Part shown: piece by piece, positions 1 through 64,000 of the stretch
How positions within the stretch are numbered: the stretch's first letter is position 1
How the letters are laid out: each line of letters opens with the position of its first letter
Assembly (NCBI GenBank): GCA_013414795.1
Contig: CP058732.1
Coordinates: 62,001 to 126,000 of the forward strand
Source: Candidatus Kapaibacterium sp.
GTDB taxonomy: Bacteria > Bacteroidota > Ignavibacteria > Kapaibacteriales > UBA2268
Direction: 5' to 3'
DNA: 64,000 nucleotides
Translations under genes and position numbers: made by a program
The notes under the pieces: model-generated
Database searches by the model: none
Told to the model about the DNA's origin: nothing
The model's input: the letters and a program-made list of their open reading frames with translations, nothing else

Positions 1-97
1 GGATAGCAGCAAGTTGGTCGTTGAGATTAAGTTCCTTTTCAACAAACCTTTTAAACAAATCGTCTGTTAATAGAGAAAGACGAAAAAATTTCAACAT
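1..97 (-). CDS. N-terminal fragment of an unidentified protein (runs off the window)
   Basis: On the minus strand an ATG at position 97 opens a reading frame that stays open to the window edge and gives about 32 residues (starting MLKFFRLSLLTDD). It is divergent from the TPR gene at 173, so the 75 bp between them could hold promoters for both. The fragment is too short to recognise a family. It could be a chance open frame, but the hydrophilic, non-repetitive composition is compatible with a real N terminus. Confidence 0.4.
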   Translation of the reverse strand, partial: MLKFFRLSLLTDDLFKRFVEKELNLNDQLAAI

Positions 98-172
98 ATC
101 TAACTTTTATTTATTTTTGTTATTTATGTAAAAAAAGAAAACGAAGTCGGATTTTTCTTATTTTGAAATGTT

Positions 173-1492
173 ATGGAAAAGAAATCGACACTAATTAAAC
201 GAACAGCGGAAGAATGGATAGAATTTGGCGACGAAGCATTTAACAACGGCGATTACGAAACGGCATTTCAATATTACAAAAACGCAATAATGGAAAATTC
301 GAGTTCCCCTTTTGCCTACTTCAAAGCTGGGAATTCTCTTTCGATGTTGAAAAAGTGGCAAGAAGCAATTAAATATTACATTGGAACAATTACTCTCGAC
401 CCGACATTTTCCTTTGCTTATTACAAAAAAGGACTATGCCACCTTGAACTTCTTCAAATAAACGATGCTATTAAAGACTTTACCACTGCTATTGAATTGA
501 ATCCAAATTTCAATCTTGCGTACTTTCGTCGAGGATATTGCCTTTACATTGTTAAGAAATTTGAAGAAGCAATTCAAGATTTTACCAAAGCAATCGAATT
601 GGACCCGAACTATGCCCAGGCTTATATTTATCGAGGAAATTGTTATTTCCATTTGCAAAACCACAACCAGGCAATTGCCGACTACGACAAAGCAATTGAA
701 CTTAACCCAAGCGACCCAAAAGTGTTTATTTCACGTGGCGTCGTTAACCTCAAACTTGGGCAATATAAAGAAGCGATAGGAGATTTCACTCTTGCAATTT
801 CAATCGACGACAAAAATTATCTTGCTTACAACTACCGTGGTTTTTGCTTTAATCAATTAAAGCAATATGACCTCGCAATAGAAGATTTCGAAAAGGTAAT
901 AAGTTTGAAAAGCGACTTTACCGATGCTTATAACAACATCGGAATTGCATATGTCGGGTTGAAACAATTTGACAAGGCTATTGAATATTTCGACAAAGCA
1001 ATAGAACTAAATCCCAAATCTGCAACTATTTATTTCAACCGTGGAAATGCCAATCTACAACTTAAAAACTACGTCGAGGCAATAATTGATTACGATAAAG
1101 CAATAACAATCGACCCAAACTACGCTTATGCTTTCTACGGACGAGGGCAAGCCAACTACGTTCTTGAACAATGGAGAGATGCACTACGGGATTATTCTAA
1201 AGCCATTGCTCTTAAACCAGACTTTATCAATGCATACATTGCACGGGGCAATGTTTACTTAAAAATGAAACATTTGAAGAAAGCCCTCGAAGATTTCACC
1301 ACGGCAATCGAACTCGACCCCGAAAACCCAATTCCATACCTTAATCGGGCAATTGCATACCGTTCGGACAATATCTTTTCTTACGCAGCAGCCGATTTCA
1401 ATGAATTCCTTCGCTTATATCGGAAGGAAGACCGACTTGCCGAAAAAGTTCGCACCTGGATTCGAAATATGGGCTATGCACCAGAATACTAA
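173..1492 (+). CDS. Tetratricopeptide-repeat protein
   Basis: A 439-residue protein built almost entirely of 34-residue TPR units, about eleven in tandem from near residue 12 to 415, each with the expected pattern of Gly/Ala, Tyr and the AIELNP/AIELDP turn between units. TPR superhelices bind other proteins; no catalytic domain, signal peptide or membrane segment is visible, so a cytoplasmic scaffold is the likely role. The ATG at 173 is used; there is no clear Shine-Dalgarno sequence. It is a single-gene unit, with the next gene convergent. The partner cannot be deduced from context. Confidence 0.9.
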   Translation: MEKKSTLIKRTAEEWIEFGDEAFNNGDYETAFQYYKNAIMENSSSPFAYFKAGNSLSMLKKWQEAIKYYIGTITLDPTFSFAYYKKGLCHLELLQINDAIKDFTTAIELNPNFNLAYFRRGYCLYIVKKFEEAIQDFTKAIELDPNYAQAYIYRGNCYFHLQNHNQAIADYDKAIELNPSDPKVFISRGVVNLKLGQYKEAIGDFTLAISIDDKNYLAYNYRGFCFNQLKQYDLAIEDFEKVISLKSDFTDAYNNIGIAYVGLKQFDKAIEYFDKAIELNPKSATIYFNRGNANLQLKNYVEAIIDYDKAITIDPNYAYAFYGRGQANYVLEQWRDALRDYSKAIALKPDFINAYIARGNVYLKMKHLKKALEDFTTAIELDPENPIPYLNRAIAYRSDNIFSYAAADFNEFLRLYRKEDRLAEKVRTWIRNMGYAPEY

Positions 1493-1526
1493 AAATTATT
1501 AATATTGTCTTTTGCAGATTGTTCTG

Positions 1527-3026
1527 TCAATCACAACCAATCTTGTATATATGTGCTGTTTGATTCTTATTATATTTTGGATTCAGTTTGTAAACAATCC
1601 AATCCACCAAAGATGGTTCCACTTTCGCAAGGAATTTCATTTGCTTTCCCAATTTCATTTCTGCTGAACTTCGAAGGCTATCAACTTCTTCGTTCTCACC
1701 GTAAATAACGGCATAGTTTGGTTGATAAGTGTTTGATGTAAACTTGTCCAAACTATCCAAATGTGGAATTTCGACCACTGGCGTTCCATATTTGTTTAGA
1801 TAAAACTCTGGCGGTTTGAATGTCCCAAGTTTTCCAGTAATTTGATAAACTCCCATAACATCATTGCGTTTGGAAAGAAAGTATAAGGCTTCGCATCTGG
1901 TTTTCTTACCATAGTTCAACGATAAAACAACAAGCAACGGAATGTTAAAAATCCAAAAGATTGTCCAAATCGTTTTATAATACCTCTTCCGATTTGTAAA
2001 GATTTTCCCATTATACACTGCATCCAAGAAATTTGCCAAACCAAATGCGAACACAAATGGAACAATCGGAAGAATGAATCGTTCTTGCTTGTTCGGAAAA
2101 ACTGAATGAAAAAAGAAAAACACTAAAATTGGTAGTACAATGCACAGGTTTCTGTTGAAATTTTTAAAAAGGTAAAACAAAATGTAAAAACTCAATGGCG
2201 GAATGAAAATACCCACCAAAAGCAAAAAATAACGATAGAAAGGACCAGTCGTGTATTCACCACTATGCGTGAAATTATACTTTACATACTCTATGAACGA
2301 TGCAAATGGATAGCCCCAAGCAAAGACATCGACCGAGCCTTGAATTAACAAGGCAAAAAGCAAAAATGAAAAGCCAAAAACCAAAGATTCGATAAAATGT
2401 TTCCTTAAAAAGAGAATTAAAAACACAGTGCCAGAAATCATTAAAGTTTGGTAACGAAAAGCAAAAGCAAGGGCAAAGAATAGTGCAGAAAGAACAAGGT
2501 TCTTCTTCTCTCTTTCATTTTTTAGCAAAAAGTAGAAAGAAATTGCCATCGGGGGAATACACACCATTTCGATTAAGTTTCTTACAGAAAGAAATGGCAT
2601 AAACCAAAGCAATGGGGCTAAAATAGATGTTCGAATGGCAATGGTCTGGTTATATTTTAAAGAAAGTATTTTGTAAAGAAAAATGATAGTCAAAGTTGAA
2701 TACATTGAATGGAGAAGGCGAACGACCAGCATCACTTGCTGTGGGTCGGTAATTCCACAAGAGTACAGAATTTTGAAGAGGAAATAATGAAGAAGTGGAT
2801 AAAAAATGCTATGTGCGTGCGGTGTTGAACGAGAATTCCAAATTTCTGGATTGTTAATTATAGCCCAGGGTTGTTCAATCGGTCCGAAATGGTCGTCGTG
2901 CATACCATAACCACGGGCAAAGAAAACCGCTGGCAAATTCACACAAAACGTAATTAGAAAAAAATAAAGCGTGGGCTTGCTTGCAATTTTTTTCTCAATT
3001 TCGTTGAGTATAATTTTAAGTTTCAT
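1527..3026 (-). CDS. Polytopic membrane mannosyltransferase-like protein (GT22/Alg9-like)
   Basis: A 499-residue integral membrane protein with roughly ten hydrophobic segments. The segment at about residues 311-320 (NKQERFILP) matches the HKExRF-type motif of the GT22/PIG-B/Alg9 lipid-linked-sugar mannosyltransferases, and the N-terminal loop near residues 41-56 carries acidic residues ([10 protein letters not shown]) where GT-C enzymes place their catalytic Asp/Glu. Such enzymes transfer a sugar from a polyprenyl-phosphate donor on the outer face of the membrane. The start ATG overlaps the ruvB end by 11 bp, so the two are probably co-transcribed. Substrate and product are unknown. Family assignment is fairly firm, function is inferred. 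Confidence 0.7.
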
Positions 3027-4053
3027 CTTCGAATAGCAACAAATTCTCCTTTGGAAAATTCAATTTGAAATACTTATAACAAAGAGGAGTTGCAACCCGA
3101 CCCCGAGGAGTTCTTTGCAAAAAACCATTCTGGATAAGAAATGGCTCGTAAACTTCTTCAATCGTACCTGGTTCTTCCCCAACGGATATGGCAATTGTGT
3201 TAATTCCAACGGGACCACCATTGAATTTTTCGATAATTGTTAAAAGGATACGCTTGTCCATTTCATCGAGTCCAAACTCATCGACTTCCAGCGCTTCGAG
3301 CGAACGCAAAACTATCGGAAGCGTAATTTTGCCGTCGCCAAGCACCTGGGCAAAGTCCCGTGTTCGCTTCAACAAACGATTTGCGATTCGTGGCGTACCA
3401 CGTGAACGGCGGGCGATTTCCATTGCTCCTTCCTTGTCGATTTCCACTTTCAGCAGTTTAGCCGAGCGAAGAACGATTTCAGTCAAATCTTCTGGCGGAT
3501 AGTAGTCCAATCGATTAAGTATACCAAAGCGAGAGCGAAGGGGAGCAGTTAGCAAGCCAGCCCGAGTTGTTGCACCAATCAATGTGAAACGAGGCAAGGC
3601 AATTTGAATAGTGCGAGCAGCAGGACCAGAATCTATCACAATGTCCAGGCGAAATTCTTCCATTGCCGAATAAAGATATTCCTCGACAATTGGCGAAAGC
3701 CGATGTATTTCGTCTATGAAGAGAATTTCTCCATCTTGAAGATTGGTAAGGATTCCCGCAAGGTCGCCAGGCTTTTCAATCACTGGTCCAGAGGTTATTC
3801 TTATCTTTGTCTGCATTTCGTTGGCGATTATTGTCGAGAGTGTAGTTTTGCCCAATCCTGGCGGACCAGTAAAAAGAATATGGTCAAGTGGTTCATTTCT
3901 TACTTTCGCCGCTTGAATGAAAATCTTTAAATTTTCGACTATTTTCTTCTGTCCAGTGAATTCAGCAAACCAGCGGGGACGCAAGGTTGCCTCGAAAACT
4001 TCGTCCTTCTTGGTTGGCGATAAAATGCCCCGTTCTTGTTCTTTTTTGTTCAT
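3016..4053 (-). CDS. ruvB: Holliday junction branch migration ATPase RuvB
   Basis: 345 residues, the normal RuvB length. The AAA+ core shows Walker A (GPPGLGKT, about residue 64), Walker B (LFIDEIHR, about residue 110), sensor and arginine-finger region ([10 protein letters not shown] followed by LRSRFG) and a C-terminal winged-helix domain with the RTPRGR signature. RuvB hexamers drive branch migration of Holliday junctions together with RuvA; ruvA and ruvC are not in this window. The gene starts 4 bp inside the end of the CDF transporter gene and overlaps the GT22 gene at its 3' end, a tight three-gene run. Confidence 0.97.
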
Positions 4054-5048
4054 AAATTACCCAACTCTTTCTTCCACTTCTTCACAGGACAATGGTTAAT
4101 ATTATCGTAAATACAATCCTTGCTACAAGGAACAACGTAAATTCTTGGAATAGCATTAGAGTACATTGTTCTAATTTCATTTGTTATTTTCTTTTCAATC
4201 TCGTACGCTTCGGCAAGTGTAAAATCGTATGGCAAGACTACATCTATTTCGACGAAAATATCTTTTCCCGACTGACGGGCATAAATGTTACGAAATTCAC
4301 ATATGTTTTTAAAGTTTTCCGCAATTACTGAAAGAATATCGTAATGAAACTTTTCGGGCATTGTTCTATCGAGCAACTGGTCGATGGATTTCTTCCCAAA
4401 CTTAATTGGAATTCTCATTGCAATTGCCACAAAAATAATTGCAGAAACTGAATCTGCAATTCTTGCAGCAGAGGTAAAACCCAACTTATCCAAAATTACG
4501 CAAAGGAACAATGTCAAAATTACACCAATTTCTATGATAGAATCATACTTCCATACTTCTGCGTCGTAGCGAAGAATTGGTAATTGAAAATTATTATAAT
4601 AGCGAAGCAGTGTTTTATGCATCCAAAACATCAAAGACGCAGAAACAAGGGAAAAAAGAATAAGATAGGTGAAGTTTCCAATTGGAACGATTTTCCCAAA
4701 CGAGACAACTGCTTCGTAAATTGTGTAGATTGTTATTAAAGTAATCAGCGAGGAACTTACGAAAATTCCAAAACTTTCGTATTTGCCGTAACCATAGTTA
4801 AAAAAAGAGTCTGGTTCCCGATTGCTGTGGGCAACAGCAGTTAAAAGTATAGCAGAATTAACAATATCTGTCAAAGCAATTAAACCATTCGCTTTGTAAA
4901 ATAGAGAATCTTCGAGCCAACCAAGTAAGAAAGTCATTAAAGCAATTAAAACAGAGACAAGAAAAGAAAGCCGAGCAACAAATAATGGCGAATTTCGATT
5001 AAAAATCGAATCTTTCCTCCGCTTCGGTAAAATAATTTTTTGTTGCAT
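4050..5048 (-). CDS. Cation diffusion facilitator (CDF) family transporter with atypical metal site
   Basis: 332 residues with six predicted membrane helices followed by a cytoplasmic C-terminal domain ([20 protein letters not shown]) typical of CDF transporters. In most CDF proteins four residues in TM2 and TM5 (D/H-x3-D and H-x3-D) bind the metal. Here TM2 reads TDIVNS, keeping the first Asp but giving Ser at the second position, and TM5 reads VWKYD, keeping the Asp but lacking the His. The C-terminal tail adds C-x3-C-x7-H-C-P near the end, a possible extra metal site. Family assignment is secure; substrate is open and transport competence uncertain. Confidence 0.85.
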
Positions 5049-5171
5049 CGTAAAGTAAAAAAATACAAATTAATAAGATTCGTCAATAGTTTTGTTTTAG
5101 AACAGATAGTTAAATATACAGAAAATATTTTTACCTCTACTATTTTCCTCAAAAAAAATTAATTTTGTTTT

Positions 5172-6656
5172 ATGGAAAATTCAGAAAGTAAAGAAGTGAT
5201 TTTCGAAATGCTTGATACTTTGCCCTACCCTTTGAGTATCAAAGAGGCAAAAACTCTTCGTTATAATTTCGTCAATAAGGCTTTTACTGAACTTTTTGGT
5301 ATATCTAAAAATTCAGTTTTTGGTTGCACTTCGCAGGAAATTTTTGAAAAGAGCATTGCAGAAAGATTCTATGAATTGGACCAAAAACTTATCGAGACTA
5401 AAAAAGGAATAAAAGATAAATTTACAATCCAAATTGGTAGCCGAAAGGAACTCATTGAAATTTATAAGATTCCCCACTTTGCGAAAGACACGAACGAAAT
5501 CGATTTAATCATTGATACCTTTTGTAAGTTAAACCAAGAGACAACCGCCGACGAAATTTTGCGTGAAACTGAAATATTTTTCCAAAATATTTTCGAACGT
5601 CTGCCCGTTGGAGTAATTGTTATTCGTGCCACTGATTTCTCAATAATTCAAGTCAACCCATATTTCGCAAATTTATTCAACCTTGAAATCGACCAAATAT
5701 TGTACAAAACAATTTGGAGCCTCGAGATTTGTAAAGATAGAGAAGTACTTCAAAAGTATTTAAACTTAGCCAAAGAGTATGGATATTTGCAACAACTGGA
5801 AGAAAAATGCAAACTCAAAGATGGCAGAGAAATTGATGTTGCTCTTCATATTGTTTACGTTGAATACTTAAACCAAGAACCTTGGTATTTATTTATTGTT
5901 TCCGACCTTTCTGTAATTCAACAAGCAAACCGTGAAATTATATCCTTAATACAGAAAGAACAAGAACTTCAACAATTAAAAAATCGTTTTATCTCATTGA
6001 TTTCTCACGAGTTAAGAACACCTCTTTCTGCAATTGTCCTATCCGTTGACCTTTTACAAAGATTTAGCGATAAATTATCCAAGGAAGAAAAAGATAAGCA
6101 TTTCGAAAAGATTAGAACCTCGGTGCAAACGATAATAAGAATGATTGAAAATTCAATGCATTTGGAAAAATTAACAACCGAGGAATTTATTCTTCAGCCA
6201 ACCAAAATTTCGCTCAAATCATACATAAAAGACATTGCTGAAAAAGTTGAATCAATATATAATTTCAAAAATCCAATTAGATTGCATATTAACGAAGAAT
6301 TTGAAGTTGAAACAGACGAAGTCCTTTTGGGTCTAATATTAAATAATCTAATTGGTAATGCTATTAAATACAGCAACTTTGAGTCGCCAGTGAATATTTA
6401 CGCTAAATTGCTCCAGAATGATTTTCAAATTCAGATACAAAACTTTGGTGAACCAATACCGAAAGAAGAAATCCCAAGACTATTCAATATATTTTTTAGG
6501 GGGAAAAATTCTTCTCATACTAAGGGTTATGGTATTGGTTTATCCATAGTCAAAAAGGCAGTCGAGGCTCTACAAGGCTCCATTGAAGTAGAAAGTTCAC
6601 AAGAAAAAGGAACAATATTTACTGTTAAACTGCCTCGCAGAATCTTAAATCAATAA
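5172..6656 (+). CDS. Cytoplasmic PAS-PAS sensor histidine kinase (orphan)
   Basis: 494 residues without membrane segments. Two PAS domains occupy about residues 5-115 and 135-250; HisKA follows at about 270-335 with the phospho-acceptor motif SHELRTPL; the HATPase domain shows an N-box (NLIGNAIKYSN), a short G1 region, F-box (IFFRGK) and G2 box (GYGIGLSIVK). It autophosphorylates on His and would pass the phosphate to a response regulator, but no regulator is adjacent. The absence of transmembrane helices suggests an internal signal. The gene ends 7 bp inside the convergent 2-oxoglutarate dehydrogenase gene. Confidence 0.93.
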   Translation: MENSESKEVIFEMLDTLPYPLSIKEAKTLRYNFVNKAFTELFGISKNSVFGCTSQEIFEKSIAERFYELDQKLIETKKGIKDKFTIQIGSRKELIEIYKIPHFAKDTNEIDLIIDTFCKLNQETTADEILRETEIFFQNIFERLPVGVIVIRATDFSIIQVNPYFANLFNLEIDQILYKTIWSLEICKDREVLQKYLNLAKEYGYLQQLEEKCKLKDGREIDVALHIVYVEYLNQEPWYLFIVSDLSVIQQANREIISLIQKEQELQQLKNRFISLISHELRTPLSAIVLSVDLLQRFSDKLSKEEKDKHFEKIRTSVQTIIRMIENSMHLEKLTTEEFILQPTKISLKSYIKDIAEKVESIYNFKNPIRLHINEEFEVETDEVLLGLILNNLIGNAIKYSNFESPVNIYAKLLQNDFQIQIQNFGEPIPKEEIPRLFNIFFRGKNSSHTKGYGIGLSIVKKAVEALQGSIEVESSQEKGTIFTVKLPRRILNQ

Positions 6657-9600
6657 GCAAGTACGGTTTCGATTATCTCGATTTGTTCACGATTGTGCAA
6701 AGAGAAAGAGCCAGTTGCGGGCGAAGCACTCTTTGGTCGACCAACGTAATGAAGGGATTGATTTTCTGGCAGTAAATCCACAAATTCTTGAAAGATAAAC
6801 GACCAAGCCCCCATATTTTGTGGTTCTTCCTGGAACCAAACAAATTTTTTTGCGTTACTAAACTTACCAAGAAGAGTTTGCAACTTTTCTTTATTCAAAG
6901 GATAGAGTTGCTCTATTCTTAAAATTGCAATTTTGCTTCTATCGATTTTTTTATCAATAATATAGGACAACAAATCCCAATAGACTTTTCCAGAGAGCAT
7001 AATCACTTTCTCGACAGAATTTGGTTCGACGGAATTGTCGTCGTAAATGTCCTGAAATTCACCGTTAGTTAGTTCGGAAATAGGCGAAACAGCAAGGGGA
7101 TGGCGAAGCATACTTTTTGGTGTCATCAAAATCAAGGGCTTACGCAAGAACATTTGCCTACGCAAAATATGGAAATAGTTTGCTGGGGTTGTCAAATTTG
7201 CAACAATCATATTATTTTCTGCACAAAGTTGAAGGAACCGCTCCAATCGAGCGCTTGAATGCTCGGGACCTTGTCCATCGTAACTATGCGGAAGTAAAAC
7301 ACAAAGGTTGGTGGTCTTTCCCCATTTCTTTTCGCCAGAAGCGATAAACTGGTCGAAAATTGGTTGTGCAACGTTGGCAAAATCGCCAAATTGTGCCTCC
7401 CAAAAGACAAGACTGCGATTTGCGACCAGACTGTACCCGTACTCAAAGCCAAGAATGGCTGTTTCGGAAAGCGGGCTATCGAAAATTCGCAATTTGCCTT
7501 GATTCTCCGAAATGTGGTTCAAAGGAATGTATTCTTCTTCGGTTTCGAAGTCCACCAATACGGAATGCCTTTGGCTAAAAGTTCCCCTTCGAGAATCTTG
7601 TCCAGAGAATCTAATGTTATATCCATCAAGCAAAATAGAACCAAAAGCCAAAGATTCGGCAAAAGCCCAATCAATTTCTGCTTGAGGGTTTTCTAATAGT
7701 TTTCTTCTTCGATTCCACAAATTCTGTAATTTGGGATTTAAGTGGAAACCTTCGGGAATCGTTGTCAAAGCCTTTCCAACTTTTTGAATTGTTTCAAATG
7801 GAACTGCAGTTTGATATTTTTCGAAAGGATTAACCTCGACGATTATTTCTTGTGTTGGTTTATATTCTTTATTGCTTTTGAGTCTTACAAAAGCGTTTTG
7901 CAGATTCTCTTGATATTGGCGAGCGAAACCGATTGCAGTTTCTTCACGAATTATTCCTTGTCGAATTAATTTTTCTTTGTAAATGTCGCTAATTGGTGGC
8001 AAAGAGCGAATCTTCTTGTATAGCAAAGGTTGGGTGTATGTTGGTTCGTCAGCCTCGTTGTGTCCATATTTTCGATAACAAAGCAAATCTATGACAACAT
8101 CAGTGTGGAAAGTTTGTCTGTACTCGAAGGCAAAAATTGCCGCTTTGGCAACTGCCTCTGGGTCGTTTCCGTTAACGTGTAGAATAGGAACTTGAATCCC
8201 TTTGGCAATATCGGTAGCGTAGTAAGAAGAACGAGCCTCGGTTGCTGGGGTTGTAAACCCAAGTTGGTTGTTAATGATTATATGTATAGTACCGCCAGTA
8301 CGATACCCGTGGAGTTGGGAAAGATTTAATGTTTCAGCAACAACACCTTCCCCAGCGAACGCACTATCGCCGTGAACAAGAATTGGAAGAACCTGGGTAT
8401 GTGTTCTATCATTAAAGTTATTTATCAAAGCACGAGCAATCCCTTCCACAACTGGATTTACAAATTCAAGATGGCTTGGGTTTGGCGATAAAATCACTGG
8501 AATTTCTCTACCTTCGGGAGAACGATAGACGCCCTCGGCTCCTAAATGGTATTTAACATCGCCACTCCCCCAAAAAGAATTTGGGTCGACATCTCCTTCG
8601 AACTCCTTCAAGATATCTTCGACGGGTTTGCCAACTTCGTTAGCAATCAAATTCAGTCGCCCTCGATGTGCCATCCCAACAACAATACCCAAAAGCCCCA
8701 CATTAGCCGAAAGTTGGAAAATCTTATCAATCAAGACGATAGCCGATTCGCTACCTTCGAGTGAAAATCGTTTGTGTCCTATGTATTTTGTATGCAAGAA
8801 ATTTTCGAATTCTTCTGCTTCGATTAATTTTCGAAGGAAACGAACCTTCTCTTCATTGGTAAACTCTGGAAATCCTTGAAGTTCGAGCCGCCTTTTGACC
8901 CAATCTTTTTTCTCTGGGTCTTGTATATGCATAAATTCATAGCCTATGCTTCCACAATAAGTATCTCGTAGTCTTTCGATTATCTCCCGAAGCGGAAGAT
9001 TATTTCTTTCCCAAAGGTCTTCGGCGTGGAATATCCTATCTAAATCCCAGATGGTAAAACCATAGTATGCTGGGTCCAATTCTGGATAGTAGAACGAAGC
9101 ATAGCCCAGTGGATTTGTGGAGGCAAGCAAATGCCCACGCACTCGATATGCATTTATCATCAACTCGACGTGTGCACTCTTTTCGATTATTTCATCTTCG
9201 TCGACACGCCCAAATTTATTCACTGGCGTTGTGTCTATCTCCCACCGCACAGGTTCGAACGGTATTCGCAAAGTTGCAAAAATAGAATCATAAAATTGCT
9301 CGCCACCAAGAAGTAAATCCTGGATATAGGAAAGAAATTCGGCGGATTCAGCACCCTGGATGATTCTGTGGTCGTATGTATTTGTAATAGTTACCACTTT
9401 CGAAATTGCGAGCGTAGTTAAAACCTCTGGCTTGACTGCTTTGAATTCAGTTGGATAATCTATTGCACCGACGGCTATAATCAACGATTGTCCACGCATC
9501 AAGCGAGGATTTGACATTGTAGTGCCAATCATTCCTGGATTGGTAATCGATATGGTTGTATTTTGGAGTTCGTCAATGGTAACCTTACCAGTTCTCGTTC

Positions 9601-10228
9601 GGGCAATCAAATCGTCATATTTTCGCACAAACTCGTCGAAAAGAAGTTTTTCCGCTCCTTTGATATTTGGAACCATAAGCATTCTGGAACCATCTTTTCG
9701 AACAAGGTCGACAGCAAATCCCAAATTAATCGATTTACGACGCAAGCGGTACGATTTTCCATCCTTACGAATAAAGGCATCATTCAGTTGCGGATATTTT
9801 TTCAAAGCACGAATGATTGCCCAAGTTATCAAATGGGTAAATGTAATCTTGTTTAATTTAAACTTTTCAAGATATTTATTAATAATTCTTCTGTTTTCGT
9901 CGAGCACTTTAACTGGAATAGTTCGAACACTTGTGGCTGTTGGAACAGACAAACTCAACTCCATATTGTCGGAAATTTTCTCTTGAACGGAACTAATTTG
10001 AACAAGTTCGTCCTGGTCGCTACTTTTGATTTCGTCCAAATTCAGCGGTGGAAGGTCTTTAAAGCCGTTTGTCTGTTCGACATACTTTTCCACTTCTGGT
10101 TCAAAACCAACTGGTTGAACGCCATATTTCTTTGAAAAATAATTCTGCCACTCCCGTGAAACACTGTTAGGATTTTGCAAATATTTTAAATACAACTCTG
10201 CTTCGTATGCCGAATTTAAATCTACCAT
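6650..10228 (-). CDS. kgd: Multifunctional 2-oxoglutarate dehydrogenase: fused E2 acyltransferase and E1 (Kgd-type)
   Basis: 1192 residues from the ATG at 10228; a longer frame using a TTG at 10258 is possible but less likely. Order: a short N-terminal E1-type tail (AELYLKYLQNP...WQNYF), an E2-type succinyltransferase catalytic domain (about 85-320) ending in the DHRIIQG active-site motif near residue 290, then the thiamine-diphosphate E1 domain (about 350-1192) with GMAHRGRLN and GHNEADEP. There is no lipoyl domain. The layout matches mycobacterial Kgd, which produces succinyl-CoA or succinic semialdehyde from 2-oxoglutarate in the TCA cycle, with a separate lipoylated partner. It is divergent from atpD. 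Confidence 0.93.
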   Translation of the reverse strand: MVDLNSAYEAELYLKYLQNPNSVSREWQNYFSKKYGVQPVGFEPEVEKYVEQTNGFKDLPPLNLDEIKSSDQDELVQISSVQEKISDNMELSLSVPTATSVRTIPVKVLDENRRIINKYLEKFKLNKITFTHLITWAIIRALKKYPQLNDAFIRKDGKSYRLRRKSINLGFAVDLVRKDGSRMLMVPNIKGAEKLLFDEFVRKYDDLIARTRTGKVTIDELQNTTISITNPGMIGTTMSNPRLMRGQSLIIAVGAIDYPTEFKAVKPEVLTTLAISKVVTITNTYDHRIIQGAESAEFLSYIQDLLLGGEQFYDSIFATLRIPFEPVRWEIDTTPVNKFGRVDEDEIIEKSAHVELMINAYRVRGHLLASTNPLGYASFYYPELDPAYYGFTIWDLDRIFHAEDLWERNNLPLREIIERLRDTYCGSIGYEFMHIQDPEKKDWVKRRLELQGFPEFTNEEKVRFLRKLIEAEEFENFLHTKYIGHKRFSLEGSESAIVLIDKIFQLSANVGLLGIVVGMAHRGRLNLIANEVGKPVEDILKEFEGDVDPNSFWGSGDVKYHLGAEGVYRSPEGREIPVILSPNPSHLEFVNPVVEGIARALINNFNDRTHTQVLPILVHGDSAFAGEGVVAETLNLSQLHGYRTGGTIHIIINNQLGFTTPATEARSSYYATDIAKGIQVPILHVNGNDPEAVAKAAIFAFEYRQTFHTDVVIDLLCYRKYGHNEADEPTYTQPLLYKKIRSLPPISDIYKEKLIRQGIIREETAIGFARQYQENLQNAFVRLKSNKEYKPTQEIIVEVNPFEKYQTAVPFETIQKVGKALTTIPEGFHLNPKLQNLWNRRRKLLENPQAEIDWAFAESLAFGSILLDGYNIRFSGQDSRRGTFSQRHSVLVDFETEEEYIPLNHISENQGKLRIFDSPLSETAILGFEYGYSLVANRSLVFWEAQFGDFANVAQPIFDQFIASGEKKWGKTTNLCVLLPHSYDGQGPEHSSARLERFLQLCAENNMIVANLTTPANYFHILRRQMFLRKPLILMTPKSMLRHPLAVSPISELTNGEFQDIYDDNSVEPNSVEKVIMLSGKVYWDLLSYIIDKKIDRSKIAILRIEQLYPLNKEKLQTLLGKFSNAKKFVWFQEEPQNMGAWSFIFQEFVDLLPENQSLHYVGRPKSASPATGSFSLHNREQIEIIETVLAY

Positions 10229-10327
10229 TTCTACATTATAAATTTTATGTAAAGACAAAGACGATAAATTCCTTTTTAATTGTAACTTTAAAAAAATTTA
10301 ACCGATATTAAATTTATCTATTAAAAA

Positions 10328-10362
10328 CAAAATTATTACAATTTTAAAAAAATTGGAACAAA
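10328..10362 (-). promoter_or_regulatory. Candidate kgd promoter
   Basis: On the minus strand a TAATTTTG box (10328-10335) fits the Bacteroidota -7 consensus TAnnTTTG, with a TTTG at 10359-10362. The 23-nt spacer is a little long. Transcription would start about 60 nt before the kgd ATG. Motif match only. Confidence 0.4.
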
Positions 10363-10374
10363 TTTCCATTCATT

Positions 10375-10406
10375 TTTGTTAGTCTATAAAAATAATATTA
10401 ATTTTG
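10375..10406 (+). promoter_or_regulatory. Candidate atpD promoter (TTTG-20-TAATTTTG)
   Basis: TTTG at 10375-10378 and TAATTTTG at 10399-10406 are separated by 20 nt, matching the Bacteroidota -33/-7 consensus (TTTG ... TAnnTTTG). The box lies about 40 nt upstream of the atpD ATG and in divergent orientation to the candidate kgd promoter. Confidence 0.6.
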
Positions 10407-10432
10407 AACTTTTTATCGGATGAAAATCTTAA

Positions 10433-11857
<1,425 letters not shown>

Positions 11858-11876
11858 TATTACCTAAAGGGAGATT

Positions 11877-12278
11877 ATGGAAAAATTATTGAGCGTGGAA
11901 ATAGTTACCCCACAAAGACCCATTTTCAATGGAAATGCGCAAATGGTGCGTGTTCCAGGTGCATTATCTCCTTTTCAGATACTTTATAACCACGCCCCGA
12001 TTGTTTCATCTTTGGAACCTGGTATTGTATCGATAAATACTAATAACGAAACAGTACATTTTGCGGTCAGCAAAGGCTTTGTAACAGTTCAAGAAAATAA
12101 AGTTTCGATTTTTGTCGAGAAAGCCTTTTCGAAGGAAGAAATAAACAGAGAACTGCTCGAAACTAACTTGAAAAGTTTGAAAAGCAGTTTGAAAGTTGCT
12201 AAAACAGATAAAGAAAAATCAGACATAGAATTCCAAATTGCAGAAATCAAAGCACAGTTAGCAGTTTTAGAACAATAA
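11877..12278 (+). CDS. atpC: F1 ATP synthase subunit epsilon
   Basis: 133 residues with the epsilon beta-sandwich N-terminal domain (LSVEIVTPQRPIFNG, VRVPGALSPFQILYNHAPIVSSL) and a C-terminal helical hairpin (about 90-133). The usual GDLGVLPGHAP stretch appears in the divergent form PGALSPFQILYNHAP, as often seen in Bacteroidota. It follows atpD by 19 bp with an AGGGAG ribosome-binding site, so the pair is one operon. The subunit couples the rotor to F1 and can inhibit ATP hydrolysis through its C-terminal helices. Confidence 0.93.
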   Translation: MEKLLSVEIVTPQRPIFNGNAQMVRVPGALSPFQILYNHAPIVSSLEPGIVSINTNNETVHFAVSKGFVTVQENKVSIFVEKAFSKEEINRELLETNLKSLKSSLKVAKTDKEKSDIEFQIAEIKAQLAVLEQ

Positions 12279-12291
12279 TCAAACCAATACA

Positions 12292-13402
12292 ATGATTATC
12301 GAACCCTATAAAAATCAAATAGAGGATTTAAAGAAACGCTCCGAAGAACTTCGGAGGTATCTTTGACATCACTTCAAAAGAAGAACAAATAGCCCAACTT
12401 GAAAAGCAAACAACCGAACCAAACTTTTGGGACAACACATCGGAAGCCCAAAAGATTATGCAAACTATTTCCGATTTGAAATCTATTGTTAATGAATGGA
12501 AGGAACTCCACAACGAAATTCTTTCCACCGAAGAACTTCTAAATTTAATTGAAGAAAGCGAGGACGAGTCTTTGCTTTCCGAAATTATCGCTGAATTGAA
12601 TAAATTGGAGAAACAAGTTGGCGAACTCGAACTCCAAAAGTTACTTTCTGGAAAGGATGACCACAGAGACGCTCTTCTAACAATTCATCCAGGTGCTGGC
12701 GGGACAGAAGCACAAGATTGGGCGGAAATGCTTTTGCGAATGTATATTCGTTGGGCTGAACGTCACGGCTACGAGGTTTCGCTGGTCGACAGACAAGAAG
12801 GAGACGGTGCTGGTATCAAATCTGCAACGATTGAAATCAAAGGGAAGTATGCCTACGGTTACCTAAAATCAGAAAACGGAGTCCACAGATTAGTTCGAAT
12901 CTCTCCATTCGATGCAAATGCTCGCCGACATACATCCTTCGCCTCCGTCTTCGTCTACCCAGTGGTCGACGAGGATGTGCCAATCGAAATCAACCCCGAA
13001 GATATCGAAATGGAAACTTTTCGCTCTGGCGGAAAAGGCGGACAAAATGTCAATAAAGTTGAAACCGCCGTACGACTTCGACATATTCCAACTGGAATTG
13101 TGGTCTCTTGCCAACAAGAGCGTTCTCAATTCCAGAACCGTGAGCGAGCAATGAAAATGTTAAAGGCAAGATTGTACCAACTTAAACTTGAAGAAGAAGA
13201 AAAACAACGAGCCGAAATCGAAAGCAAAAAGAAAAAGATTGAATGGGGAAGCCAGATTCGTTCCTACATTTTCCAACCGTACACACTCGTCAACGACCAC
13301 CGGACTGAAACCAAAAAGGGAGACATACAAGCCGTAATGGACGGCGACATCGACGAATTTATCAAAGCATATCTTCTTTGGTATCAACAAAATGATAATT
13401 AA
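12292..13402 (+). CDS. prfB: Peptide chain release factor 2, expressed by programmed +1 frameshift
   Basis: The ATG at 12292 opens 24 codons ending in an in-frame TGA at 12364-12366. The slip site CTT TGA C is preceded by GGAGG TAT, the internal Shine-Dalgarno sequence used in RF2 autoregulation. A +1 shift continues with GAC at 12365 and reads through to the stop at 13400-13402, for about 369 residues, the normal RF2 length. The downstream part carries the GGQ motif in [17 protein letters not shown] and the anticodon-like region. RF2 releases peptides at UGA and UAA; low RF2 favours shifting and raises synthesis. It starts 13 bp after atpC and overlaps the convergent gene by 4 bp. Confidence 0.97.
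12351..12367 (+). promoter_or_regulatory. RF2 recoding site: internal SD, CTT slip codon, UGA stop
   Basis: CGGAGG at 12351-12356, three bases (TAT) and CTTTGAC at 12361-12367 reproduce the canonical prfB frameshift cassette with its 3-nt SD-to-slip-codon spacing. The frame before the site is that of the ATG at 12292; the frame after it is that of the rest of prfB. Confidence 0.95.
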
Positions 13403-15858
13403 AAAGGAAACGATAGTTCCAACCAAAATCCAAAACCTTTCGAAACTTTTCGGTCGGGATTGAATTTAAAACTCGCTCCCCAAAACAAGAAATCGCTCAC
13501 AAAGGTTGGAATCCTCGAAAAGCCAAACCCATACTCAACAAAGGGCTTTGTTGTTGGTTTATAAATTTGATTTTCGCCGTAAGTTGAAAAATAGCCCAAA
13601 GAGAAAAGCAAAGAAAACTCCAATCCCCTTCCTTTGTAAGTTGGCAATCCAATAGCTCTCCAGAACAAATCAGAAAAGTTGTGTTGAAGATGAAATGTAT
13701 AGTATCTTCTCCCACCATACAAGCCAGTGTTTGCAGTTTGGAAACTTCCAAAGCCCCAAGCATTTGGCATTCTGAACAAATATTGCAAAGGTGTCTCTTT
13801 CGTCTCGATACCGTATTCAAAGAGAAGATTCAAGTACATTGGCTTGTAACCAGTGTAGAAAGTCGGTATTTGCAATCCAATTTGTGGATTGATTACCCCA
13901 AAAGGATTTCCATTCACTTTTTTCCCAAAGAGAAAATTCAAATCAATTTTGTATGAAAAACCACTTTTGCCAATTTCGAAACCAAAAAGTTCCAAACTTG
14001 AACCAATGCTAAATTTAAAATCCAAAACATCGAAATCGCCTTCGGTGATTTGAGGATTTTCACGCCAGACTGCTTTGGAGAACAAACTTCTGTCTGTCTT
14101 CTTCAAAAGCGAACTTTGTTTTGAATGCTCGTAAGAAAGAGAAAATTTAGAATAGGGTTCCACTTGATTATTTTTTGACGAAAATTCAATTTTGAAACCT
14201 TGTTTTTGGAAGTAGTCGTAATAATCCCAATGAAACAGATAAGCAAAAATACTGCTCAAGGTTGTCGACATCTTCCGTTCGAACGATGTAATTGCTGGTT
14301 TCGTAAACAACGAAAATGTTAAACTCGAAGAATTATTTTTAGGCTCGAACGAAACGCTTGCATTGTAAAATAATTTCTTCTGGCCGAAAGAATAAATTGG
14401 GGAAGCAGTAAGTTTGAAACCAGAATATTTAAAATATGGAGACAATGATAATGAATATCCAACCACCCGATTATAACCAACGAGTTCTCCAATATCAGAA
14501 TACAAACCCCAATCAAATTTCTTGTTCTGATTAAATGGTCTCAAAAGTGTTGTATCGATTTTCTTTGCAAGGGAATCGACCTTCTCGTAAATTTGTTTTT
14601 CCTTTTCGCTTGTTTCAATCAAAGCATTATTCTGCCAAAATTCCAGCGAGGTGGAATCTGCTTTTGGACTCACCACAACCACTGCTTGCTCGCCTTTCGC
14701 CAAGATACTATCGGGTATTGGCTGGTTCACAATTGCATCGGAAATGATACTCACATTTCGAAGGAGCAAACCAAACTCGAAAAGTCCTTTGACAAGTCCC
14801 AATTTGATTTTCGCCCGTAATTCCAGATACGCTGGGTGCCAGAGATTTTCGTTCAAAGTTGCGAACTTTTGTATATATCGAAGGCTGTCGAGAAAATCAA
14901 TTACAGCGTTTTCGCTTGGAGCAACATCTATTTCAAGAATATTATAACTTTTTTCCAGTATCTTCATTGTTCCAGAAAATGCGGGATATAACTTTGTATT
15001 TGGTACGATTTTAATGTTGTAAACATAGAGGTCGCCATAGAGTTCTTTGCCTAACATTTCAAAATGGTAAAACCTAAATGCATCATCCGAAAGAGGGGTA
15101 ACAAATTCCGTGTTGATGATTTTTACAGTTTCGTTGTAGAAATTCAAAAAATCTGTAAGAATAATTTTATTGAACTCTTTGGGAATATTTGCTGTTTGCC
15201 GTCTTTGAGTAATTTCGGAATATTGGAATTTCTTCGGGTAATCGATATAAACATTCGAAAAAGTTTCGAGAATGAAATTGCGAACAAATTCAATCATAAG
15301 GCTATCTTCTTTGCTCTTGGGTCGGCTTGTTGTCGAAAATGTTATCCTTCTTGTTGATGAATCATATTTTGTTTCAAAACCAGTTCCACCAAGTTCTAAA
15401 AACAATTTTGTATAAACTTTTGCTTGCAAAGTATTCAATTTCGAAAGATTTTGCCTTTTCTGTTTAATCGCTCTTCGAACAACCTCGTCGACTTCAATTT
15501 CGCCAATCTTTTCAACTTCTTGGAGTTTTACAACAGAAGCGGTAAGGTAAACAATTATGCTATCCTTTCCTTGTTGGACATCGATAATCTTTGGCTCGTA
15601 ACCAATCGATTTGAAAACAAGTTTTGTCCCGACCGAAATATTCGCCAATCGGAAAAAGCCAGAGGATGTTGTGTATGTTCCTTTGTTTGAATTTTGAATT
15701 TCAACACGAACGCCAGCGATTGGTTGCTTTGTGTCCTTGTCGAAAACTCGTCCAACAATATTAACAGATTGAGAAAACGAAGAATATGGTTGGAAGAAAA
15801 CCAAAATGAAAAGCAAGCAATTGAAATAAATTTTAAATAAATTAGTTAATGATTTCAT
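13399..15858 (-). CDS. Outer-membrane DUF5686/carboxypeptidase-regulatory-like protein
   Basis: 819 residues: N-terminal signal sequence (to about residue 30), a CarboxypepD_reg-like beta-sandwich (about 33-115, [23 protein letters not shown]), then a DUF5686-type region and a C-terminal half rich in alternating beta strands. The last residue is Phe after an aromatic-rich strand, the usual signal for outer-membrane barrel assembly. These proteins are common in Bacteroidota envelopes; their function is unknown. It starts 17 bp inside the smg-like gene and is the last gene of a minus-strand run from ybeY. Confidence 0.85.
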
Positions 15859-16288
15859 CTCTTGCTAATCCGTAAAATCCATCGTTGCCAGCAGAGTTGA
15901 ACAGCAAGTTTCCAACAAACTTTTTCACTTGCTCGCTGTCGATGTTTCTCAAACCCATCATCATTGCTCTATCGATGAACAGTTCCAACAATTCCAGCGA
16001 AAGCAATCCAAGAGAATAAAGTTGGGTCAACTCTTGCCAGCCGTCGGGGGTAAACAAATCCCGTTCGGCTTCGTGCAGATAGCGAAATGATTTGCCTTCT
16101 GATTGCATATTTTGGAAAAGCGTGGACTTCCCGTCTTCAAGTCTTTCGAAAATCCAACTCAATGCAATAGAAATTTCCGATTTTGAATAGCCTTTGTTTA
16201 AAAGAAATTTCACATCCAGTTCGTCGATTTGCCTTTTCTTCGATAGTTCCGTTGCAAAATAGATTAAAATTTCAACCAATCTTTCCAT
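15842..16288 (-). CDS. Smg/DUF494 family protein
   Basis: 148 residues, matching the size and pattern of DUF494 (Smg): N-terminal MERLVEILIYFATEL, the central LLNKGYSKSEISIALSWIFERL segment and a C-terminal helix near LSLELLELFIDRAMM. In proteobacteria smg lies beside DNA-processing and formyltransferase genes, but its role is unknown. Here it sits 2 bp downstream of ybeY and overlaps the DUF5686 gene. All-helical and cytoplasmic. Confidence 0.75.
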   Translation of the reverse strand: MERLVEILIYFATELSKKRQIDELDVKFLLNKGYSKSEISIALSWIFERLEDGKSTLFQNMQSEGKSFRYLHEAERDLFTPDGWQELTQLYSLGLLSLELLELFIDRAMMMGLRNIDSEQVKKFVGNLLFNSAGNDGFYGLARDEIIN

Positions 16289-16290
16289 AA

Positions 16291-16701
16291 TTATCTAATA
16301 TCTTCTAAAAACATATCTTCCAATTTATGCATTTCTGATTTTTTATCAAAGGTATCGTCCTCGAAGCCTAAAATATGCAAAACTCCGTGAATTGCCAAAC
16401 GCAGAAGCTCGTTTTCTAAACTAACATTGTATTCTGTTGCTTGTCTTTCGGCTTGTTGCAAACAAATATAAACTTCGCCAAGCAAATCTTTACCTTCGGA
16501 AAGATTGAAACTAATCACATCTGTTATGTAATCGTGCCCAAGATACTCTTTGTTCAATTGCAGAATTGCATCTTCCCCAACAATAACCAAATTAATTGTG
16601 CCATCTTGCCCAAAGTGGTTAAGCACTTTTTCGACTGTATCCTTTATTTTCTTCTTTGGAATTCGTTTTCTTTGAGTTTCGTTGTAAATCTGAACATTCA
16701 T
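16291..16701 (-). CDS. ybeY: Endoribonuclease YbeY
   Basis: 136 residues of the UPF0054/YbeY metalloprotein family, needed for 16S rRNA 3'-end maturation and ribosome quality control. The zinc motif reads HGVLHILGFEDD: the first two His ligands are present but the third His of the usual HGxLHLxGYDH is replaced by acidic residues, and the conserved EMHKLED follows. This substitution is also known in other Bacteroidota YbeY proteins, so it is a lineage feature rather than decay. Cytoplasmic; co-transcribed with the smg-like gene 2 bp downstream. Confidence 0.93.
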   Translation of the reverse strand: MNVQIYNETQRKRIPKKKIKDTVEKVLNHFGQDGTINLVIVGEDAILQLNKEYLGHDYITDVISFNLSEGKDLLGEVYICLQQAERQATEYNVSLENELLRLAIHGVLHILGFEDDTFDKKSEMHKLEDMFLEDIR

Positions 16702-16750
16702 TGCTTTCGTGAAAATGAAAGTGTGAAATTAGCAAAGATTATACCAAAAA

Positions 16751-17167
16751 CTATGGCAAAATATCCTCGAGAAGAGCAAGTTGGAGAGCAGAAAGAAGGA
16801 AAGCAGGCTCCAATTCTGCAATATTGGAGCGAACAAGATTTCGGTCGATATTAGAATACAACGAGCAAGTACAATTTTTCCCAACAATCATACAATTGAT
16901 TTTTTCGCTATCGTGGTGGACAAAGACAATTTCGTTTGGTTCCAAAAAGAACAGTAAATTGAAATTGTGCAATTCGAAATAGCCAAAATTTGTTTGGACA
17001 GAAACTAAATTGTTTTCCGAGCCTTTGAATTTCAAATTTGAATAGACCGAAAGAAACAAAAAATTTCTGGTTTCAGAATCGTACAACTTCCAAGTCAGCG
17101 AATTTTCCGAAACCTCTGGATTAATCTCTAAAAATTTAGTTATCTCTTCTGGATTAAAATTATTCAT
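16751..17167 (-). CDS. Unknown 138-residue protein
   Basis: No family recognised. The protein starts with a hydrophilic helix (NPEEITKFLEINPEVSEN) and continues with several beta-strand-like stretches (LFLSVYSNLKF, LVSVQTNFGYFEL, LLFFLEPNEIVFVHH) before a helical C terminus rich in Leu (LLSALQLALLEDILP). There is no signal peptide and no membrane helix. It lies 49 bp upstream of ybeY on the same strand and may be the first gene of that operon; a hairpin terminator separates it from the gene upstream. Confidence 0.65.
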   Translation of the reverse strand: MNNFNPEEITKFLEINPEVSENSLTWKLYDSETRNFLFLSVYSNLKFKGSENNLVSVQTNFGYFELHNFNLLFFLEPNEIVFVHHDSEKINCMIVGKNCTCSLYSNIDRNLVRSNIAELEPAFLLSALQLALLEDILP

Positions 17168-17227
17168 TTTAGCAACAAAAATTAAGTTTTTGCAAACGAT
17201 ATAAGATTTCTAAACACATCAAAAGTC

Positions 17228-17257
17228 TTTGAACAAGGGGTTTCCCCCTTGTTCAAA
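17228..17257 (-). terminator. Hairpin terminator downstream of the 156-residue exported protein
   Basis: Perfect 13-bp inverted repeat (17228-17240 and 17245-17257) with a 4-nt loop, 47 bp after the stop of the gene ending at 17305. The T-run after the stem is weak on the minus strand, so a rho-independent role is likely but not certain. Confidence 0.65.
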
Positions 17258-17304
17258 AGCAAAACAAAACAAACGAAACCGAAAAAATGAAAACAGCATT
17301 TAGA

Positions 17305-17775
17305 TTAATCCATCGACTCTATCATTTCGGCAATAATGATGTTTAAGCCATTGACAACTTTTGTCTTGCCAATTATGCCAACGAAATTGTTGTCGGCAAA
17401 TTTGGCAAGTTTCTTTCCAGCAAACGAACCATCCTCGTTGAAGACGAAATACACTTTGGCTTTTTTCCCTTCACCAACAAGGAACACAATCGGTTTGCCT
17501 TCGTCGGCTTCTTTCATTGCTTCCTCTTTCTTGACAATGCCTTTGCCGTCGAGTACGAACTTGGAAAGGCTAATTACTTTCCCTTTCAAAGGCTTGCCCG
17601 ATTTTGGTTTTGTAGCAGTCGATTGCTTCACATCCGCCTTGGTTGTTTCTTTTTGTTCGACTTTAGTTTCCTTGGCTTTGGGAGCGATTTTTGCTTTGCC
17701 CGCCTCCTGGGCATAACTCCCTGTTAGCCCGAAAATCACTAAAAGAGCCACTAACGATACAAAAAACTTTTTCAT
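17305..17775 (-). CDS. Small exported protein, unknown function
   Basis: 156 residues with a clear signal peptide (MKKFFVSLVALLVIFGLTGSYA, cleavage near residue 22), a Lys/Ala/Thr-rich low-complexity stretch (about 25-65), and a compact C-terminal domain (about 65-156) with KPIVFLVGEGKKAKVYFVFNE and NFVGIIGKTKVVNGLNIIIAEMIESM, which looks like a small beta barrel. Strong GAGGAGGAGG ribosome-binding site. It follows the lipoprotein gene by 13 bp, so both are probably made together and act in the periplasm or envelope. Function not recognised. Confidence 0.75.
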   Translation of the reverse strand: MKKFFVSLVALLVIFGLTGSYAQEAGKAKIAPKAKETKVEQKETTKADVKQSTATKPKSGKPLKGKVISLSKFVLDGKGIVKKEEAMKEADEGKPIVFLVGEGKKAKVYFVFNEDGSFAGKKLAKFADNNFVGIIGKTKVVNGLNIIIAEMIESMD

Positions 17776-17788
17776 ACCCTCCTCCTCA

Positions 17789-18709
17789 TTAATTTATTGG
17801 TTTTGCATATGGAACACCAGTCTTCTTTTGGTAGGAAATTTCACATTCGATGTAACGATTGTCGGGCGTACCTTGCAACAAGCCGTTTGGTCCAGGTTTA
17901 ATTAAAACTTTGGCGTAATTCCAATCGGTGGCTCCAGGTGCTTTCGTACGAACGATAATTACAATACCATTCTTATAGTCTGGGTCTGCAAGGTCAATAT
18001 AATAATTTGTTGAAAAGTTTCGAGCGTTCAAAGCTTGACTATCGAAAACATTGTCAAGAGTATTTGTTAAGAAAATATCCTCGCTAATTTCTGTGATATA
18101 ACTTGGGGAAGTTGGAAAATTATACAAATTGTTGCTTGCAATATAATTTGCAGTATATAAACTTGCCTCGCCTTTGGTATAGACACCAAGGTTCCAAAAT
18201 TCACCGCTGGCAACTTTCAATGTGCGTGGTTTACCGCTGTTTGGGTCGTACAATTGCAAACCACTACCAAATTGGGATGCAGTTTCGTAAACTCTAATAG
18301 CCTCGTCGTTAATGTTCTTGGTAAATCTGTAAGCGGGAGACCATTGGATTTTTGCACTTCCAACGCTTTCCTTGTCGTCAACATTTCTTGCACGAAGTTC
18401 AAAAGTGTATACTGTTCCGTCGCTTAAACCAGTTACATCAATTGTATTCGTTCCTTTGGGTATGATGCGTGGTGCAAAGGCACCAGGGGAAATGTAAAGA
18501 ACATAATCCTTGAAATAGGTTTTGCTCTCGTCGGGAGAAAGTTTCCAACGCAATCGAACGGTTGTCTCGTTAAGCGAAGTTGCTTTCATACTATCTGGAC
18601 CAGCAACAGTGGGATTTGGCTCCGTAGTAGTTGAATTCTCTTCGCAAGCGGAGAAAACCCAAAAGGCTAACAAAAAACTTGCAAGCCAGAAAATTGATTT
18701 GAATTTCAT
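17789..18709 (-). CDS. Fibronectin type III domain lipoprotein
   Basis: 306 residues. A type II signal peptide ends in the lipobox FSAC (Cys near residue 21). An FN3 domain follows at about 37-130 (MKATSLNETTVRLRWKLSP ... GLSDGTVYTFELRARNVD). The C-terminal 170 residues have no recognised motif and look beta-rich. An envelope-anchored binding protein is likely; ligand unknown. First gene of a two-gene unit with the small exported protein. Confidence 0.85.
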   Translation of the reverse strand: MKFKSIFWLASFLLAFWVFSACEENSTTTEPNPTVAGPDSMKATSLNETTVRLRWKLSPDESKTYFKDYVLYISPGAFAPRIIPKGTNTIDVTGLSDGTVYTFELRARNVDDKESVGSAKIQWSPAYRFTKNINDEAIRVYETASQFGSGLQLYDPNSGKPRTLKVASGEFWNLGVYTKGEASLYTANYIASNNLYNFPTSPSYITEISEDIFLTNTLDNVFDSQALNARNFSTNYYIDLADPDYKNGIVIIVRTKAPGATDWNYAKVLIKPGPNGLLQGTPDNRYIECEISYQKKTGVPYAKPIN

Positions 18710-18766
18710 AGAAACACCAAGTTAGTGAAACATAAAAAAAATAAACGACAACAAAAGTTTTTTATT

Positions 18767-20020
18767 TCAAATTCGACAAGCAAGGGCAAGTTGATAACCG
18801 AGTGATTCGGTGATTGATTTCCTATCGAATTTTTGCAAAAATTCTTCGCTGGGCGCTGGCAGAGAATCGCTTTTCCATAAGTCGTAGAAAGTATTCAAAG
18901 CACGCAAAATTCCATCAACGTCACGTGGTCCGACTCCTATGGCTGCTTCTGATTCTAGAGCCAAACTTTTCATATAACCGTCAGGAGCACAAATCAAAAT
19001 TGGCTTCCGTGCAGCGAAGTATTCATACAATTTGCCAGGTGAACGAACATTGTCCTCATACATCAACCAAAGCAAATTCGACAATTTCAACAAACGGACA
19101 ACTTCGTTATGTGGTTGATAACCAAACAATTTCACATTGCCTTCAAGATTGTACTTTCTTATGTACCGCAAGTGGGATTTTCGCATTATACCAATAAACC
19201 AGGCTTCCTTTGTAACGCCATCGTTTCTAGTTTCGACAAACTTGGCAAATGCTTTCAAAAAATATTTCGGATTTCTATTGTCTTGGAAAAGACCAGAATG
19301 GGTAACCACGAACTTCTTTGGGTCTGGTTTTACATCTTTAAACTGTTCGAAATCTTTGCTGTCGAAACCGTGTGGCAAGATAACTACTTCGTCGCTTTTA
19401 AGAAAAGGATAGTGAGTGAGAAGAACATCCTTTGTACCACGGAAAGTAACAACAATACGGCTCGCTTCTTTTAAAATGTTTTCTTCAAGTTTACGCACGT
19501 AAAGTTTATGAAAATACGTAGGATAAAAATGAAATGGGTTGTCAATCCAAATGTCACGATAGTCGACAACGAAAGGAATGTTGAACTCCTTCGACAACTG
19601 TTGAGCAACGAGAAAGTCGGTGAAAGGCGGGGCAGTGGCAAAAATCACATCCACTTTGTTTTCTGATAATATTTTCCGCCCAAGTTCAATTGCTTTCTTC
19701 TTCCAAAAGATTTTCGTGTCTGGTTGCAAAAAGAAACTTGCGATGAATCGAATAAGATTCTGAAACACATAATTCGATGGGAAGGATTTGACTTTTTCCT
19801 TCCCAGGTTCACCAGTTCGATAGACTTTTATAATGCTCTCATCAATTTCTTGTTGCAAATCTTTATCGAATGCGTAATAAGATTTTGGATGGGTAGTCAA
19901 CACTATTGGATTCCAACCAAATTCTGGAAGGTATTTTACGAATTTCAAAGTTCTTTGAACACCACTAAGACCCATTGGCGGGAAATAATAGGAAATCACC
20001 AGAACATTGCGTCTGTCCAT
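18767..20020 (-). CDS. Glycosyltransferase, GT4-like family
   Basis: 417 residues with a GT-B fold: N-terminal MDRRNVLVISYYFPPMGLSGVQRTLKFVKYL is the acceptor-side Rossmann start with the usual glycine loop, and the C-terminal domain has VVTHSGLFQDNRNPKYFLKAFAKF, LFGYQPHNEVVRLLKLSNLLW and SPGKLYEYFAARKPIL, the donor-binding region with its conserved Glu. It would transfer a nucleotide-activated sugar onto a cell-surface glycan or lipid. It lies 26 bp downstream of the M24 peptidase gene. Donor and acceptor unknown. Confidence 0.88.
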   Translation of the reverse strand: MDRRNVLVISYYFPPMGLSGVQRTLKFVKYLPEFGWNPIVLTTHPKSYYAFDKDLQQEIDESIIKVYRTGEPGKEKVKSFPSNYVFQNLIRFIASFFLQPDTKIFWKKKAIELGRKILSENKVDVIFATAPPFTDFLVAQQLSKEFNIPFVVDYRDIWIDNPFHFYPTYFHKLYVRKLEENILKEASRIVVTFRGTKDVLLTHYPFLKSDEVVILPHGFDSKDFEQFKDVKPDPKKFVVTHSGLFQDNRNPKYFLKAFAKFVETRNDGVTKEAWFIGIMRKSHLRYIRKYNLEGNVKLFGYQPHNEVVRLLKLSNLLWLMYEDNVRSPGKLYEYFAARKPILICAPDGYMKSLALESEAAIGVGPRDVDGILRALNTFYDLWKSDSLPAPSEEFLQKFDRKSITESLGYQLALACRI

Positions 20021-20046
20021 ACTTCCGTCTTCTTCTTTGTAAATAT

Positions 20047-21183
20047 TTATACAACAATAAGTTCTGACGGGGCTTTTGTTAAATATTTAGCACCATCGCG
20101 GTTTACATAAACATCGTCTTCAACACGAAGTCCATATTTATCGGGTATATAAACCCCAGGCTCGATTGCTAATACACTGCTTTCTGGAATGAATTCGTCG
20201 TCCTTGCGAAAAGTAATTAGAGGTGGTTCGTGTGGAGATATCCCCAAGCCGTGACCAAGCGAGTGTTGAAAATATTGGCCATAGCCCGCTTTTTCAATCA
20301 TAGAACGGGCAATATTGTCAATTAACTTGCCATTAACAAATGGTCTTATTTTTTCGATTGCACTGTCCTTGGCTTTTAACAACAAATCGTAAATTGCTCG
20401 TTGTTCTTTTGTCGATTTTCCGACAGCGAAAACACGCGTTACATCACTGCAAAAGCCGTTAACTATGCAACCAAAGTCAACTGTAACCACTTCTCCCGAT
20501 TTAATTGGCTTATCCGAGGGACTTCCGTGCACCAAAGAACTTCGTTTTCCGCTAACAACAATAGTTGGAAATGGCTCTCCTTCAGAACCCAAAAGACGCG
20601 CTCGATAGACAATCTCTGCGGCAAGTTCTTTTTCCGTCATTCCAACCTTGAAGACTTTCAAAACTTCTTCGAAGACCTTTTCGCTCATTTCGCAGGCTTT
20701 GCGTATGCTTTCGAGTTCCTCTGGGGCTTTTGGCATCATAAATGGTTCAACAATAGCAATCGCCGGCTTGAACTTTACTGGCCTAATAATGTTACGAATG
20801 TTAATAACATCTTGGTAACTCAACCTTTCGGATTCGAAAACCAAGGAAGAAATATTTTTAAACATTTTCTTTTTTGTACAATAGCCCCAAACGTCGCGAG
20901 TAATAAAGGTTTTTAAATTTGGCAAGGGATATAGTTCGGTTTGGATTTGCTCTTCGTAACGGTCGTCGGTGAAAAACCAAATTTCATCTTTTAAAATAAA
21001 CAACGAGGCGGCGGAACCAGAAAAATTGGTAAGGTATCGAATGTTTGGTAAAAAGTTAATGAATAAGCCTTCGGCTTTCTCTTCTTCTATTCTGAAACGA
21101 ATTTGCTGTAAACGCTGGTCGATTTTTTCTGGATATCTCGGAGCTTCTTTTGTTACATTCTTATCGGTAGATTTTTTAGCCAT
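20047..21183 (-). CDS. M24B metallopeptidase (Xaa-Pro aminopeptidase/dipeptidase type)
   Basis: 378 residues: creatinase-type N-terminal domain (about 20-150) and pita-bread catalytic domain (about 155-378). All five metal ligands can be seen: Asp in VTVDFGC, Asp in CSDVTRVF, His in HSLGHGLG, Glu in AIEPGVYI and Glu in RVEDDVYV. Such enzymes release an N-terminal residue before proline, using two Mn or Co ions. Cytoplasmic. The gene starts 15 bp after guaB on the same strand. Confidence 0.92.
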   Translation of the reverse strand: MAKKSTDKNVTKEAPRYPEKIDQRLQQIRFRIEEEKAEGLFINFLPNIRYLTNFSGSAASLFILKDEIWFFTDDRYEEQIQTELYPLPNLKTFITRDVWGYCTKKKMFKNISSLVFESERLSYQDVINIRNIIRPVKFKPAIAIVEPFMMPKAPEELESIRKACEMSEKVFEEVLKVFKVGMTEKELAAEIVYRARLLGSEGEPFPTIVVSGKRSSLVHGSPSDKPIKSGEVVTVDFGCIVNGFCSDVTRVFAVGKSTKEQRAIYDLLLKAKDSAIEKIRPFVNGKLIDNIARSMIEKAGYGQYFQHSLGHGLGISPHEPPLITFRKDDEFIPESSVLAIEPGVYIPDKYGLRVEDDVYVNRDGAKYLTKAPSELIVV

Positions 21184-21198
21184 AAGTATTCCAATAGA

Positions 21199-22671
21199 TT
21201 ATTTAACAAAATAGTTAGGTGATTCCTTTGTTATACTAACATCGTGTGGATGTGATTCTCGTAAACCAGCATCTGTGATTTTCACAAATTTTGCATACTT
21301 TTTCAATTCCTCAAGGTTTCGGCAACCACAATATCCAAGAGCAGAGCGAAGTCCACCCACAAGTTGGAATATTGTGTCGGCAACATTCCCTTTGTAGGGA
21401 ACTCTTCCTTCAATTCCTTCGGGCACAAGTTTTGTGATTTCGTCTTCTACATCCTGGAAATAACGGTCGGCAGAACCTTTCTTCATCGCTTCGATAGAAC
21501 CCATACCGCGATATATCTTATAAGCCCTACCTTCGTAGAGAATTTTGTCTCCGGGACTTTCTTCGTGTCCAGCCAAAAGATTTCCAATCATCACAGAATC
21601 GGCACCCGCTGCTATTGCCTTTGCAATATCGCCGGTTTGTTTGATTCCTCCATCGGCTATAATTGGTATTCCAGCCTTCTCTGTAACTTTAACTACATTA
21701 AATATTGCAGTAAGTTGTGGAACTCCAATCCCAGCAATTACCCGCGTTGTACAGATCGAACCGGGACCGATTCCAACTTTGATTCCATCGACACCAGTCC
21801 GGACAAGAGCTTCTGCCGCCTCGCTTGTTGCAATATTTCCAGCAATCAATTGTATCTCGGGAAACTTGGCTTTCACTTTCTTTATCATTTCGATTACACC
21901 ACGAGAGTGTGCGTGGGCAGTATCGATAAAAATTGCGTCGACACCGACTTTCTTCAGTTCTGCAACTCTGTCTAATGTATCGGACGAAACCCCGACAGCA
22001 GCACCGACACGCAAACGCCCCATTTCGTCCTTGCAGGCATTTGGATGCATCTTCTTCTTCTGAATATCTTTAACCGTAATTAAGCCTTTAAGAATGAAAT
22101 TCTTGTCGACGACTGGCAATTTTTCGATTCTGTTTTCTTGAAGGATACGCTCCGCTTGTTCGAGCGTTGTCCCTTCGGGTACTGTTATTAAATTTTCTTT
22201 GGTCATCACATCTTCGATTGGAGTATCCAAAGCAGGATTGAATCTTAAATCTCGGTTTGTAACAATTCCAATAAGTTTCTTGTTCCCATCGACAATTGGT
22301 ATACCCGAAATGTGAAATTTAGCCATAAGTTCCAATGCATCCCGAATAGTGTTGTTTGGTCCGAGCGTTATTGGGTTCATTATCATTCCACTTTCGGAGC
22401 GTTTGACTCGGTCGACCTGGTCGACTTGCATTTCAATAGACATATTTTTATGAATTACTCCAAGTCCCCCTTCCCGAGCAATAGCAATAGCCATCGGTGC
22501 TTCGGTAACAGTATCCATTGCTGCGCTAATAATTGGTATGTTCAACCAGATGGTCTGTGTCAGCCTTGTTCGCAAATCAGTTTCGCGGGGAAGGACCTCG
22601 GAGTATCTTGGTACAATCAATACATCGTCATATGTCAAAGCCTCGCCAATAATCTTTTCGTTCTCAAACAT
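21199..22671 (-). CDS. guaB: Inosine-5'-monophosphate dehydrogenase
   Basis: 490 residues from the ATG at 22671, chosen because GAGG lies just upstream and the family begins near this Met; the open frame runs further to 22737 but those extra residues are hydrophobic and unlike the family. TIM-barrel halves surround two CBS domains (about 95-215: [16 protein letters not shown] and [18 protein letters not shown]). The catalytic Cys is in GPGSICTTR. The enzyme oxidises IMP to XMP with NAD, the committed step to GMP. First gene of a guaB - peptidase - glycosyltransferase run. Confidence 0.97.
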
Positions 22672-22700
22672 TTTTTCCTCTATTTTCAAAAAAAATTTTA

Positions 22701-22708
22701 CAAAATTA
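22701..22708 (-). promoter_or_regulatory. Candidate guaB -7 box
   Basis: TAATTTTG on the minus strand, about 30 nt upstream of the chosen guaB ATG, fits TAnnTTTG. No well-spaced TTTG was found upstream (nearest 26 nt away), so support is moderate. If used, it excludes the upstream start at 22737. Confidence 0.4.
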
Positions 22709-22827
22709 AGAATAAAGAATGAGAAAAAGACTAACAAATTTTCCTTTTTGGTCCCATCCTCTTCTGCAAGTAGTTATCTAATAAGTTTTTTCGATTTATT
22801 GTGTGTGGTTAAGGTAAATTTTACAAG

Positions 22828-23715
22828 TTACATCGGTGGCTGATGCTTCCATCGTCGATGTGTCCACAACCAAAGTTCTGGCTGCTGTCGAATAGCCTCT
22901 TCGAGTATATTTATATATCTTTTTGTCAATGTAAAAATACCCTCTTTATCAAAATGCAAATCGCTGTGGTCGATTTCAACAAGTCGAACTTTATAATAAT
23001 AGTCCTCGCGTTTCGCAAAACCAAGAATTATAGGCACATTGTATTTAAGGGCAAAATGGGCGGGCGAATCGAAAGTGGCTGTTTTGCGTCCGAAAAAATC
23101 AATGTAAATGTCCTTGTCTTTGGTTGCACTTTGGTCGGCAAGCAAAGCCACAATTCCTCCTTTCGATAAAGTCCGAACCACTTTCAATGCAGATTCGTAC
23201 ATCGAAACGACCTCGTTCCCCCTTCGGGTCCGAATTCTGTTAATGACTTTGTCCAAAACATAATTTGACAATGGCTTGACAATCACCAAAACTGGCAAGT
23301 CCAGATACACTTTGACAGAATAAGCAAGAAATTCCCAATTACCATAATGTCCCGAAAGCAACAAAACGCCACGCCCCTGGTTGAACTTCTGGCGAATAAG
23401 TTCAACATTTTCGAAGCGGACATAATCTTTTACAGCGTCATCATCAATCCAGGCAAGTGCAAGAAACTCGGCAAAGACAATACCCATATTATCGAATGTT
23501 CTTCTGGCGGTTTGCTTTACCCATTGGAAATCCTTTTCTGGGAAAGCATTTCGCAAATTCTCCCGAGCAATTTTAACTCTCCTCGGCTGGATGCAATAAA
23601 GTATCTTGCCCAGGAATTTTCCAAAACACAACCTAAGTCGTGGAGACAACAAACTTGAAAACCTGGCAATGGAAAGAACAATAAGCGTTTCGAGGTAAAA
23701 TCTAACTTTTCTCAT
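22828..23715 (-). CDS. Lysophospholipid/lipid A acyltransferase, LpxL/HtrB family
   Basis: 295 residues. Catalytic HX4E motif in SGHYGNWE (about residue 120), followed by LPVLVIVKPLSNYVLDKVINRIRTRRG and LADQSATKDKDIYIDFFGR, the signature blocks of the late acyltransferases that add secondary acyl chains to lipid A. One N-terminal hydrophobic segment anchors it at the inner membrane. Its start overlaps the stop of the GWxTD gene by 4 bp. Lipid A acylation is the likely role and implies an LPS-type outer membrane. Confidence 0.9.
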   Translation of the reverse strand: MRKVRFYLETLIVLSIARFSSLLSPRLRLCFGKFLGKILYCIQPRRVKIARENLRNAFPEKDFQWVKQTARRTFDNMGIVFAEFLALAWIDDDAVKDYVRFENVELIRQKFNQGRGVLLLSGHYGNWEFLAYSVKVYLDLPVLVIVKPLSNYVLDKVINRIRTRRGNEVVSMYESALKVVRTLSKGGIVALLADQSATKDKDIYIDFFGRKTATFDSPAHFALKYNVPIILGFAKREDYYYKVRLVEIDHSDLHFDKEGIFTLTKRYINILEEAIRQQPELWLWTHRRWKHQPPM

Positions 23716-25202
23716 CGTATCAGAAACATTTTCTGGATGCGTTCGGTGTTTGTTCCCGTGACAAAATCGCTATACCAATTCTCATTGTAAATCTCATTAA
23801 TTGCTGTGGAATGGACAAGGACGTAATTTCCGTTCCCAAACAAATCTACAAAATAGAAGAAAGCCCCGCCTTGAAGTTCGCTATAAAACCAAATCTCGTA
23901 ACTTCTTTTGTTTGGCTCGCGTGGATGATATTCCCGAGTAGTCGGTTCACCATATTGAATCAAAACGCGTCCCCTATCTGTTTTCCAACCTTCCAAATTA
24001 CCACCAACAGAGAAGAATCGGTTTGCGTAATTTATCTTTTGTTGGAAATCGTCGTATGCTTTGTTATAAATTAGCGTAGTATCGGGATTTCGCCTCCTCC
24101 AAAATTGGAAAAGAAATCGTCGCTTTGCCTCTGTCGTTGTCAAACTTTTAAACAATTCCTTTTCGTAATCATTGGCAATGTATTTTGCCTTTTCGAATTC
24201 TACTGTAAGTGTTGAATCGTTCATCGAAGAAAATACACTCTTTTCAAAAAGTTCAGATTCAGTGTATTTCTTTATTGGTTCGGGTGGAAGAGCAGAATTG
24301 AAAAGATAGAACTTCTTCTTCCTCGATTGAGCAAGGAGTTCGCCGTTCGATCCAACAATTCTTGTTTCAAAAACATAGGATGCAGAATGCAAAGCGTCGA
24401 GTGCAAAACCATTTATATCAAATTGTGCAGTCGAAGAAACTTTTACCTTTCGGAATGAATAAAAGACTTCTTCCTGCAATGTATTGAAGATTCGATATTC
24501 AATTTTAATTTCTTTGCCAATCAAATCTTGGGAAAGGTAATACTCAAAATATGTATACAAAGGAAGTCCAACATCGCCAGAGCCAATCACTTCAAGCGTG
24601 GGATTGGGAATGACATAAAATTTGCCTTTGAGAAACTCTTGTTGCCAAAGAAACGAGGCTGTATCCGAGCGTTCAATGAATTGAGCAATTTGTATGTCGG
24701 AAATAGTGCATCTGGACTTTGAAAAATCTGGATTCTCTACATCAAAAGTTTTGCGGAAACGGAACGAAGAGTCCACAGCATCGAAGCAATAGAATTCAAA
24801 TTTGGTTGGGACACCGCTTTTGATAGAAAAATTCTTTTGTCCGACCAGCAAATTCTGTTGGTCTTTCGAAGTGTCCAGCGTCTGGCGTTCGTGGTAAACA
24901 GACCATTCGTAAGTATCGAGCAAAGAATCTTTTGCAAAGAAGCGAAGTTCAAGGTTCAATTCAGTGGAATACTTGCCTCCACGATTGTAAAATTGCAATT
25001 GATTATCAATAAAACCATAGTAAACTTCGATAAGGTTCTCTTGTTCATTTCTTCGGAACACGCAATAATCAATGAAAACTGGTAAATTTTTCCCCAAAAT
25101 ATCAAAAGGAGAAAAAACGATGAAAAATGAGAAAAACAAAGCAATTTCCCTGGCGAAGGAAATTATTTCAATTCTTCTTCTTTTGTAATTAATGAATTTC
25201 AT
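23712..25202 (-). CDS. GWxTD domain-containing exported protein
   Basis: 496 residues. A hydrophobic N-terminal segment (about 18-37) is a signal or anchor after a basic start. The C-terminal GWxTD domain is evident in EGWKTDRGRVLIQYGEP (about residue 415), preceded by the helical FQQKINYANRFFSVGG that normally precedes it, and followed by YEIWFYSEL. The GWxTD domain is frequent in Acidobacteria and FCB-group bacteria; its biochemical role is unknown. The central region is beta-rich. It overlaps the LpxL-like gene, suggesting an envelope role. Confidence 0.9.
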   Translation of the reverse strand: MKFINYKRRRIEIISFAREIALFFSFFIVFSPFDILGKNLPVFIDYCVFRRNEQENLIEVYYGFIDNQLQFYNRGGKYSTELNLELRFFAKDSLLDTYEWSVYHERQTLDTSKDQQNLLVGQKNFSIKSGVPTKFEFYCFDAVDSSFRFRKTFDVENPDFSKSRCTISDIQIAQFIERSDTASFLWQQEFLKGKFYVIPNPTLEVIGSGDVGLPLYTYFEYYLSQDLIGKEIKIEYRIFNTLQEEVFYSFRKVKVSSTAQFDINGFALDALHSASYVFETRIVGSNGELLAQSRKKKFYLFNSALPPEPIKKYTESELFEKSVFSSMNDSTLTVEFEKAKYIANDYEKELFKSLTTTEAKRRFLFQFWRRRNPDTTLIYNKAYDDFQQKINYANRFFSVGGNLEGWKTDRGRVLIQYGEPTTREYHPREPNKRSYEIWFYSELQGGAFFYFVDLFGNGNYVLVHSTAINEIYNENWYSDFVTGTNTERIQKMFLIR

Positions 25203-25232
25203 AAAAACAAATCTAATAATTTAGGATAAAAA

Positions 25233-25250
25233 AAGGGGCAAAAGCCCCTT
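25233..25250 (-). terminator. Rho-independent terminator after the PorV/PorQ-like gene
   Basis: Stem AAGGGGC/GCCCCTT (25233-25239 and 25244-25250) with a 4-nt loop, followed on the minus strand by a run of seven T. It lies 30 bp downstream of the stop at 25280 and ends the envelope operon. Confidence 0.85.
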
Positions 25251-25279
25251 ACGATTTAATTAACTTTTTATGAAAAGCT

Positions 25280-26317
25280 TTACTTAACAGCAACCTTGAT
25301 ACTAAGGCGGTTCACAAGACCAACGTTTTTAGTTGGTGTAATTGAATAGTCGAACTCGCCTTCGAAACCGCCAGCGAAATATTTCAAGCCCACACCACCA
25401 GAAAGTCCAAAAATGTCCGTTCCGAACTTATAACCCGCTCGCAATGCAAGGAAGTCCTTGAACACATACTCAGCACCAAGCGAGTAATTTTCGGGGGAAT
25501 CGGAAAGAGTAACGAAATCAGCGGCGGCGACAACACGATGGTCCTCGACTTTCCAAACTTCTGTCGAAATACCAGCGCGGAAAATAAGTGGAAGCGAATA
25601 ACTGCTTGCGATGTAAGCGATATCAAGCGGAGCAGCGTTCAATGCTTCGTACAATTTCTTGGAAGAATTCAAATCTTGACCACTGTAGGCTTGCTTCACG
25701 CCAAGGTTGTGTATTGAAAATCCAAGCCGAATCCCGCGAATTCCAGTTTCATACATAGTTCCAACGTCGAAGGCAATTCCCCGACTCGACAAGTTCGAAA
25801 TTGCGTTACTGACGTATTTAGCGGTTAACCCAAAAGAGAATTGGTCTGTTAAATATCCAGCGAAAGTAAAAGCAATTGCAACATCGTTGACTTGGTAACT
25901 TAAACCAGTTCCATTGGGTTTCTCAAGTGTTGTAATTTCGATATTTCCACTGTTAAGGGAAACGAGGGAGATTGCAGATGTAAAGTTTCGTCCAATCGGT
26001 AGAGCAAAAGCACCAAAACTATGCTTGAACCCAGCAAACCATTGAGTATAGGAGAAATCTGCAGCAATGTTTTTCACATCAGCCAAGCCAGCGGGATTCC
26101 AGTAAATAGAAGTCAAATCATTACACAAGGAAGAATATGCACCAGCAAGCCCATTCCCTCGGGCGCCAATGGGTATTTTCAAAAATTGCGAGCCAGCAGC
26201 CCCGACTTTAACAAATGTTTCGCCAGTAGTCGAACCAGAAATTGCTCCGCCAATTGAAAATGCTTCAAAATATCCCAAAAGTCCTATCAAAACCGCTGTA
26301 AATATTACCTTTTTCAT
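25280..26317 (-). CDS. PorV/PorQ family outer-membrane beta-barrel protein
   Basis: 345 residues from the ATG at 26317, preceded by GGAG. After a signal peptide (to about residue 20) it shows the family block TFVKVGAAGSQFLKIPIGARGNGLAGAYS and SIYWNPAGLADV, then repeated amphipathic strands of a FadL-like barrel. PorV is the shuttle that carries type IX secretion substrates to the attachment complex, and PorQ belongs to the same family; which of these it is cannot be told. It follows the large exoprotein gene by about 60 bp with a hairpin between, fitting a secretion partner. Confidence 0.85.
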   Translation of the reverse strand: MKKVIFTAVLIGLLGYFEAFSIGGAISGSTTGETFVKVGAAGSQFLKIPIGARGNGLAGAYSSLCNDLTSIYWNPAGLADVKNIAADFSYTQWFAGFKHSFGAFALPIGRNFTSAISLVSLNSGNIEITTLEKPNGTGLSYQVNDVAIAFTFAGYLTDQFSFGLTAKYVSNAISNLSSRGIAFDVGTMYETGIRGIRLGFSIHNLGVKQAYSGQDLNSSKKLYEALNAAPLDIAYIASSYSLPLIFRAGISTEVWKVEDHRVVAAADFVTLSDSPENYSLGAEYVFKDFLALRAGYKFGTDIFGLSGGVGLKYFAGGFEGEFDYSITPTKNVGLVNRLSIKVAVK

Positions 26318-26348
26318 ATCATACTCCAATTGTTTTCAATTTAAATTT

Positions 26349-26371
26349 GGGGTTCCCCTTTTCGGGGAACC
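26349..26371 (-). terminator. Hairpin between the 1551-residue exoprotein gene and the PorV/PorQ-like gene
   Basis: Nine-bp stem (26349-26357 and 26363-26371) with a 5-nt loop, 9 bp after the stop of the upstream gene. The following T-run is short, so it may only reduce read-through into the barrel gene or protect an mRNA end. Confidence 0.6.
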
Positions 26372-26379
26372 CTACAAGT

Positions 26380-29300
26380 TTATTGTCCAGATTGAATTAA
26401 TCTAAATCCACCAACAACGACCGAGAATTTTTGAACTGCTTGCGCCCCGTTTGGTGTTTTCAACACAGCGACAAAAGTTTGGCTTGTTACTCGCAAACCA
26501 TTCTTGGAGAGCAAGTCCCAAACTTCGACAGAGTTCTTGTCTGGACCATCGGCACTTGTTTCGTCGTGTTCAATCGTACGGACAAGGTCGCCAGCAATTG
26601 TGTAAATTTCGATTGTGCAACGAGGCGGTAACTTCGTGAAGTAAATTTTTGCATCGTACGGTGTTTTCTGCCCTTGGTGCGAAATATAGTATGGATTTGG
26701 CACAACTTTGAATTTCTCCAGCATTTCGTCTGTATAGTTATCGTTTTCGGGCTTGAAGTCGGAAATTCGGAAACGAACTTTGGCGCCTGGCAATGGTAAA
26801 CCAAAGGCACCACCGCGAATCTTCAACATAATCTTATCGCCTTCTTTGAAGTCTTGGCCATATTGATACTCATTCGTTGGAATATATTCCCATTCGGCAT
26901 TACCAAATCTTCGACCTTTGTTCGCATAATCGAGGGCAAATTGGCAACCACCAATAATCAAAACATGCGTAAAGTCAACAGTGTCCTTTCCGTCTTCGCT
27001 TACAGCAGAAAGATAGTACCGACCTTGCGTTCCGATATAAGTATTGACCGACGTCGTTCCAGTATTCCAAGATGGGTTGGCTTGCTGCTCACGCATTCTA
27101 ATTGCAGAGTTGTTTCTTCTTCCGTTCACCCATCCATAGGCACTTAAATTGAATTTATTGATAAACTCATTGCAACGCGAACCAAGATTAGTTGGAATAG
27201 GATATTGATTTACTCCTGGAATTGTGTCAATTGCCATATGCTCGAGTTCAAGTGGATAGGAAACTACCACAGAGTCCTTTCCATTTTCGGAGGGCCTCTT
27301 GAAAGTCAATAAGTTACGTACTTTAAGAGTCAAATATTTAACGCGGAATGTTTTCTTTTGTCTGTTGTTTTGAGGACCCCAGACAAGTTCCATTGTTTCC
27401 TCGCCACCTGGCATAAATGTAACTTCAAAATCGCCAGGACCATTGTTGAAACTACCGTAAATTGGTTGACCATAACCTTGGTAAACCGGCATTCTATCGG
27501 CGGTGTAACCAAGAAATTCTTGACGCAAAGTCATAAAATCTACTTGCTGGGTTGTGTAAATCTTTGATACATCAGTAATTATATTGATTGGAGTTTTATC
27601 TGGTTCCATTCTAATCGAAGAAGAGTCTGGTCGGAGAATTCCACCATATTGTTGTATCGTATAATCGAAACTAAAGCCAAGCACACCAAAAGCAGGACCA
27701 GGCGTCGGATAGTTTGGCATAAAGCCGTAACTATAATAATAACCAGGAATGGTAAAGTCTCCAGTTGTTATTTTCCCAGATCTAGTGATAACCTCGTTAT
27801 TAAATGGTGTTCCAAACCCATTACGTTTACCAGTTATTGGGTCGACGATTACTGTATCGCTAAAGATATAGGAGGCAGCATTCTCGGTGGGCGAGCCAGT
27901 GTATCGCAAAGATCCGGGTGATTCTTCGAGCAAAGTTAAACCATTGAACAAAAGCGTATTGGTAGTCAAATCTTTCAAAGTCATTCTTCGCCAGTACATA
28001 CCAAAGCGAAGCGGAGTGCTTCTTCCAGGAAGAGTGATTTGCTCAAGTTCCCAATAAGGGTTGAATTCCAATTCAAGTTCGTGTCCGGCAAACAATTGAA
28101 CTGCTCGGTCGTAGTCAACAGCAAAGAGTTTGAAATTGTACAAACCACCGATACGAGCACTATCGACATACGTAACAGTAAAGTCGATTGGTTTGCCAAC
28201 TGGTGCCGAACGAGCGAACACATTAATCATATTTGGCAAACCAAGCGAGGCATCGTTGAGCTTTTGTGGTGTTTGCTGGACGTAGTCGCCTTCGTCGTAT
28301 GAAAGTAGTTTGTAGTAGTAGTCAATATTGTTAATAATCTTTTCTGTTTTTGTTGGATTGTCATTGTAAGTTACAACCATATCTTTGTTGTCATCACCAA
28401 AATCGATAAATGTTCTATGATTGGTAATGCTGTCCATATATGGAACTACGACCTTATTTAGTACTTCGTCCGATTGTTCAAATTCCGGGAACTCAACCTT
28501 TGCCAAACCCCGCTGAATGTAACTGTAAATAGAATCTAACGCCTGGGCAATATGCACAGAATCGCGCAGAACCATATTGATATTCAATGGCACCATACGG
28601 TCAATCAGCAATACATTCTTGCCATCGACAACGGCTCTGCGATAGGACTTCTTTAAATATATTGTATCTAAGTTCGGTCCAGTCCTATCTGGTAAACCAA
28701 CGGTATCGCTTGGGTTGATGTTAATAGTTTCCTTTCGCCAAAGCAATGGATTGTAAGGCAAGAATAATCGATTCAATTTGACAACGCCAAGCATTACGCT
28801 ATCGAGTAGATAATGTCTTCGTGGAGTAAGATAATTGTATGGGTCGTAATAAATTGGAAGTTCGCGGGCTGCCATATTGATTTTGGAATACCAGAATGGT
28901 CCCCAAGGCTTGGAGAGGTAGGCTGTATCGACACCACAGATAACTGGGAAAATATTACCACTTGTGCTGGTAATATTTTGAATAACCCACCTATTGCTTG
29001 GATTCAACTTAATTCCACGTCCAACTCGGAGTACTCTGATTGCGAAGGAATCAATAACAATTTCCCCACCACGGTTTTCGATGTATGGACCAACAATACG
29101 CAAAGAGTCAATGAATGGCATAGTTGTTGAATTGCTGTTTCCAGCGCGATAAACAGATTTATAGAAAGGAGTTGGCAATTCCCATTGAGCAATTTGCTTC
29201 CAACCAAATGGACCTTTCCCTGATGGATATTGAAAACTTGGGGAAATATTGTCTACATCAAATGTGTCGAGGTCTGTTCTTCGAGCACGGTAGAGACGAT

Positions 29301-31035
29301 AGCCCAAAAAGTCCATTCCCTTTTCGTAGAAGTCTTTGGAGATTTCCGCTGTACTGTCCCATTTAATAATAAATCCATTGTTGAGAGGCGTCCAACTGAC
29401 AAAATTCGCTCGCTCGGGTGGAGAAGGTGCTCGGAAGTTGTCGTCGTAAACTTGTTGGGCAAATTTATCTTTACGGACAAGTTCAGCAAGATCTTCGGTG
29501 GAACCGTCCGCATCTTCGCGAACTGCTGTTGGAGCACAAATCAAAGCCACAACCAATCGTGCTGTATCTCCTGGTAGCATATTGAACGGACCAGTTGCCA
29601 TCATCAAACGACGGTCGCCAGGACCAAAATCTCCATCGCGAATAGAAGAAGCCATAAAGTTGTATCTTTCATCGTCGTCGTTTTTGTCGTCGTCAATATG
29701 CCAATTTCTGAATGTCTTCAAACCTAATTGTTCACTAGTTTCGAAAACTCGCCTATCTTTGCGTATAAAACCAGTAATATCGTATTCAATATTGTTAATT
29801 TCGACAATCCCAGTATCAGTTTGTTTGTGCAAGGAGGTCCATCTTTTAACAACAGATTCGTTCTGGCAAATAATAGTATCTTTGTAACCAATTATATTAC
29901 CCGATGTATCCCTAATTTCAACTTTTATAATTTGCTTATCATAGCACATATATTCAACAACTCGGAACAAAGTGTCGTTGCCTTGAAGTTCAAATGTAAC
30001 CTCGCTTCTGTCAGATTTAACAACAGCTGGGCTTTCAAGAAAGTCGAAGCCAAGATAACCAAAACCATAACCTTTTTCACCTTGGTCGATATTTGTCCAT
30101 TGAACCCCAAGATTCAAAGTAGTATCCTCATTGTAAAAGCGGGCTCTGTCGTTCCGGGCACCATTCGTCAGATTTGGTGCACGAGCAATGTCAATATCCA
30201 TCACAGAGCCAAGCCACATTTCCCTTAATGTATCCTTGCTGAAATTAATAACTTCGTATTTAATAAAGATAAAGTCCTTATAGTCGCCAAAGCCCCAAGA
30301 GTATATCATTTGCTCGAATTGTAAACGGAGTGGATAACCCTGGCTCTTTCGTAAACCAGATCCACCGTCGAACTCGTTTAAATCAGTATCTTTGTATGTA
30401 CAAAAGATATCTTCCCCAGAGATAAATGCTGGTCCTTTTGGGAAGTTAGTTGTGTTCCTTTGATTAACATCATCAACATAATACCCATAATATCGATTAT
30501 ACTTCAAAGTGTCGGTTGGGGATGTATCCCAGATTGGCCAGTTAGGTCCGTCATCTGGGTTCAATGGAGTACCATCGCCCTTTCGGAAATCAGTTGAAAA
30601 GTAAGTTCGGTATTTTTTGATATCGGAAACATCTTTGCTGTCGCCGTCGGTAATTCTACCAGGTACCATCCAGGAACGACCATTATTAGGATTATAAGTA
30701 ACTTCGACATATTTTTTCAAAGCATTTGTGTCGGGTCTTCGTTTCACAGCACCAACCCAAAGTCCACCACCAAAAATATATTGATTGTTGGAACCACGAG
30801 GCCAGTATCCACCACCACGGTTCTGGGCAACGTTAAGGCCAAAAATACCATAGTTGGTAGTATAGAATTGGATGTTGCTAACAGTGTTCTGTTGCAAATC
30901 GAAAAGCTGATTATACGTCCTTTGCGGTTCGTCCCCGCCTTTCTTATCCTTGTCGTAATCCTTCGGAAGAGCAAGAATAATAGCAGGAAAGACCATCAAT
31001 GCAATTAGTAAGATAAATCTTCCAGTTCTTTTCAT
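26380..31035 (-). CDS. Very large exported protein with FlgD/T9SS-like C-terminal domain
   Basis: 1551 residues with a signal peptide (to about residue 22). The N-terminal part (about 40-560) contains repeated aromatic and Asp/Asn-rich segments (IFGGGLWVGAVKR, RMKWHIDDDKNDDDE-like stretches) of a secreted multi-domain protein; an FN3-like segment is around 560-640. The last 100 residues (FKVVPNPYYISHQ ... CTIEIYTIAGDLVRTI ... VWDLLSKNGLRV) match the FlgD-Ig/type A sorting fold used by type IX secretion cargo. A surface or extracellular location is inferred. Function unknown. It follows the TonB-receptor gene by 32 bp, so the two are probably co-expressed. Confidence 0.8.
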   Translation of the reverse strand: MKRTGRFILLIALMVFPAIILALPKDYDKDKKGGDEPQRTYNQLFDLQQNTVSNIQFYTTNYGIFGLNVAQNRGGGYWPRGSNNQYIFGGGLWVGAVKRRPDTNALKKYVEVTYNPNNGRSWMVPGRITDGDSKDVSDIKKYRTYFSTDFRKGDGTPLNPDDGPNWPIWDTSPTDTLKYNRYYGYYVDDVNQRNTTNFPKGPAFISGEDIFCTYKDTDLNEFDGGSGLRKSQGYPLRLQFEQMIYSWGFGDYKDFIFIKYEVINFSKDTLREMWLGSVMDIDIARAPNLTNGARNDRARFYNEDTTLNLGVQWTNIDQGEKGYGFGYLGFDFLESPAVVKSDRSEVTFELQGNDTLFRVVEYMCYDKQIIKVEIRDTSGNIIGYKDTIICQNESVVKRWTSLHKQTDTGIVEINNIEYDITGFIRKDRRVFETSEQLGLKTFRNWHIDDDKNDDDERYNFMASSIRDGDFGPGDRRLMMATGPFNMLPGDTARLVVALICAPTAVREDADGSTEDLAELVRKDKFAQQVYDDNFRAPSPPERANFVSWTPLNNGFIIKWDSTAEISKDFYEKGMDFLGYRLYRARRTDLDTFDVDNISPSFQYPSGKGPFGWKQIAQWELPTPFYKSVYRAGNSNSTTMPFIDSLRIVGPYIENRGGEIVIDSFAIRVLRVGRGIKLNPSNRWVIQNITSTSGNIFPVICGVDTAYLSKPWGPFWYSKINMAARELPIYYDPYNYLTPRRHYLLDSVMLGVVKLNRLFLPYNPLLWRKETININPSDTVGLPDRTGPNLDTIYLKKSYRRAVVDGKNVLLIDRMVPLNINMVLRDSVHIAQALDSIYSYIQRGLAKVEFPEFEQSDEVLNKVVVPYMDSITNHRTFIDFGDDNKDMVVTYNDNPTKTEKIINNIDYYYKLLSYDEGDYVQQTPQKLNDASLGLPNMINVFARSAPVGKPIDFTVTYVDSARIGGLYNFKLFAVDYDRAVQLFAGHELELEFNPYWELEQITLPGRSTPLRFGMYWRRMTLKDLTTNTLLFNGLTLLEESPGSLRYTGSPTENAASYIFSDTVIVDPITGKRNGFGTPFNNEVITRSGKITTGDFTIPGYYYSYGFMPNYPTPGPAFGVLGFSFDYTIQQYGGILRPDSSSIRMEPDKTPINIITDVSKIYTTQQVDFMTLRQEFLGYTADRMPVYQGYGQPIYGSFNNGPGDFEVTFMPGGEETMELVWGPQNNRQKKTFRVKYLTLKVRNLLTFKRPSENGKDSVVVSYPLELEHMAIDTIPGVNQYPIPTNLGSRCNEFINKFNLSAYGWVNGRRNNSAIRMREQQANPSWNTGTTSVNTYIGTQGRYYLSAVSEDGKDTVDFTHVLIIGGCQFALDYANKGRRFGNAEWEYIPTNEYQYGQDFKEGDKIMLKIRGGAFGLPLPGAKVRFRISDFKPENDNYTDEMLEKFKVVPNPYYISHQGQKTPYDAKIYFTKLPPRCTIEIYTIAGDLVRTIEHDETSADGPDKNSVEVWDLLSKNGLRVTSQTFVAVLKTPNGAQAVQKFSVVVGGFRLIQSGQ

Positions 31036-31067
31036 TTATTCACCCTTTTTTAATATACATTTCATAG

Positions 31068-34000
31068 TTAGAATCTAAACATAATACCTGCGTATACAGT
31101 TCTCGGTGCAAGGAAATTGCCGCGGAATCGACGAACATCTTCAAGGTACTTTGTAAACGCCATAAACTTTTCGGTTCGGGTAACAATTCCATTACGATCG
31201 AAATCGGAGTTAATATTATAAAATCTATCACCATAGATTGTGTATTGGTCGGTCGAGAAAGACTCTGCGCGAGCATAGTCGGCTTCGCGATAGAAAGGCA
31301 CGGCGCTAAAGTCTGTCTCTGGTCGATAGAAATTCACACCATCGTCGATTGGGTCGCCTGTACGAGCAAAGACACCAGCGACGCTTGTCAGATTGAACAG
31401 GTTATTAACATCAACAAAGAATTCTAAGCGAGCATTTCCGGCTTGCTCTCCGAACCAATCCCGCAGCAAGAAACCTTTTTGCAAACGCATATTGACATTC
31501 CAGATGGAAGGCTGTCGTTCAGCATTAAATTCCCCAATAGCATTCCCCGCACGGTCCAATCTTGTGTATGGAGTACCAGTTTGGAAAAATCCAGTCAGGT
31601 TTATTACTACATTTTCTAAAGGATAAATACCAGCAATCGATGGACCCTGCTTGTAGCCCCAAATAAAATCGATAATGGCATTTATTCGATGTGTTCTATC
31701 CGCAGAGAACGGAAACTCTGCTAATGGAAACGCTTGTTTACCGGTGTATGGGTCGACTGCAACAAGATAGTTCGAACCGGGCGAAGAACCAGTCGTTGTT
31801 GCATAAGACAGGTTATAATTTAAGTTCAGTTGAATGTGGTTTGTTGGTCGTTTTCGAAGCGTAAATTCAAGCCCACGAGCACTACCGTATTCGGAAACAG
31901 TGTACATATAGTATGGAGTTGGAACCGCAGCAACGTAAACAAGCCCAACTTGATTGTAATTGTCTTTGTAATAAGCAGCTATGTCGAGGGCAAAGTCGTC
32001 CGTTAATTGGTTATTATAAGTAACTTGATACATATTTGATTTTTGTGGTTTCATATTTGGATTACCAAGTATCGAGTTGCCTCGCAATTGGTCAACTGCA
32101 AAAGCATCATACAAATATTGCATTGGTGGCATTTGGAACAAAACACCATAGGAAATAGATATATTGGAACGGTCGGTAATCGGATAGGTTACATTAATTC
32201 TTGGACTTAATTGGGTCTTGATGGTCGCTTTTGCAAAGCCCGTATCCGATGTGATTGGTACAAAATATTCCACAACTGTGCGGTAATCCGAATTTGGTAT
32301 ATAGAAATCAAAACGCAAGCCCGGGGTAATTATCAAACCCTTGTATGTGATTTGGTCCTGAATATAAAATCCACCTGTAACTGGTTTATATGGCTTGCTT
32401 GTTTTGTCATAGACAGATTTGTTGTCTGCATAAAGGTTACCTCCCCATTCGTCTGTGTAAACATCAAAGAATGGATTAGCATCCCAGGGCAAACTATTCA
32501 TATGTCTTCGAAGTTCATAGAATTGGACTTCGAAACCAGTTTTGAACATATGGCTAAATTCGCCCTCCACAGCCAGTGTATAATTTCCATCTACCTGCCA
32601 ATAATTACTGCGACGGAACTCGAAGGTTCGCTCGTTCCCATGCAAATCGAAGACTCCTGTCAGACCATAAGCATTTTGGGATTGTTGAGTACTCGAACTG
32701 CCCTCAATGTAACCAGTTAATGGGTTAACAATAGGCATATCCATTTTAATAAATCCGTCCTTCGAGTTTTTAATTTGAGTAACTTGTGTATATTGATCTA
32801 AAATTTTGTCCTTCATGCCAGGTTCCAATTTGCCAATTGAAACAGCGTAGTTGTCTTGTGGATACCAAACGTCGAAACCAGTGAAGAAGCCCGGATCGTC
32901 GAAGGTTTTTCTTCGGGACGCATCACTATTGTTCGAGGTATTTGAAATTTTTATTTCATAGTAACTGTTCGAGGCTAATCGATGTTGAATTTGGACATAA
33001 CCACTTTTTGCAAATTGATTATATACGGGCGATTTTGCCCTCCTTTCTTCAACACCATAAGATGGCAATCCAGGAATTGCTCCCGGTTCAATTGCATATA
33101 ACCAACTCCAGTCAAGTGTTTCTAAATTTGTTAACCCAAAATTGTAAAATAAAATTAAATCAATATCTTGTGTAATTGGGAATTTTAATTTTGCCTGAAT
33201 ACTTTTCTTCCAGGATTGATTATTTGGAATTTGTCCTAAATTATTCTGTTCGATTACTCCAAGATTATTAACGTGGACAGGATCGTAAATATCGTAACTT
33301 GCACTTCTAAATTTTTCATAGAAATAATTTCCAGCAAGGAAGAATGTTGCTTTGTTCCACAATGGAATCGGTCCACCAATACCGAATTCAAATGTGTGCT
33401 CCTTCGTGCCTTGGAGTTTACGTCCTTCGCCCCAATCGATTGCTTTGTAGCGGTCGCCCTCGCGGATAAGTTTCAAATCGTGGGGTTGTCGACCAAATAG
33501 AGCCGGTACATCGGTACGCCAACGAATATAGCCTTCGTAGCGGTCAGTTCGCCCAGTTTTCAAGGTTGTGTTAACAAATCCACCCAAAACATTACCATAT
33601 TCGGCAGAAAATCCACCAGTAAGAACTTGCACTTCTTCGGTTGCAAATGCACTAACCATTGGATAGTAACTTGCACCAACAATACCAAACCCACCAGTAA
33701 ACTTGTCGCTAATGTCGATACCATCGACACGAATCTGGCTTTCGTTCGTTCGGCTACCGCGAATAATCCATCCACCCCCGGCATTGAACACGCCCGCGCT
33801 AAGCCCGATGATTGCTTGCAAACCTTCGCGTGCAATTGATGTTAACTGTTGGTTCTCGAATTGCCTTTTTACTCCGATATCCTTGTGCGAAACAAGTTTT
33901 TCCGCAACGACCACCACTTCTTCGGTAACTTTACCTTCTTCTTTCAATACGACACTGATTTCGGTTTCGTCGTCGGCTGAAATTCTTACCGAAGCCTCGT

Positions 34001-34250
34001 AGGGAGAATAGCCAACAGCGGTAATCTTCACTGTGTAAGTTCCAGCAGGAATGCTCACGATAATAAACCGACCGTCGGCTTTAACAATGCCGCCAAGACG
34101 AGTTCCCAAAATCCTAACAGAGGCGCCAACCACCGGGTTACCGTCCTGGTCGACAACTTTACCCTTTAGGGTACCATAATTACTTGCTTCCAATGAAAAA
34201 GGAAGCAAAATGAAAACCATAAATAGTAAGTACGAAACTATCTTTTTCAT
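31068..34250 (-). CDS. TonB-dependent receptor with CarboxypepD_reg domain
   Basis: 1060 residues: signal peptide (1-22), CarboxypepD_reg-like domain (about 25-110, GTLKGKVVDQDGNPVVGASVRI), plug domain (about 120-240, GFSAEYGNVLGGFVNTTLK) and a large beta barrel ending in the outer-membrane signal residue Phe. There is no SusD-like partner beside it. These receptors import or bind large ligands with TonB energy. Flanked by two secreted proteins (18 bp upstream, 32 bp downstream), it forms an envelope operon. Ligand unknown. Confidence 0.92.
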   Translation of the reverse strand: MKKIVSYLLFMVFILLPFSLEASNYGTLKGKVVDQDGNPVVGASVRILGTRLGGIVKADGRFIIVSIPAGTYTVKITAVGYSPYEASVRISADDETEISVVLKEEGKVTEEVVVVAEKLVSHKDIGVKRQFENQQLTSIAREGLQAIIGLSAGVFNAGGGWIIRGSRTNESQIRVDGIDISDKFTGGFGIVGASYYPMVSAFATEEVQVLTGGFSAEYGNVLGGFVNTTLKTGRTDRYEGYIRWRTDVPALFGRQPHDLKLIREGDRYKAIDWGEGRKLQGTKEHTFEFGIGGPIPLWNKATFFLAGNYFYEKFRSASYDIYDPVHVNNLGVIEQNNLGQIPNNQSWKKSIQAKLKFPITQDIDLILFYNFGLTNLETLDWSWLYAIEPGAIPGLPSYGVEERRAKSPVYNQFAKSGYVQIQHRLASNSYYEIKISNTSNNSDASRRKTFDDPGFFTGFDVWYPQDNYAVSIGKLEPGMKDKILDQYTQVTQIKNSKDGFIKMDMPIVNPLTGYIEGSSSTQQSQNAYGLTGVFDLHGNERTFEFRRSNYWQVDGNYTLAVEGEFSHMFKTGFEVQFYELRRHMNSLPWDANPFFDVYTDEWGGNLYADNKSVYDKTSKPYKPVTGGFYIQDQITYKGLIITPGLRFDFYIPNSDYRTVVEYFVPITSDTGFAKATIKTQLSPRINVTYPITDRSNISISYGVLFQMPPMQYLYDAFAVDQLRGNSILGNPNMKPQKSNMYQVTYNNQLTDDFALDIAAYYKDNYNQVGLVYVAAVPTPYYMYTVSEYGSARGLEFTLRKRPTNHIQLNLNYNLSYATTTGSSPGSNYLVAVDPYTGKQAFPLAEFPFSADRTHRINAIIDFIWGYKQGPSIAGIYPLENVVINLTGFFQTGTPYTRLDRAGNAIGEFNAERQPSIWNVNMRLQKGFLLRDWFGEQAGNARLEFFVDVNNLFNLTSVAGVFARTGDPIDDGVNFYRPETDFSAVPFYREADYARAESFSTDQYTIYGDRFYNINSDFDRNGIVTRTEKFMAFTKYLEDVRRFRGNFLAPRTVYAGIMFRF

Positions 34251-34267
34251 AACTACCCCTTCTTTTT

Positions 34268-36202
34268 TTAATTCACAATGTTAATTGCTTTCGAAATTTT
34301 TTGCCCATTGACTTCAATTACTACATTATAGACTCCAGAGGCAAGACCGCTTGTTTTGAACGAAATCCCTTGCACTCCGGTGAATGTATTACCTTTGAAC
34401 AAATCGCCTACCTTTCGTCCATATATATCATAAAGGCTTATCGTTAAGGGAATCTGAGTATCAGTTGTGAATTCGACGTACCCAACATCACTTGCTGGAT
34501 TTGGATACACTTTGATATTACTAATTTCTGAAATAGGAGCGCTTTGCTCTGGCACTTTGAGTGTAATTATGTCATCAGCATCAAAGAAACCAAGCATTAC
34601 ATATTGTGGAACAGTATCGAGCATTCTTTGGCGAATTCTTGCATCTACATCGGACTCCCCTTCAATTGGTATTGAAATTAGTTTCAACAATGGAATGTTC
34701 TTCAAATCATTAGGAATTTTATCTGGAACCCAAGTTATTCTATCGTAGTCGAAACTTTCGGTTATGTTTTTTGCTTGACTCCATTCATTGGAATTTATGT
34801 TTCTGGCAGCAACAAAAATATCATTTGTTGCTCTTCTATAAGTTGTATCGTTAACAACAACATCGACAAAATCGACCCACTTAGCTAACAAATAATTGCC
34901 GTCAACTGTGGCTACAAGTTGTGATTCTTCACCAAGTTGATTGGTACTTGTCGGTGCAACATATGCTAAAACATAACCACTCAAATCTGCGACTTTTCTT
35001 ACTCCCCAGATCCCATTTTGTTTGTAGACTTCAACAAGTTGGTGCAATGCTTCTTCGTAAAGCCTGAAAGTTTGCGTAGTATCCTCATTGATATTTACAA
35101 GGAAACTATAATTATCGTCGCCAAGCGGAACAAATTGTGGTAAAGCCCAACTGACCAGCGATGTGCTCAAACCGTATTGTTGTAAATAGGAATCGAACAA
35201 TTCTGGTGGGGCAATGTCGAAATCAGTCCAAGTTTTACCTAAATCTTCGGATTTGGAAACGCCGAAGAAAAATCTATTAAGTGGGGAACTTTCAAAGTTT
35301 GCGTAGGCTGCCATATACAAATTGCCATCTTTTGCAAACTTAAATCCAGCAATTAATGATGTGCGGGCACTATCATCTGTCGAAACTGGAACTTTAAACT
35401 TGCTGGCTTCCCATTGCGGTGGTATTACTTCTGTCCATTTGTCAAAATCGTTTGTTCTTCGATAACCAAGATGACTTGTTAAAGTAAGTGGTAGCCCGCC
35501 TTCAATCATTATTGTTCCAACTGCCATAGCATATGGTTGGTCGTTATCCATACCTCCAACGATACGGCTATCGGTTCCACCCCAATTGTATCTATTTCCA
35601 TCTTTCCAGGTAAAAGATTTAGAAAATGAAGGAAAATAACTTCCTTGATAATACAATCCATTTACAAAACCAATCCAACCCGAGCCATTAGTGCAAGGTG
35701 CTGTGTAAACGTAGGCAATGTCGCCCTCATAATTAAAAGCATAGACACTTGGATAGCGAGCGTACCAATTAAAATATTGGCTTCCGGATTCCACTTTGTA
35801 AACAAGCATAGGGTCGGACCAACTCATTCCCCAGTCTGTTGAATACCTTATGAAAAGATTATTTTTGGTGTTGTCCCCAGTATATTCGGGATATCTGTCT
35901 ATATCCCAATACCCTCGTTTAATTGTTATTAATTGTCCAATCTCGGGTATATATACAAAAGGTTGCTGGGATTCAGAAAAATATGAATAAGCATTTGCAA
36001 GCGAGTCTAAAATTTGGAAAATTACGGCTTGGGGTTTATCGTTTAGTAACTTATCGAAATTCAACGCTGGGTTAGGAGCAACTTCCTTCCCTCTGAAACT
36101 TTTTCCAAAAAGTTTCGTATTACTAACTTGTTCAAGAGCGAGAAGATTGAAACTTGCAATTGCAAGAAACAAGAATACCAAAGTGTAAATGTTTCTTTTC
36201 AT
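34268..36202 (-). CDS. Secreted BNR-like protein with type IX sorting domain
   Basis: 644 residues from the ATG at 36202, which follows GGAGG by 7 nt. Signal peptide to about residue 24. The body carries sialidase/BNR-type turns such as YSTDWGMSWSDP and SKSEDLGKTWTDF, suggesting a beta-propeller. The C-terminal 75 residues (IKVYPNPASDVGYVEF ... LYDIYGRKV ... GLASGVYNVVIEVNGQKISKAINIVN) are a canonical type A T9SS sorting domain. No complete sialidase Asp-box set was verified, so enzymatic function is open. First gene of the operon that continues with the TonB receptor. Confidence 0.88.
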   Translation of the reverse strand: MKRNIYTLVFLFLAIASFNLLALEQVSNTKLFGKSFRGKEVAPNPALNFDKLLNDKPQAVIFQILDSLANAYSYFSESQQPFVYIPEIGQLITIKRGYWDIDRYPEYTGDNTKNNLFIRYSTDWGMSWSDPMLVYKVESGSQYFNWYARYPSVYAFNYEGDIAYVYTAPCTNGSGWIGFVNGLYYQGSYFPSFSKSFTWKDGNRYNWGGTDSRIVGGMDNDQPYAMAVGTIMIEGGLPLTLTSHLGYRRTNDFDKWTEVIPPQWEASKFKVPVSTDDSARTSLIAGFKFAKDGNLYMAAYANFESSPLNRFFFGVSKSEDLGKTWTDFDIAPPELFDSYLQQYGLSTSLVSWALPQFVPLGDDNYSFLVNINEDTTQTFRLYEEALHQLVEVYKQNGIWGVRKVADLSGYVLAYVAPTSTNQLGEESQLVATVDGNYLLAKWVDFVDVVVNDTTYRRATNDIFVAARNINSNEWSQAKNITESFDYDRITWVPDKIPNDLKNIPLLKLISIPIEGESDVDARIRQRMLDTVPQYVMLGFFDADDIITLKVPEQSAPISEISNIKVYPNPASDVGYVEFTTDTQIPLTISLYDIYGRKVGDLFKGNTFTGVQGISFKTSGLASGVYNVVIEVNGQKISKAINIVN

Positions 36203-36244
36203 AAATACCTCCAAAAAATGTCAATAATTTTACACACAATCAAG

Positions 36245-36275
36245 CAAAATTAACTTATTTTTTTAAAACTACAAA
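36245..36275 (-). promoter_or_regulatory. Promoter of the envelope operon (TTTG-19-TAATTTTG)
   Basis: On the minus strand TTTG (36272-36275) and TAATTTTG (36245-36252) are 19 nt apart, an ideal Bacteroidota promoter. It lies about 40 nt upstream of the ATG at 36202 and just after the stop of the anti-sigma-like gene, so the secreted-protein operon has its own start site. Confidence 0.65.
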
Positions 36276-36282
36276 CTATTAT

Positions 36283-37638
36283 TTAATTATTACCGCTCAA
36301 ATCAAAGTTTATACTCACACCATAAATTAAACCAAAAATACTTTTTAATGTATTTCTATCCTTTGGTAAACTACCCCAATAGGATTTGTTATCCAAACCA
36401 AAATTCAATGTTATTCCGTAGGCTGGTTCAATCTTTGTATAGACAGCCAAACCAGCGAGGAAGCCATCGTTCGTTGCACCAATGTTCAATTTCCCCACAA
36501 GTGAAAGATACTTTGCAAGAGGTGCTTCGTATGCCATAAAAACGCTACCCCAATAGTATTGATTCTTTCGTTGTATTGGAACCGAAACTTCTACATATCT
36601 TGGATATGGGTTATCCTCGCTGTTTGTCAAAACAACAGCATCATAGCCTTTGTCTTTTATATTCTTATCATATATCCTACTCTTGGTTGCTTCATTCTGC
36701 AAAGCGGGAACAAGTATCTTTGTCGTGTGTTGGTAATCGTAGTCGAAATATCCAAATTCGATTCCAAATTGGAAGTTATCCATTATTTTGTACCCAACAC
36801 TTTGCGAGAAACTCGAATAGGAATTCACTTTGATTTCATCAAATCCGAATTTCTTCAATGGAAATGATGAAAAACTGGTCAAAGAAATTCCTTTTGTAGG
36901 AACATCATCCAAAAAATTTGGTACATTCCCGTTTCTTCCAATGTGTGCAAATTTCACTTCTGGCATTGAAACATATCCAGAAAGCAAACTTCTGGTAGAA
37001 AATGAAACTCTTTCAACTAATTCACTTTTGCCATTGCTGTAGAAAACAATCGAGTTGGCTTTATCAATACTTGTATTCGAAATCAAAGGATTATCTTTTT
37101 GTTCAAACTGGCTGGAAGAAAGCGAAATCATAGGTTTAGCATTTGAATTTTCAATGGTTTCATTTCTCGCAACATCGCTGGGTTTCGATTTTATTTGTGC
37201 AATTTTTGTGCTCGATGCCTTCTCGATGTTTTCAAATGCTTGTAATTGGTTTTGCAAAATTTCTTGTTGTTTCAACACTTCCGATAAGAAATAAGAATTG
37301 TTGTTGGCAAGTTTGCTATCATTAATTTCATAAATAGCGAAGTAGAACATTATAAGAAAAGCAACCAATGCATAGGCAAATCTTCGGGTTCGTGATTGGG
37401 AATTTATAGAAACAACTTTTAGGTAACTCGCCAAAATCCTTTCTTCGACTTTCTCTTCAAGATTCTTTGGTACGGCGATACTTTCAGCATCATCTTTAAG
37501 TATTGAGTAGATGGACATCATCAAGTCGAATTCCTCGCGTGCAGTAGGGTCGTTTTCGATTAAGTCGCGAAATTGTTTATCCTCTTCGTGCGAAAGATTA
37601 CCATCCAAATATTCATTAATGAACTTATCGATTCCCAT
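36283..37638 (-). CDS. Transmembrane anti-sigma-factor-like protein with large periplasmic beta domain
   Basis: 451 residues from the ATG at 37638 (AGGA upstream). The N-terminal 85 residues are an anti-sigma-type helical region (IDKFINEYLDGNLSHEEDKQFRDLIENDP), followed by one membrane helix (about 90-108, FAYALVAFLIMFYFAIY), a coiled-coil/low-complexity linker and a C-terminal domain (about 215-451) with repeated Gly/Tyr-rich strands resembling an outer-membrane barrel (FGIEFGYFDYDY, VGKLNIGATNDGFLAGL). It overlaps the ECF sigma gene by 14 bp, the usual pairing. The zinc-finger HxxxCxxC motif is absent. The barrel-like end is unusual for an anti-sigma factor. Confidence 0.75.
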   Translation of the reverse strand: MGIDKFINEYLDGNLSHEEDKQFRDLIENDPTAREEFDLMMSIYSILKDDAESIAVPKNLEEKVEERILASYLKVVSINSQSRTRRFAYALVAFLIMFYFAIYEINDSKLANNNSYFLSEVLKQQEILQNQLQAFENIEKASSTKIAQIKSKPSDVARNETIENSNAKPMISLSSSQFEQKDNPLISNTSIDKANSIVFYSNGKSELVERVSFSTRSLLSGYVSMPEVKFAHIGRNGNVPNFLDDVPTKGISLTSFSSFPLKKFGFDEIKVNSYSSFSQSVGYKIMDNFQFGIEFGYFDYDYQHTTKILVPALQNEATKSRIYDKNIKDKGYDAVVLTNSEDNPYPRYVEVSVPIQRKNQYYWGSVFMAYEAPLAKYLSLVGKLNIGATNDGFLAGLAVYTKIEPAYGITLNFGLDNKSYWGSLPKDRNTLKSIFGLIYGVSINFDLSGNN

Positions 37639-38191
37639 AGTATTCCTTTGCAATTGGTTCCAACAACTTTTTCAAAAGCAAACGGGCACGATGGACGCGT
37701 ACTTTTGCCAATGAAACGCTTATTCCAAGTATTTGTGCAATCTCTTCGTAAGGATAATCTTCGTATTCGCGAAGCAAAAGTGCTTCACGCAAACTAACTG
37801 GTAAATGCATTATAGCACTTTGTACAAAATCCTTCAAACCGATATCATCTCGTTCGACATAGGATAGTTTAATCGAATTGTCGTCTACTTCCTGGTGTGG
37901 TTTTTCCAGGCGAATCATATTCAAGCAAATATGTCGAGCAATCGTAAACAACCAAGCCCCAAAGTTGTCAGAGCGGAACATTTTTGCATTTTCAAAAACC
38001 TTGATGAATATTTCCTGAAACGCATCTTCGGCTTTATCCTTGTTCCCCAACATTCGCAAGCAGAAACGATACACTCTTTGGCTATAATGCGTATAAAGAA
38101 TGTGAAAAGCCTCGGCGCTTCCAAGTCGAAACTCTTCGGTCGCTTGCTTTATCTGTTCTTGCTCGTTTCTTATTTCGTCGAAACTTTTCAC
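37625..38191 (-). CDS. ECF-type RNA polymerase sigma factor
   Basis: 188 residues starting with GTG at 38191; no better ATG is available. Region 2 shows YRFCLRMLGNKDKAEDAFQEIFIKVF with the core-binding and -10 recognition helices; region 4 shows LPVSLREALLLREYEDYPYEEIAQILGISVSLAKVRVHRARLLLKK, the -35 recognition HTH. It directs transcription of a small regulon when released by its membrane anti-sigma partner encoded immediately downstream. The target genes are not identifiable here. Confidence 0.92.
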   Translation of the reverse strand: MKSFDEIRNEQEQIKQATEEFRLGSAEAFHILYTHYSQRVYRFCLRMLGNKDKAEDAFQEIFIKVFENAKMFRSDNFGAWLFTIARHICLNMIRLEKPHQEVDDNSIKLSYVERDDIGLKDFVQSAIMHLPVSLREALLLREYEDYPYEEIAQILGISVSLAKVRVHRARLLLKKLLEPIAKEYYGNR

Positions 38192-38272
38192 TTTTTGCTA
38201 AATTACTTGAATATCATAGACAAATTAAGTATTAAAAAGGTTACAAATTATAAGAAACTTTTAGACCTCCAA

Positions 38273-39733
38273 CTATTTAGTTGAAATTCCAATTGCAACA
38301 GAAATTTTTCGACCATTGCTTCCTTCGACCCCATTGACTCGTTTCCCTTGTACGAAGAGAATCGAAGAACCTCCGCCGTCCAGATTCATAGCATCGTAAC
38401 ATCCGATTTTCTTTGCAATATATGATAATTGAGAAAGATTTGCCCCAAGACTGTTGTTTGTTCTGCTCGCCTCGACAACAAATAAGTATACCCGTGTTTT
38501 CGACATATTTGTTCCAATTGCTGTTCTCGGCAATTGCGACCCAATGAAACGATACCCACGGGAGCCTTCTTGATAGGCTTCGTGCTTGGCAATCCCTTTT
38601 CGGACAAGTCTCGGTGTTCCAGAAACTGCGTTGGTAAACTTAATGTAACGTAGTCTATCAGTCGCAAAATGCAAGTAACATTGGTCGCCAATTTTTAACT
38701 TTAAGTCCCTGGTGTAATCTTGTGGTATCGAAAGAACAAAGCCATTCGGTGGCAAATGAACTACGCCAGAGTCCATACCCAAAAATTCAACCTTGACCTT
38801 TTGATTTATTGCTGGCGGTTCGAGGTAACGGAATCTTAACTTCTTTGTCGAAAACTCTATCGATTCTTGCTTTCTGGCATTAAGGATTTGATTTCGAATT
38901 TCATTGGTGTCAATTTCCACTTCGTTGGAATCTACAACATCAACATTACTAATAATAGAAGAGATAGTCTCTTGAACAAGTTTGTCCAAGTCCTCTATGT
39001 GAACTTTTGGTATACTATCGCCAATGTATTTATTATACAAAACCACAAAATCGTTTTCTCGTCGCCTATTGACATTGTCGATTGAAAGGATTTTATTGTT
39101 CGGCAAAATCAATTCTCCAGAAAGTTCGAAATTATCGATGTAAGGTCTATTCGATTCGTCGAAGAAAATACTGCTCCACTCTTTATACTTCCTCATCGAT
39201 ATTACTTCTCCTTCCGAGACGAGAATACCAATTGGATAATTCATAAAAGCAGACCAAAAGTTTGCGTTCGCCAAAGCAAGCAACTCCCCGCCGTAAATTC
39301 TTGTCAATTCAAATTGGTAATCCTCGTAAATGTTTTTCAGGTAATCCAGTCCGTCAATCGAATTTTTCGCTTTTAGAACTTTTACCCCATATGGTGTCGA
39401 ATCTATATCGACTTCGACGACGTGGACAAGAATACGAAGTGGTTCTTTCCCAAATTTGTATTTCTTGTAAAAAACTCCAGTTGCCAACTCTCGTGTCTCC
39501 AAAATTGAAACTTGATTGAGAGCAACTTTTCTAACAAATACACGAGTTCTTTTACGAGATTTCTTGCTTTTGCTTGTTTTTTTCGAAGATTTATTCGATA
39601 TTTTTTGTGTTTCTTTCTTTATTGATTTTGTCTTCGCTTTTGTTGAAGTTCTGGAAGTGCCAACGCTATCAATTGGAAAGAGTAATGATAGAGCAAGTAG
39701 AAACAAAGCAAATTTTCTTAACCAAAGTCGCAT
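38273..39733 (-). CDS. Phosphodiester glycosidase (NAGPA/DUF2233) family protein
   Basis: 486 residues from the ATG at 39733. A hydrophobic N-terminal signal (about 5-22) is followed by a Lys/Ser/Thr-rich linker (about 25-65). The C-terminal part (about 310-486) has the NAGPA signature: PRTAIGTNMSKTRVYLFVVEA and the glycine-rich active-site segment MNLDGGGSSILFVQ, named for the mammalian uncovering enzyme. In bacteria such enzymes hydrolyse sugar-phosphodiesters in cell-surface glycans such as teichoic-like or capsule polymers. Exported or periplasmic. Divergent from the yqeY-like gene. Confidence 0.88.
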   Translation of the reverse strand: MRLWLRKFALFLLALSLLFPIDSVGTSRTSTKAKTKSIKKETQKISNKSSKKTSKSKKSRKRTRVFVRKVALNQVSILETRELATGVFYKKYKFGKEPLRILVHVVEVDIDSTPYGVKVLKAKNSIDGLDYLKNIYEDYQFELTRIYGGELLALANANFWSAFMNYPIGILVSEGEVISMRKYKEWSSIFFDESNRPYIDNFELSGELILPNNKILSIDNVNRRRENDFVVLYNKYIGDSIPKVHIEDLDKLVQETISSIISNVDVVDSNEVEIDTNEIRNQILNARKQESIEFSTKKLRFRYLEPPAINQKVKVEFLGMDSGVVHLPPNGFVLSIPQDYTRDLKLKIGDQCYLHFATDRLRYIKFTNAVSGTPRLVRKGIAKHEAYQEGSRGYRFIGSQLPRTAIGTNMSKTRVYLFVVEASRTNNSLGANLSQLSYIAKKIGCYDAMNLDGGGSSILFVQGKRVNGVEGSNGRKISVAIGISTK

Positions 39734-39754
39734 AAGTTCCAATAAAATAAACTA

Positions 39755-39783
39755 CAAATTTACCCATTTCCCAAAGAACCAAA
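39755..39783 (-). promoter_or_regulatory. Promoter of the NAGPA-family gene (TTTG-17-TAAATTTG)
   Basis: On the minus strand TTTG (39780-39783) and TAAATTTG (39755-39762) are separated by 17 nt, about 22 nt before the ATG at 39733. Matches the Bacteroidota consensus. Confidence 0.6.
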
Positions 39784-39805
39784 CTATTAATTTGTAAATT
39801 ACTCG

Positions 39806-39813
39806 TAATTTTG
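39806..39813 (+). promoter_or_regulatory. Candidate -7 box upstream of the yqeY-like gene
   Basis: TAATTTTG 29 bp before the ATG at 39843, in the divergent intergenic region. No TTTG at the proper distance was found, so confidence is modest. Confidence 0.4.
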
Positions 39814-39842
39814 CAAGTTACAATAAAATCGAAAGTGAAAAA

Positions 39843-40301
39843 ATGAACTTGGAACAGAAAGTCGGCGAAGAATTGAAAAAAGCAATAAAAGAAGGCGACC
39901 AAATTCGGATGGATGCCCTTCGTTCGATTCGTGCTTCAATCCTTGAATTTAAAAAAAGCGGTATCGGGCGAGAAATGAACGAAGAGGATGAAATAAAAAT
40001 CCTTAACTCTCTGGCAAAAAAGCGTAAAGAAGCAATCGAAATGTATGAGCAAGGCGGAAGGATAGACCTCGCAGAAAAAGAACGAAAAGAACTTGAAATT
40101 ATCAAGCAATTCCTCCCAGAACAACTTTCCGAAGAAGAAATACGCAAAATTGTAGCCTCAATCATTCAAGAATTGAATGCCTCTTCTCCATCCGAATTAG
40201 GAAAAGTTATGGGAAGAGCAATGAAAGACCTTAAAGGCAAAGCCGACGGAAGTTTGGTCCAATCTATTGCACGGGAACTTTTAACACAAACAAGCAAATA
40301 A
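39843..40301 (+). CDS. GatB/YqeY domain protein
   Basis: 152 residues, entirely alpha-helical: LEQKVGEELKKAIKEGDQIRMDALRSIRASILEFKKSG, then EMYEQGGRIDLAEKERKELEIIKQFLPEQLSEEEI and KVMGRAMKDLKGKADGSLV. This is the stand-alone form of the GatB tail domain (YqeY), suggested to bind tRNA but without a proven activity. Cytoplasmic. It ends 2 bp before mutS2, so the two are co-transcribed. Confidence 0.92.
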   Translation: MNLEQKVGEELKKAIKEGDQIRMDALRSIRASILEFKKSGIGREMNEEDEIKILNSLAKKRKEAIEMYEQGGRIDLAEKERKELEIIKQFLPEQLSEEEIRKIVASIIQELNASSPSELGKVMGRAMKDLKGKADGSLVQSIARELLTQTSK

Positions 40302-40303
40302 TT

Positions 40304-42661
40304 ATGGAACAATTAGATTCGCTTTTCCTCGATTCCCTAAAACAATTGGAATTTTTCACTGTACTCGAAAAAATCGCTAAATTTACAACTACCGAGTATG
40401 GGAAAAATCAAATCCTAAACTCTTTACCAAAGGAAAATCTTGAAGAATTGGCAAAGGAACTCGATTTGGTCGACGAAACCATAAATCTTTTAAATAGATA
40501 CGAAAACATCCCTTTTGAAAATTTTGGGGAAATTCGCACACGCATATACAAATCAAAAGTCGAAAACGCAGTCCTTTCGACTGGGGAAATTCTGGATGTT
40601 TTAAGTTTTCTCCAACTTTCCCGCACACTTCGTTCTTTCATCTTGTCGAAAAGCGAAGATTTCCCAAAACTTGCCGAGTTGGTCTCCCCTTTGTATGAGA
40701 ATCGAATCATTGAAAAGCATATTCGAGAAGCAATCGACGAGACGGGAAATGTTCGCGACACAGCCAGCAAAGAACTTCTTCGCATTCGAAACGAAATCAT
40801 TGAAAAATCGGCAAAACTGCGACGAAGGCTGGACAAAATCTTGAAGAACATTTCCCAAGAGGAACTTGTCCAAGACGAATTCGTTACAATTCGCGAAGGC
40901 AGATTTGTACTTCCAATCAAAATCGAATACAAAAACAAAATTTCGGGCATAATTCACGGAGTTTCGCAAAGCGGTCAAACTTGCTTCATCGAGCCAGCAG
41001 AAGTTATTGAAATGAACAACGAACTTTCGCTTCTGGAAAATGAAGAACGACGCGAAATCTACCGAATCCTAAAAAATCTTACGGAAGAAATTGGTTCCGT
41101 ATCCACCGATTTGCTGCATTCTGTCGACATTCTGGTTCATTTCGATTCGCTTCTTGCAAAAGCCCGCTATGCTTTACAGTTCAATTGCCAAAAGCCAACA
41201 TTCTGGAACAAAAAAGAAATTTTTATGCAAGAACTTCGCCACCCAATTCTTGTCCATACACGTGGGTATAAAAACGTTGTTCCATTTACCATTTCTTTCA
41301 CCGAAAGAAAGCGTGGACACGTAATTTCTGGTCCAAATGCTGGCGGTAAAACCGTCGCCTTGAAAAGTATGGGCTTGAATCTTGCGCTGGCTCTATCGGG
41401 TTTCTATACACACGGTTACTGCAAAACAAAATATTTCAAAATCTATACATCCATCGGCGATTTACAATCAGTAGAACAAGATCTGAGTACTTTTAGTTCG
41501 CAAATCTTACGAATCAAAAACATCCTTGAATTTGCAGATTCAGAATCATTTGTTCTAATAGATGAAATAGTATCCGGAACAGACCCGCACGAAGGCTCGC
41601 TTCTCGCTGCTTCGATAATCGATAGTTTCATCAATATGAATTTATTCTTTGCAGTTACAACACATCAATCATATTTAAAAGTATTTTCCCTTACCCGCGA
41701 AGAAGTCGAAAACGATTCACTCGAATTCGACGAAACAAATTTGAAGCCGACTTACAGATTCCTTCAAGGCGTGCCAGGCAACAGTTATGCATTTGAACTT
41801 GCAACTTTGCTTGGATTACCCAAGCACATAATCGACCGCGCTCGTTCCTACCTTTCCAGAACTGAAAATGAAATCGAAGAGCAATTGAAAATTGTTTATC
41901 AATTGAAAATTCAAGCCGAAAAATTCAAAGCGGAACTTGAAGCCGAAAAATTGAAATACCAAAAATTACGCCAAGAGTATCAAAATCTTCTAAATGAACT
42001 TAAATCGAAACGAAAGGAATTGCTCGACAATGCAAAAATCGAAGCATATGAAATTATTCGAAAAGCAAATGCTCTTGTCGAAAATACCATCAAAGAAATT
42101 CGAGAACAACAAAAAAGTATTTCAGCAATAAAAAAAGAGTATACACAAAAGAAGAAGGAAATCGAAGAAGAAGCAAAAAGAATATTCTCCTCGCTGGAAC
42201 AAGTTGAAAAACCAATGGATGTTCTCCTCGAAGGCGATTATGTATATATCGACGACCCAACAAATTTAGGCCAAATCATCAAAATTTACGAAGAGACAGA
42301 CGAGGCTTTGATCGATTTCAATGGTTTGAAATTCAAGACAAAATTGAACAAATTGCGTAAGACAAGCCACAAAGAAAAAGAAAAGAAACCGCTTCCATCC
42401 GATTATTTAAAATTTTCTGCTAATACAAGATTGGACTTGCGCGGCTTTCGGGCAAACGAGGCAATTCGCGAAGTCGACAAATTTATCTCCGAGGCAATTC
42501 TCAGCAATGTCGACACAGTTACTATCATACACGGAAAAGGAACTGGGGCATTGAAAAGTAGTTTGCACGAATTTTTCAAGACCCATCCCCAGGTGGAATC
42601 CTTCCGAGAGGGGACCCTTGAAGAAGGCGGGGCTGGCGTAACGATTGTCAAGTTACGATAA
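40304..42661 (+). CDS. mutS2: Endonuclease MutS2
   Basis: 785 residues, full length. MutS-type core with Walker A GPNAGGKTVALKSMG (about residue 345), Walker B FVLIDEIVSGTDPHEG, a long coiled-coil segment (about 515-640) and a C-terminal Smr nuclease domain beginning LDLRGFRANEA with VTIIHGKGTGAL. MutS2 lacks the mismatch-recognition domain of MutS1; it suppresses recombination and, in Gram-positive bacteria, splits collided ribosomes through ATPase and Smr activities. It overlaps the convergent rnr gene by 9 bp. Confidence 0.96.
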   Translation: MEQLDSLFLDSLKQLEFFTVLEKIAKFTTTEYGKNQILNSLPKENLEELAKELDLVDETINLLNRYENIPFENFGEIRTRIYKSKVENAVLSTGEILDVLSFLQLSRTLRSFILSKSEDFPKLAELVSPLYENRIIEKHIREAIDETGNVRDTASKELLRIRNEIIEKSAKLRRRLDKILKNISQEELVQDEFVTIREGRFVLPIKIEYKNKISGIIHGVSQSGQTCFIEPAEVIEMNNELSLLENEERREIYRILKNLTEEIGSVSTDLLHSVDILVHFDSLLAKARYALQFNCQKPTFWNKKEIFMQELRHPILVHTRGYKNVVPFTISFTERKRGHVISGPNAGGKTVALKSMGLNLALALSGFYTHGYCKTKYFKIYTSIGDLQSVEQDLSTFSSQILRIKNILEFADSESFVLIDEIVSGTDPHEGSLLAASIIDSFINMNLFFAVTTHQSYLKVFSLTREEVENDSLEFDETNLKPTYRFLQGVPGNSYAFELATLLGLPKHIIDRARSYLSRTENEIEEQLKIVYQLKIQAEKFKAELEAEKLKYQKLRQEYQNLLNELKSKRKELLDNAKIEAYEIIRKANALVENTIKEIREQQKSISAIKKEYTQKKKEIEEEAKRIFSSLEQVEKPMDVLLEGDYVYIDDPTNLGQIIKIYEETDEALIDFNGLKFKTKLNKLRKTSHKEKEKKPLPSDYLKFSANTRLDLRGFRANEAIREVDKFISEAILSNVDTVTIIHGKGTGALKSSLHEFFKTHPQVESFREGTLEEGGAGVTIVKLR

Positions 42662-44794
42662 GTATTCGACTAATTTTAACCAGACTTTTCGTTTTTCGAC
42701 ATCAACTTCAACGATTCGAGTAGCAACTCGGTCGCCAAATTTATAGATTTTACCCTTTCGTTTTCCAATAAGACGAATGTTCTTCTCATCGTAAACGTAG
42801 TAATCGTCGAGTAGGTCTCGTATTGGTATCAATCCTTCGGTATAAATTGAATCCAAAACGACAAACAAGCCAAAGTTTGTAACCCCAGAAATTGTTCCAG
42901 TAAAGTCTTTTCCAATGTTTTCGCTTGCAAGAATTGTCAGCATTAGTTTGACGCTTTCCCGTTCAGCCTCCATTGCAACAATCTCACGTTCGGAACTTTG
43001 GTCGCTGGCAATATCCACAATTTTGCTCAATCGCCTCAAATCCTCGTCCTTGGGAATTCCGTTCGCATATAATTTTAGCAAGCGATGGACAACCAAATCG
43101 GGGTAGCGACGAATTGGCGAAGTGAAATGAGTATAATATCGAAAGCCTAGCCCGTAGTGTCCAATGTTATCGGGCGAGTAAATTGCTTTTTGCATTGCCC
43201 GAATCAAAAGTTGATGGACTATTGGCTTTTCTGGTCGCCCTTCAAATTGCTTCAAAAAATTGTTTATTGCTTTGGCACTGGTTAAGTTCTTTGCGTTAAT
43301 AGACAACATCTTGAAGAAATTCACAACTCCTTTGATTTTCTCAAGTTCTGGCTCCTCGTGAATTCGATAAATAAACGGCAACTCCATTTTCAACTTGTGC
43401 TTAATTTTCAATTTTTGAATATGTTCCGCAACGGTTCTATTAGCCGCAAGCATACATTCTTCAATTAATTGCGTAGCAATGTTGCTTTCCTTCAAATAAG
43501 CACTGATGGGATTTTTATCCTCGTCGAGTACAAAGCGAACTTCAACAGTCTCGAAATTTATACCACCCTGCGAAAACCGTTTCTCCCTCAATTTTTGAGC
43601 GAATTCGTTCAACTCGACAAGCAATTTCTCGATTTCGTTTTTCGGCTCTCGTTTGGACTTCAAAAATTCATACACTTCGTCGTAGTTCAAGCGTTTCTTG
43701 CTTTTGATAACGCTTTCAGCAATAGTATAGTTCACTATATTCAACTTTTCGTTGAACTCCATCAAAACGCTATAGGTAAGACGCACCCGATTGGGTCGAA
43801 GCGAGCATAAGTCGTTCGATAATTTTTCTGGCAACATAGGAATTACTTGGTCGACAAGATAAACACTTGTTCCCCGTCGAAATGCTTCTCTATCGATTTC
43901 GCTCTTTTCCTTGACGTAGTAACTAACGTCCGCAATATGAACACCAAGGAGATAATTGCCGTTTGGCAACCGTTCCAATGAAACAGCATCGTCGAAATCT
44001 TTTGCATCGATTGGGTCGATTGTTATAATCAATTTATTTCGTAAATCCAGCCGACGCTTGATTTCACTTTGTGGAATTTTCTCCGAAATCAGCCCCGCTT
44101 CCTTTTCAACCGATTCTGGAAATTCTTTTGGCAATTTGAACTCGTAGATGATTCTTTCCGATTCAGTACCAATATCCCCCGCACGCCCAAGTATTTGAAC
44201 AACTTCTGCGATTGGGCTTTTGTTCGGGTCGTTCCATTCCACAAGGCGAGCAAGCACACGGTCGCCGTGCGTGGCTTTTTTCAACTTTCGCTCGGGGACA
44301 ACGAAATCGATGTAATATTTTTCGTCCGAGGGAACAAGGAAATATAAACCAGCGTCGTACTCAATTGTTCCGATTATCTTATGTTCAGCACGTGCAACAA
44401 TTTCAATTACTTCGCCATATTGCCTATCGTTGTTCTTGACCCCAAGAAGTTTCACAAGCACTTTGTCGCCGTCAAAAGCAGTAAACAAATTTTTACGCTT
44501 AATCGTAATTGGCTTTTTAAATTCTTGTGAAAAAACTATTCCTTTTCCGTGCTCAATTCGCAACAGTCCAGTAATCAAAGTATCGTGAAGATACTCTTGA
44601 AGATGATATCTTCGACGTGCAGATTTCACAAGGATTTTCGCTTGCGTAAGATTTTCAATTGCTATCAAGAAATTCTTGTAATCTTTGGTCTTGGGTAAAA
44701 TATTTATTCGCCGACTTATTTCTTGCAAACGCATCGGACGACCACTATCTCTTAAAATCGAGATAATCTTTTGCTCAATCTTCGATACTTCCAT
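42653..44794 (-). CDS. rnr: Ribonuclease R
   Basis: 713 residues: N-terminal winged helix (about 1-70), cold-shock-like OB domains (about 75-210), RNB catalytic domain (about 235-580) with the acidic metal site in TIDPIDAKDFDDAVSL and HIADVSYYVKE, and a C-terminal S1 domain (about 630-710, GTISGVTNFGLFVVLDSIYTEGLIPI). This processive 3'-5' exoribonuclease degrades structured RNA. It is 7 bp downstream of the GAF-domain gene on the same strand and probably shares its transcript. Confidence 0.95.
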   Translation of the reverse strand: MEVSKIEQKIISILRDSGRPMRLQEISRRINILPKTKDYKNFLIAIENLTQAKILVKSARRRYHLQEYLHDTLITGLLRIEHGKGIVFSQEFKKPITIKRKNLFTAFDGDKVLVKLLGVKNNDRQYGEVIEIVARAEHKIIGTIEYDAGLYFLVPSDEKYYIDFVVPERKLKKATHGDRVLARLVEWNDPNKSPIAEVVQILGRAGDIGTESERIIYEFKLPKEFPESVEKEAGLISEKIPQSEIKRRLDLRNKLIITIDPIDAKDFDDAVSLERLPNGNYLLGVHIADVSYYVKEKSEIDREAFRRGTSVYLVDQVIPMLPEKLSNDLCSLRPNRVRLTYSVLMEFNEKLNIVNYTIAESVIKSKKRLNYDEVYEFLKSKREPKNEIEKLLVELNEFAQKLREKRFSQGGINFETVEVRFVLDEDKNPISAYLKESNIATQLIEECMLAANRTVAEHIQKLKIKHKLKMELPFIYRIHEEPELEKIKGVVNFFKMLSINAKNLTSAKAINNFLKQFEGRPEKPIVHQLLIRAMQKAIYSPDNIGHYGLGFRYYTHFTSPIRRYPDLVVHRLLKLYANGIPKDEDLRRLSKIVDIASDQSSEREIVAMEAERESVKLMLTILASENIGKDFTGTISGVTNFGLFVVLDSIYTEGLIPIRDLLDDYYVYDEKNIRLIGKRKGKIYKFGDRVATRIVEVDVEKRKVWLKLVEYLS

Positions 44795-44801
44795 ACCGTT
44801 A

Positions 44802-47102
44802 TCAATAAAGTGTTACAGTATTTTTTCGAGAGAAAGATATTTCCAAAGCCTTATCAACATTTTCCATTAATTTAGAGAAGTTTGTATCCTTGGAAAATTG
44901 TGCAATTCCACAAGATATTGTAAAGAAAACATTTTCGTTGTTAATTTTCAAATTGGTTTGAGCAACCGACTTTCGCACCATTTCCATAAGCAACTTGGCA
45001 TCCTTTCCAGTTCTTCCAACGAAAACAACACCAATTGTCTTATCTTCCAAAACACTTACGAAATCGTATTCTTTGGTCAATTTTTTTAAATTTTCCAATA
45101 CCACTGTTTTGCTTTTAATTTCAAATTCTTGAAGCAGATTGGAATCAATCAAATAATTATCAATTGCGATTTTACACACAGAAAACGGGATACCAAAATC
45201 ATAAGCACGTGTCCATTCTTCCGCAACTTTTTTAACAAATTCGTTTCTCTCCGTCTCCGCTTCTTGTTCAGAAGAGCCACGGTTTATTAAATTGAAATAA
45301 TCATTTTCGTAAAACAATCCAAGAGTAAAAGCAATGTTTTCGAGCAATTTTAAAGTATGGTTAACTACCGGGGTAACATCATCTGTCCAGCCAAAAATTG
45401 CGCCGTAAACACCGTAATTTGTCTTGATTGGGACAGCAACGAAAATTCCTTTCTTTATTTTTGCTTCTAAATAGTGTACTCGCTTTTTTTGTTCGTCGAA
45501 CTCCACATTCAATGTTCTCTTTTCGAGCAAAGCCTTCCCCAGCAAAGTTCTTTTCAAATCGACACGTTTATTCTTTAAATCCAAATCCAAATTGTTCTTC
45601 GAGCGAATATGAAGCACTCGGTAGAATTTGGAATCGAAATCATAGAGACACAGACCAACAGTTGTAAAATCAAAAAGATTAAGTATTGTTTGAACTATGT
45701 TCTTCAACGATTCTTTATATTTCACCAAACTGGAAAAGTAGCCTTTTTTCATTTCTTCAACCAACCCCAAAACTCGGGATTCTAAAAGCAATTCGTACTT
45801 TTCAGTATAACTTTCGAGGAAAAAGGAAAATATGCTGGAATAGAGATTGAAGAAATTTACCGTATACTTATCGAAAGCCTCAGAAGATGTGGAATCGGCA
45901 CAAAGCACTCCAATGATGTTCTTTTTCAATTTAACTGGAACGCCAACGAAAGTTTTCGCACCAACTGGTTTTGAATAAAAGGGAAGCAAATCAAGTTCAG
46001 CGTTTGTAGTGTTGAACTCGGTTATCATTGCTTTGCCAGTCAAGGCAATTTGGCTGACAAGGTCGCCTTCCAAAGCAACTTTTCTCTCTTTCCTCAATGA
46101 ATTAGGAAATTGCGATACAATCGCTTGCAAGACAAGTTCGCCTTTGGCTTTATTTACCAAATAAAAAGCAGAGGTCGTGGTTTTCAAAACTGAACCAATC
46201 ACATTAAGCATTCGTTCAAACAATAACTTCATTTCTTTGATTGGTTCACCTTTGAAGAGATTCTCGTCGATTTCAAATTCGGTGGATTCCACTTCGAAGG
46301 TTTGGTTCTGGAAAGTTGGCTTTTCCTTTATTGATACTTCTGGAACGACTTCGATGTTTTCTTCCACGAGGCTTTCCGGTTGAATTTCTTCTTTGATTGA
46401 AATGCTCTGCACAGTTTCTATTGGCTCAACACTTTCTTGGACATCTTCTTGTTGAATTTCTTCAACTTTTTCTTCAACAGCCTCGGTTTGTTGGCTTTGT
46501 ACGGGCATTTCCGCTTTTGATTGAACTTCATTAACATCGAGTTTCGCAACAGTTTTCCCTTTGCGAAGGATTTTAAAACTGCCTTGGAACTCGCTTAAAG
46601 TCGTGTCCATTTCAACAGGTACAGCGTCGGATTTTGTTTCAACTCCTTTGCTCTTCTTTTGTGTTTCTTTTAGAGGAATTGGTTTTTCGTCATTTTTCGC
46701 CACAAAGTTAATAAAACTTTGCAACAAGCCACTTTTCTTCTTCGTGCTTTTCGATTGTGATTTTTCAGCCTCCAACTCGATTGGGATATCGGGATCCAGA
46801 TTTTCAAAAGATTTAATTTTTGCTTTTTCAGTGCTAATCTCATCAATTTTCAAATTTTTAGGCAAAGGAGTCGAAGGTTTTCGCTCCTCGACAATATCAA
46901 CTTTTCCAGTTACATAGCCACTTTGGTAAATAGCAAGCACCAAGCCAATCATCGAAAGAATAACAACGCCAATACCCAGAAGTTTCATTGGAAGCGTAGG
47001 ATTTGCAAGGATAAGAATTAATCCGACCACTATGCAAGAGGCAAGGACTAATCCTTTTATCCCAACTTTTCTAATAATTTTAAAAAAACTTTCAGTAGCC
47101 AT
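44802..47102 (-). CDS. Membrane protein with two GAF domains and a degenerate GGDEF domain
   Basis: 766 residues. Two membrane helices near the N terminus (about 15-34 and 38-60) are followed by a long Glu/Ser/Gln-rich cytoplasmic linker (about 70-270), a first GAF domain (about 290-430, IIGVLCADSTSSEAF), a second GAF domain (about 460-610, KTNYGVYGAIFG) and a C-terminal domain with GGDEF-family landmarks: an AKLLMEMVRK helix and FTISCGIAQFSKDTN. The GGDEF active loop itself is replaced by LEDKTIGVVF, so cyclic-di-GMP synthesis is unlikely and a receptor or structural role is inferred. Co-transcribed with rnr. Confidence 0.8.
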   Translation of the reverse strand: MATESFFKIIRKVGIKGLVLASCIVVGLILILANPTLPMKLLGIGVVILSMIGLVLAIYQSGYVTGKVDIVEERKPSTPLPKNLKIDEISTEKAKIKSFENLDPDIPIELEAEKSQSKSTKKKSGLLQSFINFVAKNDEKPIPLKETQKKSKGVETKSDAVPVEMDTTLSEFQGSFKILRKGKTVAKLDVNEVQSKAEMPVQSQQTEAVEEKVEEIQQEDVQESVEPIETVQSISIKEEIQPESLVEENIEVVPEVSIKEKPTFQNQTFEVESTEFEIDENLFKGEPIKEMKLLFERMLNVIGSVLKTTTSAFYLVNKAKGELVLQAIVSQFPNSLRKERKVALEGDLVSQIALTGKAMITEFNTTNAELDLLPFYSKPVGAKTFVGVPVKLKKNIIGVLCADSTSSEAFDKYTVNFFNLYSSIFSFFLESYTEKYELLLESRVLGLVEEMKKGYFSSLVKYKESLKNIVQTILNLFDFTTVGLCLYDFDSKFYRVLHIRSKNNLDLDLKNKRVDLKRTLLGKALLEKRTLNVEFDEQKKRVHYLEAKIKKGIFVAVPIKTNYGVYGAIFGWTDDVTPVVNHTLKLLENIAFTLGLFYENDYFNLINRGSSEQEAETERNEFVKKVAEEWTRAYDFGIPFSVCKIAIDNYLIDSNLLQEFEIKSKTVVLENLKKLTKEYDFVSVLEDKTIGVVFVGRTGKDAKLLMEMVRKSVAQTNLKINNENVFFTISCGIAQFSKDTNFSKLMENVDKALEISFSRKNTVTLY

Positions 47103-47241
47103 TTTTCAGTAAAAAGAAATTTAAAATTCCTCGTTATGCGAAATGCATTATAATATTTTTCAACGAGATAAAAAAATTTTTTAAAATTTTTTCTCATTAT
47201 ACGAATTTATAACCACAATAACTATAAATGAATTGCATTTA

Positions 47242-47276
47242 GATTGCCCCGACCAAGCCTTTCAAGGGATGGAAAC
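47242..47276 (+). repeat. Solitary CRISPR-repeat-like sequence
   Basis: A 35-nt segment more GC-rich than its surroundings and ending in AAGGGATGGAAAC, the type of 3' terminus found in many type I and III CRISPR repeats, with an internal CCTT/AAGG dyad. Only one copy is present, with no spacers and no cas genes in the window. Either an orphan or remnant repeat, or chance resemblance. Confidence 0.35.
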
Positions 47277-47366
47277 ACACTTATGAATGTTATCCACAAT
47301 TTTTAAAAAAATACAAAAATTATAAGGATATGTCCATTTTTTATCTTGCTATTTGTAACCAATTCA

Positions 47367-47374
47367 TAATTTTG
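47367..47374 (+). promoter_or_regulatory. Candidate promoter box of the lectin operon
   Basis: TAATTTTG, 32 bp before the ATG at 47407, with TTG 18 nt upstream (47346-47348). A second TAATTTTG lies at 47390-47397 but would leave almost no leader. Confidence 0.45.
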
Positions 47375-47406
47375 TGTGTTTATTCTATTTAATTTTGGGG
47401 ATTGGT

Positions 47407-49185
47407 ATGAGGCCCCTAAAAATACTAATTACTATTTTTCTTTTGGCTTTCAACATAGATTCCCTTCTTTCCCAAGATTTGCTTGCCCATTGGAGTTTCG
47501 ACGATGGCACCGCTCGTGATGTCACTGGCAACGGCTATGATGGAATTCTTGTCAACAACCCAACCGTTGTACAAGGTGTCGTCGGAAACGCTTTGCATTT
47601 TCAAGGCAAAGGCTACTACATTCCAGCAAACGGAGATGTCAAACAAATCGGCTCGCACGTCCTTCTGCCACCAATCAATCTGCACGGCTTGAAGGAGTTC
47701 ACAATATCTATGTGGGTATACCACGAAGGCTTTTCTCACTGGGGCGGTGAAAGTTACTTGTGGATGGGACACCATCATTATGGTTGGCTTGGAATTATTA
47801 ACACTCCCGAGCCACCATATTATAAACAATATCCATACTATCTTCAGTTTTCAGTTGGTGGCTTAAATGTCAACCAAAATATGATTATGACCAAATTTGA
47901 AAATAACTTCGAACGAAATTGGGTTTGTTACGCTTTAGTTTACAAAAACGAAAATCTTTCAGTATATATCAACGGACTTAAAATTGATGAACAACACATT
48001 AAGGTTAACTATAAAACAGAACTATCTGCTTTGGCAAGGCACTGGTGGTACTACGATGGAGAGGAACGAACATCAGCCCGATTCACTGGCGCTATCGACG
48101 AAGTGAAAATTTTCCTCCGTGCTTTGTCCGATGAGGAAATCTCCCTCGAATGCCAATCTTGCGGTCCTATGTCCTTCGCTTACGATAAATTCTCTCCTAC
48201 CCCAAGCCTTCGCCTTATCAATAACGCCCGTTTGCTTGATTCTACTATTCGTCTTTCCTCCTCTTCTCCTAACCAAGTCGGTGCTCTCTGGACTTCTCAC
48301 CTTGTTCCCGTCGCAAGGGGCTTCGAAACTTCTTTTAAGTTCCGTCTCTCTGAGGGATTCAACCCAATACAGTCTGAACAACATTTCCCCGGTGCCGATG
48401 GCATCGCTTTCGTCATTCAAAACCACTCTCCTTTCGCTATTGGTAATATCGGTGGTGGTATCGGCTACGATGGTATTCCCAATTCCCTTGCTATTGAATT
48501 CGACACTTATTCTAACGACTCTTCTCAAATTGAGAATTTCGGCGACCCCAACGACAACCACATCGCTGTTCTTTGCAACGGAATAAATCCAAACTCCTCG
48601 AAACATTTCCCTCCTTATATTCGAGGCCAAACAACACAAATTCCCCCAATCAGAACAGACGGGACAATCTATTACGCCAAAATAACTTACGACAACGTCA
48701 ACCAAAGGTTAAGCATATGGTTGGACACAAGCGAAAATTTCACAACTCCCAGATTGGTCGTCGAAGGGTTAGACATATCCTCGGAATTAAATCTTGACGG
48801 AGGCGAAGGAGCATACATCGGATTTACTTCTGCAACGGGTAATGCATACGAAAATCACGACTTGCTCGCCTGGTCTTTCTGCACCAAGTCGTGGAAAATT
48901 TACTCTGATGTTGAAGAACAAAGCCAAAAGACTTCCTCTTTGCTTTTTGGCAACAGAGAAATAATTCAATCACAACAAACCAATATTAATTTCGATTTAA
49001 ATCTACCTTTGAAAGTGGAGGTATTCGACATATTAGGCAATAAGATTTTAACAAAAGAATATTCCTTTGCACAAAACTTTTTCGACGACAAACTAATTGT
49101 AACCGAGTTTCCGCAAGGATTGTGCTTTTACAAATTAACCCAAATCAATAAAACAACTTGGGTAAAAGTACTTATTTTAAAATAA
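47407..49185 (+). CDS. Secreted LamG plus L-type lectin-like protein, copy 1
   Basis: 592 residues from the ATG at 47407. After a signal peptide (to about residue 22) comes a LamG/concanavalin-like domain (about 24-240: HWSFDDGTARDVTGNGYDG ... TGAIDEVKIFLRALS) and an L-type lectin-like domain (about 250-500) with GADGIAFVIQ and LAIEFDTYSNDSS, the pattern that binds sugars in legume lectins. The end (LKVEVFDILGNKILTKEY ... GLCFYKLTQ) is a T9SS-type sorting domain. It would be exposed at the cell surface and bind glycans. First of two paralogous genes 15 bp apart, followed by a methyltransferase gene. Confidence 0.85.
   Translation: MRPLKILITIFLLAFNIDSLLSQDLLAHWSFDDGTARDVTGNGYDGILVNNPTVVQGVVGNALHFQGKGYYIPANGDVKQIGSHVLLPPINLHGLKEFTISMWVYHEGFSHWGGESYLWMGHHHYGWLGIINTPEPPYYKQYPYYLQFSVGGLNVNQNMIMTKFENNFERNWVCYALVYKNENLSVYINGLKIDEQHIKVNYKTELSALARHWWYYDGEERTSARFTGAIDEVKIFLRALSDEEISLECQSCGPMSFAYDKFSPTPSLRLINNARLLDSTIRLSSSSPNQVGALWTSHLVPVARGFETSFKFRLSEGFNPIQSEQHFPGADGIAFVIQNHSPFAIGNIGGGIGYDGIPNSLAIEFDTYSNDSSQIENFGDPNDNHIAVLCNGINPNSSKHFPPYIRGQTTQIPPIRTDGTIYYAKITYDNVNQRLSIWLDTSENFTTPRLVVEGLDISSELNLDGGEGAYIGFTSATGNAYENHDLLAWSFCTKSWKIYSDVEEQSQKTSSLLFGNREIIQSQQTNINFDLNLPLKVEVFDILGNKILTKEYSFAQNFFDDKLIVTEFPQGLCFYKLTQINKTTWVKVLILK
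47471..47675 (+). repeat. Conserved 5' block shared with the second lectin gene
   Basis: This 205-bp stretch is nearly identical to 49304-49508, without gaps and with only a handful of base differences. It encodes the first strands of the LamG domain. Outside it, the signal-peptide regions differ. Confidence 0.9.
48036..48917 (+). repeat. Conserved 3' block shared with the second lectin gene
   Basis: This 882-bp stretch aligns to 49863-50744 with no gap and few base differences, including at third codon positions. It encodes the end of the LamG domain and the whole L-type lectin-like domain. Sequence identity stops abruptly at both ends. Confidence 0.9.
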
Positions 49186-49200
49186 AAAGTGTGAATAAAA

Positions 49201-50997
49201 ATGAATGTCTTTATTATGAATTTGGTTAACGCCATTGCCAAAAAAATTGCATTAATCTCACTGCTTTCTGCTTTTTTAATCTGCAATTCCAATCTTCTTG
49301 TTGCCCAAGATTTGCTTGCCCATTGGAGTTTCGACGATGGCACCGCTCGTGATGTCACTGGCAACGGCTATGATGGAATTCTTGTCAACAACCCAACCGT
49401 TGTGCAAGGTGTTGTCGGAAACGCTTTGCATTTTCAAGGCAAAGGCTACTACATTCCAGCAAACGGAGATGTCAAACAAATTGGCTCGCACGTCCTTCTG
49501 CCACCAATTGACTTAACAAAATTATCCGAATTTAGTATAACTTTTTGGGTCTATGAGGAAGATTATTCCTCGAATTATGGTGATTATTATATATGGTTTG
49601 GACACTTCAACAGAGGATGGTTAGGGGTTGGAAACCATTATGTACAAGATTTCAACAAATTTTATTTAATCCTGCAATACACTGTAAATGGTAATGGGTT
49701 TAATAATATTTTCGAACATAGATTTGACTATTCTCTAAGGAATAAGTGGGTATGTTATGCAATGGTTTTTAAAAATGGTTATTTGTTTGCTTATGCAGAT
49801 GGGGTACTTCTCGGTAGTTTAAAAACTAACGTTGGTTACTCAATGGAACATTTTGCACTATTAAGGCACTGGTGGTACTACGATGGAGAGGAACGGACCT
49901 CTGCCCGATTCACTGGCGCTATCGACGAAGTGAAAATATTCCTCCGTGCTTTGTCCGATGAGGAAATCTCCCTAGAATGCCAATCTTGCGGTCCTATGTC
50001 CTTCGCTTACGATAAATTCTCTCCTACACCAAGCCTTCGCCTTATCAACAACGCCCGTTTGCTTGATTCTACTATTCGTCTTTCCTCCTCTTCTCCTAAC
50101 CAAGTCGGTGCTCTCTGGACTTCACACCTCGTTCCCGTCGCAAGGGGCTTCGAAACTTCTTTTAAGTTCCGCCTCTCTGATGGATTCAACCAAATGCAGT
50201 CTGAACAACATTTCCCCGGTGCCGATGGAATCGCTTTCGTCATTCAAAATCACTCTCCTTTCGCTATTGGTAATATCGGTGGTGGTATCGGCTTCGATGG
50301 TATTCCCAATTCCCTTGCTATTGAATTCGACACTTATTCTAACGACTCTTCTCAAATTGAGAACTTCGGCGACCCCAACGACAACCACATCGCTGTTCTT
50401 TGCAACGGAATAAATCCAAACTCCTCGAAACATTTCCCTCCTTATATTCGAGGCCAAACAACACAAATTCCCCCAATCAGAACAGACGGGACAATCTATT
50501 ACGTCAAAATAACTTACGACAACGTCAACCAAAGGTTAAGCATATGGTTGGACACAGTTGAAAATTACACAACTCCCAGATTGGTCGTCGAAGGGATAGA
50601 CATATCCTCGGAATTAAACCTTGACGGAGGCGAAGGAGCGTACATTGGATTTACTTCTGCAACGGGTAATGCATACGAAAATCACGACTTGCTCGCTTGG
50701 TCTTTCTGCACCAAGTCGTGGAAAATTTATTCTGATGTTGAAGATAATTTGAACAATAACAAAGAAACCATATTTGTTTCTAAGAATATTGTTGTGAACT
50801 CATCTCAATATCAGAAAGTTAAAATTGAGTTTTTTAACATTAAAGGAAGTTTAATTTTATATAAAGAAATAGATTTATTCCCTGGAAATAATGTTATTGA
50901 ATTAAGCAAATTTATGAAAGACATTAATCACGGTTTGTTTATAGTTTTAATAAAATCCAATGAAAAGGTTATTTTTGCAGATTTAATTTTACTTTGA
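49201..50997 (+). CDS. Secreted LamG plus L-type lectin-like protein, copy 2
   Basis: 598 residues with a longer signal region (to about residue 36) and the same domain order as copy 1. The start of LamG and the whole lectin-like domain are almost identical to copy 1, but the central LamG segment (nucleotides 49509-49862) and the C-terminal sorting tail (VKIEFFNIKGSLILYKEI ... NHGLFIVLIKSNEK) are strongly diverged and more AT-rich. A surface adhesin with altered specificity is the simplest reading. Same transcript as copy 1 and the methyltransferase gene 13 bp downstream. Confidence 0.85.
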   Translation: MNVFIMNLVNAIAKKIALISLLSAFLICNSNLLVAQDLLAHWSFDDGTARDVTGNGYDGILVNNPTVVQGVVGNALHFQGKGYYIPANGDVKQIGSHVLLPPIDLTKLSEFSITFWVYEEDYSSNYGDYYIWFGHFNRGWLGVGNHYVQDFNKFYLILQYTVNGNGFNNIFEHRFDYSLRNKWVCYAMVFKNGYLFAYADGVLLGSLKTNVGYSMEHFALLRHWWYYDGEERTSARFTGAIDEVKIFLRALSDEEISLECQSCGPMSFAYDKFSPTPSLRLINNARLLDSTIRLSSSSPNQVGALWTSHLVPVARGFETSFKFRLSDGFNQMQSEQHFPGADGIAFVIQNHSPFAIGNIGGGIGFDGIPNSLAIEFDTYSNDSSQIENFGDPNDNHIAVLCNGINPNSSKHFPPYIRGQTTQIPPIRTDGTIYYVKITYDNVNQRLSIWLDTVENYTTPRLVVEGIDISSELNLDGGEGAYIGFTSATGNAYENHDLLAWSFCTKSWKIYSDVEDNLNNNKETIFVSKNIVVNSSQYQKVKIEFFNIKGSLILYKEIDLFPGNNVIELSKFMKDINHGLFIVLIKSNEKVIFADLILL

Positions 50998-51010
50998 AAC
51001 AAGAATTTGT

Positions 51011-51877
51011 ATGTTAAGTCCAAAAATATTAAAGCCAGAACATTTTGAACAAGTAAACAAAGCACTTGTTGAATTTTATTCATCAAGACCACCCCAGTAT
51101 GGAATATTGGAAAGACCTCAAGAGGTATACGAGAACTACGCTAGATTTATAGCAAAAATCATCAAAAATAAAAATGCAAAAATCTTAGATTTAGGTTCAG
51201 GTTCATGGAGAATACCAGTAGAAATAGCAAAATTTGGATTTGATCAAGTTATTGGTTTAGATTTTTTTTCTGAAGAGGAGTTTGAAGAATTTCAAAAACA
51301 AATCAATGTCAAAAACGCTAAATTGGTTCGTTACGAAGAAAGCAACACTATACCATTTCCGAGTAATTCATTTGATGCGGTAAGTTCTCTTTGTGTTTTG
51401 GAACATATTGTTTATGTCGAAAATTTTTTAGAAGATATTGATAGAGTGGTAAAACCTGGTGGATATGTTATTATTCTCTGCCCAAATTGGTCTGGAATAA
51501 ACCATTTTATCACTGCTATATTCCATATTTTATTTAAAAAAGACCGCTTCTGGCAGTTAAATAATCTTTTGGATTGCATTGCAGGAATCTTTCGGTCTAT
51601 ATTTTGGTATTTTAAAAACTTATTTTCAAGAAAACCAAAATTTATACGAATTTTTCCAAGAATGAAAGAAGGTAATGTAGACTTTGAAAGAAGTGATGAC
51701 GACGCTGTTCACCTTTGTCAACCCCTATCAATCAAAAAATTTTTTAAACAGAAAGGCTACAAAGTTGTTGTTTACAACCGAGGCCACGGTACTACAAAAT
51801 ACACTTATGTATTTAATTGGATTTTCCCTTCTTTGGCAAGTACAAATGTACTGGTGTTTCAGAAGAAAAGAAGTTAA
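51011..51877 (+). CDS. Class I SAM-dependent methyltransferase
   Basis: 288 residues. Methyltransferase_11-type core: motif I ILDLGSGSWRIPVEIA (about 57-72), acidic loop VIGLDFF, IPFPSNSFDAVSSLCVLEHI (about 116-135) and VVKPGGYVIILCPN (about 150-163). The C-terminal region is basic and aromatic. The substrate is unknown; third position in the lectin operon suggests modification of a surface glycan or the lectins' ligand, which is only inference. It ends 4 bp before the left attachment repeat of the mobile element and is not part of that element. Its AT content is higher than that of the housekeeping genes. Confidence 0.88.
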   Translation: MLSPKILKPEHFEQVNKALVEFYSSRPPQYGILERPQEVYENYARFIAKIIKNKNAKILDLGSGSWRIPVEIAKFGFDQVIGLDFFSEEEFEEFQKQINVKNAKLVRYEESNTIPFPSNSFDAVSSLCVLEHIVYVENFLEDIDRVVKPGGYVIILCPNWSGINHFITAIFHILFKKDRFWQLNNLLDCIAGIFRSIFWYFKNLFSRKPKFIRIFPRMKEGNVDFERSDDDAVHLCQPLSIKKFFKQKGYKVVVYNRGHGTTKYTYVFNWIFPSLASTNVLVFQKKRS

Positions 51878-51880
51878 CTC

Positions 51881-51896
51881 CGTGCTCCTTGGGGGA
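51881..51896. repeat. attL: 16-bp copy of the tRNA-Lys 3' end
   Basis: CGTGCTCCTTGGGGGA is identical to 60098-60113. The bases beyond it (GTCTCATCCCC) differ from the tRNA T-arm, so only the tRNA end is duplicated, as expected after integration by a tyrosine integrase. Confidence 0.88.
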
Positions 51897-51907
51897 GTCT
51901 CATCCCC
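51892..51907 (+). terminator. Hairpin at attL, possible terminator of the lectin-methyltransferase operon
   Basis: GGGGA (51892-51896) pairs with TCCCC (51903-51907) around GTCTCA and is followed by TTGATTTTATTAT. It lies 14 bp after the methyltransferase stop. The stem is short, so activity is uncertain. Confidence 0.4.
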
Positions 51908-52084
51908 TTGATTTTATTATACTTAACTTTACTTAAATTTACTTTTGATGAGGCTTTTAAAAATTCAAAAAGTAAAATAAAGTTTATCGAAATCCATCGA
52001 AAACAACTAAAAGTGTTAGGTATGTGTAAGTTTTGCAATGGATTGTTTTGGGTTTCAGAATGCTGATTAATTGTTGTTATAAGC

Positions 52085-52363
52085 TTATTTTCCAATCAAA
52101 ATGTTTTCGTAAATAATTTCAGCATTTTCGATTATCCACTCATAAAAATCTAATTCAAGAAAATCAGTATTATCATAATACTCATTCCATTGACTGCAAG
52201 AGATGTTATAACCGCCTTTGATTTTGTTGAAAGTCCAGTTAACCTGGATATTTTCGTTATCGTCAATATCGATGTTGATATATCCAAGCCCGCCCTCTAA
52301 ATGAGGAATTATCTCTTTTGCCTTTTCAATCAATTCAGATTTGAATTCAAAAACAGTTTTCAT
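52085..52363 (-). CDS. Unknown 92-residue acidic island protein
   Basis: No family recognised. A hydrophilic, Glu/Asp/Tyr-rich protein: an N-terminal helix (FEFKSELIEKAKEIIPHL), beta-strand-like GYINIDIDDNENIQVNWTF, then an aromatic C-terminal part (WNEYYDNTDFLELDFYEWII). No signal peptide. A strong AGGGGG ribosome-binding site precedes the ATG. It lies 12 bp downstream of the 105-residue gene on the same strand, so the left-end minus-strand genes are probably one transcript. The acidic surface would suit a DNA-mimic or inhibitor, but nothing demonstrates that. Confidence 0.7.
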   Translation of the reverse strand: MKTVFEFKSELIEKAKEIIPHLEGGLGYINIDIDDNENIQVNWTFNKIKGGYNISCSQWNEYYDNTDFLELDFYEWIIENAEIIYENILIGK

Positions 52364-52375
52364 ATTACCCCCTTT

Positions 52376-52693
52376 TTAAACATTCACATATTTACCATTT
52401 ATGGCAGTAAAAACCATTAATTTGTTACCGATTTTCATAATGCTGATTTCGATTTGACTGGATTGCTCTATTTCAAACATCGATAATTGTAAAAAGAAAC
52501 GAAAAGCAAATTCAGAGTATTTATCAAAAATCAGTTGAAAGGTTTTATCAGCATTAGTGTTAAAAACATTCACTTCTTTGATGTGCATTACTATTCCAGT
52601 TAAAACCCCTTTGAGGTTTTTCGTTTCAAAGGAATTACCCTCGAAAACCCCCTTATCTTCATTAACCCTTACCTTGTGAATTGTGTTTATCAT
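52376..52693 (-). CDS. Unknown 105-residue island protein
   Basis: No family recognised. Mostly beta strands (VFEGNSFETKNLKGVLTGIVMHIKEVNVF, SQIEISIMKIGNKLMVFTAING), without signal peptide or membrane helix. GAGG precedes the ATG at 52693. Its start overlaps the stop of the gene upstream by 4 bp (52690-52693), a sign of translational coupling. A small beta-barrel with nucleic-acid binding is possible but not shown by any motif. Confidence 0.7.
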   Translation of the reverse strand: MINTIHKVRVNEDKGVFEGNSFETKNLKGVLTGIVMHIKEVNVFNTNADKTFQLIFDKYSEFAFRFFLQLSMFEIEQSSQIEISIMKIGNKLMVFTAINGKYVNV

Positions 52694-53073
52694 TTATCCT
52701 CAAAATTTACCCCTTTAAATGGCTTATAAGCCCCTTGAAACTCAAAAAAGGTATTAGACATCACCTTTTCTGAAAAAGACGCCTTACGGGGCTTTTTGGG
52801 TTTTTTGGGTTGTTTTGGACGTTCACCGGTTACCGGTTTACAGTCAAATGGATTACCACCACAAAAACGACAGGGGCGTCGATTGAGTTCTTTCGCCTCT
52901 TCAAGGGTTACCTCATAAATATCAGTTGAGCAGTTCTTTAATCCCTTGCAATTAGGCGTGGAGTGATAAGCGTAACTCATTGGACCCTTGCAAATCCAAA
53001 CGCATTTTTGGTTTTGGCTGAATATTACCGCCGGTGTAATCAGCAAAAGAATTATCGTAAGCCTTCTAATCAC
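52690..53073 (-). CDS. Small exported protein with Cys/His metal-binding domain
   Basis: About 127 residues from a GTG at 53073; the frame is open to 53352, but the upstream part lies in AT-rich sequence and antisense to the next gene, so a short start is preferred (TTG codons slightly upstream are alternatives). A signal peptide (IRRLTIILLLITPAVIFS) precedes C-x3-C-x8-H-x4-C-x-GL-x2-C and a final P-C-x2-C. This YHxxxxCxGLxxC...EAxxxxRxPCxxC pattern is seen in small Bacteroidota proteins and after nuclease domains in other bacteria, probably binding zinc. The tail is Lys/Pro-rich. Envelope or extracellular role inferred. Confidence 0.7.
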   Translation of the reverse strand: MIRRLTIILLLITPAVIFSQNQKCVWICKGPMSYAYHSTPNCKGLKNCSTDIYEVTLEEAKELNRRPCRFCGGNPFDCKPVTGERPKQPKKPKKPRKASFSEKVMSNTFFEFQGAYKPFKGVNFEDK

Positions 53074-53156
53074 CAAAACCAAATCTTTATTAACCACAAA
53101 AACGAAAATAATAAAAAAAAATAAAATATAATACAATAAAATAAAATAAAATTTCG

Positions 53157-53164
53157 TATATTTG
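53157..53164 (+). promoter_or_regulatory. Candidate promoter box of the integrase transcript
   Basis: TATATTTG fits TAnnTTTG and lies 38 bp before the ATG at 53203, which has AGAGGGG as ribosome-binding site. It follows a run of AAAAT repeats (about 53100-53155), an easily melted stretch. No TTTG at -33 was seen. Confidence 0.45.
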
Positions 53165-53202
53165 AACGTGTAATAATAGTGTAATTCAAAAAGAGGGGTA
53201 AA

Positions 53203-53709
53203 ATGCCAAAAATCTTTTTCAACAAAACTCTTGAAGGTTATCCTGGATATTACAACACAAATATCAGTGTTGCAATTAAAGGGGCTTGGAATGTTATCGA
53301 GGCTTGTGAACCGGTTTTTGCTGACATTTACACTCATACGCTCGATAATCATATTTCAGTATATGTTGTTGAAACTGATGAAGACACCCCCGTTTACGGC
53401 GTCCTTATCCTTGACGACGGCTCTTATCCAGTGGATTTAACCGGCTCTCAAATCTTCTCTTTTTCAGTAAATCCAATCCCAAAAGCGTTTGATTTGAACC
53501 CGTCCATCAGTATTTACCGGTCTAATGCTGTTGTTGAAATCAGAAAAAACGGGCAAATCATTGGATTTTATGTCTTATCTGATGATGGTTTATCTTTTTA
53601 TGATGTTGATGATGTTATGGCTTTTGTTTTTGATGATGAAAACGCCCATCGAATTGCTGAACTCAAAGGATGGATTAATCAATTCAAAAAGGTGAGTTAT
53701 GACAATTAA
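53203..53709 (+). CDS. Unknown 168-residue island protein upstream of integrase
   Basis: No family recognised. A beta-rich first half (NISVAIKGAWNVIEACEPVFADIY, YGVLILDDGSYPVDL) and a second half with VVEIRKNGQIIGFYVLSDDGLSFYDVDDVMAFVFDDEN, ending in a basic helix. No signal peptide. It overlaps the integrase gene by 11 bp, so the two are translationally coupled; a role in controlling or assisting integration is conceivable but unproven. Confidence 0.7.
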   Translation: MPKIFFNKTLEGYPGYYNTNISVAIKGAWNVIEACEPVFADIYTHTLDNHISVYVVETDEDTPVYGVLILDDGSYPVDLTGSQIFSFSVNPIPKAFDLNPSISIYRSNAVVEIRKNGQIIGFYVLSDDGLSFYDVDDVMAFVFDDENAHRIAELKGWINQFKKVSYDN

Positions 53710-54928
53710 CTTTTATCTGAATAATGCCATCAGAAACGGCGAAAAGCCAATTTTTTGTTATATACGAGGTATAAAACCCAAAAAAACCCTGGTCCTTCAT
53801 ACTGGTGAATACATCAATCCAAAACACTGGGATTCAGCAAAACAACAAGCAAAAAGAAGTTACCCCTTTTCCACTGAATTAAATCAGTTTTTGCTGAATT
53901 TCAAAGAAAAGGTTAAAAATGCATATCGTAAGGCTTTTGTTGACTTCGAAAATCCTTCATATGAAGATATAGTTAAAACCATCAAAGAGGCTTTCGTAAA
54001 ATACTCAAAAAAAGCAAAAGGGTTCTTTGATATATATGATGAGTTTCTACAAATCCGAGTGGATTATTCAGCCTCTATGATTAAAAAATTCAAAATCATA
54101 AGAAAATATTTGAATGATTTCGACCCTGAATTGAGTTTTAACGACATTAACGCCTCTTTTTACGACCGCTTTTTGGCTTACCTCTTTTCAAAAGGTTTAA
54201 GTGATAATACAGCATATAAATACATTAAAATCTTAAAGACCTTTTTAAACTGGGCGGTTTCAAGAGGATATACTGATAATACAGCATATAAAAGTTTCAA
54301 GGCAAAAGTCCAAAAGGCTGATATCATTACCCTTTCAGAAGATGAATTGATGAGGCTTTACACCTTGAAACTCGATAATAAACGATTGGAACGTATAAGA
54401 GATGTTTTTTGTTTTGGGTGCTTCACCGGGCAAAGGTTTTCAGATATTGTCAATCTGAAAAAGAACGACATCAAGGATAACACCTGGTATTTACGAGTCG
54501 TCAAAACAAAAGAGTTAAATTTAATTCCTTTAAATGATTTTGCCCTTTCAATCCTTGAAAAATATAAAGATTTACCCGGGCTTAAAGCGTTACCATCCAT
54601 CTCAAATCAGAAAATGAACGCTTATCTGAAAGAATTATGTCAACTGGCAGGCATTGACGAAATGGTTACCCTTACCCGTTATCAAGGCTCGAAAAAGATT
54701 GAGATTTCACAACCCAAATACAATTTGGTCTCTTCTCATACAGCCCGCAGGACTTTTGTAACCCTTTCGTTACAAAAAGGTATGAGACCTGAGGTGGTAA
54801 TGCAAATCACTGGACATAAAGATTTGAAGAGTTTCAGTCGTTACATTGAGATTACAACCCGGGTTAAGGCTCAGGAAATGAGAAAAATATGGAAAATTCC
54901 ATTTGCTGAAACTGTTTTAAAGAATTAA
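53699..54928 (+). CDS. int: Tyrosine-type site-specific integrase
   Basis: 409 residues in the Bacteroidetes integrase layout: arm-binding domain (about 1-90, beginning MTINFYLNNAIRNGEKPIFCYIRG), SAM-like core-binding domain (about 105-195) and catalytic domain (about 205-400). Catalytic residues visible are Arg in CFTGQRFSDIVNL, the H-x-x-R in SSHTARRTF, His in ITGHKD and Tyr in FSRYIEIT. It recombines the element with the tRNA-Lys 3' end. Located about 1.8 kb from attL. AGGTGA ribosome-binding site. Confidence 0.95.
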   Translation: MTINFYLNNAIRNGEKPIFCYIRGIKPKKTLVLHTGEYINPKHWDSAKQQAKRSYPFSTELNQFLLNFKEKVKNAYRKAFVDFENPSYEDIVKTIKEAFVKYSKKAKGFFDIYDEFLQIRVDYSASMIKKFKIIRKYLNDFDPELSFNDINASFYDRFLAYLFSKGLSDNTAYKYIKILKTFLNWAVSRGYTDNTAYKSFKAKVQKADIITLSEDELMRLYTLKLDNKRLERIRDVFCFGCFTGQRFSDIVNLKKNDIKDNTWYLRVVKTKELNLIPLNDFALSILEKYKDLPGLKALPSISNQKMNAYLKELCQLAGIDEMVTLTRYQGSKKIEISQPKYNLVSSHTARRTFVTLSLQKGMRPEVVMQITGHKDLKSFSRYIEITTRVKAQEMRKIWKIPFAETVLKN

Positions 54929-54952
54929 GAATTTCATTATTTAAGGTTATAT

Positions 54953-55801
54953 ATGCTTAACCAGGAAAAACTGAAATCTTATATTCAAAGCACCATCGGT
55001 TTTTCAATGAGATTTTTAGACCCTCAAAAATTCGATTTTTCATTATTCGAGGTGAAAATTACACCCTCTGAACCCTTTGATATTAGATATGAGTTCGAAA
55101 TAAAAACTTACTCTATTTTTCATATTCAGGGGTGTATTTTACGATTTTATTATTCAGAACCGAAAAAAGATGAGGAAATCGAGGTTTACTCTAATAACAT
55201 TGAAATCAGTAAAGAAAAGGCGTTGGAATTCTATTTTGAGGCTTTGAAACTCTTTACAATTCCAAAATGTTTTAATGCTAACATATTGATTGAATTGCTG
55301 AAAATTAAATTTTTAGTGGATATTATTGATTGGCTTGACTTCAAACAATTTACTCAAATATTTTATTACCACGCTTGTGTTTTATTAGGATGGATAATCG
55401 ATGACAAGGCTTTCAGTGTTGATGAAAAAAGTTTTGCACTCAATGTTTGTCAGCCACTAATGACGAAATTGTTACCATATTTATACGATAACGACCCGTC
55501 TTTTGACTTTTCTTTAAGAAAACTCAAAGAAAAAGGACTTAAAAATATCACAAGAGCAGTCTATATGTTAGCAAAAAATCGTTGCAAAAACGACATCAAA
55601 GAGACTTACACCACCACCAGGAATTTTCTTAATTTATACTTACCCCTTATGGGATTTGAGAATTTCGACCCTCAAACCATCGATAATTATCTTTCAAAAA
55701 TCAACAGTGAATTAGAAGATGGTAAAATCAAAAACGAAAACACGGTTAATCAAATAAAAAGGGCGATCCGACCACATTTTTCAAAATTCATAAAGCCATA
55801 A
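54953..55801 (+). CDS. Unknown 282-residue island protein
   Basis: No family recognised. The N-terminal 110 residues are beta-rich (FEVKITPSEPFDIRYEFEIKTYSIFHIQG), the middle is helical and aromatic (FLVDIIDWLDFKQFTQIFYYHACVLLGWII), and the last 80 residues (TTTRNFLNLYLPLMGFENFDPQTIDNYLSKI ... NQIKRAIRPHFSKFIK) are basic and helical and could bind DNA. It follows the integrase gene by 24 bp with AAGG upstream of ATG. Cytoplasmic. Confidence 0.75.
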   Translation: MLNQEKLKSYIQSTIGFSMRFLDPQKFDFSLFEVKITPSEPFDIRYEFEIKTYSIFHIQGCILRFYYSEPKKDEEIEVYSNNIEISKEKALEFYFEALKLFTIPKCFNANILIELLKIKFLVDIIDWLDFKQFTQIFYYHACVLLGWIIDDKAFSVDEKSFALNVCQPLMTKLLPYLYDNDPSFDFSLRKLKEKGLKNITRAVYMLAKNRCKNDIKETYTTTRNFLNLYLPLMGFENFDPQTIDNYLSKINSELEDGKIKNENTVNQIKRAIRPHFSKFIKP

Positions 55802-55931
55802 AATTTATCCTTAAAACGTCAAATTTTGTCAAGTCCATCCTCTGAACCCCGCTTCTATTCAGCATTTTTAAAAAAACCATAAAATGTTTTGTTTATCAAT
55901 ATAATTCAAAAAAAAGTGATTGATTTTTGAA

Positions 55932-55967
55932 ATGACACTAAGTTTTAAAAATTAAAAGGTGTGTCAT
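55932..55967. promoter_or_regulatory. Inverted repeat over the start of the excisionase-like gene
   Basis: ATGACAC (55932-55938) and GTGTCAT (55961-55967) form a 7-bp inverted repeat whose right arm overlaps the ATG at 55966. This position suits autoregulation by the HTH protein. The 22-nt gap is AT-rich. Confidence 0.4.
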
Positions 55968-56175
55968 GTCAACGAATGGAATTTTGACTAGAAAAGACCT
56001 TGCGAAAGTTTTGAACATTTCGCTTGCGACACTTCACAATTGGATTCGAAGGGGTTACCTCAAACCTCATCGATTAGGTGGGCGCGTCTACTTTCTACAA
56101 GATGAAGTTTTGGAAATCATTAAAAGTAATGTTTTTGAGGGGGATAACGATGACAGGAATCCCAAAAACCGCTGA
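55966..56175 (+). CDS. Excisionase-like winged HTH protein
   Basis: 69 residues of the MerR-like/HTH_17 excisionase type: LTRKDLAKVLNISLATLHNWIRRGYLKPHRLGGRVYFLQDEVLEII, helix-turn-helix plus beta wing, DNA-binding through the NISLATLHNWIRRG helices. Such proteins bend DNA at attachment sites for excision or act as regulators. AGGTG ribosome-binding site. The next gene starts 26 bp before its stop, so the two are coupled. Confidence 0.88.
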   Translation: MSTNGILTRKDLAKVLNISLATLHNWIRRGYLKPHRLGGRVYFLQDEVLEIIKSNVFEGDNDDRNPKNR

Positions 56176-57586
56176 GGCGTTCTTGGAAAGCGTCTATTTT
56201 CCAACGACTTCGCCGTCCTTCGAACTCGATGAAGTTGGTGTAGCAAAACGGTTTGCGTATCTTCTTTCAGAAAAAGTCAAGTTCGATTTCGACAGGGGTT
56301 TTTGGTGTATATTCGATGAAATATCAAATTGTTGGAACGTTGACAAAACTAATCAGGTTATGTTATTACTCGACCACGTAATCGAAGATATCAAAAATGA
56401 TGTTGCTCTTAAGGAGAAATACACCACCAGAGAAATTAATTCTTTCATCAAGAGATGTAACTCGTATAATTACCGCGCGGCGGTTTTGAACCTTTCAAAA
56501 TCATTACCATCCATTAAAACGGTTTTAAGTGACTGGGATTCTTTTCCTGGTGCTGTTGTTTTTCGAAATGGCATTCTAAAACTTCCTCTGTCAGTTGATG
56601 GTACTTTAGATTTCAAACTAAAAACCTCGAAGGATTTAGTCTTGAATTCACTAAACGCTGATTACGACGCTAAAGCAAAATGTCCACGATGGATTGAAAC
56701 CCTAAACTCTTATTTCGATGGAAATCAAGAACTTATACGATTTGTTCAGCAACTTTTGGGCGTCACTCTGACTGGCGTCCATTTTGAAGAATCCTTCGTT
56801 TTTTTGCATGGTAACGGTGCCAATGGCAAAAGCACTTTCATAAATGTTTTGCAGCAAATTTTTGGATCTTATTCTCTCTCAGTTTCAATCGAGGAATTCT
56901 TATCCAGTTACGATAATCGACCCCGCCTGGGGCTCGCACAAGCAGTCGGCAAACGCCTGGTTGTCTCAAACGAAATACCAAGCGGTCGTTCATTAGATGA
57001 GAGTTTGATGAAGCATATAACTGGGGGTGAGCAAATAACAGTACGCCATCTATTTAAGCCACCCTTTTCCTATAAACCGACTTTTAAAATTTGGCTGATC
57101 GGAAATGAAAAGCCAATAATTCGATCGTTTAATGCAGGTATTTGGAGAAGAGTTATTCTTATCCCATTCGAAACTCAAATCCCACCCGAAAAAAGAGAAC
57201 CACAATTTCGGGTTGTTGATAATCTTTTAAAAGAGGCTTCAGGCATTGTGAATTGGATTATCGAGGGATATTTCGATTTCATTGGCAACGGTTTTCAATT
57301 CAAAACTCCCAAAATTGTCAGCCAGGCTGTCGAAAGTTACCGCTGTGAATCTGATTTTTTAAGTGATTTTTGCCAGGTTCACATAAAAAGTAAACCAGGT
57401 TCCAATGTATTTGGTAAGGACCTTTACGAAAAATTCAAAATATTTTGCTTAAACAACAACGAGCCGGTCATAAGTATCAGGAAATTTTTCAAGGCGCTTT
57501 CAGATCGAGGTTATAAAGCCACAACTGACCGGCAACGCTTCAAAATCTTTCAGGATATCGAATTACAAGAAAATGTTAGCGATTAA
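56150..57586 (+). CDS. P4/D5-type replication helicase (SF3, phage/plasmid primase family)
   Basis: 478 residues from the ATG at 56150, preceded by GAGGGGG; an upstream frame begins inside the HTH gene and is less likely. A D5_N-type region (about 25-200) precedes the SF3 helicase domain: Walker A HGNGANGKST (about 220-229), VVSNEIPSGRSLDESLMKHITGGEQITVR, sensor-type WLIGNEKPI and the arginine-containing WRRVILIPF. A short winged C-terminal domain ends it (FKALSDRGYKATTDRQRF). As in P4 alpha and SaPI Rep, the hexamer would melt and unwind the element's own origin. The archaeo-eukaryotic primase domain of P4 alpha is missing; a separate TOPRIM gene lies downstream. Confidence 0.93.
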   Translation: MTGIPKTAEAFLESVYFPTTSPSFELDEVGVAKRFAYLLSEKVKFDFDRGFWCIFDEISNCWNVDKTNQVMLLLDHVIEDIKNDVALKEKYTTREINSFIKRCNSYNYRAAVLNLSKSLPSIKTVLSDWDSFPGAVVFRNGILKLPLSVDGTLDFKLKTSKDLVLNSLNADYDAKAKCPRWIETLNSYFDGNQELIRFVQQLLGVTLTGVHFEESFVFLHGNGANGKSTFINVLQQIFGSYSLSVSIEEFLSSYDNRPRLGLAQAVGKRLVVSNEIPSGRSLDESLMKHITGGEQITVRHLFKPPFSYKPTFKIWLIGNEKPIIRSFNAGIWRRVILIPFETQIPPEKREPQFRVVDNLLKEASGIVNWIIEGYFDFIGNGFQFKTPKIVSQAVESYRCESDFLSDFCQVHIKSKPGSNVFGKDLYEKFKIFCLNNNEPVISIRKFFKALSDRGYKATTDRQRFKIFQDIELQENVSD

Positions 57587-57607
57587 TCCCAAATTTCAGC
57601 CGAAAAT

Positions 57608-57868
57608 GCCGACGAACGCCGACGAGTGCCGACGAACGAAAAAAATTCATCGGCAGGTTAACCCTCTTTGTTTCAAGGGGTTAGGAAAATATGCCGACGA
57701 AGCAGACGAAATTTCTATTATTTTATTATTTATACATATTCAAAATCCCTTAATTATATGAAAAATTCATCGGCATCATCGGCAAAACCTTGTAATCCTC
57801 TGAAAACTTTAGACTTACGATGCCGACGAACGAAAATTTTCATCGGCAAATTCATCGGCATCATCGGC
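57608..57868. repeat. GCCGAYGA iteron array, candidate replication origin
   Basis: Eleven perfect 8-bp iterons: GCCGACGA on the plus strand at 57608, 57618, 57628, 57693 and 57822, and TCATCGGC (GCCGATGA on the minus strand) at 57647, 57767, 57776, 57840, 57852 and 57861, plus a near copy GCAGACGA at 57702. Neighbouring copies are 9, 10 or 12 bp apart, close to one helical turn. All plus-strand copies have C and all minus-strand copies have T at the fifth variable base. The array starts 22 bp after the helicase stop and has no gene. Its layout resembles the Rep-binding origins of SaPI and P4. Confidence 0.85.
57710..57766. other. AT-rich core between iteron clusters
   Basis: A 57-bp segment of almost only A and T (TTCTATTATTTTATTATTTA and following) lies between the left iterons and the right iteron cluster. 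Easily melted DNA in this position is what an origin unwinding element looks like. Confidence 0.55.
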
Positions 57869-57928
57869 AAGTTTTTCGTTTTTTAAATCTTATTCCTTTT
57901 CTGAAACATAAAAAAAAACGAGGTTCAT

Positions 57929-58789
57929 ATGTCTGGGTTTCGGTATCGACTTGGAACCTATCAAGAAGTTGGAAAAACAATTTGCCCTTCTTGTGGCAAA
58001 AGGACTTTCGTTCGCTTCATAGACACCAAAACCGGGGTTATCCTGGACGGTTATGGTCGTTGCGACCGGGAAATCAAATGTGGATTTTTTAGATTTCCAA
58101 ATTCTGAAACCAAAATCATCAAAACCATTCCTTTGAAACAACCACCACCCGCCCCGCCTCGTAAAGAAGAGCCGATAACAATTGAGTATAATGCACTTCC
58201 AAATGATGATGGTAATAACCCCTTGTATTATTTTTTAACTGAATTTTTTTCTGAAATAGCCGTTGTTGATGTTTTTGACAAATATCGTATCAAATCTTTC
58301 AAAGGATATACAGCATTTCCACAAATAGACAACAAGGGGCAAATATGGACTGCGAAACTCATTAAATATAACCCTGATGGACATCGTAATAAGAGCGTAG
58401 CCCCTTTTTGGCTTCATAATATCCTGAAAAAAGGCGTTCCGAATGAGGCGTATTTCGGATTTCATCTGATTTCCAACGAAAACACGCCGATTGTGGTTGT
58501 TGAAAGCGAAAAGACTGCAATTATTTCAGCCTTGTGGTTTAATTTTGAACTTTATTTCGTTGCAACCGGCGGGCTCAACTTCAATCCTTTGAAATTCAAG
58601 CAGTTTGATAATCAAATCATTTTATTACCTGATAATGATGGCTTTGAAAGATGGGAAAAAATTTCCAAAATACACGGTTTTGGAGTTTATCCAATCAATC
58701 AGTTTTTCCATTCTGAAAAAGGGTTTGATATTGCTGATTTGATTGCCAAAAATATGGAGATATATTATGAAGCAAAAAGACACCTATAA
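57929..58789 (+). CDS. Zinc-ribbon/TOPRIM primase-like protein (DUF6371 type)
   Basis: 286 residues. N-terminal zinc ribbon: C-x2-C in ICPSCGK and a second pair in GRCDREIKCGF (about residues 17-55). The C-terminal part (about 180-286) carries TOPRIM landmarks, VVVESEKTAIISAL with the catalytic Glu and ILLPDNDG with the Asp-x-Asp type acidic pair. This arrangement is that of phage and plasmid primases that make RNA primers on single-stranded DNA. It may supply the primase that the SF3 helicase lacks. Located 61 bp after the last iteron; CGAGG precedes the ATG. Confidence 0.85.
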   Translation: MSGFRYRLGTYQEVGKTICPSCGKRTFVRFIDTKTGVILDGYGRCDREIKCGFFRFPNSETKIIKTIPLKQPPPAPPRKEEPITIEYNALPNDDGNNPLYYFLTEFFSEIAVVDVFDKYRIKSFKGYTAFPQIDNKGQIWTAKLIKYNPDGHRNKSVAPFWLHNILKKGVPNEAYFGFHLISNENTPIVVVESEKTAIISALWFNFELYFVATGGLNFNPLKFKQFDNQIILLPDNDGFERWEKISKIHGFGVYPINQFFHSEKGFDIADLIAKNMEIYYEAKRHL

Positions 58790-59078
58790 AAAAGAGGATG
58801 TTAAGGAAAATCTTATCAGGCTGATTGAAGGGGGTCGAACCATCCAGGACGCCTGTCGATTGGCTGATATATCCAGGTCGACCTTTTATCGATGGTGTAA
58901 AGAGGACCCTGGTTTCAAGGAGCGTGTTGAAATTGCTGATCGTTCCAATGTTTTTTTAGTCGAGCATTATCTGATGGAATTGATTAGACAACACAATCCG
59001 ACTGCCATCATCTTTTATCTGAAAACAAAAGGTGCTTGGCGTGGATGGAGAAATGAAAAATCAGAAAAAGAAGATTAA
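58767..59078 (+). CDS. Terminase-small-subunit-like HTH protein
   Basis: 103 residues from the ATG at 58767 (GGAGA 6 nt upstream), overlapping the primase-like gene by 23 bp. The N-terminal helix-turn-helix RTIQDACRLADISRSTFYRWCKEDPGFKERVEIAD is the homeodomain-like type found in phage small terminases and in related phage HTH proteins; the following helices (NVFLVEHYLMELIRQHNPTAIIFYLKTKG) have the family's helical pattern. If a true small terminase, it would recognise the DNA to be packaged. No large terminase is in the window, so this is an inference from sequence type. Confidence 0.72.
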   Translation: MKQKDTYKKEDVKENLIRLIEGGRTIQDACRLADISRSTFYRWCKEDPGFKERVEIADRSNVFLVEHYLMELIRQHNPTAIIFYLKTKGAWRGWRNEKSEKED

Positions 59079-59113
59079 CCCCTTTTTATGTTTCATAAAT
59101 TAAAGGTGTAAAA

Positions 59114-59368
59114 ATGCAAGAATTTTTCAGCAAAAACGAAATCCTCGAAAACTTTGAGTGCAGTGCTTACACGCTTGAAAAAATGCTTTTAATGGAATTA
59201 CTCAAACCCCGCGAGGTTTTAAATGGCATTGAGTTTTATCATCTTGACGACATCATTCAAGCATTAGAAACCTTCATCAACATCAATCAATTTGGAGTCG
59301 TCGACCCTGAAACCATTAAATCAAAGGCGTTTGAAGAGGACGCCCAATGGACGGGGTTAGAAGACTAA
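59114..59368 (+). CDS. Small HTH-like island protein
   Basis: 84 residues, no exact family. The start FFSKNEILENFECSAYTLEKMLLMELLKPREVLNGIEFYHLDDIIQAL has the layout of a small winged-helix regulator (helix-turn-helix plus a strand pair), then an acidic tail (TIKSKAFEEDAQWTGLED). AGGTG precedes the ATG. The next gene starts 22 bp before its stop. It may regulate the right-end genes. Confidence 0.65.
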   Translation: MQEFFSKNEILENFECSAYTLEKMLLMELLKPREVLNGIEFYHLDDIIQALETFININQFGVVDPETIKSKAFEEDAQWTGLED

Positions 59369-59523
59369 AACAAATTATCGAGGCGTTGGAATGTAAAGAC
59401 CTCGTAACTCAACAGATGATTGAAGACGGGCTTATCGATTTATTTGATGAAGAGGATTTTGAAGAGGTTTTGCTTGCAATCCTTGACTATTATTTCACTA
59501 TTTCCAACAATGAAGAGGAGTAA
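59347..59523 (+). CDS. Unknown 58-residue acidic protein
   Basis: ATG at 59347 to TAA at 59521-59523. The product begins MDGVRRLKQIIEALECKDL and is strongly acidic in the middle (EDGLIDLFDEEDFEEVLLAILDYYF), ending NNEEE. It overlaps the 84-residue gene by 22 bp and stops 2 bp before the next gene, in a tightly packed run, which supports it being real. No family recognised. Acidic helical proteins of this size in phages are often inhibitors or adaptors, but nothing here proves that. Confidence 0.65.
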   Translation: MDGVRRLKQIIEALECKDLVTQQMIEDGLIDLFDEEDFEEVLLAILDYYFTISNNEEE

Positions 59524-59525
59524 AA

Positions 59526-60026
59526 ATGTTAAAATCAGAGAAAATTCAAAAGAATATCGAGGTTATTCAAAGCCAAATTCAAAAGGAAATCGAGGGTTTA
59601 ATACTTCGAGAGTCTCAAATTCAGAACCAAATTGATACAGCAAAAAGAAAGGGGTTTTTAACCCCTTATGAAATAACCATTTATGCTGATTTCCAGGCAA
59701 ATCAAAAGCAACTCAAACAGCGACATATTGACTGTTTGAGGGCCCTTATCAAAAGAGAAAAATCGGAGTTACGGCGTGCAAAAGAAAAAGAGCAAAAGAG
59801 CATTAAAGAGATAAGCACCTTACTCACTGAATACAATCAGCAAATCGAAAAGATGAACGGTTTAATCAAGGAATTCACAACTCAAAGAGAAGCGTTACAA
59901 GTGATTTACGAAAAAATAATCAATATTTTAATGGATATCGACGCTGATGTCAGTGAAGTGAATGCCATTCATCAGAAAAACCAGGGTTTCAAGGTCGAAA
60001 ACCTTACGAAAATCGAAAAAGTGTAA
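59526..60026 (+). CDS. Coiled-coil island protein
   Basis: 166 residues, almost wholly helical and charged, with heptad patterning from about residue 5 to 145 (EKIQKNIEVIQSQIQKEIEGL, KREKSELRRAKEKEQKSIKEI). No family recognised. GAGGAG is the ribosome-binding site. Last gene of the element, ending 71 bp before the right attachment repeat. In phages such proteins can act as scaffolds or structural adaptors, but that is speculation here. Confidence 0.7.
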   Translation: MLKSEKIQKNIEVIQSQIQKEIEGLILRESQIQNQIDTAKRKGFLTPYEITIYADFQANQKQLKQRHIDCLRALIKREKSELRRAKEKEQKSIKEISTLLTEYNQQIEKMNGLIKEFTTQREALQVIYEKIINILMDIDADVSEVNAIHQKNQGFKVENLTKIEKV

Positions 60027-60033
60027 GTAAAGT
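60025..60033 (+). repeat. Candidate integrase arm site near the right end
   Basis: AAGTAAAGT, also present in inverted orientation near the left end (51926-51934), where ACTTWA/ACTTTT units repeat at 10-bp steps (51921, 51931, 51941). Arm-type binding sites for the integrase would be expected at such places. Short motif, so weak evidence. Confidence 0.35.
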
Positions 60034-60097
60034 GTAATTTTTTGAAAATATATTTTTTCCTAAGCCAATGATTTTGAGAAGTTTACAGAAAAACGAG

Positions 60098-60113
60098 CGT
60101 GCTCCTTGGGGGA
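60098..60113. repeat. attR: tRNA-Lys 3' end repeat
   Basis: CGTGCTCCTTGGGGGA, the second copy of the 16-bp direct repeat, containing the discriminator, 3' acceptor strand and the start of the T-arm of the tRNA-Lys gene. The tRNA gene is therefore intact on the right side of the element. Confidence 0.88.
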
Positions 60114-60173
60114 CTCGAACCCCCGACCCGCTGATTAAGAGTCAGCTGCTCTGGCCAACTGAGCTAAAGGAGC
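60100..60173 (-). tRNA. tRNA-Lys (anticodon CTT)
   Basis: 74 nt including the discriminator A, read on the minus strand. All stems pair: acceptor GCTCCTT/AAGGAGC, D stem GCTC/GAGC, anticodon stem GCTGA/TCAGC with loop CTCTTAA (anticodon CTT), T stem GGGGG/CCCCC with loop TTCGAGT. CCA is not encoded. It is the insertion target of the mobile element. Confidence 0.97.
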
Positions 60174-60176
60174 GTA

Positions 60177-60204
60177 CAAAATTAATAAATTTTTTCTATT
60201 TCAA
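60177..60204 (-). promoter_or_regulatory. tRNA-Lys promoter (TTG-17-TAATTTTG)
   Basis: Minus-strand TTG (60202-60204) and TAATTTTG (60177-60184) are 17 nt apart; the box ends 4 bp before the tRNA 5' end, exactly where a start site at the mature end would need it. Confidence 0.65.
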
Positions 60205-60247
60205 TAGCATAGAATTAAAATTTCTTTCGCTTTCGTATTGTGGGAAT

Positions 60248-61810
60248 TTATCTGGAATAGACAAATATTTTCTTTATCAAGTCTTTGTCCTTCTTGATTT
60301 CCCGAGCATCGACTGTTTTCAAAAGATTTCGCCAACTTTCTTTGCGCTCTAAAACAAATTTCAATGCTTCTTCGTATGTGTTTGGTATAATTCCATCCAA
60401 TATTGCTTCTTCGATTGCTGTCTTGATAACCCCGACCTCGGGAGATGGTTGCAAACCAAAAATTTCCATAATTTCCTCGCCTCGCACTGGCGATTGGAAT
60501 TCGCGCAATTTATCCTTCTCTTGAACTTTTAGCACTTTGTTCCAAACTTTTTGGTAATTGTTCAAATACCTCTTACTTAAATTTGGGTTATTTGTTGTTA
60601 TATCACATCTGCACAGTAGGAATAAATCTTCGAGCGCGTCGCCAGCATATGCTGCGAGCCTACGTATCGCAGAATCTGTAACTCCATCGTCGACCAAAGC
60701 CATCGGACGTTGGTGCAATCGAACAAGACGCTCGACATAATCAACTTTCTCCAATGGCAGTTTCATCCGACGAAATATATTTGCTACCATTCGAGCACCA
60801 ACCTCTTCGTGCCCGTGATAGGACCAACCAACTCTTGGTATAAATCGTTTTGTTCTGGCTTTTCCAATGTCGTGAATTAGCGCAGCAAAGCGAAGATATG
60901 TGTTATCTGTGTTTTGTGCAACCTTGTCCAAAACTTTCAGACTATGGAAAAACACATCTTTATGCGAATATTTTATTCCATCTTCCTCTATGGTTTCAAC
61001 CCCAGCAAGAGCATAAAGTTCGGGAAAAATTAATTCTAACAGCCCAGTTTCATACAAAAGATGGAAACCTTTCGAAGGTGCTGGGGAATCAAGGATTTTT
61101 AGCAACTCTTGTGTTATACGTTCTTGGGAAACTATTTCAATTCTTTGTTTCATCTCTTTGATTGCTTCGTAGGTTGCTTGCTCGATTTCAAAATCCAATT
61201 GCGTCGCAAAACGAATAGCACGCATCATCCTCAAAGGGTCGTCCTCGAAAGTGGCTCTTGGGTCCAACGGCGTTCGTATAATTCGACTCTGCAAGTCCTT
61301 GTAGCCGTCGAAAATATCTACCAACTTCCCAAAAGTTTCTTTGTTCAACGACACAGCCATTGCGTTAATCGTGAAATCCCTTCGGCGAAGGTCGTCCTCG
61401 AGTGTCCCCACCGATACCACTGGCTTACGACTTTTTGGCAGATAGAACTCCTTGCGTGTACCAACAAATTCGTACTCAATCGAACCCACTGGCACCATTG
61501 CAGTGAAAAAACGAGGGTAGGCAACCACTTTTGAATGGAAATGCTCGGCAACTATCTTCGCAAATTCAATTGCGTCGCCAACGACAGTGAAATCGGCATC
61601 TTTATTTTCTCTTTTCAAAAAAAAGTCGCGAACATATCCCCCGACAAGATACAGTTCAAAATTGTGCTTTTCTGCTAATTCTTTAATTTTAAGAATATTC
61701 TTATCCGTTATTTCAATTTTAATTTCGGGGGACGCTTCGTAAATCGTCTCGAACTTTTTTATCCGCTTTCTTTTCTTTGGCTCAATATGGTTGGTTTGTT
61801 GTTCTTCCAT
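60248..61810 (-). CDS. cca: CCA-adding tRNA nucleotidyltransferase with HD domain
   Basis: 520 residues. Class II nucleotidyltransferase start LYLVGGYVRDFFL (about 54-66) and the metal-binding pair in DADFTVVGD, then RRDFTINAMAVSL and the helical CCA-binding region; a C-terminal HD domain follows with ALIHDIGKARTKRF (about 310). It adds or repairs the 3' CCA of tRNAs, consistent with the tRNA-Lys gene here lacking an encoded CCA. Cytoplasmic. It starts 3 bp after the PrkA gene stop, so it is probably co-transcribed. GGAG precedes the ATG. Confidence 0.93.
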   Translation of the reverse strand: MEEQQTNHIEPKKRKRIKKFETIYEASPEIKIEITDKNILKIKELAEKHNFELYLVGGYVRDFFLKRENKDADFTVVGDAIEFAKIVAEHFHSKVVAYPRFFTAMVPVGSIEYEFVGTRKEFYLPKSRKPVVSVGTLEDDLRRRDFTINAMAVSLNKETFGKLVDIFDGYKDLQSRIIRTPLDPRATFEDDPLRMMRAIRFATQLDFEIEQATYEAIKEMKQRIEIVSQERITQELLKILDSPAPSKGFHLLYETGLLELIFPELYALAGVETIEEDGIKYSHKDVFFHSLKVLDKVAQNTDNTYLRFAALIHDIGKARTKRFIPRVGWSYHGHEEVGARMVANIFRRMKLPLEKVDYVERLVRLHQRPMALVDDGVTDSAIRRLAAYAGDALEDLFLLCRCDITTNNPNLSKRYLNNYQKVWNKVLKVQEKDKLREFQSPVRGEEIMEIFGLQPSPEVGVIKTAIEEAILDGIIPNTYEEALKFVLERKESWRNLLKTVDAREIKKDKDLIKKIFVYSR

Positions 61811-61813
61811 CTC

Positions 61814-63868
61814 CTATGATGCATCTTCTTGTGTACAGAAATACTCGATAGTCTTCTCGGCACAAGTCTTGCAATAACCAAGTTTATTTATCATTGTATC
61901 AATCATCCGATTATATAAGCGTTGATTTTCCTCGTTGGTTCTGTTGGACAGAGCCCCGACAAGACTACCCGCACCAGAAATATCCGACTTCAACCGCACA
62001 TCAGTCACTGCCTTGACAAGTTCAGCATTGTCCATAAAGTTGTAATTTGGGTCCTTCACAATTCTTTGTCCATAGATTTTAATAATTGTAGTGCGGAAAC
62101 TTTGCTTCTGTTCGCGGGTCTTCAATCCCATTCGCTCTTCGACACTATTTATGAAGGATTCGTCAATTTTAAGCGAAACCAGTTTGCCAGTTCGAGGGTC
62201 GCGATAAGTCCAAATCTTATCAGAACCAAGATTTTTGGCGTCGATGCCGATAATCATATTCACATAATTCATAACATCGCGTTCGATTGCGTCCGGTTCG
62301 TCCATATAAGCATTGAAAATCGAAGTCAAAACATTTTGACGATAAAGTTGCTTGGCAAGTTTTAAATCCTCGAAATATTTAACGCGGTCATTCGGGTCTT
62401 GGACGTAATCGAGAATTACAGTTTCCAAAGCGGGGAAAATATCCCCAGCATACATACATTTTCCTTCTTGTGTTTCCGTTCGTTCCAGCAGAATTTGAAT
62501 AGCACGCCCAAGATTTCTGTGTCCTAATCCCTTCTGTCCAAATCGTTTAGTTATATCCGGGTCGGCGTTTAATTCATTTATCACTTCGCTTAGAGTTTTA
62601 AGCGACTTTTCTCCAGCAACTTCGCCCGCAGCAAGTTTCATCATCTCTATTGGGGTAAGTTTTTCAGACCGAGGCATACGAGTTAAAATTACTGCTACGG
62701 AGGCAGTGTAGACAAGATTTGGGTCGATATGCAATTTTTCCCCAGCGAAAGTGGTCTTCTCCCAACTTCCGATTGCGTAACGAGTCAAATCCATTTGCAA
62801 CTTATAATTTGTGTTGTGCGACATATAACACACACGACAACGGTCTACAATCGGGGCTTGTTCTTTTTCTTCAAGAAATCGAGCAAACTCATTATTGTTA
62901 CTTGTTGCTATGATTAATGTATCGAGTGGCCATTTAAAGCCTTCTATTTCAATCGTTCTGTTTTGAATTACGCCTAAATAAACTTGTATCAAATCTTTTT
63001 TATTCTTAAAGATTTCGTCGGCAAAATGAATTCCACCGCCAGCAACGCGAGCAAGAGCCCCGCGACGCAAATCGAATCGATAAGGGTTGTCCGTATCGGC
63101 AATGTTTAACAATCGAGTGATGGATTCCTCGCCAATCAAATCGACAGCCGAGGAGGTGATTTTGTCTTTCGCAGCATATTTTCCCGTCAAAGTTCCCCTC
63201 GATTCAGAAACTGGCACTGGAACGATTTCGACAAATTCAAGCATCTTGGCGATGTTCCCGTCGCAATGTTCTCGAATTTGATTCCAAATGTAATATGTGC
63301 AGGCTCCAAGTGGGCGATAAAGTTTGTAGAAACTCTCTATTTGTTGGTCTTTTGCCCCAAGTTTCTGCAAGAAGTCGATGTTCTTGTCTCGTTCTTCGAA
63401 AAGGTTCAAAGCCAAAATCATTGGGTCTTCGAAAGTTTGCGATTCGATTTCGCGAATTTTTCCATATCTGCCCAATTGGTCGACATTTTTGAACTTGAAA
63501 GTGTAGCGACGATTTTCCGGCTTTGAAATGAAATTGCGATAAAGATGCATTAGAAAATCGACGAAGAAAGTTTTGCCATTGCCGGGCTCGCCGATTAGAA
63601 CAAAAGCCATTTCGGCGGAAGAACCCCCTTCGGCAGCATCTTTAACAAACGATACAAGGCTATTAATTTCGTCGAACATACCAATTAGGTGCTTCTTTCC
63701 TTCGCGAAAAACAAGGAAATCGTACGTTGGTCTACCGTTTACAATCACTTTTGCAATTTTCGATGGGTCGCCAAGTATCATTCTGGTAATAGATTGGAAC
63801 ACATTTTCAAAGCGTCGTTTACCTTCAATTACGCTTTTAATATGAAATTCAAGCGTGGAACTTTCCAT
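61814..63868 (-). CDS. prkA: PrkA-family serine protein kinase
   Basis: 684 residues, full family length. The AAA-type N-terminal region has Walker A GEPGNGKTFF (about 107-116) and the PrkA blocks FKFKNVDQLGRYGKI, RRGALARVAGGGIHFADEIFKNK and LDTLIIATSNNNEFARF; the C-terminal PrkA kinase region follows from about 430 (LGHRNLGRAIQILLERTETQ). PrkA/YeaG proteins are stress- and starvation-related kinases. The usual partner genes YeaH (VWA) and SpoVR are not on this side; they might lie upstream beyond the window. Confidence 0.93.
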   Translation of the reverse strand: MESSTLEFHIKSVIEGKRRFENVFQSITRMILGDPSKIAKVIVNGRPTYDFLVFREGKKHLIGMFDEINSLVSFVKDAAEGGSSAEMAFVLIGEPGNGKTFFVDFLMHLYRNFISKPENRRYTFKFKNVDQLGRYGKIREIESQTFEDPMILALNLFEERDKNIDFLQKLGAKDQQIESFYKLYRPLGACTYYIWNQIREHCDGNIAKMLEFVEIVPVPVSESRGTLTGKYAAKDKITSSAVDLIGEESITRLLNIADTDNPYRFDLRRGALARVAGGGIHFADEIFKNKKDLIQVYLGVIQNRTIEIEGFKWPLDTLIIATSNNNEFARFLEEKEQAPIVDRCRVCYMSHNTNYKLQMDLTRYAIGSWEKTTFAGEKLHIDPNLVYTASVAVILTRMPRSEKLTPIEMMKLAAGEVAGEKSLKTLSEVINELNADPDITKRFGQKGLGHRNLGRAIQILLERTETQEGKCMYAGDIFPALETVILDYVQDPNDRVKYFEDLKLAKQLYRQNVLTSIFNAYMDEPDAIERDVMNYVNMIIGIDAKNLGSDKIWTYRDPRTGKLVSLKIDESFINSVEERMGLKTREQKQSFRTTIIKIYGQRIVKDPNYNFMDNAELVKAVTDVRLKSDISGAGSLVGALSNRTNEENQRLYNRMIDTMINKLGYCKTCAEKTIEYFCTQEDAS

Positions 63869-63948
63869 TTCATTTTCCTAAATAACAATAATCAATCTAT
63901 TCAAATTATGAAATTTTTTTCTATAATAATACAATTTTAAAAAGAAAA

Positions 63949-63968
63949 GGGGGCAAATCCTTGCCCCC
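63949..63968 (-). terminator. Rho-independent terminator of a gene beyond the window
   Basis: GGGGGCAA/TTGCCCCC (63949-63956 and 63961-63968) with a 4-nt loop, followed on the minus strand by TTTTCTTTTT. It would end a minus-strand transcript arriving from the right and separates it from the PrkA gene. Confidence 0.75.
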
Positions 63969-64000
63969 ACGAGTTCAAATTTCGAATCAAATTAAAAGTT

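Follow-up and report, generated by a model that had tools for sequence, protein, structure and literature searches.

Introduction

The replication origins of PICIs lie 3' of rep and consist of two sets of iterons around an AT-rich region (PMC6092414). This plan has been termed unique to PICIs, and the maintenance of plasmids carrying pri-ori from an E. coli PICI has been tested (PMC6092414). SaPI Rep and SCCmec Cch2 use their C-terminal domains to bind iterons located 3' of their own genes (PMC7581432). In P4, 8-bp type 1 repeats are annotated on both strands, within ori and also within crr, which adjoins the alpha gene. The annotated origin of Streptococcus thermophilus phage Sfi21 is noncoding, 302 bp long, and immediately follows a putative primase gene. 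How self-loading helicases place two rings on duplex DNA is an open question. Here we describe an iteron array in a satellite-like element of Candidatus Kapaibacterium sp. that, judging from its sequence, is very likely the site where replication of the element begins and which is recognised by the SF3 helicase that the element encodes.

A satellite-like element is integrated at a tRNA-Lys gene

The window, the whole 64-kb stretch of DNA that was analysed, contains an integrated satellite-like element of about 8.2 kb (51881..60113) with a 16-bp direct repeat, CGTGCTCCTTGGGGGA, at both ends. The two att repeats match exactly, the left at 51881..51896 and the right at 60098..60113, where it lies over the 3' end of a tRNA-Lys gene (60099-60173, minus strand). 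In a genome of the same genus (G002) we found the matching empty site, in which the tRNA-Lys gene adjoins genes for a methyltransferase and a LamG-type protein and the element is absent. The repeats at tRNA-Lys and the empty site together indicate site-specific integration with direct repeats, as expected of a PICI. At 47374-50997, the window also holds two adjacent genes that by eye encode long, highly similar LamG-like proteins, and a related protein adjoins the empty site in G002.

The element encodes, all on the plus strand, a tyrosine integrase (53699..54928; PF00589, PF13102 and Arm-DNA-bind_5), an HTH_17 excisionase- or regulator-like protein (55966..56175; PF12728, E value 2e-13, and TIGR01764, E value 5e-6, just under the cut-off), an SF3 helicase (56150..57586), a zinc-ribbon and DUF6371 protein (57929..58789; PF21957 and PF19898), and a small HTH protein similar to the small subunits of terminases (58767..59078; PHROG 4102, E value 9e-11). 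With the candidate origin included, the gene order reads int, xis-like, helicase, ori, terS-like; the xis and terS calls rest on HTH matches, and the small HTH protein is also matched by generic HTH and transposase models. No Rpr/AlpA protein was identified as such in the element, nor was a helper phage for it, and the P4 core genes psu, sid and delta were absent from the Pfam and PHROG matches of the open reading frames scanned. Relatives of the DUF6371 protein share invariant Cys pairs and a VESEKTA...PD motif of the TOPRIM type, and we consider this protein to be probably a primase of that type. A DUF6371 gene also occurs in another genome of the phylum, where an array of CAAAGTGC lies between it and a helicase-like gene (L199:5711-5826; L010:1372-1483); by eye, that helicase-like gene looks unrelated and is DUF3987-like.

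The helicase is related to SaPI5 Rep

The SF3 helicase, for which the start codon is inferred, contains D5_N and DUF5906 domains, matches the NCBIfam primase_Cterm model of the P4 family, and has no N-terminal primase domain. A phmmer search identified SaPI5 Rep (7ola, E value 1e-14) as the closest solved relative by sequence. We obtained an AlphaFold2 model with a pLDDT of 93.5, and a Foldseek search with this predicted fold returned large viral SF3 helicases as the best matches and SaPI5 Rep (7ola) with an E value of 5e-18. A single-sequence query found no relatives in viral or genome contigs, although profile queries did. Residues 421-471 of the modelled 477 (57413..57565, plus strand) are predicted from secondary structure to form a helix-helix-hairpin, a winged-helix-like region. 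A C-terminal winged-helix domain on the helicase, a feature of PICI/P4-type origins, is thus supported by structure prediction and by the SaPI5 Rep match. By analogy with Cch2 (PMC7581432), this region is presumed to be the iteron reader.

Twelve iterons form a near-exact dyad around an AT-rich core

A gap of 342 bp (57587-57928) separates the helicase stop codon from the next gene. It had been predicted to hold eleven exact copies of GCCGAYGA, five forward and six reverse, and we recovered all of them: GCCGACGA on the plus strand at 57608, 57618, 57628, 57693 and 57822, and GCCGATGA on the minus strand at 57647, 57767, 57776, 57840, 57852 and 57861. The first iteron lies 22 bp 3' of the stop codon, in agreement with the claim that the array follows directly after the SF3 helicase gene. 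A twelfth copy with one change, GCAGACGA (57702-57709, plus strand), completes the array. In 1000 dinucleotide shuffles of the gap, 8-mers with one free position reached a maximum of 6 copies and a mean of 3.5, compared with the 11 observed; the clustering of GCCGAYGA is far above chance, with the copies not all independent because TGCCGACGAACGAAAA..TTCATCGGCA is present twice in the array, as is AAATTCATCGGCATCATCGGCAA.

The original prediction had also placed a 57-bp AT-rich segment inside the array and described the iterons as lying in both orientations. The AT-rich core is present at 57710..57766 (57 bp, 88% A+T) and is presumed to be the melting site. The copies do lie on both strands, but that description understated their layout, which is an ordered, near-exact dyad of 12 copies with the orientations +++-++ to the left of the core and --+--- to its right. 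The left half-origin (57608..57709, plus strand) consists of iterons at 57608+, 57618+, 57628+, 57647-, 57693+ and 57702+, the last being GCAGACGA, with spacings of 10, 10, 19, 46 and 9. The right half-origin (57767..57868, minus strand) consists of iterons at 57767-, 57776-, 57822+, 57840-, 57852- and 57861-, with spacings of 9, 46, 18, 12 and 9. Each half is composed of six sites over 102 bp, the innermost iteron starts are 65 apart, and all six mirror pairs share a dyad centre at 57738.0 to within 1 bp. When we placed the same number of copies in the same orientations at random, the mean number of dyad-paired copies was 5.6, and none of 2000 layouts reached the 12 observed. By eye, the linkers beside the inverted copies show no mutual resemblance after reverse-complementing one of them, suggesting that the equal spacing did not arise merely because an entire half was recently duplicated in inverted orientation.

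This layout also bears on whether the repeats could be coding. Three open frames, of 62, 72 and 90 aa, do cross the array; however, they overlap in different registers, none of the three has a Pfam match, and the best PHROG matches (E values of 0.02 and 0.2) are to families of unknown function. The single-sequence search of viral and genome contigs gave no close relative for a comparison of these frames. The symmetric arrangement on two strands is also unexpected for a coding repeat, and we regard this explanation as extremely unlikely relative to an origin.

The plan recurs 3' of related helicases

We collected a first set of 160 loci with related helicases from profile queries and searched them for a plan defined as two direct 8-mers 8-12 bp apart, a core of 35-95 bp, and two inverted 8-mers, with at most 2 mismatches overall. 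The plan was found 3' of the helicase stop codon in 49 of 156 loci, which represent 24 of 85 helicase clusters at 70% identity, and was absent at that threshold from the other 107. Controls from the same loci gave 0/142 at 600 bp further on, 0/123 at 1.4 kb further on, 0/160 inside the gene and 3/138 upstream, and shuffled sequences gave 0/156. The median core in plan-bearing loci was 63 bp, and the first iteron lay a median of 8 bp 3' of the stop codon. In an independent set of 62 helicases, which share less than 75% identity with one another and with those of the first set, the plan was present in 18/62 loci versus 0/59 and 0/62 in the controls. Detection went through several settings in succession (exact 8-mer clusters, 9-mers with one mismatch, the paired plan, and a strict and then a relaxed half-site), and controls were run for every setting except exact 8-mer clusters. 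The array in the window exceeds the limit of the survey: with its degenerate inner iteron and the one-base difference between its strands, it needs 3 mismatches to fit the plan, and at that setting it is the sole match in the 64 kb.

The survey points to the origin plan as a trait of this family of helicases; it is present in phages, Sfi21 among them, and at helicase genes of several phyla. We therefore dispute the claim that the plan is unique to PICIs (PMC6092414), because Sfi21 and the surveyed loci show it. Dyad symmetry did not prove general in the family, with most of the other arrays no more symmetric than random layouts and L321, L122, L065 and L149 the exceptions.

Co-variation of the iteron sequence with the helicase C-terminus had been proposed as a check on the origin reading. 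Among 28 non-redundant arrays, the two similarities rise together (rho 0.25, Mantel p-value = 0.005), and the correlation of iteron similarity with helicase core identity is lower, at 0.16. The correlation with the C-terminus is weak and partly reflects shared ancestry. Of these arrays, the one with the motif closest to that of the window is L003, from the same genome (TGCCGAAAAA compared with TGCCGAYGAA).

The locus compared with described origins

The array has the features of a PICI/P4-type origin, being located 3' of an SF3 (D5_N/Primase_Cterm) gene with iteron sets flanking an AT-rich region. The PICI and SaPI origins (PMC6092414; Ubeda 2007 as cited in PMC7581432) likewise lie directly 3' of the Rep helicase gene and carry their iterons in two sets on either side of an AT-rich region, a likeness of plan by published description. 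They belong to elements with int, xis-like and terS-like genes, for the last two of which the element has candidates by HTH matches. The locus differs in belonging to a genome of the Bacteroidota, in the absence of a primase domain from its Rep, and in the probable TOPRIM-type gene that comes after the array. As in P4 ori and crr, the iterons are 8 bp long, occur in both orientations and are about one turn apart, whereas the P4 iteron is GGTGAACA-like. By inspection, the Sfi21 origin has the same order, with a direct pair first and, beyond an AT-rich stretch, an inverted pair (AGTTACTTAGTTACTA / TAACTAAGTAACT), but its iterons are 8 bp apart and of another sequence. The putative SCCmec Cch2 origin shares with the window a Primase_Cterm helicase with repeats 3' of its own gene, bound in Cch2 through the C-terminal domain, but only three short direct repeats (AAGTG) and no dyad are reported there (PMC7581432).

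We considered whether the iterons could instead be operators through which the HTH_17 protein or the helicase itself controls the downstream primase gene, with replication starting elsewhere. An HTH protein is indeed encoded nearby, the array sits between two genes of the same direction, and iteron-bound initiators can repress too. Nevertheless, a scan for one promoter type found no promoter-like site in the gap, and the two in the 2.4-kb region scanned were fewer than in shuffles. Moreover, similar arrays lie 3' of related helicases at many unrelated loci, the arrays of P4 and Sfi21 carry origin annotations, and an AT core flanked on both sides by six sites within 102 bp would be unusual for operators. 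An operator function in place of an origin is thus unlikely. The position 3' of the SF3 helicase gene, the plan shared with annotated origins and the enrichment over same-locus controls all support the candidate origin of the original prediction, and the published binding of iterons by SaPI Rep and SCCmec Cch2 (PMC7581432) is consistent with it. We conclude that this new element very probably carries, in the array, a true origin that belongs to a known kind.

A six-iteron half-site is shared with P4 ori

The order +++-++ with spacings like those of the left half was found at 13/157 helicase representatives versus 0/149 and 0/159 in controls, when up to five mismatches in six copies were allowed. 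A stricter setting gave 4/157, with 0 and 0 in the controls. These rates are descriptive, as the spacing ranges were chosen after viewing arrays, some of which also belong to the set tested. P4 ori matches the half-site without mismatch (spacings of 10, 11, 22, 43 and 10), but has a single half-site, located about 2 kb beyond the alpha start. L003 and L007 fit with two mismatches. The half-site was not found, as searched, in P4 crr, which consists of two 120-bp repeats, or in the Sfi21 origin, and no other surveyed locus had the full 6+6 layout with both halves at the threshold used; thus, one hexamer per six iterons is not established as general. We found no description of the exact 6+6 dyad and the shared half-site spacing in the open-licence papers searched, although the kind of origin is itself known from PICIs and P4.

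We propose a model in which the C-terminal winged helix of the helicase would bind each 8-10-bp iteron. Six iterons in a fixed geometry, with three in line, one inverted and two in line, would seat one hexamer, and the mirror-image half would seat a second hexamer facing the first across the AT-rich core. The core would then melt and two forks would depart in opposite directions, with priming probably performed by the separate zinc-ribbon/DUF6371 protein encoded just downstream. We give the assignment of one hexamer to each half an even chance. A broader hypothesis is that SF3 helicase origins have in common a half-site of three iterons in line, one inverted 15-22 bp on and two in line 38-105 bp further, that each half-site templates one hexamer, and that complete origins, including that of the window, are two half-sites in mirror image, so that double-hexamer loading would be encoded in the DNA spacing. 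We put this hypothesis forward tentatively, as a possibility we rate below even. A natural, near-exact 6+6 mirror origin with a half-site like that of P4 ori offers a DNA template for testing subunit number and register.

A strand-linked base difference and folding of the array

The original prediction reported that forward copies carry C and reverse copies T at one position, and suggested that this may keep the arms from forming perfect hairpins. The split is complete, at 6 versus 6 with the degenerate copy included (Fisher p-value = 0.002, uncorrected). Among the surveyed arrays, L198 has a full within-motif split (eight plus copies with C, three minus copies with T or G, p-value = 0.006) and L065 a partial one (p-value = 0.03), these values being without correction for the roughly 14 columns compared in every one of a dozen arrays. 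Beyond these two, no array with at least three copies per strand had a within-motif split, and we rejected a strand-linked base as a family rule.

The suggested effect on hairpins stands for the window, where the plus (coding) strand forms the weaker hairpins: the left hairpin region has a z of -0.02 on the plus strand and -3.67 on the minus strand. It did not recur in the independent set of arrays. A directional test in the first set leaned, without significance, toward weaker folding of the coding strand (18 versus 10 arrays, p-value = 0.18), and larger arrays looked more skewed, whereas the independent set did not support it (9 versus 14, p-value = 0.40). We rejected the idea that the split serves to keep the coding-strand transcript unfolded. 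A simpler account is that the C/T difference was probably inherited by duplication of one inverted unit, which is favoured by the presence of that unit twice in the array.

Folding is also the evidence for an array that acts as RNA, with hairpins in the transcript terminating or regulating downstream gene expression. Compared with shuffles, both strands of the whole gap fold better (z of -4.5 for plus and -7.1 for minus), but inverted repeats fold by construction, and the strand co-transcribed with the genes is the weaker folder, its left hairpin region being no different from shuffles by the z given above. The gap has no Rfam match and no terminator-like site, and exact spacing without matching linkers suits protein binding better. 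We consider a function as RNA very unlikely and favour the replication origin.

Other features of the surveyed loci

The genome of the window contains a second SF3 helicase, which has its own array of TGCCGAAAA 3' of the stop codon, around a TA-repeat-rich stretch (L003:7217-7561). Outside the window and near this second helicase are Type IV CRISPR-Cas-like genes (L003:10106-14085), with csf1, csf2 and csf3 matches below the curated cut-offs and a CysH-like gene alongside. At four loci (L093, L170, L186 and L189), the word GGTTTGCA, common to all four, occurs in clusters of five at a distance of 1.4-2.5 kb beyond the helicase. In L056, L057, L062, L093, L108, L197 and L198, the core between the iterons is not AT-rich and instead has 18-26 bp of alternating purine-pyrimidine sequence, mostly CG/CA steps. 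Across the plan-bearing loci, 30/49 cores, many of them near-identical, had alternating purine-pyrimidine sequence at p-value < 0.05.
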